Positions 1-39,545 of a DNA stretch of 39,545 nucleotides are shown in pieces. Numbering within the stretch: position 1 is the first letter of the stretch; the number at the start of each line of letters is the position of its first letter. This DNA comes from Nitrospirota bacterium (lineage in GTDB: Bacteria; Nitrospirota; Nitrospiria; Nitrospirales; UBA8639), in assembly GCA_029864405.1 (NCBI GenBank), contig JAOTTP010000025.1:1-39545 (forward strand), read 5' to 3'. A program made the position numbers and the translations under genes. The notes below the pieces were generated by a model that saw only the letters and a list, made by a program, of their open reading frames with translations, searched no databases and was not told the origin of the DNA.

Positions 1-1452
1 CTGACGCCAGCGCGAAACCATCGAACCTTGGAACTCTGCTCCATCTTTCTTGCGGGAATCGTCTTTCCCGAACTTCGTGAGGCTTCAGACTGGCTGGAGC
101 TTGCCAAGACGGAACTCGTGAAGAACATGCAGTCAGATATACTCCCTGATGGCGTTCATTGTGAACTGTCTACGGATTATCATCACCTAGTCCTCAAGAA
201 TTACCTTTGGGTTCGGCGTCTGGCCCCTCTCAACCAAATAATATTCCCAGACGTTGTTGATGAACAGATCAAGAAAGCCTTGGAATTTGCACTGTATGCT
301 CATAAGCCAGATGGCTTAATCCCATCGCTCAGCGACGGAGACAGCCGCGGGTTCTTAGATCTCCTTGAGCAAGGGTATCAACTGTACGGCAATCAGGAGT
401 TACGCTATGCGTCCTTACGAGGAATGGGGGGGACTCCTCCACGGGAACGGTCTAAAGGATTCCAAAATAGTGGCTATTATTTTCTTCGCAGTGGCTGGGG
501 GGATGGGTCGGAACCCTACGAAGATGAACGGTATTTAGTCTTTGATTGCGGCCCCCTCGGGGCCGGCAACCATGGGCATTTAGATCTCCTCAGTTTCGAG
601 ATGGCTGCCTTTGGCCAATCCTTGATTATCGATCCTGGACGATACACCTATGACGAATCCGGAGACGTCAATTGGCGCGTCCGGTTTCGGGAAACCGCCG
701 CACATAACACTGTGGTCGTGGATGGGAAAAATCAAACCCGGTATGTCCTCCACAAAACCCGGCATAAGATCCGAGGCCCTCATCCGGACCATCTTGTCAA
801 CGCGTTTATCAGCCAACCCAGTTTCGATTTTATACATGGGCAAGCGCAGAGCCATGAATACCCCGTCCTCCATGAACGCAAAATCCTTTTCCCTTGCCTG
901 GATTACTGGATCATCATTGATCGGCTCACCGCCCAAGAGGAGCATCAATATGACCTGCTGTTGCATTTAAGTGCGCAGGCTCAGGGCGCCGTCACCGTCT
1001 CTCATGCGAATGAAACGCTAGCCTATGCGGCTCCGCATGTCGTCATCGCCCAACCGCTGTCCCAATCCATTCACGGTGCCATTCTTCAAGGCCATGTATC
1101 ACTGACCTATGGGTCCAAGGATCTGGCTCCCATTCTTCGGTTCCGACAAACTGAAGCCAATGCCTGTTTTCACACCGTTCTCCTCCCCTTCGGAGATCAT
1201 CAACCGGACGTGAGGATTGAATTTGTCCCGGTGTATGCCGGCAACCGCGTATGTCTTGCGCATGAGGCCTCCTGTCTTCGGATTCGACATGCGCTGAATC
1301 AGGAACCGCTTGAAGACCTCGTATTCCTGTGTCATCAGGATGTCCCGGCACACTATCGGTTTCACGATTTCTCTTTTCAAGGCAAGGTGCTCTTCCTCAG
1401 AAAAAATGCCCTGGGGAAACGTATTCACCAGTTTGAGATCAAGAGTTATTAG
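1..1452 (+). CDS. Heparinase II/III family protein, 5'-truncated by window edge
   Basis: The open frame runs from base 1 without a start. The residues before the TTG at 28 (ending ARNHRT) match the paralogue at 4309-6321, so the gene begins upstream of the window. The fold is an alpha/alpha-toroid followed by a C-terminal beta-sandwich (Hepar_II_III_C). Visible signatures are DGVHCELSTDYHH in the helical part, NHGHLD near the domain junction, and RFRETAAHNTVVVD in the sandwich. Members of this fold cleave uronate-containing polysaccharides by beta-elimination, using Tyr and His residues in such motifs. The two paralogues align without gaps over more than 300 residues, with more than half identical by eye. 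It is the first gene of the glycan operon seen here, 35 bp before an APH-like gene. Substrate is unknown. It could be a lyase or a non-catalytic relative. Confidence 0.85.
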   Translation: MTPARNHRTLELCSIFLAGIVFPELREASDWLELAKTELVKNMQSDILPDGVHCELSTDYHHLVLKNYLWVRRLAPLNQIIFPDVVDEQIKKALEFALYAHKPDGLIPSLSDGDSRGFLDLLEQGYQLYGNQELRYASLRGMGGTPPRERSKGFQNSGYYFLRSGWGDGSEPYEDERYLVFDCGPLGAGNHGHLDLLSFEMAAFGQSLIIDPGRYTYDESGDVNWRVRFRETAAHNTVVVDGKNQTRYVLHKTRHKIRGPHPDHLVNAFISQPSFDFIHGQAQSHEYPVLHERKILFPCLDYWIIIDRLTAQEEHQYDLLLHLSAQAQGAVTVSHANETLAYAAPHVVIAQPLSQSIHGAILQGHVSLTYGSKDLAPILRFRQTEANACFHTVLLPFGDHQPDVRIEFVPVYAGNRVCLAHEASCLRIRHALNQEPLEDLVFLCHQDVPAHYRFHDFSFQGKVLFLRKNALGKRIHQFEIKSY

Positions 1453-1487
1453 ACACCACCACACACTTTTTAGGCACAGAGCTAATC

Positions 1488-2933
1488 ATGATTCCAAAAC
1501 GCCATATTCCACCTGACCCGCTCTTCCCGCACATGCCCACGCTTTGTGGCGAGGAGGCAATGAAAGATATCTTTAAGAGACATGTAGAAAATGACCATCA
1601 GCCTGCCCAAGACAACTGGATTCAAGACTGTCGAATTCTGCACATCCGATATAAACCAGGCCGATATGTGATGGTGTTGTATGAAATACTATTTCCAAAT
1701 CGGCCCGGACAACCGGATGAACCCGAAATGTGGTATGTGCGAGCATTCAAAAAAGGGAAGTCGCATTCCAATTTTCTAGAAGCCCAATCGTTGCAAACTC
1801 AGGAGGGGCAACCCAATCCACTCATCCTACATTTTCCCGAGATAGAGTCGGTCGCTTGGGGTTTCCCCTATGACCGGAAAATGATCTCCCTCCCCCAGGC
1901 CCTGGATCAAGACACGCTCCGCTCCCAGGTCCTTCCCTCCCTGCTTGGACCACACCGAATGGCAGAGTGGGACATTGTCGATCTGATTCTTGAAGTCGTT
2001 CACTACGTCCCGGAACACACGTGCACCTCGCAAGTGACGACACACCTTCACCATCGGATGACGGGGAAAACGACCTCCCTCACCGTATTCGGAAAAACCT
2101 TCGCCAATCACCAAGGAATGCTTAGCTATCAAGCCCTGCAACAATTGTGGAACAGTCCGGCCAGGAAAATCGGAGCGTTAGTCATTCCTGAACCGTTAGC
2201 CTTTGATCCCGAAACCAACACCCTGTGGCAATCCAGTCTCATTGGAATCCCGCTCACCCATTTTCCGCTTTCGGACCCACGAATGTGCGGTTGGATGGAA
2301 AAGTCCGGGGCGACTCTGGCCACATTACATGGCACTCCCTTAATGGACCTTCCTATAGGCCAGACCCCAGACATCATGGAACGACTGGATCACGCAACCA
2401 GAATTCTGGCGCCCTTGAGACCCGCCTGCCAAGAATCCCTGTATCAGTTGTCGACGATCTTGGCTCAACAAGCGAGCCATTTCCCATCGTATCCATCAGC
2501 CACGCTCCATGGAGATCCGCATCGAAAAAATCTCTTCCTTCAGGACGAGACCGTCGCGCTGATTGACCTGGACAGCATTACCACTGGCCCTCCGCTCTAT
2601 GATGTCGGCAGTTGTCTGGCTAGTGTATGGTATCGGGCCGCGCTTGGTGAAATTTCCACTCCCCTGGCCAAAACCCTTTCCATAAGGTTTCTGAAGGGGT
2701 ATCAACAGAACGTGTCCTGGCCTCTCTCCGAAGCTGAAGTGGTTTGGTATATCGCAGCGTTTCTCGTAACCGAACAAGCCACGCGGTGCGCTACCACGTT
2801 TAAAGCCGACCGATTGGATATCATTGAACATCTCATTCATTTGGCTAAATCCTTACTGAGCAGGGACATTCTTTTCAATGGAATGCAACTCCAAACCAAG
2901 AACTGTCTATCCGCCCAACCCGGCACCCATTAG
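1488..2933 (+). CDS. APH-fold phosphotransferase (kinase-like) protein of the glycan operon
   Basis: This 481-residue protein ends in an aminoglycoside-phosphotransferase/choline-kinase type C-lobe. The catalytic loop is HGDPHRKN (H341, D343, N348) and the metal-binding motif is IDLD (about 359-362), followed by GPPLYDVGS. Upstream are two segments that each look like a kinase N-lobe strand with a lysine: YVRAFKKGK near residue 90 and VFGKTFANHQG near 205. The gene at 6334-7713 has the same layout. The family phosphorylates small molecules such as sugars, choline or antibiotics. Given the neighbours, a sugar or glycan-precursor kinase is more likely than drug resistance, but that is inference. 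No signal peptide or membrane segment is visible. The next gene starts 12 bp downstream. Confidence 0.75.
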   Translation: MIPKRHIPPDPLFPHMPTLCGEEAMKDIFKRHVENDHQPAQDNWIQDCRILHIRYKPGRYVMVLYEILFPNRPGQPDEPEMWYVRAFKKGKSHSNFLEAQSLQTQEGQPNPLILHFPEIESVAWGFPYDRKMISLPQALDQDTLRSQVLPSLLGPHRMAEWDIVDLILEVVHYVPEHTCTSQVTTHLHHRMTGKTTSLTVFGKTFANHQGMLSYQALQQLWNSPARKIGALVIPEPLAFDPETNTLWQSSLIGIPLTHFPLSDPRMCGWMEKSGATLATLHGTPLMDLPIGQTPDIMERLDHATRILAPLRPACQESLYQLSTILAQQASHFPSYPSATLHGDPHRKNLFLQDETVALIDLDSITTGPPLYDVGSCLASVWYRAALGEISTPLAKTLSIRFLKGYQQNVSWPLSEAEVVWYIAAFLVTEQATRCATTFKADRLDIIEHLIHLAKSLLSRDILFNGMQLQTKNCLSAQPGTH

Positions 2934-2945
2934 GAATCCACCATC

Positions 2946-4349
2946 ATGTCTCACGCACCCCATCAAACGACTTCTCATTTCCCATTGAAGGACTTTTCCT
3001 CAATTGCATACCTTCTCATGGAATACCCCCGGGTGTCTGAATCATTCATTATCAATGAAATTTATCAATTAGAACGGATGGGCGCCTCGTTACAACTGTT
3101 TTCGGTCAAGAAACCTAAGGATGCCAAGGTCCATGAGACCGTGAATAAAATTGGTGCTCCCGTCACCTATCTCCCGTCCGTCACATCCCTGTCTGGTACT
3201 CCATTTAGAGAGTGGCTCAAGACGAATCTTCCCGCGTTTCTGTCAGCTCATTGCGCGATCGCTCTTCGCCGACCATTGGCTTACGTTCGAGTCCTGGGGG
3301 AAGCCATCGGGATGATGTGGCGTTATCGGGAACCCGAAGAAAGACATCCACGAAAAGTTTTTTTTAAGGAATTTCTTCAAGCCGGGGCAATTGCGCACCA
3401 CCTTCTGAACGCCAACCCGTTCATCAGACACATCCATTCCCACTTTTGTCATGGCACAACCACCATTGCCATGTTTACCAGTCGCCTGACCGGCCTGCCC
3501 TTCAGTTTCACAGCCCATGCCAAGGACATTTTTCTCAAATCCTTGAACCCTGGTGACCTCCTCCAACGAAAACGGCGACGGGCCACATTTCTTGTGACAT
3601 GCACCGACGCCAATCGCCATTATCTCAACACGATTTGCCCGGATGGTGCGCCGATCCACACGATTTACCATGGTCTTGCACCGGACGTGTTTTCTCCCAC
3701 AAGCGGGTCGCCGTCCCAACCTCCATTAATTCTTTCTGTCGGCCGGTTTGTGGAGAAAAAGGGATTCGCCTGTTTAGTCGAGGCCTGCCGCATCCTTCGA
3801 GATCAAGGCCACGCATTTCAATGCCACCTGATCGGTGATCCTGGCGATTCGGTCACTGGAGATATGACGCCCATTATTTGCAGCATGATCGAAGCCTGGA
3901 ATCTCCAGGATGTCGTGCACCTGAAGCCTAGCGTCACTCAGGCACAGCTCCGTCTCAGGTATCAGGAATGCACGATTTTTACTCTGCCCTGCCAAATTTT
4001 GGATAACGGTGATCGAGACGGCATCCCCAATGTGCTGGCGGAAGCGATGGCCACAGGCCTTCCCGTCGTTTCTACGGAAATTTCTGGCATTCCGGAACTC
4101 GTCACGCACCGCCACAACGGCCTGCTCATTCCTCAAAAGGATGCTCAGGCGTTAGCCGAAGCCTTAGCGGAATTATTACGCAATCCGGCATTACGAACTT
4201 CTCTGGGGCAGGCGGCACGAGAAACGATTTGTCGCATATTTGATTCACAACAGACCACAATACGGCTAAAAACCCTGTTTGACCCTCTACCGAATAATGG
4301 ATCCTACGATGCCACCACTGTCCCTCACGAATCCGTCTGCCACGGTTAA
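2946..4349 (+). CDS. GT4-type glycosyltransferase
   Basis: This is a 467-residue GT-B fold transferase of the GT4 (glycosyl transferase group 1) type. The C-terminal Rossmann domain begins at SVGRFVEKKG (264-273). The nucleotide-sugar site is the EAMATGLPVVSTEISGIPE stretch from E366, with D358 in place of the first glutamate of the usual E-x7-E pair. The N-terminal half has the acceptor-side region, including HSHFCHGTTTIAMF and the AHAKDIF stretch typical of EPS transferases. It should move a sugar from a nucleotide donor to a growing, probably lipid-linked, glycan on the cytoplasmic face. It sits between the two heparinase/kinase pairs and overlaps the following gene by about 40 bp. Donor and linkage cannot be told from sequence. 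Confidence 0.9.
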   Translation: MSHAPHQTTSHFPLKDFSSIAYLLMEYPRVSESFIINEIYQLERMGASLQLFSVKKPKDAKVHETVNKIGAPVTYLPSVTSLSGTPFREWLKTNLPAFLSAHCAIALRRPLAYVRVLGEAIGMMWRYREPEERHPRKVFFKEFLQAGAIAHHLLNANPFIRHIHSHFCHGTTTIAMFTSRLTGLPFSFTAHAKDIFLKSLNPGDLLQRKRRRATFLVTCTDANRHYLNTICPDGAPIHTIYHGLAPDVFSPTSGSPSQPPLILSVGRFVEKKGFACLVEACRILRDQGHAFQCHLIGDPGDSVTGDMTPIICSMIEAWNLQDVVHLKPSVTQAQLRLRYQECTIFTLPCQILDNGDRDGIPNVLAEAMATGLPVVSTEISGIPELVTHRHNGLLIPQKDAQALAEALAELLRNPALRTSLGQAARETICRIFDSQQTTIRLKTLFDPLPNNGSYDATTVPHESVCHG

Positions 4350-6321
4350 GGCCGATTCGCCTCAAACCCGCAGGATCTTCCTGGCGCCGTACGACACGTG
4401 GACGGCGGACCAATTACTGCACTATTTCCAGCAGCGAGAGTCGGTCCATTACTTTCCGGTCATTGATCAGGAAGAAACGGCAGCGGAAAAAATCGATCTA
4501 CTCCTTCGTCATCATTTTGTCTTTCATCATGAAGAACATCACCTTCCCGCCCCCCTCAACTGGCTGACCAATCCCAGTGCCGACCGGGAGTGGCTCTTTA
4601 TGCTACATAAGTTTTACTACGGAGTGGGGCTAGGCAAGCGCTATGCGGAAACCCAAGATGCTCGATACGCCAACGCATGGGTGGAATTGACAGAGTCCTG
4701 GATCGATCGGGTTCCTCTTGATTTTCTTCCCAGCCGTGTGGCTGGTCGTCGGATTCAAAACTGGATTTACAGTCACGCCTTCCTTGTACATCCCAAGAGT
4801 TCTTTTTCCCCTGATCCGGAATTTTACCTTAAGTTTCTTGGCTCTCTGTTCCATCAAGTCCACCACTTGATCGGACATCTTGATAAAGCCCGAAACCATC
4901 GGACGTTGGAATTGTGCGCCATTTTTTGGGCCGCCGTGGTGTTCCCCGAATTTCGTGACGCCAGCCACTGGCTAAAATTCTCCATTGAGGCCTTACATCA
5001 CAACATCCAGGAGGACCTCTTAGCCGATGGCGTCCATTGTGAATTGTCCACCGAATATCATCATCTAGTCTTAAAAAACTATCTTGGAGTCCTGCGCCTC
5101 GCCAAGGCTAATCAGATTCCTCTCACCGATCTTATGCTCAGCCAGGTTCAGAAGGCCTTGGAGTTTTCGTTGTATGTCCACAAACCGGATGGCTTCATCC
5201 CCGCGTTAAGCGATGCCGATACGAGCAGCTATCGGGATCTCCTGCACCAGGGATACGAGTTGTTCGGCACCAAGGCCTTCCTCTATGGGGCTAGTCAGGG
5301 CAAGCAGGGCCTGCCTCCCACCGAACGATCAAAGGGTTTTCCGCAGAGCGGGTATTACATCATGCGGAGCGGATGGGGAGATCAACACGATGCCTACCAG
5401 GACGAGCGTTATCTGATTGTCGATTGCGGCTCTCTGGGAAAGGGAAACCACGGACACTTGGATGCCCTCAATGTGGAAATTGCCGGGTACGGTCGCTCCC
5501 TGATCGTGGATCCTGGTCGATATACCTACGACGAATCCGGTGAGATCAATTGGCGTGCACAATTCCGTGAAACGGCCGCACACAACACCGTCCTGATTGA
5601 CCGGAAGAATCAAACAGCCTACCGTCCAGGAACCTCACGATATGAAATCTGCGGCCCCGAACCGCTGACAGAAGTGATTGCGTTCGAGAGCCAGCCTGGC
5701 TTCGATTATCTTCACGCCGTGGCCAGAAGCGCCGAATATCCCGTCATCCACGAACGGAAAATTCTCTTTCTTCGTCCCGACTATTGGATTATTGCTGACC
5801 TTCTGATCGCGGAAGAACCTCACCGGTATGATCTCCTCTTCCATCTTTCCCCTGAAGCTTGCAACCAGGTCACCACCGTGCTTGAGCGGGATATGCTGAA
5901 GGTGCAATCTCCCAACCTGGTATTGGCTCAACCTCATCATCCTGGTCAATTCCTCTCACTCGAAGATGGTGTTATTTCACCCACATATGGCACTAAACAC
6001 GAGGCTCCAATCGTCAAATTTTCCCAACACGAAAGCATTGCCTGCTTCCATACGGTCGTCTTTCCTTTTGGATCCACAGCTCCCAGTCTTTCCATTCAAG
6101 CCCTTCCGGTTTCTGAACAGAAGGCGCAGTGTCCTCCAGTTTCGGCATTTGGCATGCGTGTGTCGTATCAAACGCAAACCGGCCATCATCAGGACTACAT
6201 TGCCTTTCGGCACTTAGGCGCGGCCGCCAGTTACCGCATGCAAGACTGGGAATTCACACAGCACATCCATATGATTCGAACGAAGGGCGAAGGTACCGTT
6301 ATCGCCCAACATTCCATATAA
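4309..6321 (+). CDS. Heparinase II/III family protein (complete paralogue)
   Basis: This 670-residue protein is the complete version of the gene at the left edge. The alpha/alpha-toroid carries DGVHCELSTEYHH (240-252, with Y250 and H251 as candidate catalytic residues). The Hepar_II_III_C sandwich carries NHGHLD (H381, H383) and AAHNTV (H425). No signal peptide or membrane segment is present, so it should be cytoplasmic, unlike secreted degradative lyases and periplasmic AlgL. I chose ATG 4309 because a GGA lies 7 bases upstream. ATG 4297 and TTG 4279 are in frame but lack a Shine-Dalgarno site. The start overlaps the preceding glycosyltransferase. Role is inferred: trimming or quality control of an intracellular glycan intermediate, or a different lyase reaction. 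Confidence 0.88.
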   Translation: MPPLSLTNPSATVKADSPQTRRIFLAPYDTWTADQLLHYFQQRESVHYFPVIDQEETAAEKIDLLLRHHFVFHHEEHHLPAPLNWLTNPSADREWLFMLHKFYYGVGLGKRYAETQDARYANAWVELTESWIDRVPLDFLPSRVAGRRIQNWIYSHAFLVHPKSSFSPDPEFYLKFLGSLFHQVHHLIGHLDKARNHRTLELCAIFWAAVVFPEFRDASHWLKFSIEALHHNIQEDLLADGVHCELSTEYHHLVLKNYLGVLRLAKANQIPLTDLMLSQVQKALEFSLYVHKPDGFIPALSDADTSSYRDLLHQGYELFGTKAFLYGASQGKQGLPPTERSKGFPQSGYYIMRSGWGDQHDAYQDERYLIVDCGSLGKGNHGHLDALNVEIAGYGRSLIVDPGRYTYDESGEINWRAQFRETAAHNTVLIDRKNQTAYRPGTSRYEICGPEPLTEVIAFESQPGFDYLHAVARSAEYPVIHERKILFLRPDYWIIADLLIAEEPHRYDLLFHLSPEACNQVTTVLERDMLKVQSPNLVLAQPHHPGQFLSLEDGVISPTYGTKHEAPIVKFSQHESIACFHTVVFPFGSTAPSLSIQALPVSEQKAQCPPVSAFGMRVSYQTQTGHHQDYIAFRHLGAAASYRMQDWEFTQHIHMIRTKGEGTVIAQHSI

Positions 6322-6333
6322 GGGAAACATCTG

Positions 6334-7713
6334 ATGACCTCGATCCTTCAGAACGAGCCGGCAACCGCCTTTGAAAATTTCCATGACCCCAACTGGGTCA
6401 AACTGACGCTGCAACATTGTCTTCCCAACATTGTCGGCTATGAGGGCATCATCCAGCATTGCGATATTTCTTACCTTCATTACAAACGATACCTCAAGGC
6501 TCGATCCCGTCAGAAATCGTTTTTGGCTGTTTGCTATGATTTGTCAATTACCGATCTACACGAACATATCCAGCATGCCACCGTCTTTGCCAAGATCTAC
6601 CTCGGCGATCGGAGTCAGATGGAGTATGACAAGCTGATGCAGGATCGCCTCACCAGAAATGCCAAAGACCAGCAACCACTCCATTTGGCTGACCTCGGCA
6701 TGATTGTCTGGATGTTTCCCTCAGACCCTTCCCTTCCACAACTGGCAGACCTGCTGGATCCGAGCCGAGTCACCCACTACTTTCCCCCTGGATACTGCCC
6801 TGTCCCGCGCACCCATCCGACTCAGATTCCACAGGTCACGCCACATGTAGTCCATTATCGCCCGGAATGTCGTTGCACCATTCGCTATTTGCTTCAAGGC
6901 GACCCAGCCTCCCAGGGATCATCCGTGATGCTCTTTGCCAAAACATTTAAAGACGATGAGAGAGAAGTTTTCCAACGAATGGAAGCGTTATGGAACCTCT
7001 CGCAAAAGAACCCCAATACGATTAAGGTCCCAAAGCCTCTTTCCTATGACGATTCTATTCACACCATCTGGCAGGAAGGGGTGGCCGGACTTCCCTTACG
7101 CGAGGTGATTCAACCCTCGAATTATCACCATTACCTGAAGTCCGTGGCCCTGGGGTTGGCCATTCTTCAGCAGAGTACGCTGCCAAGCTCATCCACGATC
7201 TCAAGCCATGACCATGTTATAGAGTTTCACAAAAAGGCTCAAAAACTGTCGCAGGTATTTCCTACTGGATCCGAGATTCTACAAAATTTGGGAAGAACGT
7301 TAGAGGAACTCGCTCTATCCGATGGCCCGATTTCCACTCAAATGATTCACGGGGATTTTCATATCGGCCAATTACTCGCGGACAACACCCAGGTGACGTT
7401 TTTCGATTTGGATGAATGCGCCATGGGAGATCCCTTGCAAGATGTGGCGAATTTCCTTGTCGACCTCCATTTCCAGGAATTTCCCTCTGGCTTCAGGCAA
7501 CATATGACCCAATCATTCGTCAAAGCCTATACGGCCTTAGTCCCATGGGAGGTTTCACAACGGAGATTGGATTGGCATGCGGCGATTCAGTTTACCAACA
7601 AAGTGTATCGTTCGTTTATCCAGCGCAAACCCAGCTTTGAAAAAGACTTTGACCGGTTCATGAATTTCTTAAAAGAGAGCAGCCTATCAACAACGGAACA
7701 CGCAAACCCTTGA
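6334..7713 (+). CDS. APH-fold phosphotransferase (kinase-like) protein, second copy
   Basis: This 459-residue protein resembles the kinase-like protein at 1488-2933 in layout. The C-lobe has HGDFHIGQ (H339, D341, H343; Q346 near the usual Asn position) and FDLDE (D358, D360), then GDPLQDVANFL. Two N-lobe-like segments are visible: TVFAKIYLGDRSQMEYDKLM near residue 83 and LFAKTFKDDEREVFQRMEAL near 200, each with an AK lysine and a following acidic helix. Only the second lies next to the C-lobe. AAGGG about 9 bases upstream supports ATG 6334. It follows a heparinase gene by 12 bp, repeating the heparinase-kinase order at the left edge. Substrate is unknown; sugar or glycan phosphorylation is inferred from context. 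Confidence 0.72.
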   Translation: MTSILQNEPATAFENFHDPNWVKLTLQHCLPNIVGYEGIIQHCDISYLHYKRYLKARSRQKSFLAVCYDLSITDLHEHIQHATVFAKIYLGDRSQMEYDKLMQDRLTRNAKDQQPLHLADLGMIVWMFPSDPSLPQLADLLDPSRVTHYFPPGYCPVPRTHPTQIPQVTPHVVHYRPECRCTIRYLLQGDPASQGSSVMLFAKTFKDDEREVFQRMEALWNLSQKNPNTIKVPKPLSYDDSIHTIWQEGVAGLPLREVIQPSNYHHYLKSVALGLAILQQSTLPSSSTISSHDHVIEFHKKAQKLSQVFPTGSEILQNLGRTLEELALSDGPISTQMIHGDFHIGQLLADNTQVTFFDLDECAMGDPLQDVANFLVDLHFQEFPSGFRQHMTQSFVKAYTALVPWEVSQRRLDWHAAIQFTNKVYRSFIQRKPSFEKDFDRFMNFLKESSLSTTEHANP

Positions 7714-7721
7714 GAAGCACA

Positions 7722-9746
7722 ATGGGCCACTCAAAGAAAAGTACGGTCATGTTTTACTGTCAGCATGTCCTGGGAATGGGGCATGTGATTCGAAGCCTGG
7801 AAATCATTCATGCCCTCGAGTCCTTTGATGTCACCTTTATCAATGGAGGAGCAGCCCTCCCAGAGCTTCGTTTGCCCCCTTTTTCCAACATCATCAATCT
7901 TCCAGCCATTTCATCTGACGGGGAATTTGAAGCGTTACGACTGGCCGATTCTTCACAATCCCTTGAACATATACAAGAAGAGAGAAGGGACCTTCTTCTT
8001 TCCACGTTTACAAAACTGCAACCGGATATCTTGATCCTGGAACTGTTTCCATTCGGGAGAATCCGCTTCGCCAACGAACTCATCCCCCTCTTGGCGCGCA
8101 TCCGGCTGAACGACATTCCCACCACCGTTGTCTGTAGTCTCAGAGATATTTTGGTTGGGAAATCTGATCAAGTTCGACATGAGGAATGGGTATGCAGCCT
8201 CATGAACCGATATTTTGATCTCCTCCTCGTACATTCGGACCCACGTTTTCAACAATTGGCAGAAACCTTTTCTCGCACTCAAGACCTGACCTGCCCCGTG
8301 GTGTATACCGGGTTTGTGGCTCAGCCTGTTGAGCCGAAACCCCTCACCGAGCTTCCAGGCATCCCTGAAACCCCCAAAGACTCTCCGCTCATTGTGGCCA
8401 GCATCGGAGGAGGTCGCGTGGGATATGAATTACTGGAGTCGGCGATCCAAGCGCACCGCCTTCTGGCAGCAACCGTTCCCTGCCGAATGGTGGTCTTCAC
8501 AGGCCCCTACCTTCCACAAGAACAATTTGATGCCCTGCAGACCCTGACCCAAGAACATCCCCATCTATCTCTCATCCGGTACAGCCAGGATTTTCTTTCG
8601 TATCTTCACCTCGCTGATCTCTCGATTAGTATGGCCGGCTATAACACCTGCATGAACCTGGTCGCCACCAACACGAAAGCCCTCGTGCTTCCCTTCAAGG
8701 GCAGAGGCAATGAAGAGCAAACCATCCGCGCGAAAAAACTTGAGGCCTTGGGAATCGTCAGGATCATTTCTGATGAGGACCTGAAGCCCGAAAACCTGAG
8801 CAGCTTAATGACCGACCTTCTTAAAAATTCGACACAAGCAACCGCTTTGTCCCTCGATACTCAAGGTGCCACAAAAACGGCCTCGGTCTTGGAATCCTTT
8901 CTTGAGAAGCGCCACAGCACACCAGTGCACCGGTCTCAGTCGGCCCCCATTTCCACGGAAAGCACACCGGAATGGCAACGGGGATTAACCCATTCGCTTG
9001 ACGCTCTTCAGGAAAGCGGGAAAATCCTTCAACTCTTTTTGCGAGACGATGACATCGATTCGGACGAAGACACCCTGCGAACCATGTGCGATGTCACGCT
9101 TTCAAGGGGAATTCCCCTGAATCTGGAGGTCATTCCCGGCAACTTGACGCCCCCAACCATTCGTTTCCTGAAAAACCTGAAACGGATCAACCCTTCCTTA
9201 ATCGAACTGGACCAACATGGCTGGCGCCATACGAATCATGAGCAAGAAGGACGAAAATGTGAATTTGGAGCCAGCAGAAATTTCGAAGAACAACTGCAGG
9301 ATATTGCACGCGGGAAAACCATCCTGGAAGACGCCTTGGCCGAACGGTTCTTCCCGGTCTTTACCCCTCCCTGGAATCGGGGAACGGCTGATACCTTTCG
9401 CGTCCTTGATGAACTCGGGTTTCTGGTGCTCTCCAAAGATCAGGGTAAACAGGCGGTGACCGGATATCGGTTCCGTGAGATTTCTACGACGCTAGATCTC
9501 TATCAATGGAAAACTGGACCGACGATGAAATCTCCCATGGTTATTGCGAAGGCCCTGGATTCCCAATTCAACCAACTGGAGACGATTGGCCTATTACTCC
9601 ACCATAAGGTGATGGACGCTGAGGCGTTTTCGTTCCTTGATGCGCTCTTGAAACTTTTACGCGCTTACCCCTGTATCCACTTCCACACTTTTCAAAGTCT
9701 TCTCACGATACCCAAACTGGCTGGATCACTGGAAGGCTTACAATGA
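7722..9746 (+). CDS. Fusion of GT28-like glycosyltransferase and NodB-type polysaccharide deacetylase
   Basis: This 674-residue protein has two domains. Residues about 8-390 form a MurG/GT28-like GT-B transferase. GMGHVIRS sits at the N-terminal glycine loop, and the donor-binding domain shows SIGGGRVGYELL, then SMAGYNTCMN and LPFKGRGNEEQ. Residues about 420-670 form a carbohydrate-esterase-4-like (NodB) domain, with metal-type acids in RDDD (442-444), HGWRH (H499, H503) and FTPPWNRGTADTFRVLDELGF. A Ser/Thr/Pro-rich linker separates them. No signal peptide is visible, so deacetylation would occur inside the cell, perhaps on the product of the attached transferase. ATG 7722 is preferred over TTG 7710. 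The end overlaps the ABC gene by ATGA. Confidence 0.82.
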   Translation: MGHSKKSTVMFYCQHVLGMGHVIRSLEIIHALESFDVTFINGGAALPELRLPPFSNIINLPAISSDGEFEALRLADSSQSLEHIQEERRDLLLSTFTKLQPDILILELFPFGRIRFANELIPLLARIRLNDIPTTVVCSLRDILVGKSDQVRHEEWVCSLMNRYFDLLLVHSDPRFQQLAETFSRTQDLTCPVVYTGFVAQPVEPKPLTELPGIPETPKDSPLIVASIGGGRVGYELLESAIQAHRLLAATVPCRMVVFTGPYLPQEQFDALQTLTQEHPHLSLIRYSQDFLSYLHLADLSISMAGYNTCMNLVATNTKALVLPFKGRGNEEQTIRAKKLEALGIVRIISDEDLKPENLSSLMTDLLKNSTQATALSLDTQGATKTASVLESFLEKRHSTPVHRSQSAPISTESTPEWQRGLTHSLDALQESGKILQLFLRDDDIDSDEDTLRTMCDVTLSRGIPLNLEVIPGNLTPPTIRFLKNLKRINPSLIELDQHGWRHTNHEQEGRKCEFGASRNFEEQLQDIARGKTILEDALAERFFPVFTPPWNRGTADTFRVLDELGFLVLSKDQGKQAVTGYRFREISTTLDLYQWKTGPTMKSPMVIAKALDSQFNQLETIGLLLHHKVMDAEAFSFLDALLKLLRAYPCIHFHTFQSLLTIPKLAGSLEGLQ

Positions 9747-11518
9747 ACGACCGTTCTCCCAATCCAGTTCGTCAGATTGTTGTCAGCCATTTGCTCAGGA
9801 TGAAAGGCAAGGTCCTGATTGCTGGTCTCAGCTTACTGGGAATCATTCTGACCGAGGTGCTCATTCCCTGGCCTCTGAAAATCATTTTCGACTACATTTT
9901 GCTGGATAAACCTCTCCCGGAATTCCTCTCAATGTTGGCACCCCTACTTCAAGCCGGGACGTCGGTGGCCCTGATCGTTCTTTCGTGCAGCATGGCCGGG
10001 ATTGCGCTTCTTAATGGAAGTTTCTCCTATTTCCAAACCTATACCACCGCCCGCATCGGGCACGAATTGGTCTACATTTTGCGACGGGAACTCTTCTCGC
10101 ACCTCCAACAATTACCCCTTTCCTTTCACACCCGCTCGAGAACCGGAGAATTGCTTTCCCGGGTATCCGACGATACCAGCATTCTGAAAGATGTCTTTGC
10201 GGAATGGAGTCTCACCCTGCTAGCAAACCTTTTGACCATCCTCAGCATGATGGCGATCATGTTCTGGCTGAATTGGCAACTCAGTCTTGTAGTTCTGGCC
10301 AATGTGCCCATTTTATTTTTCTGCCTCTATATCCTGAACAAGAAAATCAAGGTCATTGCCAACCGGCAACGAAACCAAGAAGGGAAAATGGCCACTCAGG
10401 TCAGCGAAGTGTTGTCTTCCATGACCCTCGTACAGGCCTTTGGCCGAGAAGAACATGAAGATGACCTCTTTGAGGTCCAGAGTGCAAAGAATCGGGAAGA
10501 GGGTATCCGAACCGCTCGAACCACCGCCGCCGTCAGCAAAATCGTCATCCTCATCAGTGCAATCGGCAAAGCTGCCACGGTGCTATTTGGGGCATTCTAT
10601 GTCCTGAGCAATGCGATGACTCCTGGAGATCTCTTAATATTTGTCTCGTATGTGACCAGTCTCTTTAAACCTCTTCGTCAAATGGCACGGTTATCGGCCA
10701 AATTTTCCCGCGCCTTTGTCAGCGCCAAGCGAATTTCGGATATTCTCAGCATCCGTCCGAATATTGTCGATCCGCCAAATGCCATCGCTGCCGTCAACCT
10801 CCGGGGGGATATCAAATTCCAGGATGTCTCCTTCGGCTACAACCCCCAATCCCCAGTCCTCCATGACATTTCATTTCATATCCTGCCTGGCCAACGCGTC
10901 GCCATGGTTGGAGCTTCTGGTGCCGGCAAATCCACGACAATCAATCTCCTCCTCAGACTCTATGAAGCCCAAGCCGGAACGATCTTGATCGATGGCCGCG
11001 ACATTAAAGAATACAGCAGAGAGTCCCTCCGTCGGGAGATCGGTATTGTCCTTCAGGATACGGTCCTGACCGGGGCCAGTATCCGGGAAAATATTTCCTA
11101 TGGAAAACCGAATGCCACGGTGGAAGAAGTCGAAGACGCCGCCAGGAAAGCACTGGCCCATGATTTCATCATGGAACTGCCGGATCACTACGACACAATT
11201 CTTGGGGAACGTGGAGGCACACTTTCTGGTGGACAGCGCCAGCGAATTTGTCTGGCACGTGCCATCATAAAACGCCCTTCACTGCTCATTCTCGACGAAC
11301 CCACGTCCGCTGTTGACCCCATATCTAAAGCGTTGATCCGGGAAACCGTGCAACGGATTCAGCAGGGGAAGACCACGCTGTTTATTGCCCATGAGTTTTG
11401 TGACATGGAGCAATTTGATCACATTCTGGTTTTCAAAAATGGTCGAATCGTTGAACATGGACCTCATCGCGAATTAGTGAAGTTACAAGGCCATTACTGT
11501 GAGTTGGTCAACGCCTGA
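9743..11518 (+). CDS. ABC exporter, fused membrane and ATPase domains (MsbA-like)
   Basis: This 591-residue half-transporter has six predicted membrane helices in residues about 20-300 (ABC_membrane), followed by a nucleotide-binding domain. The Walker A motif is GASGAGKST (390-398), the Q-loop lies in VLQDTVLTGASIREN, the signature is LSGGQ (494-498), the Walker B is LLILDEP (from 514), and the H-loop is in FIAHEF. It should act as a homodimer in the inner membrane. Relatives export lipids, lipid-linked glycans, peptides or drugs. Placed among glycosyltransferases and an outer-membrane barrel, it is the best candidate for moving the lipid-linked glycan across the inner membrane. This differs from two-component Wzm/Wzt transporters. 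The ATG overlaps the preceding stop and the next gene follows directly. Confidence 0.9.
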   Translation: MNDRSPNPVRQIVVSHLLRMKGKVLIAGLSLLGIILTEVLIPWPLKIIFDYILLDKPLPEFLSMLAPLLQAGTSVALIVLSCSMAGIALLNGSFSYFQTYTTARIGHELVYILRRELFSHLQQLPLSFHTRSRTGELLSRVSDDTSILKDVFAEWSLTLLANLLTILSMMAIMFWLNWQLSLVVLANVPILFFCLYILNKKIKVIANRQRNQEGKMATQVSEVLSSMTLVQAFGREEHEDDLFEVQSAKNREEGIRTARTTAAVSKIVILISAIGKAATVLFGAFYVLSNAMTPGDLLIFVSYVTSLFKPLRQMARLSAKFSRAFVSAKRISDILSIRPNIVDPPNAIAAVNLRGDIKFQDVSFGYNPQSPVLHDISFHILPGQRVAMVGASGAGKSTTINLLLRLYEAQAGTILIDGRDIKEYSRESLRREIGIVLQDTVLTGASIRENISYGKPNATVEEVEDAARKALAHDFIMELPDHYDTILGERGGTLSGGQRQRICLARAIIKRPSLLILDEPTSAVDPISKALIRETVQRIQQGKTTLFIAHEFCDMEQFDHILVFKNGRIVEHGPHRELVKLQGHYCELVNA

Positions 11519-12406
11519 ATGGATATGACGAAAAGGTTCATCCTCACCATTGATGTGGAAATCGATGCGGGCCGGAAATGGAAAACATCCAATCCGGTCA
11601 CCTACGAAGGGGTCTCTAAGGGCATTGTCACGTTGCAACGGCTTTGCAATGCCTATGGCATTAAGCCCGTCTACTTGATCAGTCCCGCTGTTCTAGTGGA
11701 CCAACAGTCGGTTGACTACCTGGGTTCCCTCGATACCACCTCTTGCGAACTCGGCACCCATTTGCACGGAGAGTACATCGGCCCGAATGCCAAATATCCC
11801 GGACCGGATTTTAGCGGGTGCGATCCCCAAGAGATGCAATGTCAATATGAGAAGGAGATCGAATATCAGAAGCTCGAAAACCTCACCAACAGATTCACCT
11901 CCCTGTTCGGCTACGCCCCGGCCTCTTTTCGCGCCGGTAGGTTTGGAGCCAGAGGGTGGACCATCAATTGCCTTGAGCAATTGGGCTATACCCACGATAC
12001 GAGCGTGACTCCCCATCGGAATTGGCACGACATCGCCGACTTTTCACAGCCGGAAAGCCTTTCTCCCTACCATCCCTCCACCGAAGATATTTGCGCCAAA
12101 GGCCAATCTCGCATCGTGGAAGTGCCCGTCTCCATTACCCCAAAATTGGAATGGCTCAGACCGACTCCACGGTTTTCGACTCTCGACCAGTGCAAAACGG
12201 TCATCGATTGGTATGAAGCCCATGTCACGCCAACAGTCCTCTGTTGCATGTTTCACAATGTCGAACTTGTTCCAGGGAAAAACCCCTATTGCCAAACTGA
12301 AGAGGACTGTCAGGAGTTGCTTCACCGCATAGAAGGGATATTCCAGGTTTTACAAGAACGAAACTATCAATGCCACATGCTGAAGGAAGTGACGGTGGAA
12401 GTTTAA
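11519..12406 (+). CDS. NodB-like polysaccharide deacetylase family protein
   Basis: This 295-residue protein has carbohydrate-esterase-4 features: TIDVEID near the N-terminus (D12, D16), GTHLHGEY (H81, H83), SFRAGRFGARGW, and a late CCMFHNVEL with a further histidine. These fit the metal-binding and catalytic positions of the NodB fold, although the His spacing differs from the classic H-x3-H. No signal peptide is present. It begins on the base after the ABC exporter stop, so translation is probably coupled; ATG 11525 is an alternative. It would remove N- or O-acetyl groups from a glycan or precursor. It differs from the deacetylase domain fused at 7722-9746, so the locus has two distinct predicted deacetylases. 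Confidence 0.85.
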   Translation: MDMTKRFILTIDVEIDAGRKWKTSNPVTYEGVSKGIVTLQRLCNAYGIKPVYLISPAVLVDQQSVDYLGSLDTTSCELGTHLHGEYIGPNAKYPGPDFSGCDPQEMQCQYEKEIEYQKLENLTNRFTSLFGYAPASFRAGRFGARGWTINCLEQLGYTHDTSVTPHRNWHDIADFSQPESLSPYHPSTEDICAKGQSRIVEVPVSITPKLEWLRPTPRFSTLDQCKTVIDWYEAHVTPTVLCCMFHNVELVPGKNPYCQTEEDCQELLHRIEGIFQVLQERNYQCHMLKEVTVEV

Positions 12407-12436
12407 CGCCCTGAACGCATCGAGAAAGACCGAACT

Positions 12437-13429
12437 ATGCAAAAAGTATTAATCATAATCGACAAATGGGGTTGGTCCTACGACACGATTGCCAAAGGGC
12501 TGGTCCGGTACAACCACAATCCTCATCTGGTTTTCGATATCGTCTCCGTCACCGATGACCTGGACTTTATCGAACATCACCACAGCCAATATGACCTGGT
12601 GTTTGCCTTGGGATGGGCCCTCGTGCTTTCTAAAAAAAAGAAGTATCACTACCGAGAGGAGTTACCGTTTCTGGACAGACGAACCTTAATCACAGGCATT
12701 CACTCCCATCGGTCATGGGATGGTTACGCTTCAACACCGGAAGAATCCCCCGCCCCTCCACAGGAATTACTGCCTCAACTCTCGAAACTACGTGGAATCA
12801 ATATTATTAGTCGCCGTCTCTTTACCATTTTCAAAAACGCAGGGCTGACCAATATCGCCTTGACCGAAAATGGAGTGGATACCGCCTTGTTTACTCCCAG
12901 CAGTCCAATTAACACCGATCGGCGCCATCCATTGATCATCGGCTTTTCCGGGAGCAAGGAAATTTCCAAGCATGATTCACTCAAGGGGTTTTCCGAATTT
13001 ATTCTTCCCCTGGACCAGATACCCAATGTTCACATCAAAGTCCTAGGCGGAAGAGGAGAGCACCAAGTCACCAGAGAGGAAATGCCCGATCTGTACAATC
13101 AGATCGACCTCTATATTTGCGCTTCTTCCTCCGAAGGCTTTTCACAAAGCGTGCTGGAAGCCTCGGCCTGCGGACGCGGAGTCCTCTCGACCAGAGTGGG
13201 AGGTTGCGAAGATCTGATCAGAGAAGGGCTGAATGGTTTCTTTTTTCAACGAAACTTGGACGATCTTCTCACGCTGGTCAGACGATTGGAAGTCGATCGT
13301 CAACTGGTGAAAGCTCTCGGAAAGAACAACCGCCAAATCACGGAGCAATATTATTCTTGGAACATCAAAGTCCAAGACTGGCTTTCTTTTATCGAGTCCC
13401 ATCTTCCCGTCGCTCAACCTATGGGTTAA
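12437..13429 (+). CDS. GT4-type glycosyltransferase
   Basis: This 330-residue GT-B fold protein has its donor domain beginning near IIGFSGSKE. The clear E-x7-E pair is E233 to E241 in EGFSQSVLEASACGRG, followed by STRVGGCEDLIREGLNGFFF. This is the glycosyl transferase group 1 signature for nucleotide-sugar binding. The N-terminal acceptor domain is short (about 150 residues). There is no signal peptide. It lies 30 bp after the deacetylase and 31 bp before the CgeB-like gene, in the same operon. Donor sugar and acceptor cannot be predicted. Confidence 0.88.
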   Translation: MQKVLIIIDKWGWSYDTIAKGLVRYNHNPHLVFDIVSVTDDLDFIEHHHSQYDLVFALGWALVLSKKKKYHYREELPFLDRRTLITGIHSHRSWDGYASTPEESPAPPQELLPQLSKLRGINIISRRLFTIFKNAGLTNIALTENGVDTALFTPSSPINTDRRHPLIIGFSGSKEISKHDSLKGFSEFILPLDQIPNVHIKVLGGRGEHQVTREEMPDLYNQIDLYICASSSEGFSQSVLEASACGRGVLSTRVGGCEDLIREGLNGFFFQRNLDDLLTLVRRLEVDRQLVKALGKNNRQITEQYYSWNIKVQDWLSFIESHLPVAQPMG

Positions 13430-13460
13430 GTCGAACAGTCCTTGAAGGTTCCCCCTAACG

Positions 13461-14615
13461 ATGCGCATTATTTGTACCGGAAAGATCGCCAATACAACCG
13501 TCGGGCATATCGACCACATCATGGCCTATGCCGTGGGCTTTCAAAAACTCGGGCATGAGGTGTATGTGATGGAGTCGATCGGATCCAATCGCTGTATCGA
13601 TCCCAATCATCACCACGTTCCTTTCCAACATTGGGAGGGACGAGTACATTTTGAGAATGTCATGAAGTCTTATGGTCTTTGGCCCAGGTGCTGCCTGATA
13701 TACAAACAAGGGGAGGCCACACACGGCATGTCCTTCGCCAAAGCCGTCAAGGTGGCTCAAGACTGTGATCTCTTGATCACTCGGAGCGGACAGATTCACA
13801 AAGTGCCAGACATTTTCGAACCGCCCCGACTGCGAGCCTATTTTGATGGCAATCCCGGCCACACCCAACTCATGTTTCACCAACAGGGAGCAAAATTCGA
13901 ACCGTTGGATCGTTATGAATACCTGTTTACTCTAGGCCTTAACATTGGACGCTCCAGCTGTTCGATCCCTACGAACGGACATCATTGGTTCCCGATGCCT
14001 CGACCAGTCTTTTTGCCCATGTGGCCCATGAAACCGCCTTCGCATGATCGTTTTTCAACTATATCCAGTTGGAAAGGCCGATCGACCCTTCAATGGGATG
14101 GAAAAGATTCTGGAGAAAAAGCCGATAATTGGCTTCAATTCCTTGATCTGCCTGATTCGACGGGCCAACTATTTGAGATTGCCCTCAAGATGGAAGACTC
14201 ACGCCACTCTGAAGACCGGACGATGTTTCAGAAGAAGGGCTGGTTCTTGACCGACCCAACCGCACTTCACAATCTTCAGGACTACCAAACCTATATTGGT
14301 CAATCCCGAGGTGAATTCAGCGTAGCCCATAATCGCTATGTGGAATTTACCACCGGATGGTTTAGCGACCGAAGCGCGCTATACCTGGCATCCGGAAAGC
14401 CGGTATTAGTTCAATCAACCGGCATTGAAGAATATCTCCCAACGGGAACAGGTCTCTTGACGTTTACTCATAAAGAAGAAGCCGCTGCCGGCATTGAGGC
14501 CATCAATCACGATTATGCCACCCATTACCGAGCCGCACGGGAGATTGCGGAAGAATACTTCGATTCGAATCTGGTGCTCTCACGCATACTCAAAACCATG
14601 GGCTGTTTGTCATGA
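13461..14615 (+). CDS. CgeB-like glycosyltransferase family protein
   Basis: This 384-residue protein has a C-terminal region typical of the Glyco_trans_1_2/CgeB group found in EPS clusters: SRGEFSVAHNRYVEF, then GWFSDRSALYLASGKPVLVQ and a TGLLTF tail before a helical end. The N-terminus, MRIICTGKIANTTVGHIDH, has the glycine-poor opening of a GT-B domain. The middle (about 165-235) is poorly conserved to my eye and may carry the acceptor site. It shares an ATGA overlap with the outer-membrane barrel gene, which ties this transferase to export. It is likely a glycosyltransferase, but the activity is less certain than for the two GT4 proteins. Confidence 0.72.
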   Translation: MRIICTGKIANTTVGHIDHIMAYAVGFQKLGHEVYVMESIGSNRCIDPNHHHVPFQHWEGRVHFENVMKSYGLWPRCCLIYKQGEATHGMSFAKAVKVAQDCDLLITRSGQIHKVPDIFEPPRLRAYFDGNPGHTQLMFHQQGAKFEPLDRYEYLFTLGLNIGRSSCSIPTNGHHWFPMPRPVFLPMWPMKPPSHDRFSTISSWKGRSTLQWDGKDSGEKADNWLQFLDLPDSTGQLFEIALKMEDSRHSEDRTMFQKKGWFLTDPTALHNLQDYQTYIGQSRGEFSVAHNRYVEFTTGWFSDRSALYLASGKPVLVQSTGIEEYLPTGTGLLTFTHKEEAAAGIEAINHDYATHYRAAREIAEEYFDSNLVLSRILKTMGCLS

Positions 14616-16093
14616 AGTTTTTCCTAAAAGGGCTTCTGCGATTCTTGGGTTCCTGTTCGCTTATAGGCCTTCTTACCTCTATGGTATTTGCTGAAACTGT
14701 TAGTTCCAGCCATAAGAACGTCAGGACCTCTACGGTTCTTCCGGACCAACAAACGAATTTATCCTCCACCCAATTTGAATTTATGGATATAGAATTACAG
14801 AAGGATACGAAGTCGATTTCCTTACGGGGAGACGATGAGCGATTGAGGCCGGATGCGCAATTTCAAACCACCATTGGCGAGGCTCTCCTCACCTTCACAG
14901 GAGGCGCGTCGATGGATTTCAATGGACAAAAAGATATCGATCTCAATTCTCGCCGACGAGGAGACCGATTTAGATTCACACCGGAGATATCACTAGACTT
15001 TATTTTGTCCTTTCCCAATCAATGGTACGTATTTTCTGAAATTGGGGCCTTTGATGAGGTGGCGATCCGGGATGGCCGCAAACCTATGAACGCATTTTTT
15101 CTCCAGCTGAACGAATTATTTCTCGATGCCCCACTCCCCCTCACAGTCCCTTCGGGCATTCGAGTCGGCCGCCAACAATTTTTTGAGCCTCGCCGTTGGA
15201 TATTCGATAAATCTCTGGATGGCCTCCGCTTCTTTTTTGATCCTCACCCCTTTCATTTTAATCTTTCGATTGGATCTCCCCTTGCTCCCACGCCCGATGA
15301 CGAGAGCATGATCTTTAACGACATTTTCCAAACCCGGCATCGCCTCAATTTTCTGCTCGACTCCACCTATGCTCTTACTCCTGCCTCCACGTTAGGCGCG
15401 TATGTGTTGTACCGCTATGATGACTCGGTTATCGATGAAAGCCCCGTGTGGGTGGGAATACGAGCCTATGGAAGGGAAAAATATAAATTCTCAACAGCTG
15501 ATTATCTCAAAGCCAAGATCAAATACTGGTTAGATGCGGCCTTTGTCGGAGGCACCGTTCGGAACAAAACCATTCGGGGTTTTGGACTAGACTTGGGGGC
15601 CAGCTATATTTTCTATAAATATCCGTTTAAACCCTATGTCACGTTTGGGTACGCCTTTGGAACGGGCGATAGCCAATCCACCGACAGAGTCGATCATGGC
15701 TTCAGGCAATCCGGCCTACAGGGGAATACCGGGAAATATGGAGGGGTGGTCAATTTCGACTATTATGGTATCTTGGTCGATCCGGAACTGAGCAATCTTC
15801 ACATCGTCACGGCTGGCATTGGTGCACGGCCACTTCCCAACACCTCCATTGATCTCATTTATCATCGATATCAACAACACACCGCCTCTTCACAAATTCG
15901 ATCTTACGATCTGAGCCCTCGGCCAACGGGGGGCAGTACGCACATTGGAGACGAGCTGGATATGATCTTGGGATTTCGGGCCATTCAAAATATTCGGATC
16001 CGTTGGCGGAACGGATTCTTTTTCCCTGGCGGAGCCTTTGTGCAAGATGACTATGCCTTTGAAAGTCGTTTGGACATTTTATTCACATTCTAA
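14612..16093 (+). CDS. Outer-membrane beta-barrel, AlgE-like alginate export family
   Basis: The 493-residue product has a signal peptide with a basic start, a hydrophobic core and a likely cut after VFA near residue 29. After it come alternating aromatic/polar strands typical of a barrel, and the chain ends in DILFTF with a terminal Phe as in outer-membrane proteins. PSGIRVGRQQFFEPRRWIFD resembles the alginate-export (AlgE-like) family: a strand with GRQ, then a conserved Arg/Trp stretch. AlgE forms the outer-membrane pore for alginate. Here it probably passes the locus's own glycan, which need not be alginate, since no alginate synthase is present. The ATG overlaps the preceding stop. Periplasmic TPR or bridge proteins were not seen. 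Confidence 0.82.
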   Translation: MKFFLKGLLRFLGSCSLIGLLTSMVFAETVSSSHKNVRTSTVLPDQQTNLSSTQFEFMDIELQKDTKSISLRGDDERLRPDAQFQTTIGEALLTFTGGASMDFNGQKDIDLNSRRRGDRFRFTPEISLDFILSFPNQWYVFSEIGAFDEVAIRDGRKPMNAFFLQLNELFLDAPLPLTVPSGIRVGRQQFFEPRRWIFDKSLDGLRFFFDPHPFHFNLSIGSPLAPTPDDESMIFNDIFQTRHRLNFLLDSTYALTPASTLGAYVLYRYDDSVIDESPVWVGIRAYGREKYKFSTADYLKAKIKYWLDAAFVGGTVRNKTIRGFGLDLGASYIFYKYPFKPYVTFGYAFGTGDSQSTDRVDHGFRQSGLQGNTGKYGGVVNFDYYGILVDPELSNLHIVTAGIGARPLPNTSIDLIYHRYQQHTASSQIRSYDLSPRPTGGSTHIGDELDMILGFRAIQNIRIRWRNGFFFPGGAFVQDDYAFESRLDILFTF

Positions 16094-16146
16094 TGTGGGT
16101 TCTTGAAGTCGACGAAAATGTACAATGTGCTAAGGTTTAAAAAAAT

Positions 16147-16150
16147 GGAG
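16147..16150 (+). promoter_or_regulatory. Ribosome binding site deciding a GTG start
   Basis: GGAG lies 8 bases before the GTG at 16159. The only nearby upstream ATG (16145) is out of frame and stops at once, so this site decides the start of the nucleotidyltransferase-kinase fusion. Confidence 0.6.
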
Positions 16151-16158
16151 TTTCGATT

Positions 16159-17766
16159 GTGACTCAATGCCCTTCCTATCCAAAAACACTCGGCCGCTGC
16201 ATCGCTCTCTACCCTGGTGCCTTCCGCCCGCCCCATAAGGCTCATCTTCTAGCCGTTCACTATCTTCTCGAGCAACCTTTTGTCGATGAAGTTATCGTAG
16301 TGATCTCCAATCGTTGTCGCCTAATCCCTGGAACTTCACAAGCTCTTGATGCGGCTATTGCCTTTCAGATCTGGACATTGTACTTACAGGGTCTGGAGAG
16401 GGTTCGTATCGAAGTGGCCTCACATAACGCAGTGGATCATGCTCTGAATTATTTTTCAAAAGTTACTGCTGACGATACGCTTGTTTTCTGCATGGGGGAA
16501 GAAGACTTTACCCAAGGCGACGACCGTTTCCAAGCGTTTACACAATTGTCTGTAGAAACTGGCATTCGAGCTGAAATTATCTCGGCCCCCACAACGTCTC
16601 TCCCCATTCGAGCTACCACCTTACGTGCCACGCTGGCTCAAGGAGAAGAGGGGAAAAAGGAGTTCTTCGCCGCTCTTCCGTCACACCTGAGTTTGGCCCA
16701 ACGCACAAAAGTCTGGAAACTATGTCGAAATGGCAGAAAGGAGATGGAGGAGATTCTCAAAGAAAAGCTTAGGGCCATCGTTCATGGCATGAACCTGGGT
16801 GCCATTCAAGATCTCCGATGCACCGTTCCTGGGAAAATCGACCAGGTATTTCATATCCATTTCACAGACGGACGACGAGGTTTCATAAAATATGCGGGAG
16901 ATACGGTTGGTTCCGGAACTATTGGACAACCGATGAAACCTAAACCACGTCGACGACTTTCCGCGGAATATCAATCGCTTGAGTGGCTGACTTGCCGATA
17001 CAATCAGACCGTAAACATTCCTGAGATCATCTTTTTTCAGCCTTCTACCTGGACCCTCGCCTTAACGGAGGTCTGTCCTCTCGGCGAATCGCTTCACCAC
17101 CAATTTCAACATCACACCTTCGATCCCACCATCATCCCAAAAATCATTGGCTTTCTGGCGGAATGCCATAGTCTCACCGGCCCCATCCCACCCTTTTGGG
17201 GATCAGCGAAAAAAGATCGTCAACATTGGGAGACCATCCTGGCACAGCGAACCGTTGACCTCCGAGGTGACCATGTATCGGAACAAGACTTGAGCCATCT
17301 ACAGATTCTTCGGCAACAAAGTCTCGCGGCCACAAAAAAAGGATTCTTCCACCTTGATTATCAACCCAAAAATATTCGTATCGGGCAAGGGACCATTGGC
17401 GTAATCGACTTTGAATTCAGCTCCAGTGTGGGAGATCTGGCCTACGATCTAGGTTTTTTTCTTGGGCATTATTTGTATTGGAATCTCATTTTGATGGTTG
17501 GTATTGCAGGGAAAGAACCTCTTCAAAGCGGCCTTGAAATCTATCGAGAAAAAATCGGAGATCTCTGGAATGATCTGAGACCAAGAGTAGTAGGCTTTGC
17601 CGGCTCTACTATTTTGTCTGTTTTGATGAATGAAAGCAGTCGCCTAAACCAGAACCAGCTCAATTGTCTGGCTCAAACAGGTAAGACGCTTGTTCGATGG
17701 GGAATCAATAGCCGTGGAGAGATAGTTCAAATCTTGGAGAAAGCCAGAGCGGGACAGCTAGCTTAA
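16159..17766 (+). CDS. Fusion of cytidylyltransferase-like nucleotidyltransferase and APH-fold kinase
   Basis: The 535-residue product has two domains. Residues about 12-185 are a nucleotidyltransferase of the HxGH superfamily (NadD/FAD synthetase/CTP-transferase type): YPGAFRPPHKAH (18-29, H26 and H29) and, late in the domain, PIRATTLRATL resembling the ISxTxxR nucleotide-binding motif. Residues about 215-530 are an APH/choline-kinase fold with HLDYQPKN (H398, D400, N405) and VIDFEFSS (D417). A kinase and a nucleotidyltransferase in one chain suggest consecutive steps: phosphorylation, then activation to a nucleotide diphosphate compound. A sugar, choline-like or nicotinamide riboside substrate is possible. 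It is the last gene of the plus-strand run, after a 65-bp gap. Confidence 0.78.
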   Translation: MTQCPSYPKTLGRCIALYPGAFRPPHKAHLLAVHYLLEQPFVDEVIVVISNRCRLIPGTSQALDAAIAFQIWTLYLQGLERVRIEVASHNAVDHALNYFSKVTADDTLVFCMGEEDFTQGDDRFQAFTQLSVETGIRAEIISAPTTSLPIRATTLRATLAQGEEGKKEFFAALPSHLSLAQRTKVWKLCRNGRKEMEEILKEKLRAIVHGMNLGAIQDLRCTVPGKIDQVFHIHFTDGRRGFIKYAGDTVGSGTIGQPMKPKPRRRLSAEYQSLEWLTCRYNQTVNIPEIIFFQPSTWTLALTEVCPLGESLHHQFQHHTFDPTIIPKIIGFLAECHSLTGPIPPFWGSAKKDRQHWETILAQRTVDLRGDHVSEQDLSHLQILRQQSLAATKKGFFHLDYQPKNIRIGQGTIGVIDFEFSSSVGDLAYDLGFFLGHYLYWNLILMVGIAGKEPLQSGLEIYREKIGDLWNDLRPRVVGFAGSTILSVLMNESSRLNQNQLNCLAQTGKTLVRWGINSRGEIVQILEKARAGQLA

Positions 17767-17851
17767 AAGGTCCAAGGTAAACCCACCAAAGGCCAGGAGT
17801 TCGTTCTCAGACAACCCTACGGCATGGCCTCGCCAACTTTCTCTCAGTTCT

Positions 17852-20563
17852 TTACTTTTCCTCACTTAAAAAGGCATCTACCGCACTTTGTATCGTGAGC
17901 TGAATCTGTTTCATGGCATCGGAGGCAAGAATTTTCTCTCCCTGGGAATTGGTCACATAAAAGACGTCGGCCACCTGATCTAATCTGGTCCCGATCCTCG
18001 CCATATGAATTGAGAGATCCAACTGAACCAGCGTTTTGGCGATCACAAAGAGCAACCCTTGCTTGTCATCGGCAAAGACATCAATCACCGTATAGGCATC
18101 GGACACCTCATGATCGATATGGACTTCGGTGGGATGCCGGCCCGTAGGAAAGGGCCGGCCGAAAGCCATGCGCCGTCGTCGTTCAACCATTTGGTGAACT
18201 GATTGCCGTCCCTCCACGACCTGTTGAATCTCCCGCGACACCTCCTCCAAACGACTGGCAGGTGGCGGCCCGTCATAATCGGGATCGTAGACCGAAAACA
18301 CATCCCACACCGTGCCATCCTTGAGTGTCATAATTTGCGCTTCCAATACCCGCAATCCCATGGCAGCTAACACACCGGTCACTTGCATAAAAATGCCTGG
18401 CTTGGTCTGTTCGTGCGTGATCAGCACGTACTCCGAAACACCTAAGGCCGTATTGAATCTGGCCTCCACATGAGTCGGCTTGACAGGTAGGGAACGAATG
18501 GCTAAGAGATACGCGGCCATTTGATCAACCGGTGTCGACTGAACATACCGACCAGGAAGTTGTTGGAGTTTGGCATTCACCCAATCCGACCAGTCGGGTT
18601 CAAGAGAATGCCCTTCACCTGGATATTCCCTTAAAATCGCGACAAGTTTCTCTCGAGCTTCGAGGGAAAGATTCTCCTTCCCACGACCAGAATACGATGG
18701 ACCCGTATCCCCAGCCAGCTCTGCATAGGTCAGGGAATACAGTTCGCCTAATAAGGACTCCTTCCATTTCGTCATCACCTCAGGTCCTACCGCTGAAATA
18801 TCTGCAATGGTCAAAATGAACAGCTTCTGAAGTATCTCAACGGTTTTCACCATCCGGGCGAAGGTGACAATCGTTTTGGGATCGTTGAGGTCTCGACGAA
18901 AAGCGGTATGAGACATCTGTAAGTGGTGGCGAACCAGGAAGGCGAGGGCCTGCCGTTCCTTCTCAGATAAACCCAACCGATCAGCCGTTAAGTGGGCAAT
19001 CTCCTGACCGACTTCACTGTGATCCCCAGGACGCCCCTTGCCTAAATCATGCAGCAACAGGGCCAGATGCAAGAGGTCTTTGTCAGCGATGTTCCGGTAG
19101 ACCTCTCCTATCATCCCTGGATGATCCTGCAGACGCTCCGCTTCCCTCACCGCAAGCAGGCTGTGCTCATCGACGGTGTATTTATGGTATTGATTGAACT
19201 GCATGAGACCTCGTACTCTGGAAAAAGCCGGTACCAACTTTTCCAGCAGGCTGGCCTGGTGCATGGCCTCAAGGGTTTGAGCCATCCGCCCAGGGCTTGA
19301 CAGAATGTGTCGAAAAAGCCCACTCACCTGTTCGGTATGAAAGCGCTCATTGGGTATGGTTCCCATGTACTGAGATAATTCATTGAGAATGCGCGAATCG
19401 ATGAGGACCGCTTGACGATGAGAGACCACAAACAACCTGAGAAGCAACATGGGGCTTTCCAGGACCTCGAGTAATTTATCCGATTGAATAGTCAGCCGAT
19501 TTTCTAGAATACGGAAATGCCCCTCAATCACGGGTGGAGGCCACCATCGTCGAACCCGGTCCAACCAGGTTCCTTCCCTGGCTTGATCGAGAAACCGCCG
19601 CCCACGGTCAAACAGCCCCGTCGTATGACGGAAATACACTTGCATAAATTGCTCAACGGCCAATAAATGGGGATGATCCACAAATCCCCATTGCGCAGAG
19701 AGCCGGACCTGATCGTCAAACGTGAGAATATCCTGAGCCCGTCCCGCTTCAAAATGTAAGAAACACCGAACCCGCCAGAGAAATTCCTGTGCTTCCTGCA
19801 ACACTTGATAATCCTGAATGGCAATTATGCCCCGATTCGAGAGTTCCTGAATCGTCCCCGCCTCATACCGAGCGTGACCAACCCATTGCAGCAGATGCAC
19901 ATCCCGAAGCCCACCCTTACTTTTTTTAATATTCGGTTCAAGCATAAAGACGGTCTCACCAAATTTGGCATACTCTCGCTCGCGTTCTTCGATTTTATCC
20001 AGAATAAACCGTTGCGCCCGTTTTTTGATGATCCGACGTTGGAATTTTCGCTGAAATTCTTGAAACACTGGAGCGCTGCCAATAAGAAATCGCGATTCCA
20101 TCAGTGAGGTGCAGGCAGCCAGGTCGGCCTCCGCAATTGTCAGACATTCCGCGAGAGACCGGACACTATGCCCAACTTGAAACCCCAGATCCCAAAGTCG
20201 GTGAAAGACTCCGGCAGAAAGTGCCTCAGCAACTTCCCCTTGATTGCCCTGAGTGAGAATCATGACATCGATATCGGAATACGGCGCTAATTCCCGCCGC
20301 CCATATCCCCCCATGGCCACCAAACAACATTGCTGCCAGCCAGCACGTACACCTGCATTGCCTTGCTGAATGACTTCCCGAAACCGCGCGATCAGTAAGG
20401 CGTCCATGAAATCTGAAAAGGCCTGCGTAATCTCACTCCCGGTCGCCCCTTCAATTAATCGTTGTCGAAGAATCTCCCGTTGTTCCTGGAGAACGTGAAG
20501 CCCCAGGGAGGAGGCCTTGTGGTCTGTCAAACTGGTAGGGGTCAAAGAAGGGTCTTCGCTCAT
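17852..20563 (-). CDS. glnD: Bifunctional uridylyltransferase/uridylyl-removing enzyme, PII regulator
   Basis: The product is 903 residues, the usual GlnD length. The nucleotidyltransferase domain has GGYGRRELAPYSDID (85-99) with the two catalytic acids. The HD domain has LLHDLGKG (H505, D506), which removes UMP. Two ACT domains (about 715-795 and 823-900) bind glutamine. GlnD uridylylates PII when glutamine is low and reverses this when it is high, controlling GlnB/GlnK and thus glutamine synthetase and sigma-54-linked transcription. ATG 20563 is preferred; TTG 20566 directly before it also fits the AGGGAG site. It lies 43 bp after nadE and is probably co-transcribed, so it would share the ANTAR-controlled leader. 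It is convergent with the glycan locus, with no clear terminator in the 85-bp gap. Confidence 0.95.
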   Translation of the reverse strand: MSEDPSLTPTSLTDHKASSLGLHVLQEQREILRQRLIEGATGSEITQAFSDFMDALLIARFREVIQQGNAGVRAGWQQCCLVAMGGYGRRELAPYSDIDVMILTQGNQGEVAEALSAGVFHRLWDLGFQVGHSVRSLAECLTIAEADLAACTSLMESRFLIGSAPVFQEFQRKFQRRIIKKRAQRFILDKIEEREREYAKFGETVFMLEPNIKKSKGGLRDVHLLQWVGHARYEAGTIQELSNRGIIAIQDYQVLQEAQEFLWRVRCFLHFEAGRAQDILTFDDQVRLSAQWGFVDHPHLLAVEQFMQVYFRHTTGLFDRGRRFLDQAREGTWLDRVRRWWPPPVIEGHFRILENRLTIQSDKLLEVLESPMLLLRLFVVSHRQAVLIDSRILNELSQYMGTIPNERFHTEQVSGLFRHILSSPGRMAQTLEAMHQASLLEKLVPAFSRVRGLMQFNQYHKYTVDEHSLLAVREAERLQDHPGMIGEVYRNIADKDLLHLALLLHDLGKGRPGDHSEVGQEIAHLTADRLGLSEKERQALAFLVRHHLQMSHTAFRRDLNDPKTIVTFARMVKTVEILQKLFILTIADISAVGPEVMTKWKESLLGELYSLTYAELAGDTGPSYSGRGKENLSLEAREKLVAILREYPGEGHSLEPDWSDWVNAKLQQLPGRYVQSTPVDQMAAYLLAIRSLPVKPTHVEARFNTALGVSEYVLITHEQTKPGIFMQVTGVLAAMGLRVLEAQIMTLKDGTVWDVFSVYDPDYDGPPPASRLEEVSREIQQVVEGRQSVHQMVERRRRMAFGRPFPTGRHPTEVHIDHEVSDAYTVIDVFADDKQGLLFVIAKTLVQLDLSIHMARIGTRLDQVADVFYVTNSQGEKILASDAMKQIQLTIQSAVDAFLSEEK

Positions 20564-20606
20564 CAAAGGGGACTCCCTGCAACACTGATCATGTCACACA
20601 TTCAGG

Positions 20607-22397
20607 TTACCCTCCCGAAAAATATCGGTTCGTAATCGGCATCCGCCGGTCTTTTCCTAACGCTCTCGAAGTAATTTTAATGCCCACTGGCGCTTGCCGA
20701 CGCTTGTATTCGCTGCGGTCCACCATAGCCATGACGTTACGTACAACATGAGCATCATAGCCCATCTTCACAATCCTGCTCATTGACTCATTGTCCTCGA
20801 CATAGGCTTGTAAGATCGCATCTAACACCGGATATGGGGGGAGGGTGTCCTGATCCGTCTGATCGGGCTTCAACTCAGCCGACGGGGCACGCACCTGAAT
20901 TCTCTCAGGAATGATCACTCGATCAAAATCAGAGCCTCTGTACTCACTTCGCCATCGAGAAAGCTGATACACCTTCGTTTTGGGAACGTCTTTGATGACA
21001 GCAAACCCACCAGCCATATCCCCATACAGCGTGGCATAGCCCACACTCATTTCGCTTTTATTGCCCGTTGTCAGCACTAAATATCCGAACTTATTGGAGA
21101 GGGCCATCAGGAGTGTGCCTCGAATACGGGCTTGCAGGTTTTCTTCCGTCGTATCAGGCTGACATCCCTGGAAGGACTTGCGCAATAGCCGAAGAAAAGC
21201 CTTGAACACGCCTGTCATCGAAATATGACGCAAGTCGATTCCTAGATTTTTTCCTAACTGGCGAGCATCGGCTCGACTTTCCTCAGAGGTATAAGGAGAG
21301 GGCATCATCACACCCTTCACATTGGACGCGCCTAAGGCATCTCGGGCAATCACTGCTGTCAACGCTGAATCAATGCCTCCGCTGATCCCGATGAGCACCT
21401 TCGAGAAGGCATTCTTCCTCACATAATCCCCTACTCCCACCACTAATGCCCGGTATATTTCCTCTAACTCCCCGATTGCCGGTGTGAGCCTTATGACACC
21501 AGGAGCCCTAGCTTTCGGCCACGTCGGTGTCCACCCCATGCGGATCATCGGAATCCGAACATCATCGCCATCAACTCCAGATGCTCTTCCAAGCTCTTTA
21601 GATGTCCGCTTTCGGACTGACGGAATCTGGAGGTCAGTGAGCAAGAGATCTTCCTCAAAGGCTTTTGCTCTCGCGAGCACCAGACCGGTGGAATCCATGA
21701 GGAGACTATTCCCATCAAAGACCAATTCATCCTGCCCCCCGACCATATTGGTATAACTGACCATCACGTCATGAGCTTTCGCTCGAGCCGCTAACATGCG
21801 TTCTCGACTTTGCGTTTTTCCAACGTGATAGGGGGAGGCATTGATGTTGAGAATCAACTGAGCCCCGCCAAGCGTGGCTTGCCGGCTGGCTGGACCATCA
21901 GCAAACCACATGTCTTCACAAATATTGATTCCGATTCGTAACGATCCCAGGCAGTAAACCTGGCTGGTCCGTCCCGGTTGAAAATACCGTTCTTCGTCAA
22001 ACACCCCATAGTTGGGAAGCTTGCATTTGGCATAGGATCTTTTCATGTGGCCATCTGCCAAGATCCACGCAGCATTCAAGGGTTTCCTTGCATCAGGCAC
22101 CGGGTCCCGGATGGGATGTTGAGCGGGACGATCAGGTTCGATCACACTTCCCACCACTGCCATAATCCCCGTCGTGACTTTGGCAATACGGTCCCGCATC
22201 CGACTGATATCGAATAGAAACTTCGGCATGAGGAGAAGATCTTCTGGAGGATACCCACACACGGCCAATTCCGGGAAGACGACCACATCCGCTTTCGCTT
22301 TCTTCGCTTCGCGAATCCACCGACAAATGGCGTGCGTATTCCCTTCAAGGTCACCAACCACCGCATTCATCTGCACCATCGCCAACCGAAGAATCAT
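20607..22397 (-). CDS. nadE: Glutamine-dependent NAD+ synthetase
   Basis: The 596-residue protein has an N-terminal nitrilase-type glutaminase domain (about 1-270), with triad residues E43 in FPELAVCGYP, K126 before LPNYGVFDE, and C160 in GINICEDMW. The C-terminal synthetase domain has the P-loop SGGIDS (339-344) and TGNKSEMSVGYATLYGDMAG. It makes NAD+ from deamido-NAD+, ATP and glutamine, channelling ammonia between domains. The start is fixed by the family N-terminus (RLAMVQMNAVVGDLEGN). The only upstream Shine-Dalgarno-like sequence, AGAGGA, lies in the 3' arm of the terminator hairpin, so translation may also respond to the leader fold. glnD follows after 43 bp. Confidence 0.96.
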   Translation of the reverse strand: MILRLAMVQMNAVVGDLEGNTHAICRWIREAKKAKADVVVFPELAVCGYPPEDLLLMPKFLFDISRMRDRIAKVTTGIMAVVGSVIEPDRPAQHPIRDPVPDARKPLNAAWILADGHMKRSYAKCKLPNYGVFDEERYFQPGRTSQVYCLGSLRIGINICEDMWFADGPASRQATLGGAQLILNINASPYHVGKTQSRERMLAARAKAHDVMVSYTNMVGGQDELVFDGNSLLMDSTGLVLARAKAFEEDLLLTDLQIPSVRKRTSKELGRASGVDGDDVRIPMIRMGWTPTWPKARAPGVIRLTPAIGELEEIYRALVVGVGDYVRKNAFSKVLIGISGGIDSALTAVIARDALGASNVKGVMMPSPYTSEESRADARQLGKNLGIDLRHISMTGVFKAFLRLLRKSFQGCQPDTTEENLQARIRGTLLMALSNKFGYLVLTTGNKSEMSVGYATLYGDMAGGFAVIKDVPKTKVYQLSRWRSEYRGSDFDRVIIPERIQVRAPSAELKPDQTDQDTLPPYPVLDAILQAYVEDNESMSRIVKMGYDAHVVRNVMAMVDRSEYKRRQAPVGIKITSRALGKDRRMPITNRYFSGG

Positions 22398-22400
22398 GTT

Positions 22401-22437
22401 AAAAAAAACGTCCTCTGTCCCAGTGGAACCGAGGACG
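22401..22437 (-). terminator. Intrinsic terminator in the nadE leader
   Basis: Read on the minus strand, CGTCCTC pairs with GAGGACG. Inside it GTTCC pairs with GGGAC around the loop ACT (one G-T wobble), separated by one G-A mismatch. Eight T residues follow directly and end three bases before the nadE ATG. A terminator this close to a start codon points to attenuation control rather than simple gene-end termination. Confidence 0.85.
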
Positions 22438-22484
22438 CCCTTGTCCTTTGAGCTAACATGTTGGAGAAGACGTCGTTGTCACCC
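22432..22484 (-). promoter_or_regulatory. Predicted ANTAR antitermination element (tandem hexaloop hairpins)
   Basis: Two hairpins with six-base loops are visible on the minus strand. The first (22465-22484) has GAC, loop AACGAC, GTC, extended past a T-T mismatch by three G-C or G-T pairs. The second (22432-22447) has a perfect 5-bp stem AGGAC/GTCCT with loop AAGGGC. Both loops have A at position 1 and G at position 4, the bases known to be conserved in ANTAR target RNAs. The second hairpin uses bases of the terminator's 5' arm, so the two structures exclude each other. The ANTAR protein is encoded just upstream. The first stem is weak, which lowers certainty. Confidence 0.7.
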
Positions 22485-22492
22485 TTCAGAAG

Positions 22493-22521
22493 ATTATACA
22501 AGCGATCAAGGACCCGTTCAA
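22493..22521 (-). promoter_or_regulatory. Sigma-70 type promoter for nadE-glnD
   Basis: The -35 box is TTGAAC (22521-22516), the spacer is 17 bp and the -10 box is a perfect TATAAT (22498-22493). Transcription should start near 22486, giving a leader of about 89 nt that opens with the first ANTAR-type hairpin. Confidence 0.8.
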
Positions 22522-22571
22522 ATCATCCCTCCTTAAATTCCCGTTTTCTTCATGAATCCCAGTAGAGATTC

Positions 22572-23825
22572 TTATTGAGTCGCTCGTTGCAGTTCCTCCG
22601 CGAGAATAATCGCATCCGCAATTTCCCTCATGGATTTTCGAAGATTCATGCTCTGTCGTTGCATAAGACGAAACGCCTCAGGCTCTGACAACCCCTTGGA
22701 CGCCATTAAAAACCCTTTGGCGCGCTCGACCAATTTTCGCACTTCAAGGGCCTCTTGCATTTCAAACGACTTTTCCATAAGCCGGGTGTGCTCAATGGCG
22801 ACGGCGGATTGATTGGCAATGGCTTGAAGCGTGGTGACCTCTTCATCTGAAAATGCATGATAACTGGAGGTGTACACATTAATCACCCCAATCGGGTTTT
22901 CTTTCATGAGCATGGGGATGGACAACAAGGAATGCAATCCTTCCTGTTTCGCCAAATCCCGATAAAAATATCCGTCTTCTGCCTTCACATCCGGGACATA
23001 CACCGGATGATGATCCTGCACAGCGCGCCCGCTCATGCTCTGCCCAACCTTCAACGGCGGCTTCCGCCGGTACGCATCGCTCAGGCTTTGGGTGGCAGCA
23101 ATACGAAGTTCCCCCGAAGCTTGGTCAACCAGCATGATCGAGCAAATCTTTGAATTCATTAACTGAGCCGTCATCGTCACAATTAATTGCAGCACATCCT
23201 CTATCAGTCGATTAGAAGCCACCGTTTCCGACACTTGGGAAAGGGTTTCAAGTCGACGCGCTTTTTGCCGCATATCATCGTACAGTCTGGCATTGGCAAT
23301 GGCTCCGCCGACTTGATTGGCAATAGTCAGTAAGAGGGCCAACGTCTCTTCAGCATACCGCTTGGGCCGCTTATGCTGCACATTGATGACTCCGACCATT
23401 TTCCCTTTACTCGTAATCGGGACTGACACAAACGCCTGGTAGCGATCTTCCGGCAGGCGATGAAAAAACTTAAATCTGGCGTCATCACTGGCATTGCGAG
23501 GAATCACCACGGGGACTTTTTCCCGCGCCACCCACCCGGTAATCCCTTCTCCCAATCCGATGGATATCCGGCCGATGAGCCGGGGATGAGGATTTTTCGA
23601 GGCACGCAGAATAAGCTCGTCTGTTGTTTCAGAGATCAAATACAACAGGCAGGCATCCCCCTTCGTCACTTCAACGACCACCTCCACAATTTGCTTTAAT
23701 ACCGTTTCCAGCTCCAACGTACTACTAATGGATTCGCTGATTCGGTGAAGAATCTGCACCTCACGGGTCCGTTCCCGAACAAGGTGCTTCAGATCTTCCA
23801 TGGTCGAAGGACGGGCCTGAGCCAT
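22572..23825 (-). CDS. GAF-GAF-ANTAR transcription antiterminator
   Basis: The 417-residue protein opens with a short coiled-coil-like helix (about 5-30). It continues with two GAF sensor domains (about 25-175 and 190-340) and ends with an ANTAR RNA-binding domain (about 354-417), recognisable by ERAKGFLM, GLSEPEAFRLMQRQSMN and the final helix IADAIILAEEL. ANTAR proteins bind tandem hairpins in leader RNAs and prevent intrinsic termination, often of nitrogen-metabolism genes. GAF domains bind small ligands or sense redox or gases; the ligand here is unknown. The ATG is one base after the aroB stop, so it is translationally linked to aroB. It directly precedes the nadE leader containing a matching RNA element, its likely target. 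Confidence 0.92.
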   Translation of the reverse strand: MAQARPSTMEDLKHLVRERTREVQILHRISESISSTLELETVLKQIVEVVVEVTKGDACLLYLISETTDELILRASKNPHPRLIGRISIGLGEGITGWVAREKVPVVIPRNASDDARFKFFHRLPEDRYQAFVSVPITSKGKMVGVINVQHKRPKRYAEETLALLLTIANQVGGAIANARLYDDMRQKARRLETLSQVSETVASNRLIEDVLQLIVTMTAQLMNSKICSIMLVDQASGELRIAATQSLSDAYRRKPPLKVGQSMSGRAVQDHHPVYVPDVKAEDGYFYRDLAKQEGLHSLLSIPMLMKENPIGVINVYTSSYHAFSDEEVTTLQAIANQSAVAIEHTRLMEKSFEMQEALEVRKLVERAKGFLMASKGLSEPEAFRLMQRQSMNLRKSMREIADAIILAEELQRATQ

Positions 23826-23826
23826 G

Positions 23827-24993
23827 TTATTTTTTCTTGGATAGACGTGGACGGCTCAATGCCTGTGGAGCGTGCTTCAATCGTTTCACACGTGAGGGCT
23901 GGCTGGCAGTGAACCATTGACGAATACGTTGTCGAACCAGGGGAACGACCTTGACCTCACCGATTGTGGTGGGTACCACGCAATTGACTTGACCCTTCAC
24001 GACCTTTTTGTCGTGTTGCATGGCCCCCCAGAGATCCATAAATGTCATCGAGGGCATGGCAATGGGCAACCCGACATCCTGAATCAGGTCACGTTGTCGT
24101 TCCACAATTTCCTTATCACACATCCCTAAAAACTGTGCGATCGCGGCTTCCTGCACCATGCCAATTCCCACCGCTTCGCCATGAATCCAGGTTCTATAGC
24201 GACCCCAGGTTTCCAGTGCATGGCCTACAGTATGCCCATAATTCAGAATGCGCCGGCGTCCCGATTCTCGTTCATCTCCACCCACCACCTCGGCTTTAAT
24301 TTCACAACATCGCCGGATCACTGTAGGGATGACGTCCTCTGCTTGCTCTCGTAAGCCATCAACGTGCTGTTCTAAATATTCAAAAAACTTCTGATCGGCA
24401 ATCATGCCGTACTTAATCACTTCAGCTAACCCTGCTATCCATTCACGCTTTGGAAGGGTTTGCAACGCCTGCGGATCAATGACGACGACACGTGGCTGAT
24501 AAAACGCGCCGATTAAATTTTTCCCTATTGGATGGTTGACCCCGGTTTTTCCACCCACACTGGAGTCCACCTGCGCTACCAATGTCGTCGGCACTTGGAC
24601 AAATGGAACACCGCGCAGGTAGACAGAAGCCGCAAACCCTGCCACATCTCCCACGACCCCCCCGCCTAACGCCAACACCACATCCTGGCGTTCAAGTCGC
24701 TGGGTCACCAGTGCATCCAATATTTTTGACAGCCAGTGCATGGATTTGGCTTGTTCTCCATCAGGAATTATCACAAGAAATGGAGAAAAGCCGGCCTGTT
24801 TTAAGGCTCGGAGCACCACCCGCCCGTAGAGCTCATTGACGACTGGATTGGTCACAATGCCGACTCGCCCGGATAATCCAATATCGTGAAACACACGGCC
24901 AATCTGAGGCAGAATACCGGGTTGGATAAGGACTTGATAGCTCCGATCTCCTAAAGAAACCGGAACGTGATTCGAGGATCCAGAGGTCTTCAT
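23827..24993 (-). CDS. aroB: 3-dehydroquinate synthase
   Basis: The 388-residue enzyme converts DAHP to 3-dehydroquinate, step two of the shikimate pathway, using NAD+ and a metal. Characteristic stretches are LALGGGVVGDVAGFAASVY, PTTLVAQVDSSVGGKTGVN, GKNLIGAFYQP, and the metal-ligand region with RRILNYGHTVGHALE and HGEAVGIGM. The C-terminus carries about 25 extra residues rich in Arg, Lys and Pro beyond the usual end, probably a disordered basic tail. It follows aroC after 79 bp and is followed by the GAF-ANTAR gene with a one-base gap. Confidence 0.96.
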   Translation of the reverse strand: MKTSGSSNHVPVSLGDRSYQVLIQPGILPQIGRVFHDIGLSGRVGIVTNPVVNELYGRVVLRALKQAGFSPFLVIIPDGEQAKSMHWLSKILDALVTQRLERQDVVLALGGGVVGDVAGFAASVYLRGVPFVQVPTTLVAQVDSSVGGKTGVNHPIGKNLIGAFYQPRVVVIDPQALQTLPKREWIAGLAEVIKYGMIADQKFFEYLEQHVDGLREQAEDVIPTVIRRCCEIKAEVVGGDERESGRRRILNYGHTVGHALETWGRYRTWIHGEAVGIGMVQEAAIAQFLGMCDKEIVERQRDLIQDVGLPIAMPSMTFMDLWGAMQHDKKVVKGQVNCVVPTTIGEVKVVPLVRQRIRQWFTASQPSRVKRLKHAPQALSRPRLSKKK

Positions 24994-25072
24994 CTAGCGG
25001 GGGTCACCACAAAACGGTCTCAATACATGAAGCAAAAGAAATCTGCCTCGAAAAGAGCTTAGGTCAAGATGT

Positions 25073-26233
25073 CTAAAACGTACGGACATATTCTTGATAG
25101 GCCTCGAAGTTTCGTTTCATTTCATCCAACGTATCTCCACCAAATTTTTCAATCAGGGCGTTGGCCATTTCATACGCAATCACCGCTTCTCCGACGACGC
25201 CGGCTGCCGGAACAGTACAAATATCTGAACGCTCCACGGTGGCTTCAAACGGTTCTTTCGTTTCAATATCCACACTGTCTTTGGGAGTATAGAGAGTCGC
25301 GATGGGTTTCATGGCCACTCGCAGGACAATCGGTTGCCCATTGGTAATGCCGCCTTCTAACCCTCCAGCATTGTTCGACTTTCTGATAAATTGTCCTGTG
25401 GCTTTGTCAAAATAAATATCGTCGTGCACTTCAGAGCCAAAACGGCGGGCTGACTCAAAGCCCATTCCAATTTCGACCCCCTTCATCGCTTGAATACTCA
25501 TCGCAGCAAATGCCAAGCGAGCACTCAGTCGCCGATCCCATTGAGCATAGGTTCCCAGCCCGATCGGAACGTTCGTGACCACAACTTCAAAAATGCCGCC
25601 CAAGGAGTCCCCTTTATGCTTGGCTGCCCGAATCTGTTCAACCATTTTTTTTGCCGTCTCAGGGTCATGGCATCGTACCTCAGATTGTTCTGCATGTTCA
25701 TACGCCATCAAGGGGTCATTCGGGCTGGGGGCCGCAACTCCTCCAATGTCCATGGTATAACTAACCACCCGCATGTCAAACTGGGCGAGCAACGACTTCG
25801 CCACCCCACCAATGGCCACTCTGATGGCTGTTTCCCTGGCACTGGCCTTTTCCAGCACGTTGCGGATATCCCGATGGCCATATTTGATGGCTCCAACCAA
25901 ATCTGCATGGCCCGGTCGTGGACGAGTCACCACGCGTTCGGTAGAGGGGGGACCAGGTTCGGACGCCATGATGTCTTTCCAGTTTTCCCAATCTTTATTC
26001 CAGATCAACAGCCCTAAGGGATTTCCCAAAGTTTTCCCTTTTCGAACTCCACAAATAAATTCAATCCGGTCTTTTTCAATGCGCATCCGGCCGCCACGAC
26101 CATATCCGCCTTGCCGGCGGATCAAATCGACATTAATCTCTTCGGCCGTGACCGGCAAACCGGACGGAACCCCTTCCACCACCGCCATGAGACCTCTCCC
26201 ATGAGATTCCCCCGCATTTAAATATCTCAACAT
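25073..26233 (-). CDS. aroC: Chorismate synthase
   Basis: The 386-residue enzyme makes chorismate from EPSP with reduced FMN, the last shikimate step. Family signatures are LNAGESHGRGLMAVVEG at the N-terminus, RPGHADLVGAIKYGHRDIRN, EKASARETAIRVAIGG, and a C-terminal ANALIEKFGGD. ATG 26233 is chosen because it matches the family N-terminus and has AAGGA 5 bases upstream; the longer GTG start at 26260 would add nine unconserved residues. A promoter is predicted at 26414-26442. aroB follows, while aroK, common in proteobacterial pil-aro clusters, is absent. Confidence 0.96.
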   Translation of the reverse strand: MLRYLNAGESHGRGLMAVVEGVPSGLPVTAEEINVDLIRRQGGYGRGGRMRIEKDRIEFICGVRKGKTLGNPLGLLIWNKDWENWKDIMASEPGPPSTERVVTRPRPGHADLVGAIKYGHRDIRNVLEKASARETAIRVAIGGVAKSLLAQFDMRVVSYTMDIGGVAAPSPNDPLMAYEHAEQSEVRCHDPETAKKMVEQIRAAKHKGDSLGGIFEVVVTNVPIGLGTYAQWDRRLSARLAFAAMSIQAMKGVEIGMGFESARRFGSEVHDDIYFDKATGQFIRKSNNAGGLEGGITNGQPIVLRVAMKPIATLYTPKDSVDIETKEPFEATVERSDICTVPAAGVVGEAVIAYEMANALIEKFGGDTLDEMKRNFEAYQEYVRTF

Positions 26234-26261
26234 ATTATTCCTTTTGGCCGGATTAAACACT

Positions 26262-26276
26262 CATGCCAGCGGCATG
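26262..26276 (-). other. Hairpin in the aroC leader
   Basis: CATGCC and GGCATG form a perfect 6-bp stem around a 3-base loop, about 28 bases before the aroC ATG. No T-run follows, so it is not an intrinsic terminator. It may affect mRNA stability or translation. Confidence 0.4.
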
Positions 26277-26413
26277 TTCCCTCTTAGCCATTCCCATACT
26301 TACAAAACATGTAGCTGCGAGCTTGGGAGACGGCTATTGTTGAATGCTCGACAACCCGCTCTCGACACGCGCACACAGGTCAACGAGTCCTCACCTAGAC
26401 TTCGAGAGTATGG

Positions 26414-26442
26414 ATTATGAAGGTTTTTTCAGGCTTTCTCAA
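26414..26442 (-). promoter_or_regulatory. Candidate sigma-70 promoter for aroC-aroB
   Basis: TTGAGA (26442-26437), a 17-bp spacer and CATAAT (26419-26414) lie in the 227-bp gap between pilP and aroC. The predicted leader is about 170 nt. Both boxes are one or two bases from consensus. Confidence 0.45.
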
Positions 26443-26460
26443 CCAAAATATTCAAGGTGA

Positions 26461-27069
26461 TTATTGAATGGTAGGGAAGGAGAGAATGAAGGTTCTTGGC
26501 GAGGACCCCCCCCTCACTGAGGAGGCTGAAGAGAGGTGCTCAAGTAGCACCTCCTCCTCACTGATGGTCTTAATCGTCCATCCTGATCGAGCAAGTTCAG
26601 CCCCCGGTTGTACCAGAACTCGCTCCGCTGGAGATACTTGAATAACCGCCTGGTGGCCACCTTGGCCATGCATCACCCCGAGAAGTCTCCAGCCTGGATT
26701 TTCTGCCCGGGGAACAATTTTCGGTTCCGGATGCGATTGGGTCGAAACCTTGGGAGTTGGCACGCGCTTAGGTATCCGTTTGAAAGGGTCTCGACGATTC
26801 ACGTCAGTGTGTCGGGCATTGTCCTGAGCTACGCTGGTTCTTACTAGCCTGCTTGGATGAGAAGGCGATGGGGAAGTTCCTTCCGCGGCAGCCTCTCCCA
26901 TTAACCCAATAAAAATTAGCACACCCCAAACACAGACCGAATAGCTCGCGAACCCTCTCAAGTATGCAGCCATCGTGGAGGCCGTACCCCACATGGAAAT
27001 GACACCGTGATCTCGCAAGCCCGCCAGACATGGATCGGCTCGATTATGTTTTAAGCAGCTTCTGGACAT
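26461..27069 (-). CDS. pilP: Type IV pilus inner-membrane alignment protein PilP
   Basis: PilP is a periplasmic protein that joins the PilMNO platform to the PilQ secretin. The product (202 residues from ATG 27069) has a hydrophobic signal-like segment ending GLMGEAAAEG, a Pro/Ser/Arg-rich linker with RRDPFKRIPKRVP, and a compact beta domain with NPGWRLLGVMHGQGGHQAVI and a later WTIKTISEEEVLLEH. No lipobox cysteine is visible at the signal end, unlike many PilP lipoproteins. The start is uncertain: 27069 overlaps pilO by 26 bases, and ATG 26994 would give a more normal signal peptide. No pilQ follows. Confidence 0.78.
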   Translation of the reverse strand: MSRSCLKHNRADPCLAGLRDHGVISMWGTASTMAAYLRGFASYSVCVWGVLIFIGLMGEAAAEGTSPSPSHPSRLVRTSVAQDNARHTDVNRRDPFKRIPKRVPTPKVSTQSHPEPKIVPRAENPGWRLLGVMHGQGGHQAVIQVSPAERVLVQPGAELARSGWTIKTISEEEVLLEHLSSASSVRGGSSPRTFILSFPTIQ

Positions 27070-27637
27070 GTTCAATACCTAAGGGGGTTAACCCGTGCAT
27101 CACCAGATTCGTGATGAGGAGAGATGAATCTTCGTTCTCTGGCCTTCCGGCCATGACAATGGAAGGAATACTTTCAACCCAGGCAAGCTGGCGCAAGTCA
27201 TCCAAAAATTGAACGGTCCCTTGGAAATTCCCTTCTACTCTCACGGCAATCGGAATCGAAGCTTCAGAATGCCGGAGCCCCGTCAAAGGACCTTCAGGCT
27301 TCCACACCCGAACCGTCACACTCCTTCGCTTCGCAATTCCCATGACATCCCTTCGAAAGGCTTTTGATTCAATATGTTCAGGAAATTGTTGAACTCGAGC
27401 GGCCAAATTTTCACGTAAGGCGCTGATGTCTCTTTCGATGGCTTTCAGAGAGTCTGTTTTCTGGAGGAGCCTTTGGCCCTCCTGATCTAGACGAGCAACT
27501 TCTTGTTGTAACTCCTCGAGCGAGTGACTCATTGCCTGCCACATCACGAGGTGGATACCCAACAGACAGACAAGCATCACTCCCACCAGGAGACCGAATC
27601 GATGCCAGATCGATAGTGTCTTCCACTGCGCCATCAT
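27044..27637 (-). CDS. pilO: Type IV pilus inner-membrane protein PilO
   Basis: The 197-residue protein has one N-terminal membrane helix (around FGLLVGVMLVCLLGIHLVM), a coiled coil (about 40-85: LEELQQEVARLDQEGQRLL), and a ferredoxin-like periplasmic domain ending with the VEGNFQGTVQFLDDL strand-helix motif typical of PilO. It pairs with PilN in the inner-membrane alignment complex. ATG 27637 is chosen: it overlaps the pilN stop as ATGA and has an AGGTGA site upstream. The in-frame ATG at 27658 would overlap more. Confidence 0.88.
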   Translation of the reverse strand: MMAQWKTLSIWHRFGLLVGVMLVCLLGIHLVMWQAMSHSLEELQQEVARLDQEGQRLLQKTDSLKAIERDISALRENLAARVQQFPEHIESKAFRRDVMGIAKRRSVTVRVWKPEGPLTGLRHSEASIPIAVRVEGNFQGTVQFLDDLRQLAWVESIPSIVMAGRPENEDSSLLITNLVMHGLTPLGIEHVQKLLKT

Positions 27638-28197
27638 GTGGTCACCTGTTGATCCCATACAAAACGAATCAAAAAGGAAAAGGCTTCTACTTCTCCTCCT
27701 GGGCGATCGAGAATTTCCACCACAGGCAGACTCATGATGATCCGATCATTCTCTAACGCCTCCATAAATTTTCCGATATCTTCTAGGGCCAACGATTGTC
27801 CGTGCAATTCCACCACTCGTGATTCCAGTTGTACCCGCTCTAACCAGATATCAAGCTCTCCGACATTTCGACTGACCCCATCCAGCAATGCAACCGGCCA
27901 AGCCTTTTCTTTCTCCTGGTCACTGAGCCGCTCAACGGAAGTCATAAGAAGGGCTTTTTGCTCATTATAACTTTCCACATTATGGAGTCTTTCCTTTATC
28001 CGAACTAGAGCCTGCATTTTGACTATCTTTTCTTGAAGCAAGGCATCAACCTGCTCTTGCAAAGATTTCGTCCACCACCAACTCGCCACTCCAAAACCCA
28101 TGAAGACCACCACACCCACCAACCAACAAACCAGCCAGGAAGACTCATGAGGACTCACTTGACGCTGAAGTTGGCGGGCTAAATTAATTTCAATCAT
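27634..28197 (-). CDS. pilN: Type IV pilus inner-membrane protein PilN
   Basis: The 187-residue protein starts with MIEINLA, the conserved cytoplasmic peptide that docks into PilM. A membrane helix (about 20-42) and a coiled coil (about 45-95) follow, then a periplasmic domain with LEDIGKFMEALENDRII. It forms a heterodimer with PilO. The start overlaps the pilM stop by 8 bases, showing a compact operon. Confidence 0.9.
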   Translation of the reverse strand: MIEINLARQLQRQVSPHESSWLVCWLVGVVVFMGFGVASWWWTKSLQEQVDALLQEKIVKMQALVRIKERLHNVESYNEQKALLMTSVERLSDQEKEKAWPVALLDGVSRNVGELDIWLERVQLESRVVELHGQSLALEDIGKFMEALENDRIIMSLPVVEILDRPGGEVEAFSFLIRFVWDQQVTT

Positions 28198-29260
28198 GAG
28201 GGATTACCCCACGCAATGCCGCTCCAACGGCAACACCAAATAACGGCAAGGCTTTCTGAAATCGACAATCCTGTTGCATGTTCTGAGGGACCGCGATCTT
28301 TTTGAAGGGGTTAACCGGGGTTACGGACACGTCCAATGAATCAGCGAGTCTCGATTGAAGTCCTTCCAGCACCGAATACCCCCCTGACAGGAACACGCCC
28401 CGCACCACGTCCTTGTCAGTTATTTCTGAAACATCCTTGACAGTTTCAATGACCTGCTCGATCGTCTCTTTGAAAAATTGCTCGAGAAGTAAAGATTCCG
28501 AGGCTCCTATTTTATAGCCATTACCAAACGTTTCAGAAGGCGATAGCACCCCGTCAAGCAAGTCCCCATACCAATCGGCCTCGTAGGATACTTGGTGCAT
28601 ATGCATAGGATGACCTTCTTCCATCACCACCGAAAGGATGCCGGTTGGTCCAAGATGAACGATCAGCCACGTACCTTCGTGGCCATAGTTATAGGCAACC
28701 ATATTCACGAGTGAAAAAGCATCCACATCGACAAAACCGACGCTCATCCCTTGCTGTTCAAATTGTCGCATTCGTTCCTCAATGAATTCTTTTTTCGCCA
28801 CAACCAGAACAGCTTGATCCTTTTCATTGCCCAAGGCTCCTGAGACTTTGTGCCGATACACATCCCACACGGCACCTTGAACATCAAGAGGAATATACCG
28901 GTCAAGCTCCAAAGCCAGGTGTTCTCGAAGATCATTTTCCGACATATTAGGAAACGTCAGTCTTTTCAACAACACGTGAGGACTCGAAACCGTAATCCCC
29001 ACAGTATGAGGAGAAGGGGATAACTGTGTTCGAAGAACTTGGACGAGATGTCGGTCCTGCTCAAGGTCAGATTGGGAATCGAGATTAGATCTAGAGCCAA
29101 GGGCTTCAATCACAACACCCTGTAACATAGGACAGCCATGTCCCGGCTGTAGTGTCACTGCCTTCAACAATCGAGACCCCACATCCACGCCTGTCACATT
29201 CTGGTTTTTCCACGTATACCCCCTGACCCTTTCTGCTATGCCTCTCCAGATTGTGTTCAT
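28190..29260 (-). CDS. pilM: Type IV pilus actin-like ATPase PilM
   Basis: The 356-residue cytoplasmic protein has the actin/FtsA-like fold. The phosphate-1 loop is GVDVGSRLLKAV, a DxxxVWDVYRHKV stretch follows, and the C-terminal GVFLSGGYSVLEGLQSRLAD is the adenosine-binding loop. PilM assembles beneath the inner membrane and recruits PilN and the pilus motors. ATG 29260 has GGA nine bases upstream; the longer frame from TTG 29287 adds nine residues and is less likely. It heads pilMNOP and has a 14-bp palindrome in its leader. Confidence 0.9.
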   Translation of the reverse strand: MNTIWRGIAERVRGYTWKNQNVTGVDVGSRLLKAVTLQPGHGCPMLQGVVIEALGSRSNLDSQSDLEQDRHLVQVLRTQLSPSPHTVGITVSSPHVLLKRLTFPNMSENDLREHLALELDRYIPLDVQGAVWDVYRHKVSGALGNEKDQAVLVVAKKEFIEERMRQFEQQGMSVGFVDVDAFSLVNMVAYNYGHEGTWLIVHLGPTGILSVVMEEGHPMHMHQVSYEADWYGDLLDGVLSPSETFGNGYKIGASESLLLEQFFKETIEQVIETVKDVSEITDKDVVRGVFLSGGYSVLEGLQSRLADSLDVSVTPVNPFKKIAVPQNMQQDCRFQKALPLFGVAVGAALRGVIPHD

Positions 29261-29297
29261 CTTTTTCAGTCCAACGATAATCGCCAAATGTCCCTTG

Positions 29298-29311
29298 ACC
29301 TCAATTGAGGT
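29298..29311. repeat. 14-bp perfect palindrome upstream of pilM
   Basis: ACCTCAATTGAGGT reads the same on both strands and lies about 38 bases before the pilM ATG. Its size and position suit a dimeric repressor or activator site, but no regulator is identified. Confidence 0.4.
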
Positions 29312-29548
29312 TGTATCTGGGTTCTCTCTGTAAATGCCATCCCCAAATATGATGCCGTGTTTTTACCTAGATTCGGTTAATCGTTACACTTGGAGACACT
29401 CATCATAGCTTGCCAGGCATGCTGAGTGAGAGGTCCAAGCCGTCGATTGAGAAAAAGACCGCGACAATAAGAATGGGCTTTAGAAGCAGAAAATTCTGGA
29501 ATGTGGGAACTAATTCTGACGAAAAGTCTACTCAAGGAGGAAGGGAAA

Positions 29549-30505
29549 TCAGCTTGAAATCCCCTCTTTTGATATTTCTCGATGGTGTATCGTGACGTCA
29601 TAGCCCAATGTTTTCAAAGTATCTTGCATGCATAGAACGATCGCAACCGAACGATGGCGCCCGCCCGTACACCCGAAAGCAATGGTGACATAACTTCGCT
29701 GTTCCCTTTCGAACAATGGCAACAAAAAAGCAAACAATTCCTTCATATGCTCGAGAAAAACTTTAGCCTCTCTGGTGTCTAGGACAAAGCGTTGTATATC
29801 GGCGTGTTCCCCCGTTAACGGCTGAAGATCCGGCACGAAATGAGGATTGCGAAGAAATCGCACATCAAACACCATGTCCACATCGAAGGGCACCCCAAAT
29901 TTATAGCCAAAACTCATGAGACTAATTTTCAGGACTTGTCCTTCACCCCGCTCTCGATAATGTTTAATGATCCAGGCTTTGAGGTCGTGGACGGAAAATT
30001 CTGACGTATCCAACACGCGATGGGCTCGGGCTCGAAGGCTTTGTAGCCGTTCACGCTCTAACTGAATGCCCTCAATAATCGGCCGGTGTGGGAGTAAGGG
30101 ATGCGGACGCCGCGATTCGGAGAAACGCCTGACTAAGATATCATCATGTGCCTCTAAAAAGAGCAATTCAACGTGACAGCCATCACTTTGCAAGGCTTCG
30201 AGATTACTCAGTAAATCTTCAAAAAAAGCCCGTTCACGAATATCAATCCCCAGTGCCACCTTCTTCACATCTTTGTCTGGTTGCATACACAATTCTGTGA
30301 ATTTTTGAAATAAGGCCGGGGGAAGATTATCCACACAAAAAAAGCCTAAATCTTCCAAACACTTCAAAGCTTGGGTCTTGCCAGATCCCGATGTCCCCGT
30401 CACCATCATCAGTTGAAGAGGCAACGGATCATTTTTCTGAGAAGCTTGGGGCGACTCACTCGGCATCATGACACTTCCACAATCGTCGGGAATTGACTTA
30501 CTCAT
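29549..30505 (-). CDS. rapZ: RNase adapter / nucleotide-binding protein RapZ
   Basis: The 318-residue protein has a Walker A motif GTSGSGKTQAL near residue 36, then VDNLPPALF and RRFSESRRPHPL. The C-terminal domain has SFGYKFGVPFDVDMVFDVRF and FGCTGGRHRSV. Family members bind nucleotides and glucosamine-6-phosphate. In enterobacteria RapZ guides RNase E to the GlmZ RNA and so controls GlmS. The N-terminus is about 30 residues longer than usual and polar. It follows rpoN, as in many bacteria, but hpf and ptsN, which usually lie between them, are missing. Confidence 0.93.
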   Translation of the reverse strand: MSKSIPDDCGSVMMPSESPQASQKNDPLPLQLMMVTGTSGSGKTQALKCLEDLGFFCVDNLPPALFQKFTELCMQPDKDVKKVALGIDIRERAFFEDLLSNLEALQSDGCHVELLFLEAHDDILVRRFSESRRPHPLLPHRPIIEGIQLERERLQSLRARAHRVLDTSEFSVHDLKAWIIKHYRERGEGQVLKISLMSFGYKFGVPFDVDMVFDVRFLRNPHFVPDLQPLTGEHADIQRFVLDTREAKVFLEHMKELFAFLLPLFEREQRSYVTIAFGCTGGRHRSVAIVLCMQDTLKTLGYDVTIHHREISKEGISS

Positions 30506-30611
30506 TATTCAACCAGATCAACAGGAGCCAGACACTTAATACCGTCGATTGTCTCCATCATTCACAATAGAGTCTGAGCACTCCAGGCAACCTGAAGTCC
30601 GCTGCTAAAAA

Positions 30612-32129
30612 TTATGTGGGAATTCGCTTTCGTTGGCTGGCAGAAGCAATATGCAATTCAGCCCGATATTTAGCTACAGTTCGACGGGCAATCAAGATAT
30701 TTTTATGACGAAGTCTGGAAACGATCTCCTGATCTTTCAAGGGATTGGCCGCTTCTTCTTGTGCCACCATCTCCCGAATCATCTCGCGAACAGTCACGGA
30801 GGACATATCCTCTCCGCGATTGTCAGCCCGCTGAATCCCTGCATTAAAAAAGAATTTCAATTCAAGAATGCCTTGAGGACAATGCAAATATTTATTGGTC
30901 GTCACCCGGCTAATTGTTGACTCATGCATACCCACATCTTCGGCCACCTGCTTCAAAACTAATGGCCGAAGATACTGAATGCCTTTTTCCAAAAAAGCTT
31001 CTTGAAACTTCACCAGGCTTTTGACGACTTTTACAATCGTCTTGTTCCGCTGATCAATACTCCGAATAATCCATTGTGCGCCCTTCAATTTTTCCTCTAG
31101 ATAGTTTTTCGTGTTCCCCGCATCTTCTCCTGAGTGGGAAAGGAGTCGCCGATAATACGGACTGATTCTCAATCGCGGGAGACCATCATCATTCAACAGC
31201 ACGACCCACTCTCCTTCGTACTTCACGACGTAGACATCCGGAATAATAATCGAGTTACTATCCGAAAAGTAGGGGCGACCTGGCTTCGGTTCTAGACTCT
31301 CTATCACCCGAACGGCCTCATAGACTTCATCCAGAGTCACGCCCAATGTTTTGGCTACAGACTGATACCGTTTTTTCTGAAGATCAACTAAATGATCTTT
31401 CAGGATGGCGGCCACCACACTCATGGGCACCGCAGCTTCTAAATGAGAGGTTAATTCAGGCTCATCATGTTGCAGATGGTCTAGTTGGATCAATAAACAT
31501 TCTGCTAAATCCTGAGCCGCAACCCCTGGAGGATCAAACTGCTGAATCTGACGTAGCACCGCCTCAACATGTTCAACAGAACATTTGGCGTCTTCAGCTA
31601 GCTCCGGAAGAGGCACACGCATATACCCGTCTTCGTCCAAATTCCCAATAATCAATTTGCCGATGTCTCGGTCATCCCCTGTAAGGGAGGAGAGCCGAAG
31701 TTGCCAATCTAGATGCTCTTCAAGAGAAGTCGGTTTGGTGAGGGTTTGTTCATATGAAGGGAATTCTTCATCTCCCGAATAGACTTCATCCCGTTGAGCA
31801 GGCCGCCAGTCATTCCCTAAGATATTGTCCCACTCTTCGGAGGACAACGGCTCACTTTCCTTGACGGTTGGTTGAACTTCTGTGGCCTCACCTGAAGACT
31901 CACTTTCGGCATCAGGCTCTTTCACCTGCTCCGAGTGTTCTTCTCCCACTGAAGCCTCTTCATCCTGGGCTTCCAGCGCCAAATCTTCTAAGAGTGGATT
32001 TTCTACTAAGTGTTGAGCTAACACTTGCTGAAGTTCTAAGCGAGAGAGTTGCAACAGCTTAATCGCTTGTTGCAGCTGGGGAGTCATCACCAACTTTTGA
32101 GATAGCCGAAGGTCTAACCGAAGATCCAT
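30612..32129 (-). CDS. rpoN: RNA polymerase sigma-54 factor
   Basis: The 505-residue protein has all sigma-54 regions. Region I is Gln/Leu-rich (LSQKLVMTPQLQQAIKLLQL), region II is a long acidic stretch (about 48-110), and the core-binding domain, HTH (ESTISRVTTNKYL) and RpoN box ARRTVAKYRAEL follow near the C-terminus. It directs RNA polymerase to -24/-12 promoters and needs AAA+ activators; typical targets are nitrogen assimilation and pilus or flagellar genes. It follows lptB by 20 bp. The box is followed by about 16 residues, including a basic end. Confidence 0.96.
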   Translation of the reverse strand: MDLRLDLRLSQKLVMTPQLQQAIKLLQLSRLELQQVLAQHLVENPLLEDLALEAQDEEASVGEEHSEQVKEPDAESESSGEATEVQPTVKESEPLSSEEWDNILGNDWRPAQRDEVYSGDEEFPSYEQTLTKPTSLEEHLDWQLRLSSLTGDDRDIGKLIIGNLDEDGYMRVPLPELAEDAKCSVEHVEAVLRQIQQFDPPGVAAQDLAECLLIQLDHLQHDEPELTSHLEAAVPMSVVAAILKDHLVDLQKKRYQSVAKTLGVTLDEVYEAVRVIESLEPKPGRPYFSDSNSIIIPDVYVVKYEGEWVVLLNDDGLPRLRISPYYRRLLSHSGEDAGNTKNYLEEKLKGAQWIIRSIDQRNKTIVKVVKSLVKFQEAFLEKGIQYLRPLVLKQVAEDVGMHESTISRVTTNKYLHCPQGILELKFFFNAGIQRADNRGEDMSSVTVREMIREMVAQEEAANPLKDQEIVSRLRHKNILIARRTVAKYRAELHIASASQRKRIPT

Positions 32130-32149
32130 TGCAGAAACCCACTTCCCCT

Positions 32150-32902
32150 TTATTGGAACATTTTAAAGCGTTCGCCCAGGTAGACGGCCCTGGCTTTTGG
32201 ACTGTTCACAATGACATCAGGTGGACCACTTTCTAAAATCGTTCCTTCGCTTATTATATAGGCTCGGTCGGTAATGGAAAGGGTGTCTTGGACATTGTGG
32301 TCTGTAATCAGAATGCCGATGTTTTTCTTTTTTAAACTCGTCAAAATATCTTGAATATCTCCCACGGCAATCGGATCAATCCCGGCAAAAGGCTCATCAA
32401 GGAGTAAGAATTTTGGGTTCGTGGCTAACGCCCGTGTAATCTCCAAACGTCGACGCTCTCCACCTGATAGGGTATAGGAACCATGCGTACGAAGCCGAGT
32501 CAGATCCAGTTCCTCTAACAATTCATCTAATCTGGCTTTTCGGGTAGACGTGGGGAGATCTAATGTCTCTAAGACGGCTAACACATTATCCTCAACGGAA
32601 AGCCGCCGAAAAATAGAAGCTTCTTGTGGCAAATATCCTATTCCTCGCCTTGCACGCTTGTACATGGGCAGAGTGGTAATCTCATCGTTGTTGAGAAATA
32701 TTTCCCCATGATCCGGTTGACAGAGCCCTACCACCATATCGAATATCGTAGTCTTACCAGCACCATTTGGCCCGAGAAGACCAACAACTTCTCCTCCCAG
32801 CAATTCCAAGCTGACGCCCCTAACGACTTGGCGACCTTTATAACTCTTCTTTAAATCCTTGGCGAAAATCTTATGAAGAGATTGCGCCCGTGCTTCAGGC
32901 AT
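32150..32902 (-). CDS. lptB: LPS export ABC transporter ATPase LptB
   Basis: The 250-residue ATPase has Walker A GPNGAGKTT, a Q-loop in GYLPQEASIF, signature LSGGERRRLEITRALA, Walker B FLLLDEPFAGIDP and an H-loop in ITDHNV. The YLPQEASIFRRLSVEDN pattern is typical of LptB rather than other ABC ATPases. It powers LptB2FG, which extracts LPS from the inner membrane. AAGGA lies five bases before the ATG. lptF and lptG are not in the window. Confidence 0.95.
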   Translation of the reverse strand: MPEARAQSLHKIFAKDLKKSYKGRQVVRGVSLELLGGEVVGLLGPNGAGKTTIFDMVVGLCQPDHGEIFLNNDEITTLPMYKRARRGIGYLPQEASIFRRLSVEDNVLAVLETLDLPTSTRKARLDELLEELDLTRLRTHGSYTLSGGERRRLEITRALATNPKFLLLDEPFAGIDPIAVGDIQDILTSLKKKNIGILITDHNVQDTLSITDRAYIISEGTILESGPPDVIVNSPKARAVYLGERFKMFQ

Positions 32903-33107
32903 TAGAATTCCTTAATTCAATCCTACTGTCATTGATCTTAGAGGAAACTTTGGCTCAACCTGATGAACAACCATCAGACCTCACATGTTCGATCAAACCA
33001 TGATTTGATTGGCCCACTTTATCTCAGTCACTATCCCAAGGCATTTGTGGTGGAGCCTCATGAATACCATGAAGGACTAGGGGAATCCGATTTGACACTG
33101 GCAATTT

Positions 33108-33602
33108 CTAATTTTGCTCGGATTCTTCAATAATTACCCGGGTTCCACCTTCCACCACACTCCGGTTTTCTTTTAAAAACATGGTCATCTTGGGACCACT
33201 AATTCTGGTCCCGGTCTGCCAGGCTACGGGAGATCCCGTCAAGATAACCTTTTCCTCTGCTTTGTAATACAAAGCATGTTGACTGGTAGCTCGACTCTCC
33301 CCTTTTTCAATTCTAACCTGCCCCTTCGCTTCAATATAATTAATTTCTTTCCCCGATTCTGGTTTGGTTCCTGAATCAGGGGTAGAAGAATGACCTGAAC
33401 GGGGCTTTTCTTTGAAATACACGATCATTACATCAGAATATACCACCAATTCGCCTTGGACCATTTTGACTGATCCTTGAAAGATGGCTTGGTTTTTTTC
33501 GCTACTGGCCGTCATCGTATTGGAAGTAATGACCGTAGATGTTTTCGGTTCTTCTCCACTTCCTACAATTGGGGCCAGAACCAAAATTACCCCAAATATC
33601 AA
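33108..33602 (-). CDS. lptA: LPS transport periplasmic protein LptA (OstA-like)
   Basis: The product is at least 164 residues: a hydrophobic N-terminal segment, then an OstA/LptA beta-jellyroll (VITSNTMTASSEKNQAIFQG onwards). LptA bridges the periplasm between LptC and LptD. A Ser/Pro/Gly-rich insert (about 68-85) interrupts the jellyroll. The start is odd: there is no ATG or GTG in frame between the upstream stop and the mature region. TTG 33602 gives a signal without a positive charge. An ATA at 33635 would give MRFSSLISFG and has GAGGTG 8 bases upstream. lptC lies directly before it. Confidence 0.82.
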   Translation of the reverse strand: MIFGVILVLAPIVGSGEEPKTSTVITSNTMTASSEKNQAIFQGSVKMVQGELVVYSDVMIVYFKEKPRSGHSSTPDSGTKPESGKEINYIEAKGQVRIEKGESRATSQHALYYKAEEKVILTGSPVAWQTGTRISGPKMTMFLKENRSVVEGGTRVIIEESEQN

Positions 33603-33631
33603 CCAACCAAATGAGATCAGCGATGAAAATC

Positions 33632-34210
33632 TTATGGCGACACCACCTCAGCACGAACATTCTTAAGCAAATGGAATTCATTTTTATCCACGTCTCCCTC
33701 TAACCCTGTTCCGGTGATGATTAAACCATCACCCTTGATCGTCACTTGATCCGTGGTGTGAATCTGTCGTGCTTGTTCGTTCCAGGTCAGTCTATCTGAA
33801 AAAACTTGATAACCAGACTCAAAGGTCATCACGGTTTTCTCGTTTTTGCTCACTAACTCAAAATCATTGCTGGAGGTATTCATTACACCTTCTTCAGCGG
33901 TAATTTGCAATTGCTCATTCTGAAATTCCCCATCGAAAAGCCGGACTTGCACCGTCTGCAACTTGGCTACATGCTCTTTATCAAACACCTTGGCCTGATT
34001 CGCATTCACGACCCATTTTGTGGATCCAGATCGGGTTTGGCGATAAGTAAACCCCTGAATCCAAGCATCAGCTCCTTGCTGTTCCTCTATTGTCACGGAA
34101 GTTGTTCCCTGGCTTCGTGTTTGCATATGATTCACCACACGATATCCGATAAACACCGTCATGCCTAAAACAAGGAGAGTTAAAAGAGACCTCGTACCAT
34201 AATATTGCAT
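33632..34210 (-). CDS. lptC: LPS export system protein LptC
   Basis: The 192-residue protein has one N-terminal membrane helix (about 8-26, LLTLLVLGMTVFIGYRVV) and a periplasmic beta-jellyroll with WVVNANQAKVFDKEHVAKLQ and DFELVSKNEKTVMTFESGY, typical of LptC. It connects LptB2FG to LptA. It opens the lptC-lptA-lptB run; its end touches the lptA frame. A promoter is predicted about 50 bases upstream. Confidence 0.88.
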   Translation of the reverse strand: MQYYGTRSLLTLLVLGMTVFIGYRVVNHMQTRSQGTTSVTIEEQQGADAWIQGFTYRQTRSGSTKWVVNANQAKVFDKEHVAKLQTVQVRLFDGEFQNEQLQITAEEGVMNTSSNDFELVSKNEKTVMTFESGYQVFSDRLTWNEQARQIHTTDQVTIKGDGLIITGTGLEGDVDKNEFHLLKNVRAEVVSP

Positions 34211-34261
34211 TTATTTTTGTTCAGGCCACAACCTACCCTTAGGGTAAAAAACCCATAAAAA

Positions 34262-34290
34262 AGAATAGCACAGGGTCCAGGTCAAGTAAA
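34262..34290 (-). promoter_or_regulatory. Candidate extended -10 promoter for lptC
   Basis: TTTACT (34290-34285), a 17-bp spacer and TATTCT (34267-34262) preceded by TGC, an extended -10 element. It lies between rplQ and lptC and would give a leader of about 45 nt. Confidence 0.4.
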
Positions 34291-34397
34291 TAAAAGACCT
34301 TAACCCTGCGAAATATTGAAGAAGGAGGGAAAAAACTATGTTGGAGAAACGCGAGCAGTGAGAAATAGAATTCTCATAGACTGAGTCTTGTACATTC

Positions 34398-34796
34398 CTA
34401 ACTAGCTGGAGAAGGAGCTATTACATTCTCGGATTCATTTCCTTTTTCGACCAATTCAATGGCCACCAGTTTGGCAGCATCACCAGGGCGTTGGCGAGTT
34501 TTAATAATTCTCGTATAGCCACCGTTCCGCTCAGGAAAACGTTTGGCCACATCATCAAAAAGTTTCTGAACCGTTTGCTTGGTCCGTAACATACGCAAGG
34601 CCCCCCGTCTGGCTTGCAGGGTTCCTTGCTTCCCAAGCGTAATCAGCCTATCAGTGATACCACGCAGTTCCTTCGCTTTGGCCTCCGTGGTTTCAATCCG
34701 CTCATGCTCCATAAGAGATGTCACCAAATTTCTAAATAAAGCCAAACGATGTTTGCTGTTTCGCCCTAATTGTCTTCCGCGTTTTCGATGACGCAC
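34398..34796 (-). CDS. rplQ: 50S ribosomal protein L17
   Basis: The 132-residue protein starts [17 protein letters not shown], the L17 N-terminus, and has the region with [16 protein letters not shown]. It binds 23S rRNA near the exit tunnel. The start codon is GTG (34796), supported by AAAGGA 8 bases upstream and by family length. The C-terminus has a short acidic/polar tail. It ends the alpha operon after rpoA. Confidence 0.97.
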
Positions 34797-34819
34797 AATA
34801 CACGTCCTTTGAAAAAAGT

Positions 34820-35806
34820 TCAGGTATGGGATTCTGTTACTTCACTCACTTTGGTTCCTAATGCCAACCCCATTTCGGCCAAGACCTCTTTGATTTCATT
34901 TAATGATTTTTTTCCAAAGTTTTTGGTCTTCAGCATTTCATTTTCGCTTTTTTGAACCAAATCACCTATAGATTTAATATTAGCATTTTTTAAGCAATTC
35001 GCGGCACGAACCGAGAGCTCCAATTCATTCACACTCCTAAACAAATGTTGATTAATCAACATCTTGCTCTCATCTCCACCCTCTTCTTGAACTGGCTCGC
35101 CCCTCTCTTCAGATGGCAAACAAATATCTAGATGGTCGCGAAGAATTCCTGCAGCGGAGGTGACAGCTTCCTGTGGAGATATGCTTCCATCAGTCCACAC
35201 TTCCAGAATCAGTTTATCGTAATCGGTAATCCGACCAACCCGCGCACTTTCCACACTAAAATTAACCCGTTTGATAGGAGAGAAGACTGAGTCTACCGGA
35301 ATGACTCCTATTGGTAATCCTTCTTCTTTATTCCGTTCGGCGGGAACATACCCACGTCCTGGCTTCACAATGAGTTCGATATTTAACACCGCATCTTTAT
35401 CTAAAGTGGCAATATGAAATTCTGGATTCAAAATTACCACATCGGGGTCCACCGACAAATCTGCTGCTAACACTTCGCCAGGCCCCTTCTTTTTCAGACG
35501 TATGGCCTTAGCCTTATCAGAATGTAACCGTAATCGTAATGCCTTAATGTTCAAAATGAGAATCGTGACATCCTCGGTCACCCCGGGAATGGTGGAAAAT
35601 TCATGATATACCCCCTCAATTTTCACAGAGGTGACAGCCGCTCCAGGAAGCGAAGAGAGCAAGACCCGCCTGAGGGAATTTCCCATGGTGGTTCCAAAGC
35701 CACGCTCAAATGGCTCAGCGGTAAACTTGCCATAAGTAGGTGAAGCAGTGTCTTTTTCCAATTCCAGCTTCGTGGGTATTTGGAAATCCTTCATGCTATT
35801 AATCAT
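34820..35806 (-). CDS. rpoA: RNA polymerase alpha subunit
   Basis: The 328-residue protein has the N-terminal assembly domain ([20 protein letters not shown], then [13 protein letters not shown]), a short linker, and the C-terminal domain with [15 protein letters not shown], which binds UP elements and activators. Start ATG 35806 fits the family. ATG 35842 would add 12 residues, and ATG 35794 (MKDFQIPTK) is also possible. It lies in the usual rpsD-rpoA-rplQ order. Confidence 0.97.
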
Positions 35807-35898
35807 AAGGATCGCGTCTCCCTTTCTTGATCCCAAGGCCATGTAAATGATCCATTCGCAATATCCGCTTGTAGGTTCGGCAGAGTCATAGAGCTCAT

Positions 35899-36528
35899 CT
35901 ACCGAGAATACAACTCCACTACAATTTGTTCATTGACCAATACATCAATGTCCTGCTTAGTGGGAATGGCTTGGACGGTACCCTTAAATAAATTTCGTTC
36001 AATCTCTAACCAATTCGGCACTCCTCGGCCACCAGTTATTTCCAGTGCGGCTTGGACCGGGACAAGTTGACGACTCTTTTCCTTGATTTCGATAATATCC
36101 CCCACGTTTACCGTCACGGAAGCAATTGTGACTTTTCGTCCATTCAACATCAAGTGACCGTGATTCACCAACTGCCTGGCTTGGCCACGTGATGCGGCAA
36201 AACCTAAGCGATACACAACATTATCAAGTCTCCGTTCAAGCAGGCTCAACAAATGTTCCCCCGTAATTCCCTTGCGGCGGACCGCCCGGTGGTAGGTATT
36301 GAGAAACTGTCGTTCCTGCATACCGTACACACGCCGAAGCTTTTGTTTTTCCCTAAGCTGAGTGCCGTATTCCGTCTGTCGTCCTCGGCGTGACTGTCCA
36401 TGCTGTCCAGGTGGATAACTTCGACGCTCAATTGCGCATTTCTCAGTCATACACCTGGTTCCTTTTAAAAATAACTTCACTCCTTCACGCCGACACAACC
36501 GACATACAGGACCAGTATATTTGGCCAT
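35899..36528 (-). CDS. rpsD: 30S ribosomal protein S4
   Basis: The 209-residue protein keeps four zinc-ligand cysteines (C9, C12, C26, C31), the zinc-binding form of S4. An S4 RNA-binding domain ([15 protein letters not shown], then [15 protein letters not shown]) follows. It nucleates 30S assembly on 16S rRNA. It precedes rpoA by about 90 bp. Confidence 0.97.
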
Positions 36529-36592
36529 GGACTTTCTCCCCCTATCTCCAGTTCACAAAAAACCGATAATCTACAAAAGCCTCTCTCAGAAA

Positions 36593-36976
36593 TTACACTC
36601 GTCTTCGCTTTGGAGGACGACACCCATTATGGGGAATCGGCGTCACATCCCGAATAAGATTGACTCGCAAGCCAGCGGATTGAAGTGCTCTCACGGCGGC
36701 TTCTCGTCCAGATCCAGGTCCATTCACATAGACATCCACTTGTCGAAGGCCAAACTCCATTGCCTTTTTTGCAGCCACTTCACCTGCACGCGTAGCAGCA
36801 AAAGGGGTACTCTTCCTTGACCCCTTAAATCCCTGGCTTCCGGCGCTGGCCCAGGTTACAGCCCCACCGGTCATATCTGTAATCGTCACGATGGTATTAT
36901 TAAAAGAAGCCATGATATGCACGATCCCAACTTGTATGACTTTCCGTTCCTTCTTTTTTCCCTTTTTAACACTCAT
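36593..36976 (-). CDS. rpsK: 30S ribosomal protein S11
   Basis: The 127-residue protein has the S11 core: [52 protein letters not shown] and the end [15 protein letters not shown]. It lies on the 30S platform near the mRNA exit. The N-terminus is Lys/Glu-rich. It lies between rpsM and rpsD. Confidence 0.97.
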
Positions 36977-36996
36977 GAAAGATCCCTTTCCCCTGC

Positions 36997-37368
36997 TTAT
37001 TTCCTGACTTTTCCGCCAATCGCTCCACGTCGGCCTTTTCTCGTTCGGGAATTCGTTTTCGTCCTTTGCCCTCTCACAGGCAGACCCTTCCGATGTCGTA
37101 ACCCCCGGTAGGTTCCAATATCCATCAAACGCTTAATACTCATCGTGACCTCTTTCCTAAGGTCACCCTCTACCTCGTAGTCCTTGTCAATCGCCTCTCG
37201 CAATCGGACCACCTCATCTTCTTGGAGGTCCTTTACCCTTGTTTCAGGAGACACACCTGTCTTTCGTAATATATCTCGTGAACTGGCCGGACCAATTCCA
37301 AAGATATAGGTTAATCCAACGTCAATTCGTTTTCCTACCGGCAATTCTACACCTGCGATTCGAGCCAT
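36997..37368 (-). CDS. rpsM: 30S ribosomal protein S13
   Basis: The 123-residue protein starts [15 protein letters not shown] and has [14 protein letters not shown] and the basic C-terminal [18 protein letters not shown] tail that reaches the P site. It sits in the 30S head. It follows rpmJ after 60 bp. Confidence 0.97.
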
Positions 37369-37428
37369 TGCTTACTTTCCTCTCTCTCGGGATTGGCTTA
37401 GTCCATCCATCCCAGACATCATCGGATC

Positions 37429-37542
37429 CTAGCCTTGTCGCTGCTTGTGTTTGGGGTTAGGGCATAGCACCCTCACAACCCCTTTGCGGCGAATGACCTT
37501 ACATTTAACACAAATAGATTTTACTGATGATTTGACTTTCAC
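37429..37542 (-). CDS. rpmJ: 50S ribosomal protein L36
   Basis: A 37-residue frame starting with GTG at 37542 reads [19 protein letters not shown] and ends [11 protein letters not shown]. The four zinc ligands are C11, C14, C27 and H32, so it is the zinc-binding type. GAGG lies eight bases before the GTG. Its place between infA and rpsM is the usual one. Confidence 0.95.
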
Positions 37543-37553
37543 GATAACAACCT

Positions 37554-37772
37554 CTATTTAAACCGATAGGTAATCCGCCCACGAGTCAGGTCATATGGAG
37601 ATAGTTCCACTGTCACCTTATCTCCTGGCAAAATTCTAATAAAATGCATCCGCATCTTCCCAGAAATATGAGCTAATATTTTATGCCCATTTTCTAACTG
37701 AACCCGAAACATCGCATTCGGCAAGGTTTCAGTTACCGCCCCTTGAACCTCAATAATGTCTTCTTTCCCCAT
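37554..37772 (-). CDS. infA: Translation initiation factor IF-1
   Basis: The 72-residue OB-fold protein starts [11 protein letters not shown] and has [21 protein letters not shown] and [15 protein letters not shown]-1 binds the 30S A site during initiation. ATG 37772 fits the family; the longer GTG frame at 37805 overlaps map by 25 bases and is not supported. Confidence 0.96.
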
Positions 37773-37780
37773 TAGGAAAT

Positions 37781-38548
37781 TTACTTGGCCTCCAACGAAA
37801 CACACCCTGTTAAAATGCGAGGCGGACCATTTGCCTCAATTGCGATCGTATGTTCAAAGTGAGCAGAAAGCGATCTATCGCAAGTGACCGCCGTCCATCC
37901 ATCTTTAAGGACTTTGACTGCAGATCCTCCTATATTTACCATTGGTTCTATGGCAAGAGCCATCCCAGGCTTTAAACGTGGCCCTTGTCCTGGCCTTCCA
38001 TAATTTGGCACCTGAGGTTCTTCGTGTAACTGACGCCCAATACCATGGCCCACAAAATCACGCACAACCGAGTACCCGTGCTTTTCTACATGAGTTTGAA
38101 TCGCAAAAGAAACATCCGAAAGGCGATTACCAACAACGGCCTGTTCGAGCCCTTTTCCTAAAGCTTCTCGAGTGACGTTAATCAATAATTGAATATTTTC
38201 AGGCACCTCGCCAACTGAAACCGTCACGGCTCCATCGCCGTAAAATCCCTCTACTATGGCACCAACATCCAATCCTATGATATCTCCCTCTTTTAATTCA
38301 CGCTTTGAGGGTATTCCATGCACTACCTCTTCGTTAATGGAGGCACAGAGGCTGTTGGGATAATTCCTGTACCCCTTAAATGCCGGAATTCCGCCCAAAT
38401 CAAGAATGCATTCTTCTGTAAGTCTATCTAATTCCAAGGTGGTTATACCGGGCTTCACTTCATGAACCAGCAATTGATGACATTGGGTAACAATTTTACC
38501 TGCACAAGCAATGAGTTCCATTTCCTCAGGCGTTTTTATTATGATCAT
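37781..38548 (-). CDS. map: Type I methionine aminopeptidase
   Basis: The 255-residue enzyme removes N-terminal Met from new proteins using two metal ions. Ligand-bearing motifs are [16 protein letters not shown] (two Asp), [15 protein letters not shown] (His), AIEPMV (Glu) and FEHTIAI (Glu). ATG 38548, two bases after adk, matches the family start MIIIKTPEE; the longer ATG frame from 38614 lies inside adk. It is co-transcribed with adk and infA. Confidence 0.96.
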
Positions 38549-38549
38549 T

Positions 38550-39200
38550 CTATCCGGGCTGCGATAGGAGAACCACCAATCGCTCCTGAACAGCAGAAAC
38601 TTCCCCTGACCCATCCAACTCAGAGAGAATTCCCCTGTCCTTATAATATTGGATTAAGGGCTCTGTTTGGTTTTGATATACCACCAAGCGAGATTGAATA
38701 GTTTCCGGCTTATCATCATTTCGCTGAATAAGGGCCAATCCACATATATTACACACCCCATCTTTTTTGGGCGGTATGGACTCAAGATGATAGACGGCCT
38801 TACATTTAGGGCAACTTCGTCTCCCGCTTATTCGTTTGATTATGTCCGCCTGAGGAAGAGAAAAATAAACGACCCGATCAAGGGATTCTCCCATCCCCTC
38901 CAAAAACGATGACAACTTATTTCCTTGAGCTACCGTTCGAGGAAAACCATCTAATAAAAAACCATTGCGACATTCCGGAGAGACGAGTTTTTCTTCAACT
39001 AAACCAATCACTACCTTATCTGGAACTAACTCCCCACGTTCCATGAAAAGCTTAGCTTCATTCCCAAGCGGTGTACGCTCATCAACGCTTTCCCTCAGCA
39101 AATCGCCCGTCGAAAGTTTTTTGATACTGAATTTTGTGGCAATATACTCTGCCTGAGTCCCTTTTCCAACTCCTGGAGGACCTAAAAAGATAACTCTCAT
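38550..39200 (-). CDS. adk: Adenylate kinase
   Basis: The 216-residue enzyme interconverts ATP, AMP and ADP. The P-loop is GPPGVGKGTQ, the AMP site has STGDLLRE and LLDGFPRT, and the LID domain carries a Cys4 zinc site (CPKC and CNIC). ATG 39200 fits the usual MRVIFLGPPG start. GTG 39212 has a better Shine-Dalgarno site (AAGGG five bases upstream) and overlaps the secY stop, so it is a real alternative. Confidence 0.96.
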   Translation of the reverse strand: MRVIFLGPPGVGKGTQAEYIATKFSIKKLSTGDLLRESVDERTPLGNEAKLFMERGELVPDKVVIGLVEEKLVSPECRNGFLLDGFPRTVAQGNKLSSFLEGMGESLDRVVYFSLPQADIIKRISGRRSCPKCKAVYHLESIPPKKDGVCNICGLALIQRNDDKPETIQSRLVVYQNQTEPLIQYYKDRGILSELDGSGEVSAVQERLVVLLSQPG

Positions 39201-39204
39201 CCTG

Positions 39205-39545
39205 TTAGCCACTTCTTCCCTTCATCGAACCTTTCCCAAGAAAACCATCATAATTCCGCATAAGCATATGATTTTCTATTTGTTGAGCAGTATCCAACCC
39301 CACGCCAATGACAATTAACAGTGAGGTACCTCCAAAGTAGAATGGCATATTTAGTCGATAGATCAGCAACTCTGGAATAACGCATACAATAGCTAAATAG
39401 ATGGCTCCAGCAAATGTAACCCTTGTGAGTACCTTATAAATAAAGTCCGCTGTTTTTTGTCCTGGTCGTATCCCCGGAATAAATCCCCCATATTTCTTCA
39501 TGTTGTCAGCCATATCCACAGGATTAAGCACCACAGCTGTATAGA
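39205..39545 (-). CDS. secY: Preprotein translocase subunit SecY, C-terminal part
   Basis: The open frame continues beyond the window edge. The visible part includes [35 protein letters not shown], then membrane segments 9 and 10 and a C-terminal tail ending KGSMKGRSG. SecY is the protein-conducting channel. The usual secY-adk-map order follows. Confidence 0.95.

Follow-up and report, generated by a model that had tools for sequence, protein, structure and literature searches.

The window, that is, the whole stretch of 39,545 nucleotides analyzed here from a Nitrospirota bacterium, contains on its minus strand, in this order, a gene for a GAF-GAF-ANTAR protein, a short leader, nadE, and glnD. 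The first gene (22572..23825; 417 aa) encodes a predicted antiterminator with Pfam matches to GAF_2/GAF and ANTAR (PF03861, 1.1e-20). Its ANTAR domain scores 73.6 bits against the curated PF03861 cut-off of 27.3, and it is the only ANTAR match in its own genome, which is 66% complete. The product of nadE (20607..22397) is a glutamine-dependent NAD synthetase, recognized by the Pfam domains CN_hydrolase and NAD_synthase and by NCBIfam NF010588 (718.8 bits; cut-off 479). That of glnD (17852..20566) is a PII uridylyltransferase, recognized by Pfam and by TIGR01693 (695.3 bits; cut-off 519.4). A gap of 40 bases separates these two genes, and glnD is presumably co-transcribed with nadE. The ANTAR gene itself is preceded in the window by aroB and aroC (span 22572-26260), and an aroB-like frame recognized by eye also lies upstream of the ANTAR gene of N. 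moscoviensis (L089).

A predicted sigma-70 type promoter (22493..22521, minus strand) consists of TTGAAC (22521-22516), a 17-base spacer, and TATAAT (22498-22493), with 50 bases between the end of the ANTAR gene and the -35 box. Promoter boxes of a similar kind were seen by eye in the gaps of close relatives. From a predicted transcription start near 22486, the leader extends over 89 nt to the nadE ATG at 22397. All of its elements lie on the minus strand. The first hairpin, P1 (22469..22480; GAC-AACGAC-GTC), has three contiguous pairs, and RNAfold permits outer GGG/UCC pairs across an internal loop (22463-22484). The second hairpin, P2 (22432..22447; AGGAC-AAGGGC-GTCCT), has five pairs and a predicted stability of -6.3 kcal/mol, and follows P1 after a linker of about 21 nt. 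Both hairpins thus have at least three pairs and a six-base loop with A at position 1 and G at position 4 (an A1/G4 hexaloop). P2 further overlaps an intrinsic terminator (22437-22401), whose 5' arm includes the 3' arm of P2. The terminator stem (22409..22437) reaches -22.3 kcal/mol, a stability equaled by 0 of 200 shuffles, and its T8 tract (22401..22408) ends three bases short of the nadE ATG. A simple terminator scan of the window did not return this terminator. The sequence-only reading had described the promoter, the leader of about 89 nt, both hairpin loops, the T8 tract, and the 50-base gap, and every coordinate proved right; its claim that the second hairpin overlaps the 5' arm of the terminator also holds, as the 3' arm of P2 lies inside the 22437-22409 stem.

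The full grammar of two A1/G4 hexaloops and an overlapping terminator occurs once in the window when both strands are counted, compared with 0.083 occurrences per shuffled window (60 shuffles), and in none of 5000 shuffles of the 121-base leader. Dual hexaloops without a terminator are no rarity, with 11 in the window compared with 11.1 in the shuffles, and 66 occurrences among the 5000 leader shuffles. P1 of the window taken alone is as stable as its shuffles (z 0.21), and the whole 90-nt leader folds barely better than shuffled sequences (z -1.10). Because dual hexaloops are frequent by chance and P1 of the window is weak, conservation in relatives decides the case.

The ANTAR domain was compared with that of EutV by a gapless alignment, for which a two-residue numbering offset to PMC8934654 was set in this analysis. 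Among the 11 RNA-contact residues of EutV, seven are identical and two are replaced conservatively (Lys147 to Arg, Tyr164 to Phe), and Arg168 and Arg177 are lost (to Gln and Ser, respectively). Tyr164 of EutV is reported to stack on G4 of the loop, and the structure has contact with G4 and none specific with A1 (PMC8934654), which agrees with the tolerance of A or G at loop position 1 described below. For the sensor part, the first GAF domain is nearest to the GAF domain of PtsP/EI-Ntr (PDB 3ci6, 6.6e-25). It also matches NCBIfam NF008283 over residues 26-188 (2.2e-40), far under the whole-protein cut-off, and is similar to the GAF domain of NifA (8.8e-27). Glutamine bound to the GAF domain of EI-Ntr is reported to inhibit autophosphorylation (PMC4848567), and the GAF domain of Azotobacter vinelandii NifA is reported to bind 2-oxoglutarate (PMC8219145). 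By analogy with these proteins, our guess is that the signal for the GAF domains may be nitrogen status.

An ANTAR-protein scan of named genome contigs yielded 39 loci, one labelled Nitrospinota and the rest carrying Nitrospirota names. In 30 of these loci, nadE lies directly behind the ANTAR gene; 28 were recognized from a motif, and L033 and L035 were assigned by eye. In all 30 loci and in the window (31/31), the gap contains a P2-type hexaloop with G4, and P1 is also present in 26 of these 31. P1 is degenerate in the nadE leaders of L011, L018, L021, L039, and L040, and also in those of the genomes G083, G099, G151, G155, and G157; the nadE leader of G143 has no convincing P1. Locus L023 has nadE 0.9 kb behind the ANTAR gene, with P2 and a terminator, and eight loci (L022 and L024-L030) have no nadE within the 0 to 4 kb of sequence available behind the ANTAR gene. 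When 20 of the 31 leaders were aligned, the conserved columns were those of the loops, the closing pairs, P2, the terminator, and the T tract, and the linker was variable in sequence as well as in length. The terminator pairing of the nadE leaders beats all 500 shuffles. In a soil clade (L031-L037), three hexaloops and two terminators are arranged in series between the ANTAR gene and nadE, forming two successive attenuators, and 18 of the 21 loops begin with G.

The element is also found where the ANTAR gene is distant. In N. moscoviensis, a urtA-like gene lies behind the ANTAR gene, and nadE with a complete element is found 10.8 kb downstream. In G145, G135, G133, and G128, a distance of 14.6-18.0 kb separates the ANTAR domain from nadE, yet the nadE leader has the hexaloop and the T tract. 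The element travels with its target, as expected of a regulatory site. The comparative checks named in the sequence-only reading turned out mostly in its favor: the hairpins and the terminator are conserved in relatives, and they also accompany nadE genes far from the ANTAR gene. Its suggestion that the stems should co-vary fared less evenly: within the nadE leaders covariation is not significant, P1 and P2 varying too little, and P1 covaries across the leaders of several genes. Over 17 such leaders there are 16 double-sided cells for P1 compared with 4.3 in shuffles, and the covariation score is 0.301 compared with 0.142; none of 500 shuffles reaches either the score or the cell count, in a test that leans towards structure because some of the rows came from a structural model search.

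A first covariance model (R1), built from 19 nadE leaders and searched in 12 genomes, matched leaders of porin and urtA-like genes as well as those of nadE. A second model (R2), built from the 17-leader set with no terminator in the model, was run on 16 genomes, of which 10 were shared with the R1 search and none was that of L011, and on 48 genomes of the phylum. In each genome, R2 was applied to 112 to 150 candidates out of some hundreds from a first screen, so that absences are no proof. Among its 68 matches with E up to 1e-3 (25 + 43), 49 strong elements were examined; L121 and L148 were dropped as repeats of L060 and L072 at the same places, apparently from the same genome, and 17 others are outside the count. 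Fourteen of the 49 are rows of R2, and several others are near-identical relatives. A terminator overlapping P2 is present in 47 of the 49, including all 35 of those outside the model. Position 4 is G, a base favored by R2, in all 98 loops; at position 1, 81 loops have A and 17 have G. The distance from loop start to loop start ranges from 31 to 56 bases.

The genes downstream of these elements, called by BLASTP against reference proteins or by eye, are nadE (19), a BBP2 porin (16), a second porin (5), urtA-like genes (2), and amt (1), with six left without assignment; accordingly, 43 of the 49 strong matches precede nadE, porin, urtA, or amt genes. In G009, the BBP2 porin heads a porin-amtB-PII-amtB-glnA cluster (Pfam), and the gene order is similar in G010 and G011 as judged by length and sequence. 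G008 has porin-amt-PII-glnD-glnA (glnD and glnA by Pfam, the others by eye). In G011, the second porin heads urtA (Pfam), followed by urtB-like to urease-like genes (by eye). Weaker matches (E 0.007-0.18) whose grammar is similar stand before the gene of an NMT1-type binding protein in N. moscoviensis and G017, and before amt in N. moscoviensis. The own genome (66% complete) has the nadE element as its sole convincing one, and no second was found; a porin leader is not visible there because the amtB-glnA contig starts inside the operon. Its weak matches L050, L092, and L093 were rejected, as the stretches inspected have no dual hairpin with a terminator. One further dual-hexaloop leader (L111, G018:C74; E 0.16) precedes a gene for a sigma-54 activator with a Fis-type HTH, hinting at a regulatory cascade.

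The distribution of the element follows that of the ANTAR gene. In a sample of the phylum, the 27 genomes of the order of the window that are listed as ANTAR-positive (including its own, G000) have one ANTAR match each, such that no other ANTAR partner was seen. Within the order, R2 matches (E up to 0.05) were found in 26 of 26 ANTAR-positive genomes, among which G126 appears to be the same as G008, whose leaders are in R2, compared with 0 of 10 sampled genomes without an ANTAR gene. Outside the order, matches were found in neither of two ANTAR-positive genomes (G137 and G157) and in one of ten ANTAR-less genomes (G023); the latter match (E 0.018) was rejected, since L145 shows no terminator behind it. 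G157 has P2 and a T tract at nadE nonetheless. When the nadE leaders were inspected, with G137 omitted because of its weak nadE match, a P2 hexaloop with a T6 run was present in 13 of 16 ANTAR-positive genomes (including G157), the other three being G027, G095, and G103, compared with none of 11 without an ANTAR gene, of which ten belong to the order and one is G149. The Fisher values, 3.9e-9 for the order and 0.001 within the genus, overstate the independent evidence because the loss may have been a single one. The covariance-model search proposed in the sequence-only reading thus connects the element with further nitrogen genes and with the occurrence of an ANTAR gene.

The ten ANTAR-less genomes of the order (G045, G054, G061, G068, G088, G109, G115, G120, G123, and G165) all have ammonia monooxygenase (AMO). 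AMO is present in 0 of 4 ANTAR-positive genomes of that same genus. The AMO-positive G126 and G153, which belong to another genus, keep the ANTAR gene and have R2 matches. According to PMC6311188, comammox clade A has Rh-type ammonium transporters, and clade B and canonical Nitrospira have Amt; a nitrogen cluster, with NadE and GlnD named in its figure legend, is retained in CG24E, a bin of clade B. We infer that the ten ANTAR-less genomes belong to comammox clade A. G008 is the record of CG24E and carries the element, which places the loss of the ANTAR system probably in the clade A line, where it perhaps occurred once.

The leader anatomy, the presence of the element at nadE whatever the gene order, the similar leaders at porin-amtB-PII-glnA, urt, and amt genes, and the co-occurrence with an ANTAR gene are all observed in the sequences. 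They support nadE-glnD as one of several predicted targets in a nitrogen regulon of the GAF-GAF-ANTAR protein. The sequence-only reading, which had proposed ANTAR control of nadE-glnD, is supported by this comparison and was too narrow in its choice of target. We consider it very probable that the mechanism is ANTAR antitermination, in which the GAF-GAF-ANTAR protein binds the hairpin pair of the nadE leader and prevents the terminator, allowing read-through into nadE-glnD. In the resting state, transcription of the leader would stop near 22401. As judged from EutV, NasR, and AmiR, the protein would bind P1 and P2 as a dimer, the terminator would be prevented, and the polymerase would read on into nadE and glnD. 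The trigger, at a guess, would be nitrogen status read by the GAF domains. Under nitrogen shortage, read-through would then provide the cell with NAD synthetase and with the enzyme that modifies PII, and at other loci of the genome it would provide uptake of ammonium and urea.

It is improbable that the control by ANTAR protein and RNA acts on translation, or on translation and termination together. As seen by eye, GAGGA in the 3' arm of the terminator is the sole ribosome-site-like sequence ahead of the nadE ATG in the leader of the window, so that freeing this terminator arm would open translation too, and a translational component is possible wherever the GAGGA of the terminator arm is the only such site. 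Hexaloops occur without a terminator in L070 and L072, both urtA leaders, and in one amt leader of N. moscoviensis, and Ramesh et al. (PMC3369931) mention matches near ribosome sites. However, a terminator with a T tract accompanies 47 of the 49 elements, and the R2 match at nadE of N. moscoviensis lies about 150 bases from the start codon, which is too distant for such an action. The N. moscoviensis amt site (L089 18084-18128), with two hexaloops and no terminator upstream of a 322-aa frame beside amt, is possibly a translational ANTAR site.

Still less probable is that the T8 hairpin merely terminates the upstream aroB-ANTAR transcript, with nadE expressed otherwise and the hexaloops being by-products of a G+C-rich stem. 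This explanation gains from the position of the terminator behind the ANTAR gene, from its folding well by itself, from the chance frequency of dual hexaloops without a terminator, and from the ANTAR-positive genomes G027, G095, and G103, in which nadE is close behind the ANTAR gene and the element is absent. It does not account for the promoter-like site between the ANTAR gene and the hairpins, for elements at nadE genes far from the ANTAR gene, or for elements with a covarying P1 before other operons. In addition, the nadE leaders of the ten ANTAR-less genomes have neither a C-G-closed hexaloop nor a T6 run.

That the leader belongs to a different family of attenuators, for example one under PyrR-type pyrimidine control, is hardly credible: the sub-threshold Rfam matches to PyrR (21.1 bits against a gathering score of 54, E 0.55) and narK (19 bits against one of 43.2, E 0.11) that speak for it are both under the cut-off, Rfam at the gathering threshold finds nothing in the window, neither family matches any of 11 other loci with E up to 1, the PyrR alignment is mostly over the terminator, and the narK consensus with its two A1/G4 hexaloops is likely a cousin and no competitor.

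ANTAR antitermination, as favored here, has close precedents. The eut leaders of Enterococcus faecalis, bound by EutV (PMC3369931; PMC8934654), have the same A1/G4 dual hexaloop and overlap of P2 with the terminator, and most RNA-contact residues of EutV appear to recur in the ANTAR domain of the window. However, the sensor here consists of two GAF domains in place of a phosphorylated receiver, 17 of the 98 loops start with G, and the predicted targets are nadE-glnD and genes for nitrogen uptake. At about 21 nt, the linker also exceeds the 5-12 nt of E. faecalis, where a linker of 14 nt or an addition of 20 nt abolished or cut induction. The general definition of the dual hexaloop permits a variable linker (PMC3369931), such that 21 nt deviates from EutV and not from the family. 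The linker, together with the loss of P1 in several nadE leaders, is the main deviation from EutV. NasR at the nasF leader of Klebsiella and AmiR at the amiE leader of Pseudomonas are likewise nearby-encoded ANTAR antiterminators of nitrogen-related operons (PMC3369931), with other sensor domains; those were characterized at a single locus each, whereas the element here is found at several operons. A link of NAD synthesis to nitrogen status is also known from the control of NadE activity by PII, and PII-nadE gene islands include Nitrospirae; in the accessible part of that work (PMC7196632), the control is at the protein level and involves no ANTAR protein, unlike the transcriptional control proposed here.

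ANTAR control of nitrogen genes in general is already known. The sequence-only reading had described nadE-glnD as an unfamiliar ANTAR target, and the literature searched, with subscription papers mostly outside it, likewise describes neither ANTAR control of nadE nor an ANTAR regulon in Nitrospira. Neither nadE nor Nitrospira appears in the main texts of PMC3369931 and PMC8164766, the 2012 supplement (1902 genomes) being outside this word search, and no named regulator of nitrogen assimilation in Nitrospira was found in the literature searched. The GAF-ANTAR architecture was called uncharacterized in 2012 (PMC3369931). The system would therefore be a member of ANTAR antitermination with new targets and with a sensor class that has no described RNA regulon in the literature searched.

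Nitrospira have a central role in nitrification, both in water treatment and in soils. The comparison provides one candidate regulator, a list of predicted RNA targets, a cultured species for tests (N. moscoviensis), and a natural loss. If the prediction is true, a GAF-ANTAR protein would for the first time have a predicted regulon, and NAD synthesis would be tied to nitrogen control at the level of transcription. Should the stops be overridden as predicted, the neighboring sensor protein would likely be a master switch for nitrogen supply. More tentatively, and with somewhat more doubt than belief on our part, the GAF-GAF-ANTAR protein may be the master nitrogen switch of nitrite-oxidizing Nitrospira, a lone metabolite-sensing antiterminator without a kinase partner. 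As such, it might open nadE, glnD, PII, glutamine synthetase, and the importers of ammonium, urea, nitrate, and nitrite together, and might have been lost along with every one of its RNA targets in a single comammox lineage when ammonia came to serve as the fuel.

Finally, the Rfam narK RNA (RF03032) has a consensus with two A1/G4 hexaloops that align to P1 and P2, but it scores 19 bits against its gathering threshold of 43.2 and has no match in the 11 other regulon loci. In its alignment to 22432-22515 of the window (minus strand), the consensus has the hexaloops AACGGC and AAAGAC; Rfam assigns pairs to the first hairpin and none to the second. The narK RNA may thus be an unrecognized ANTAR target.
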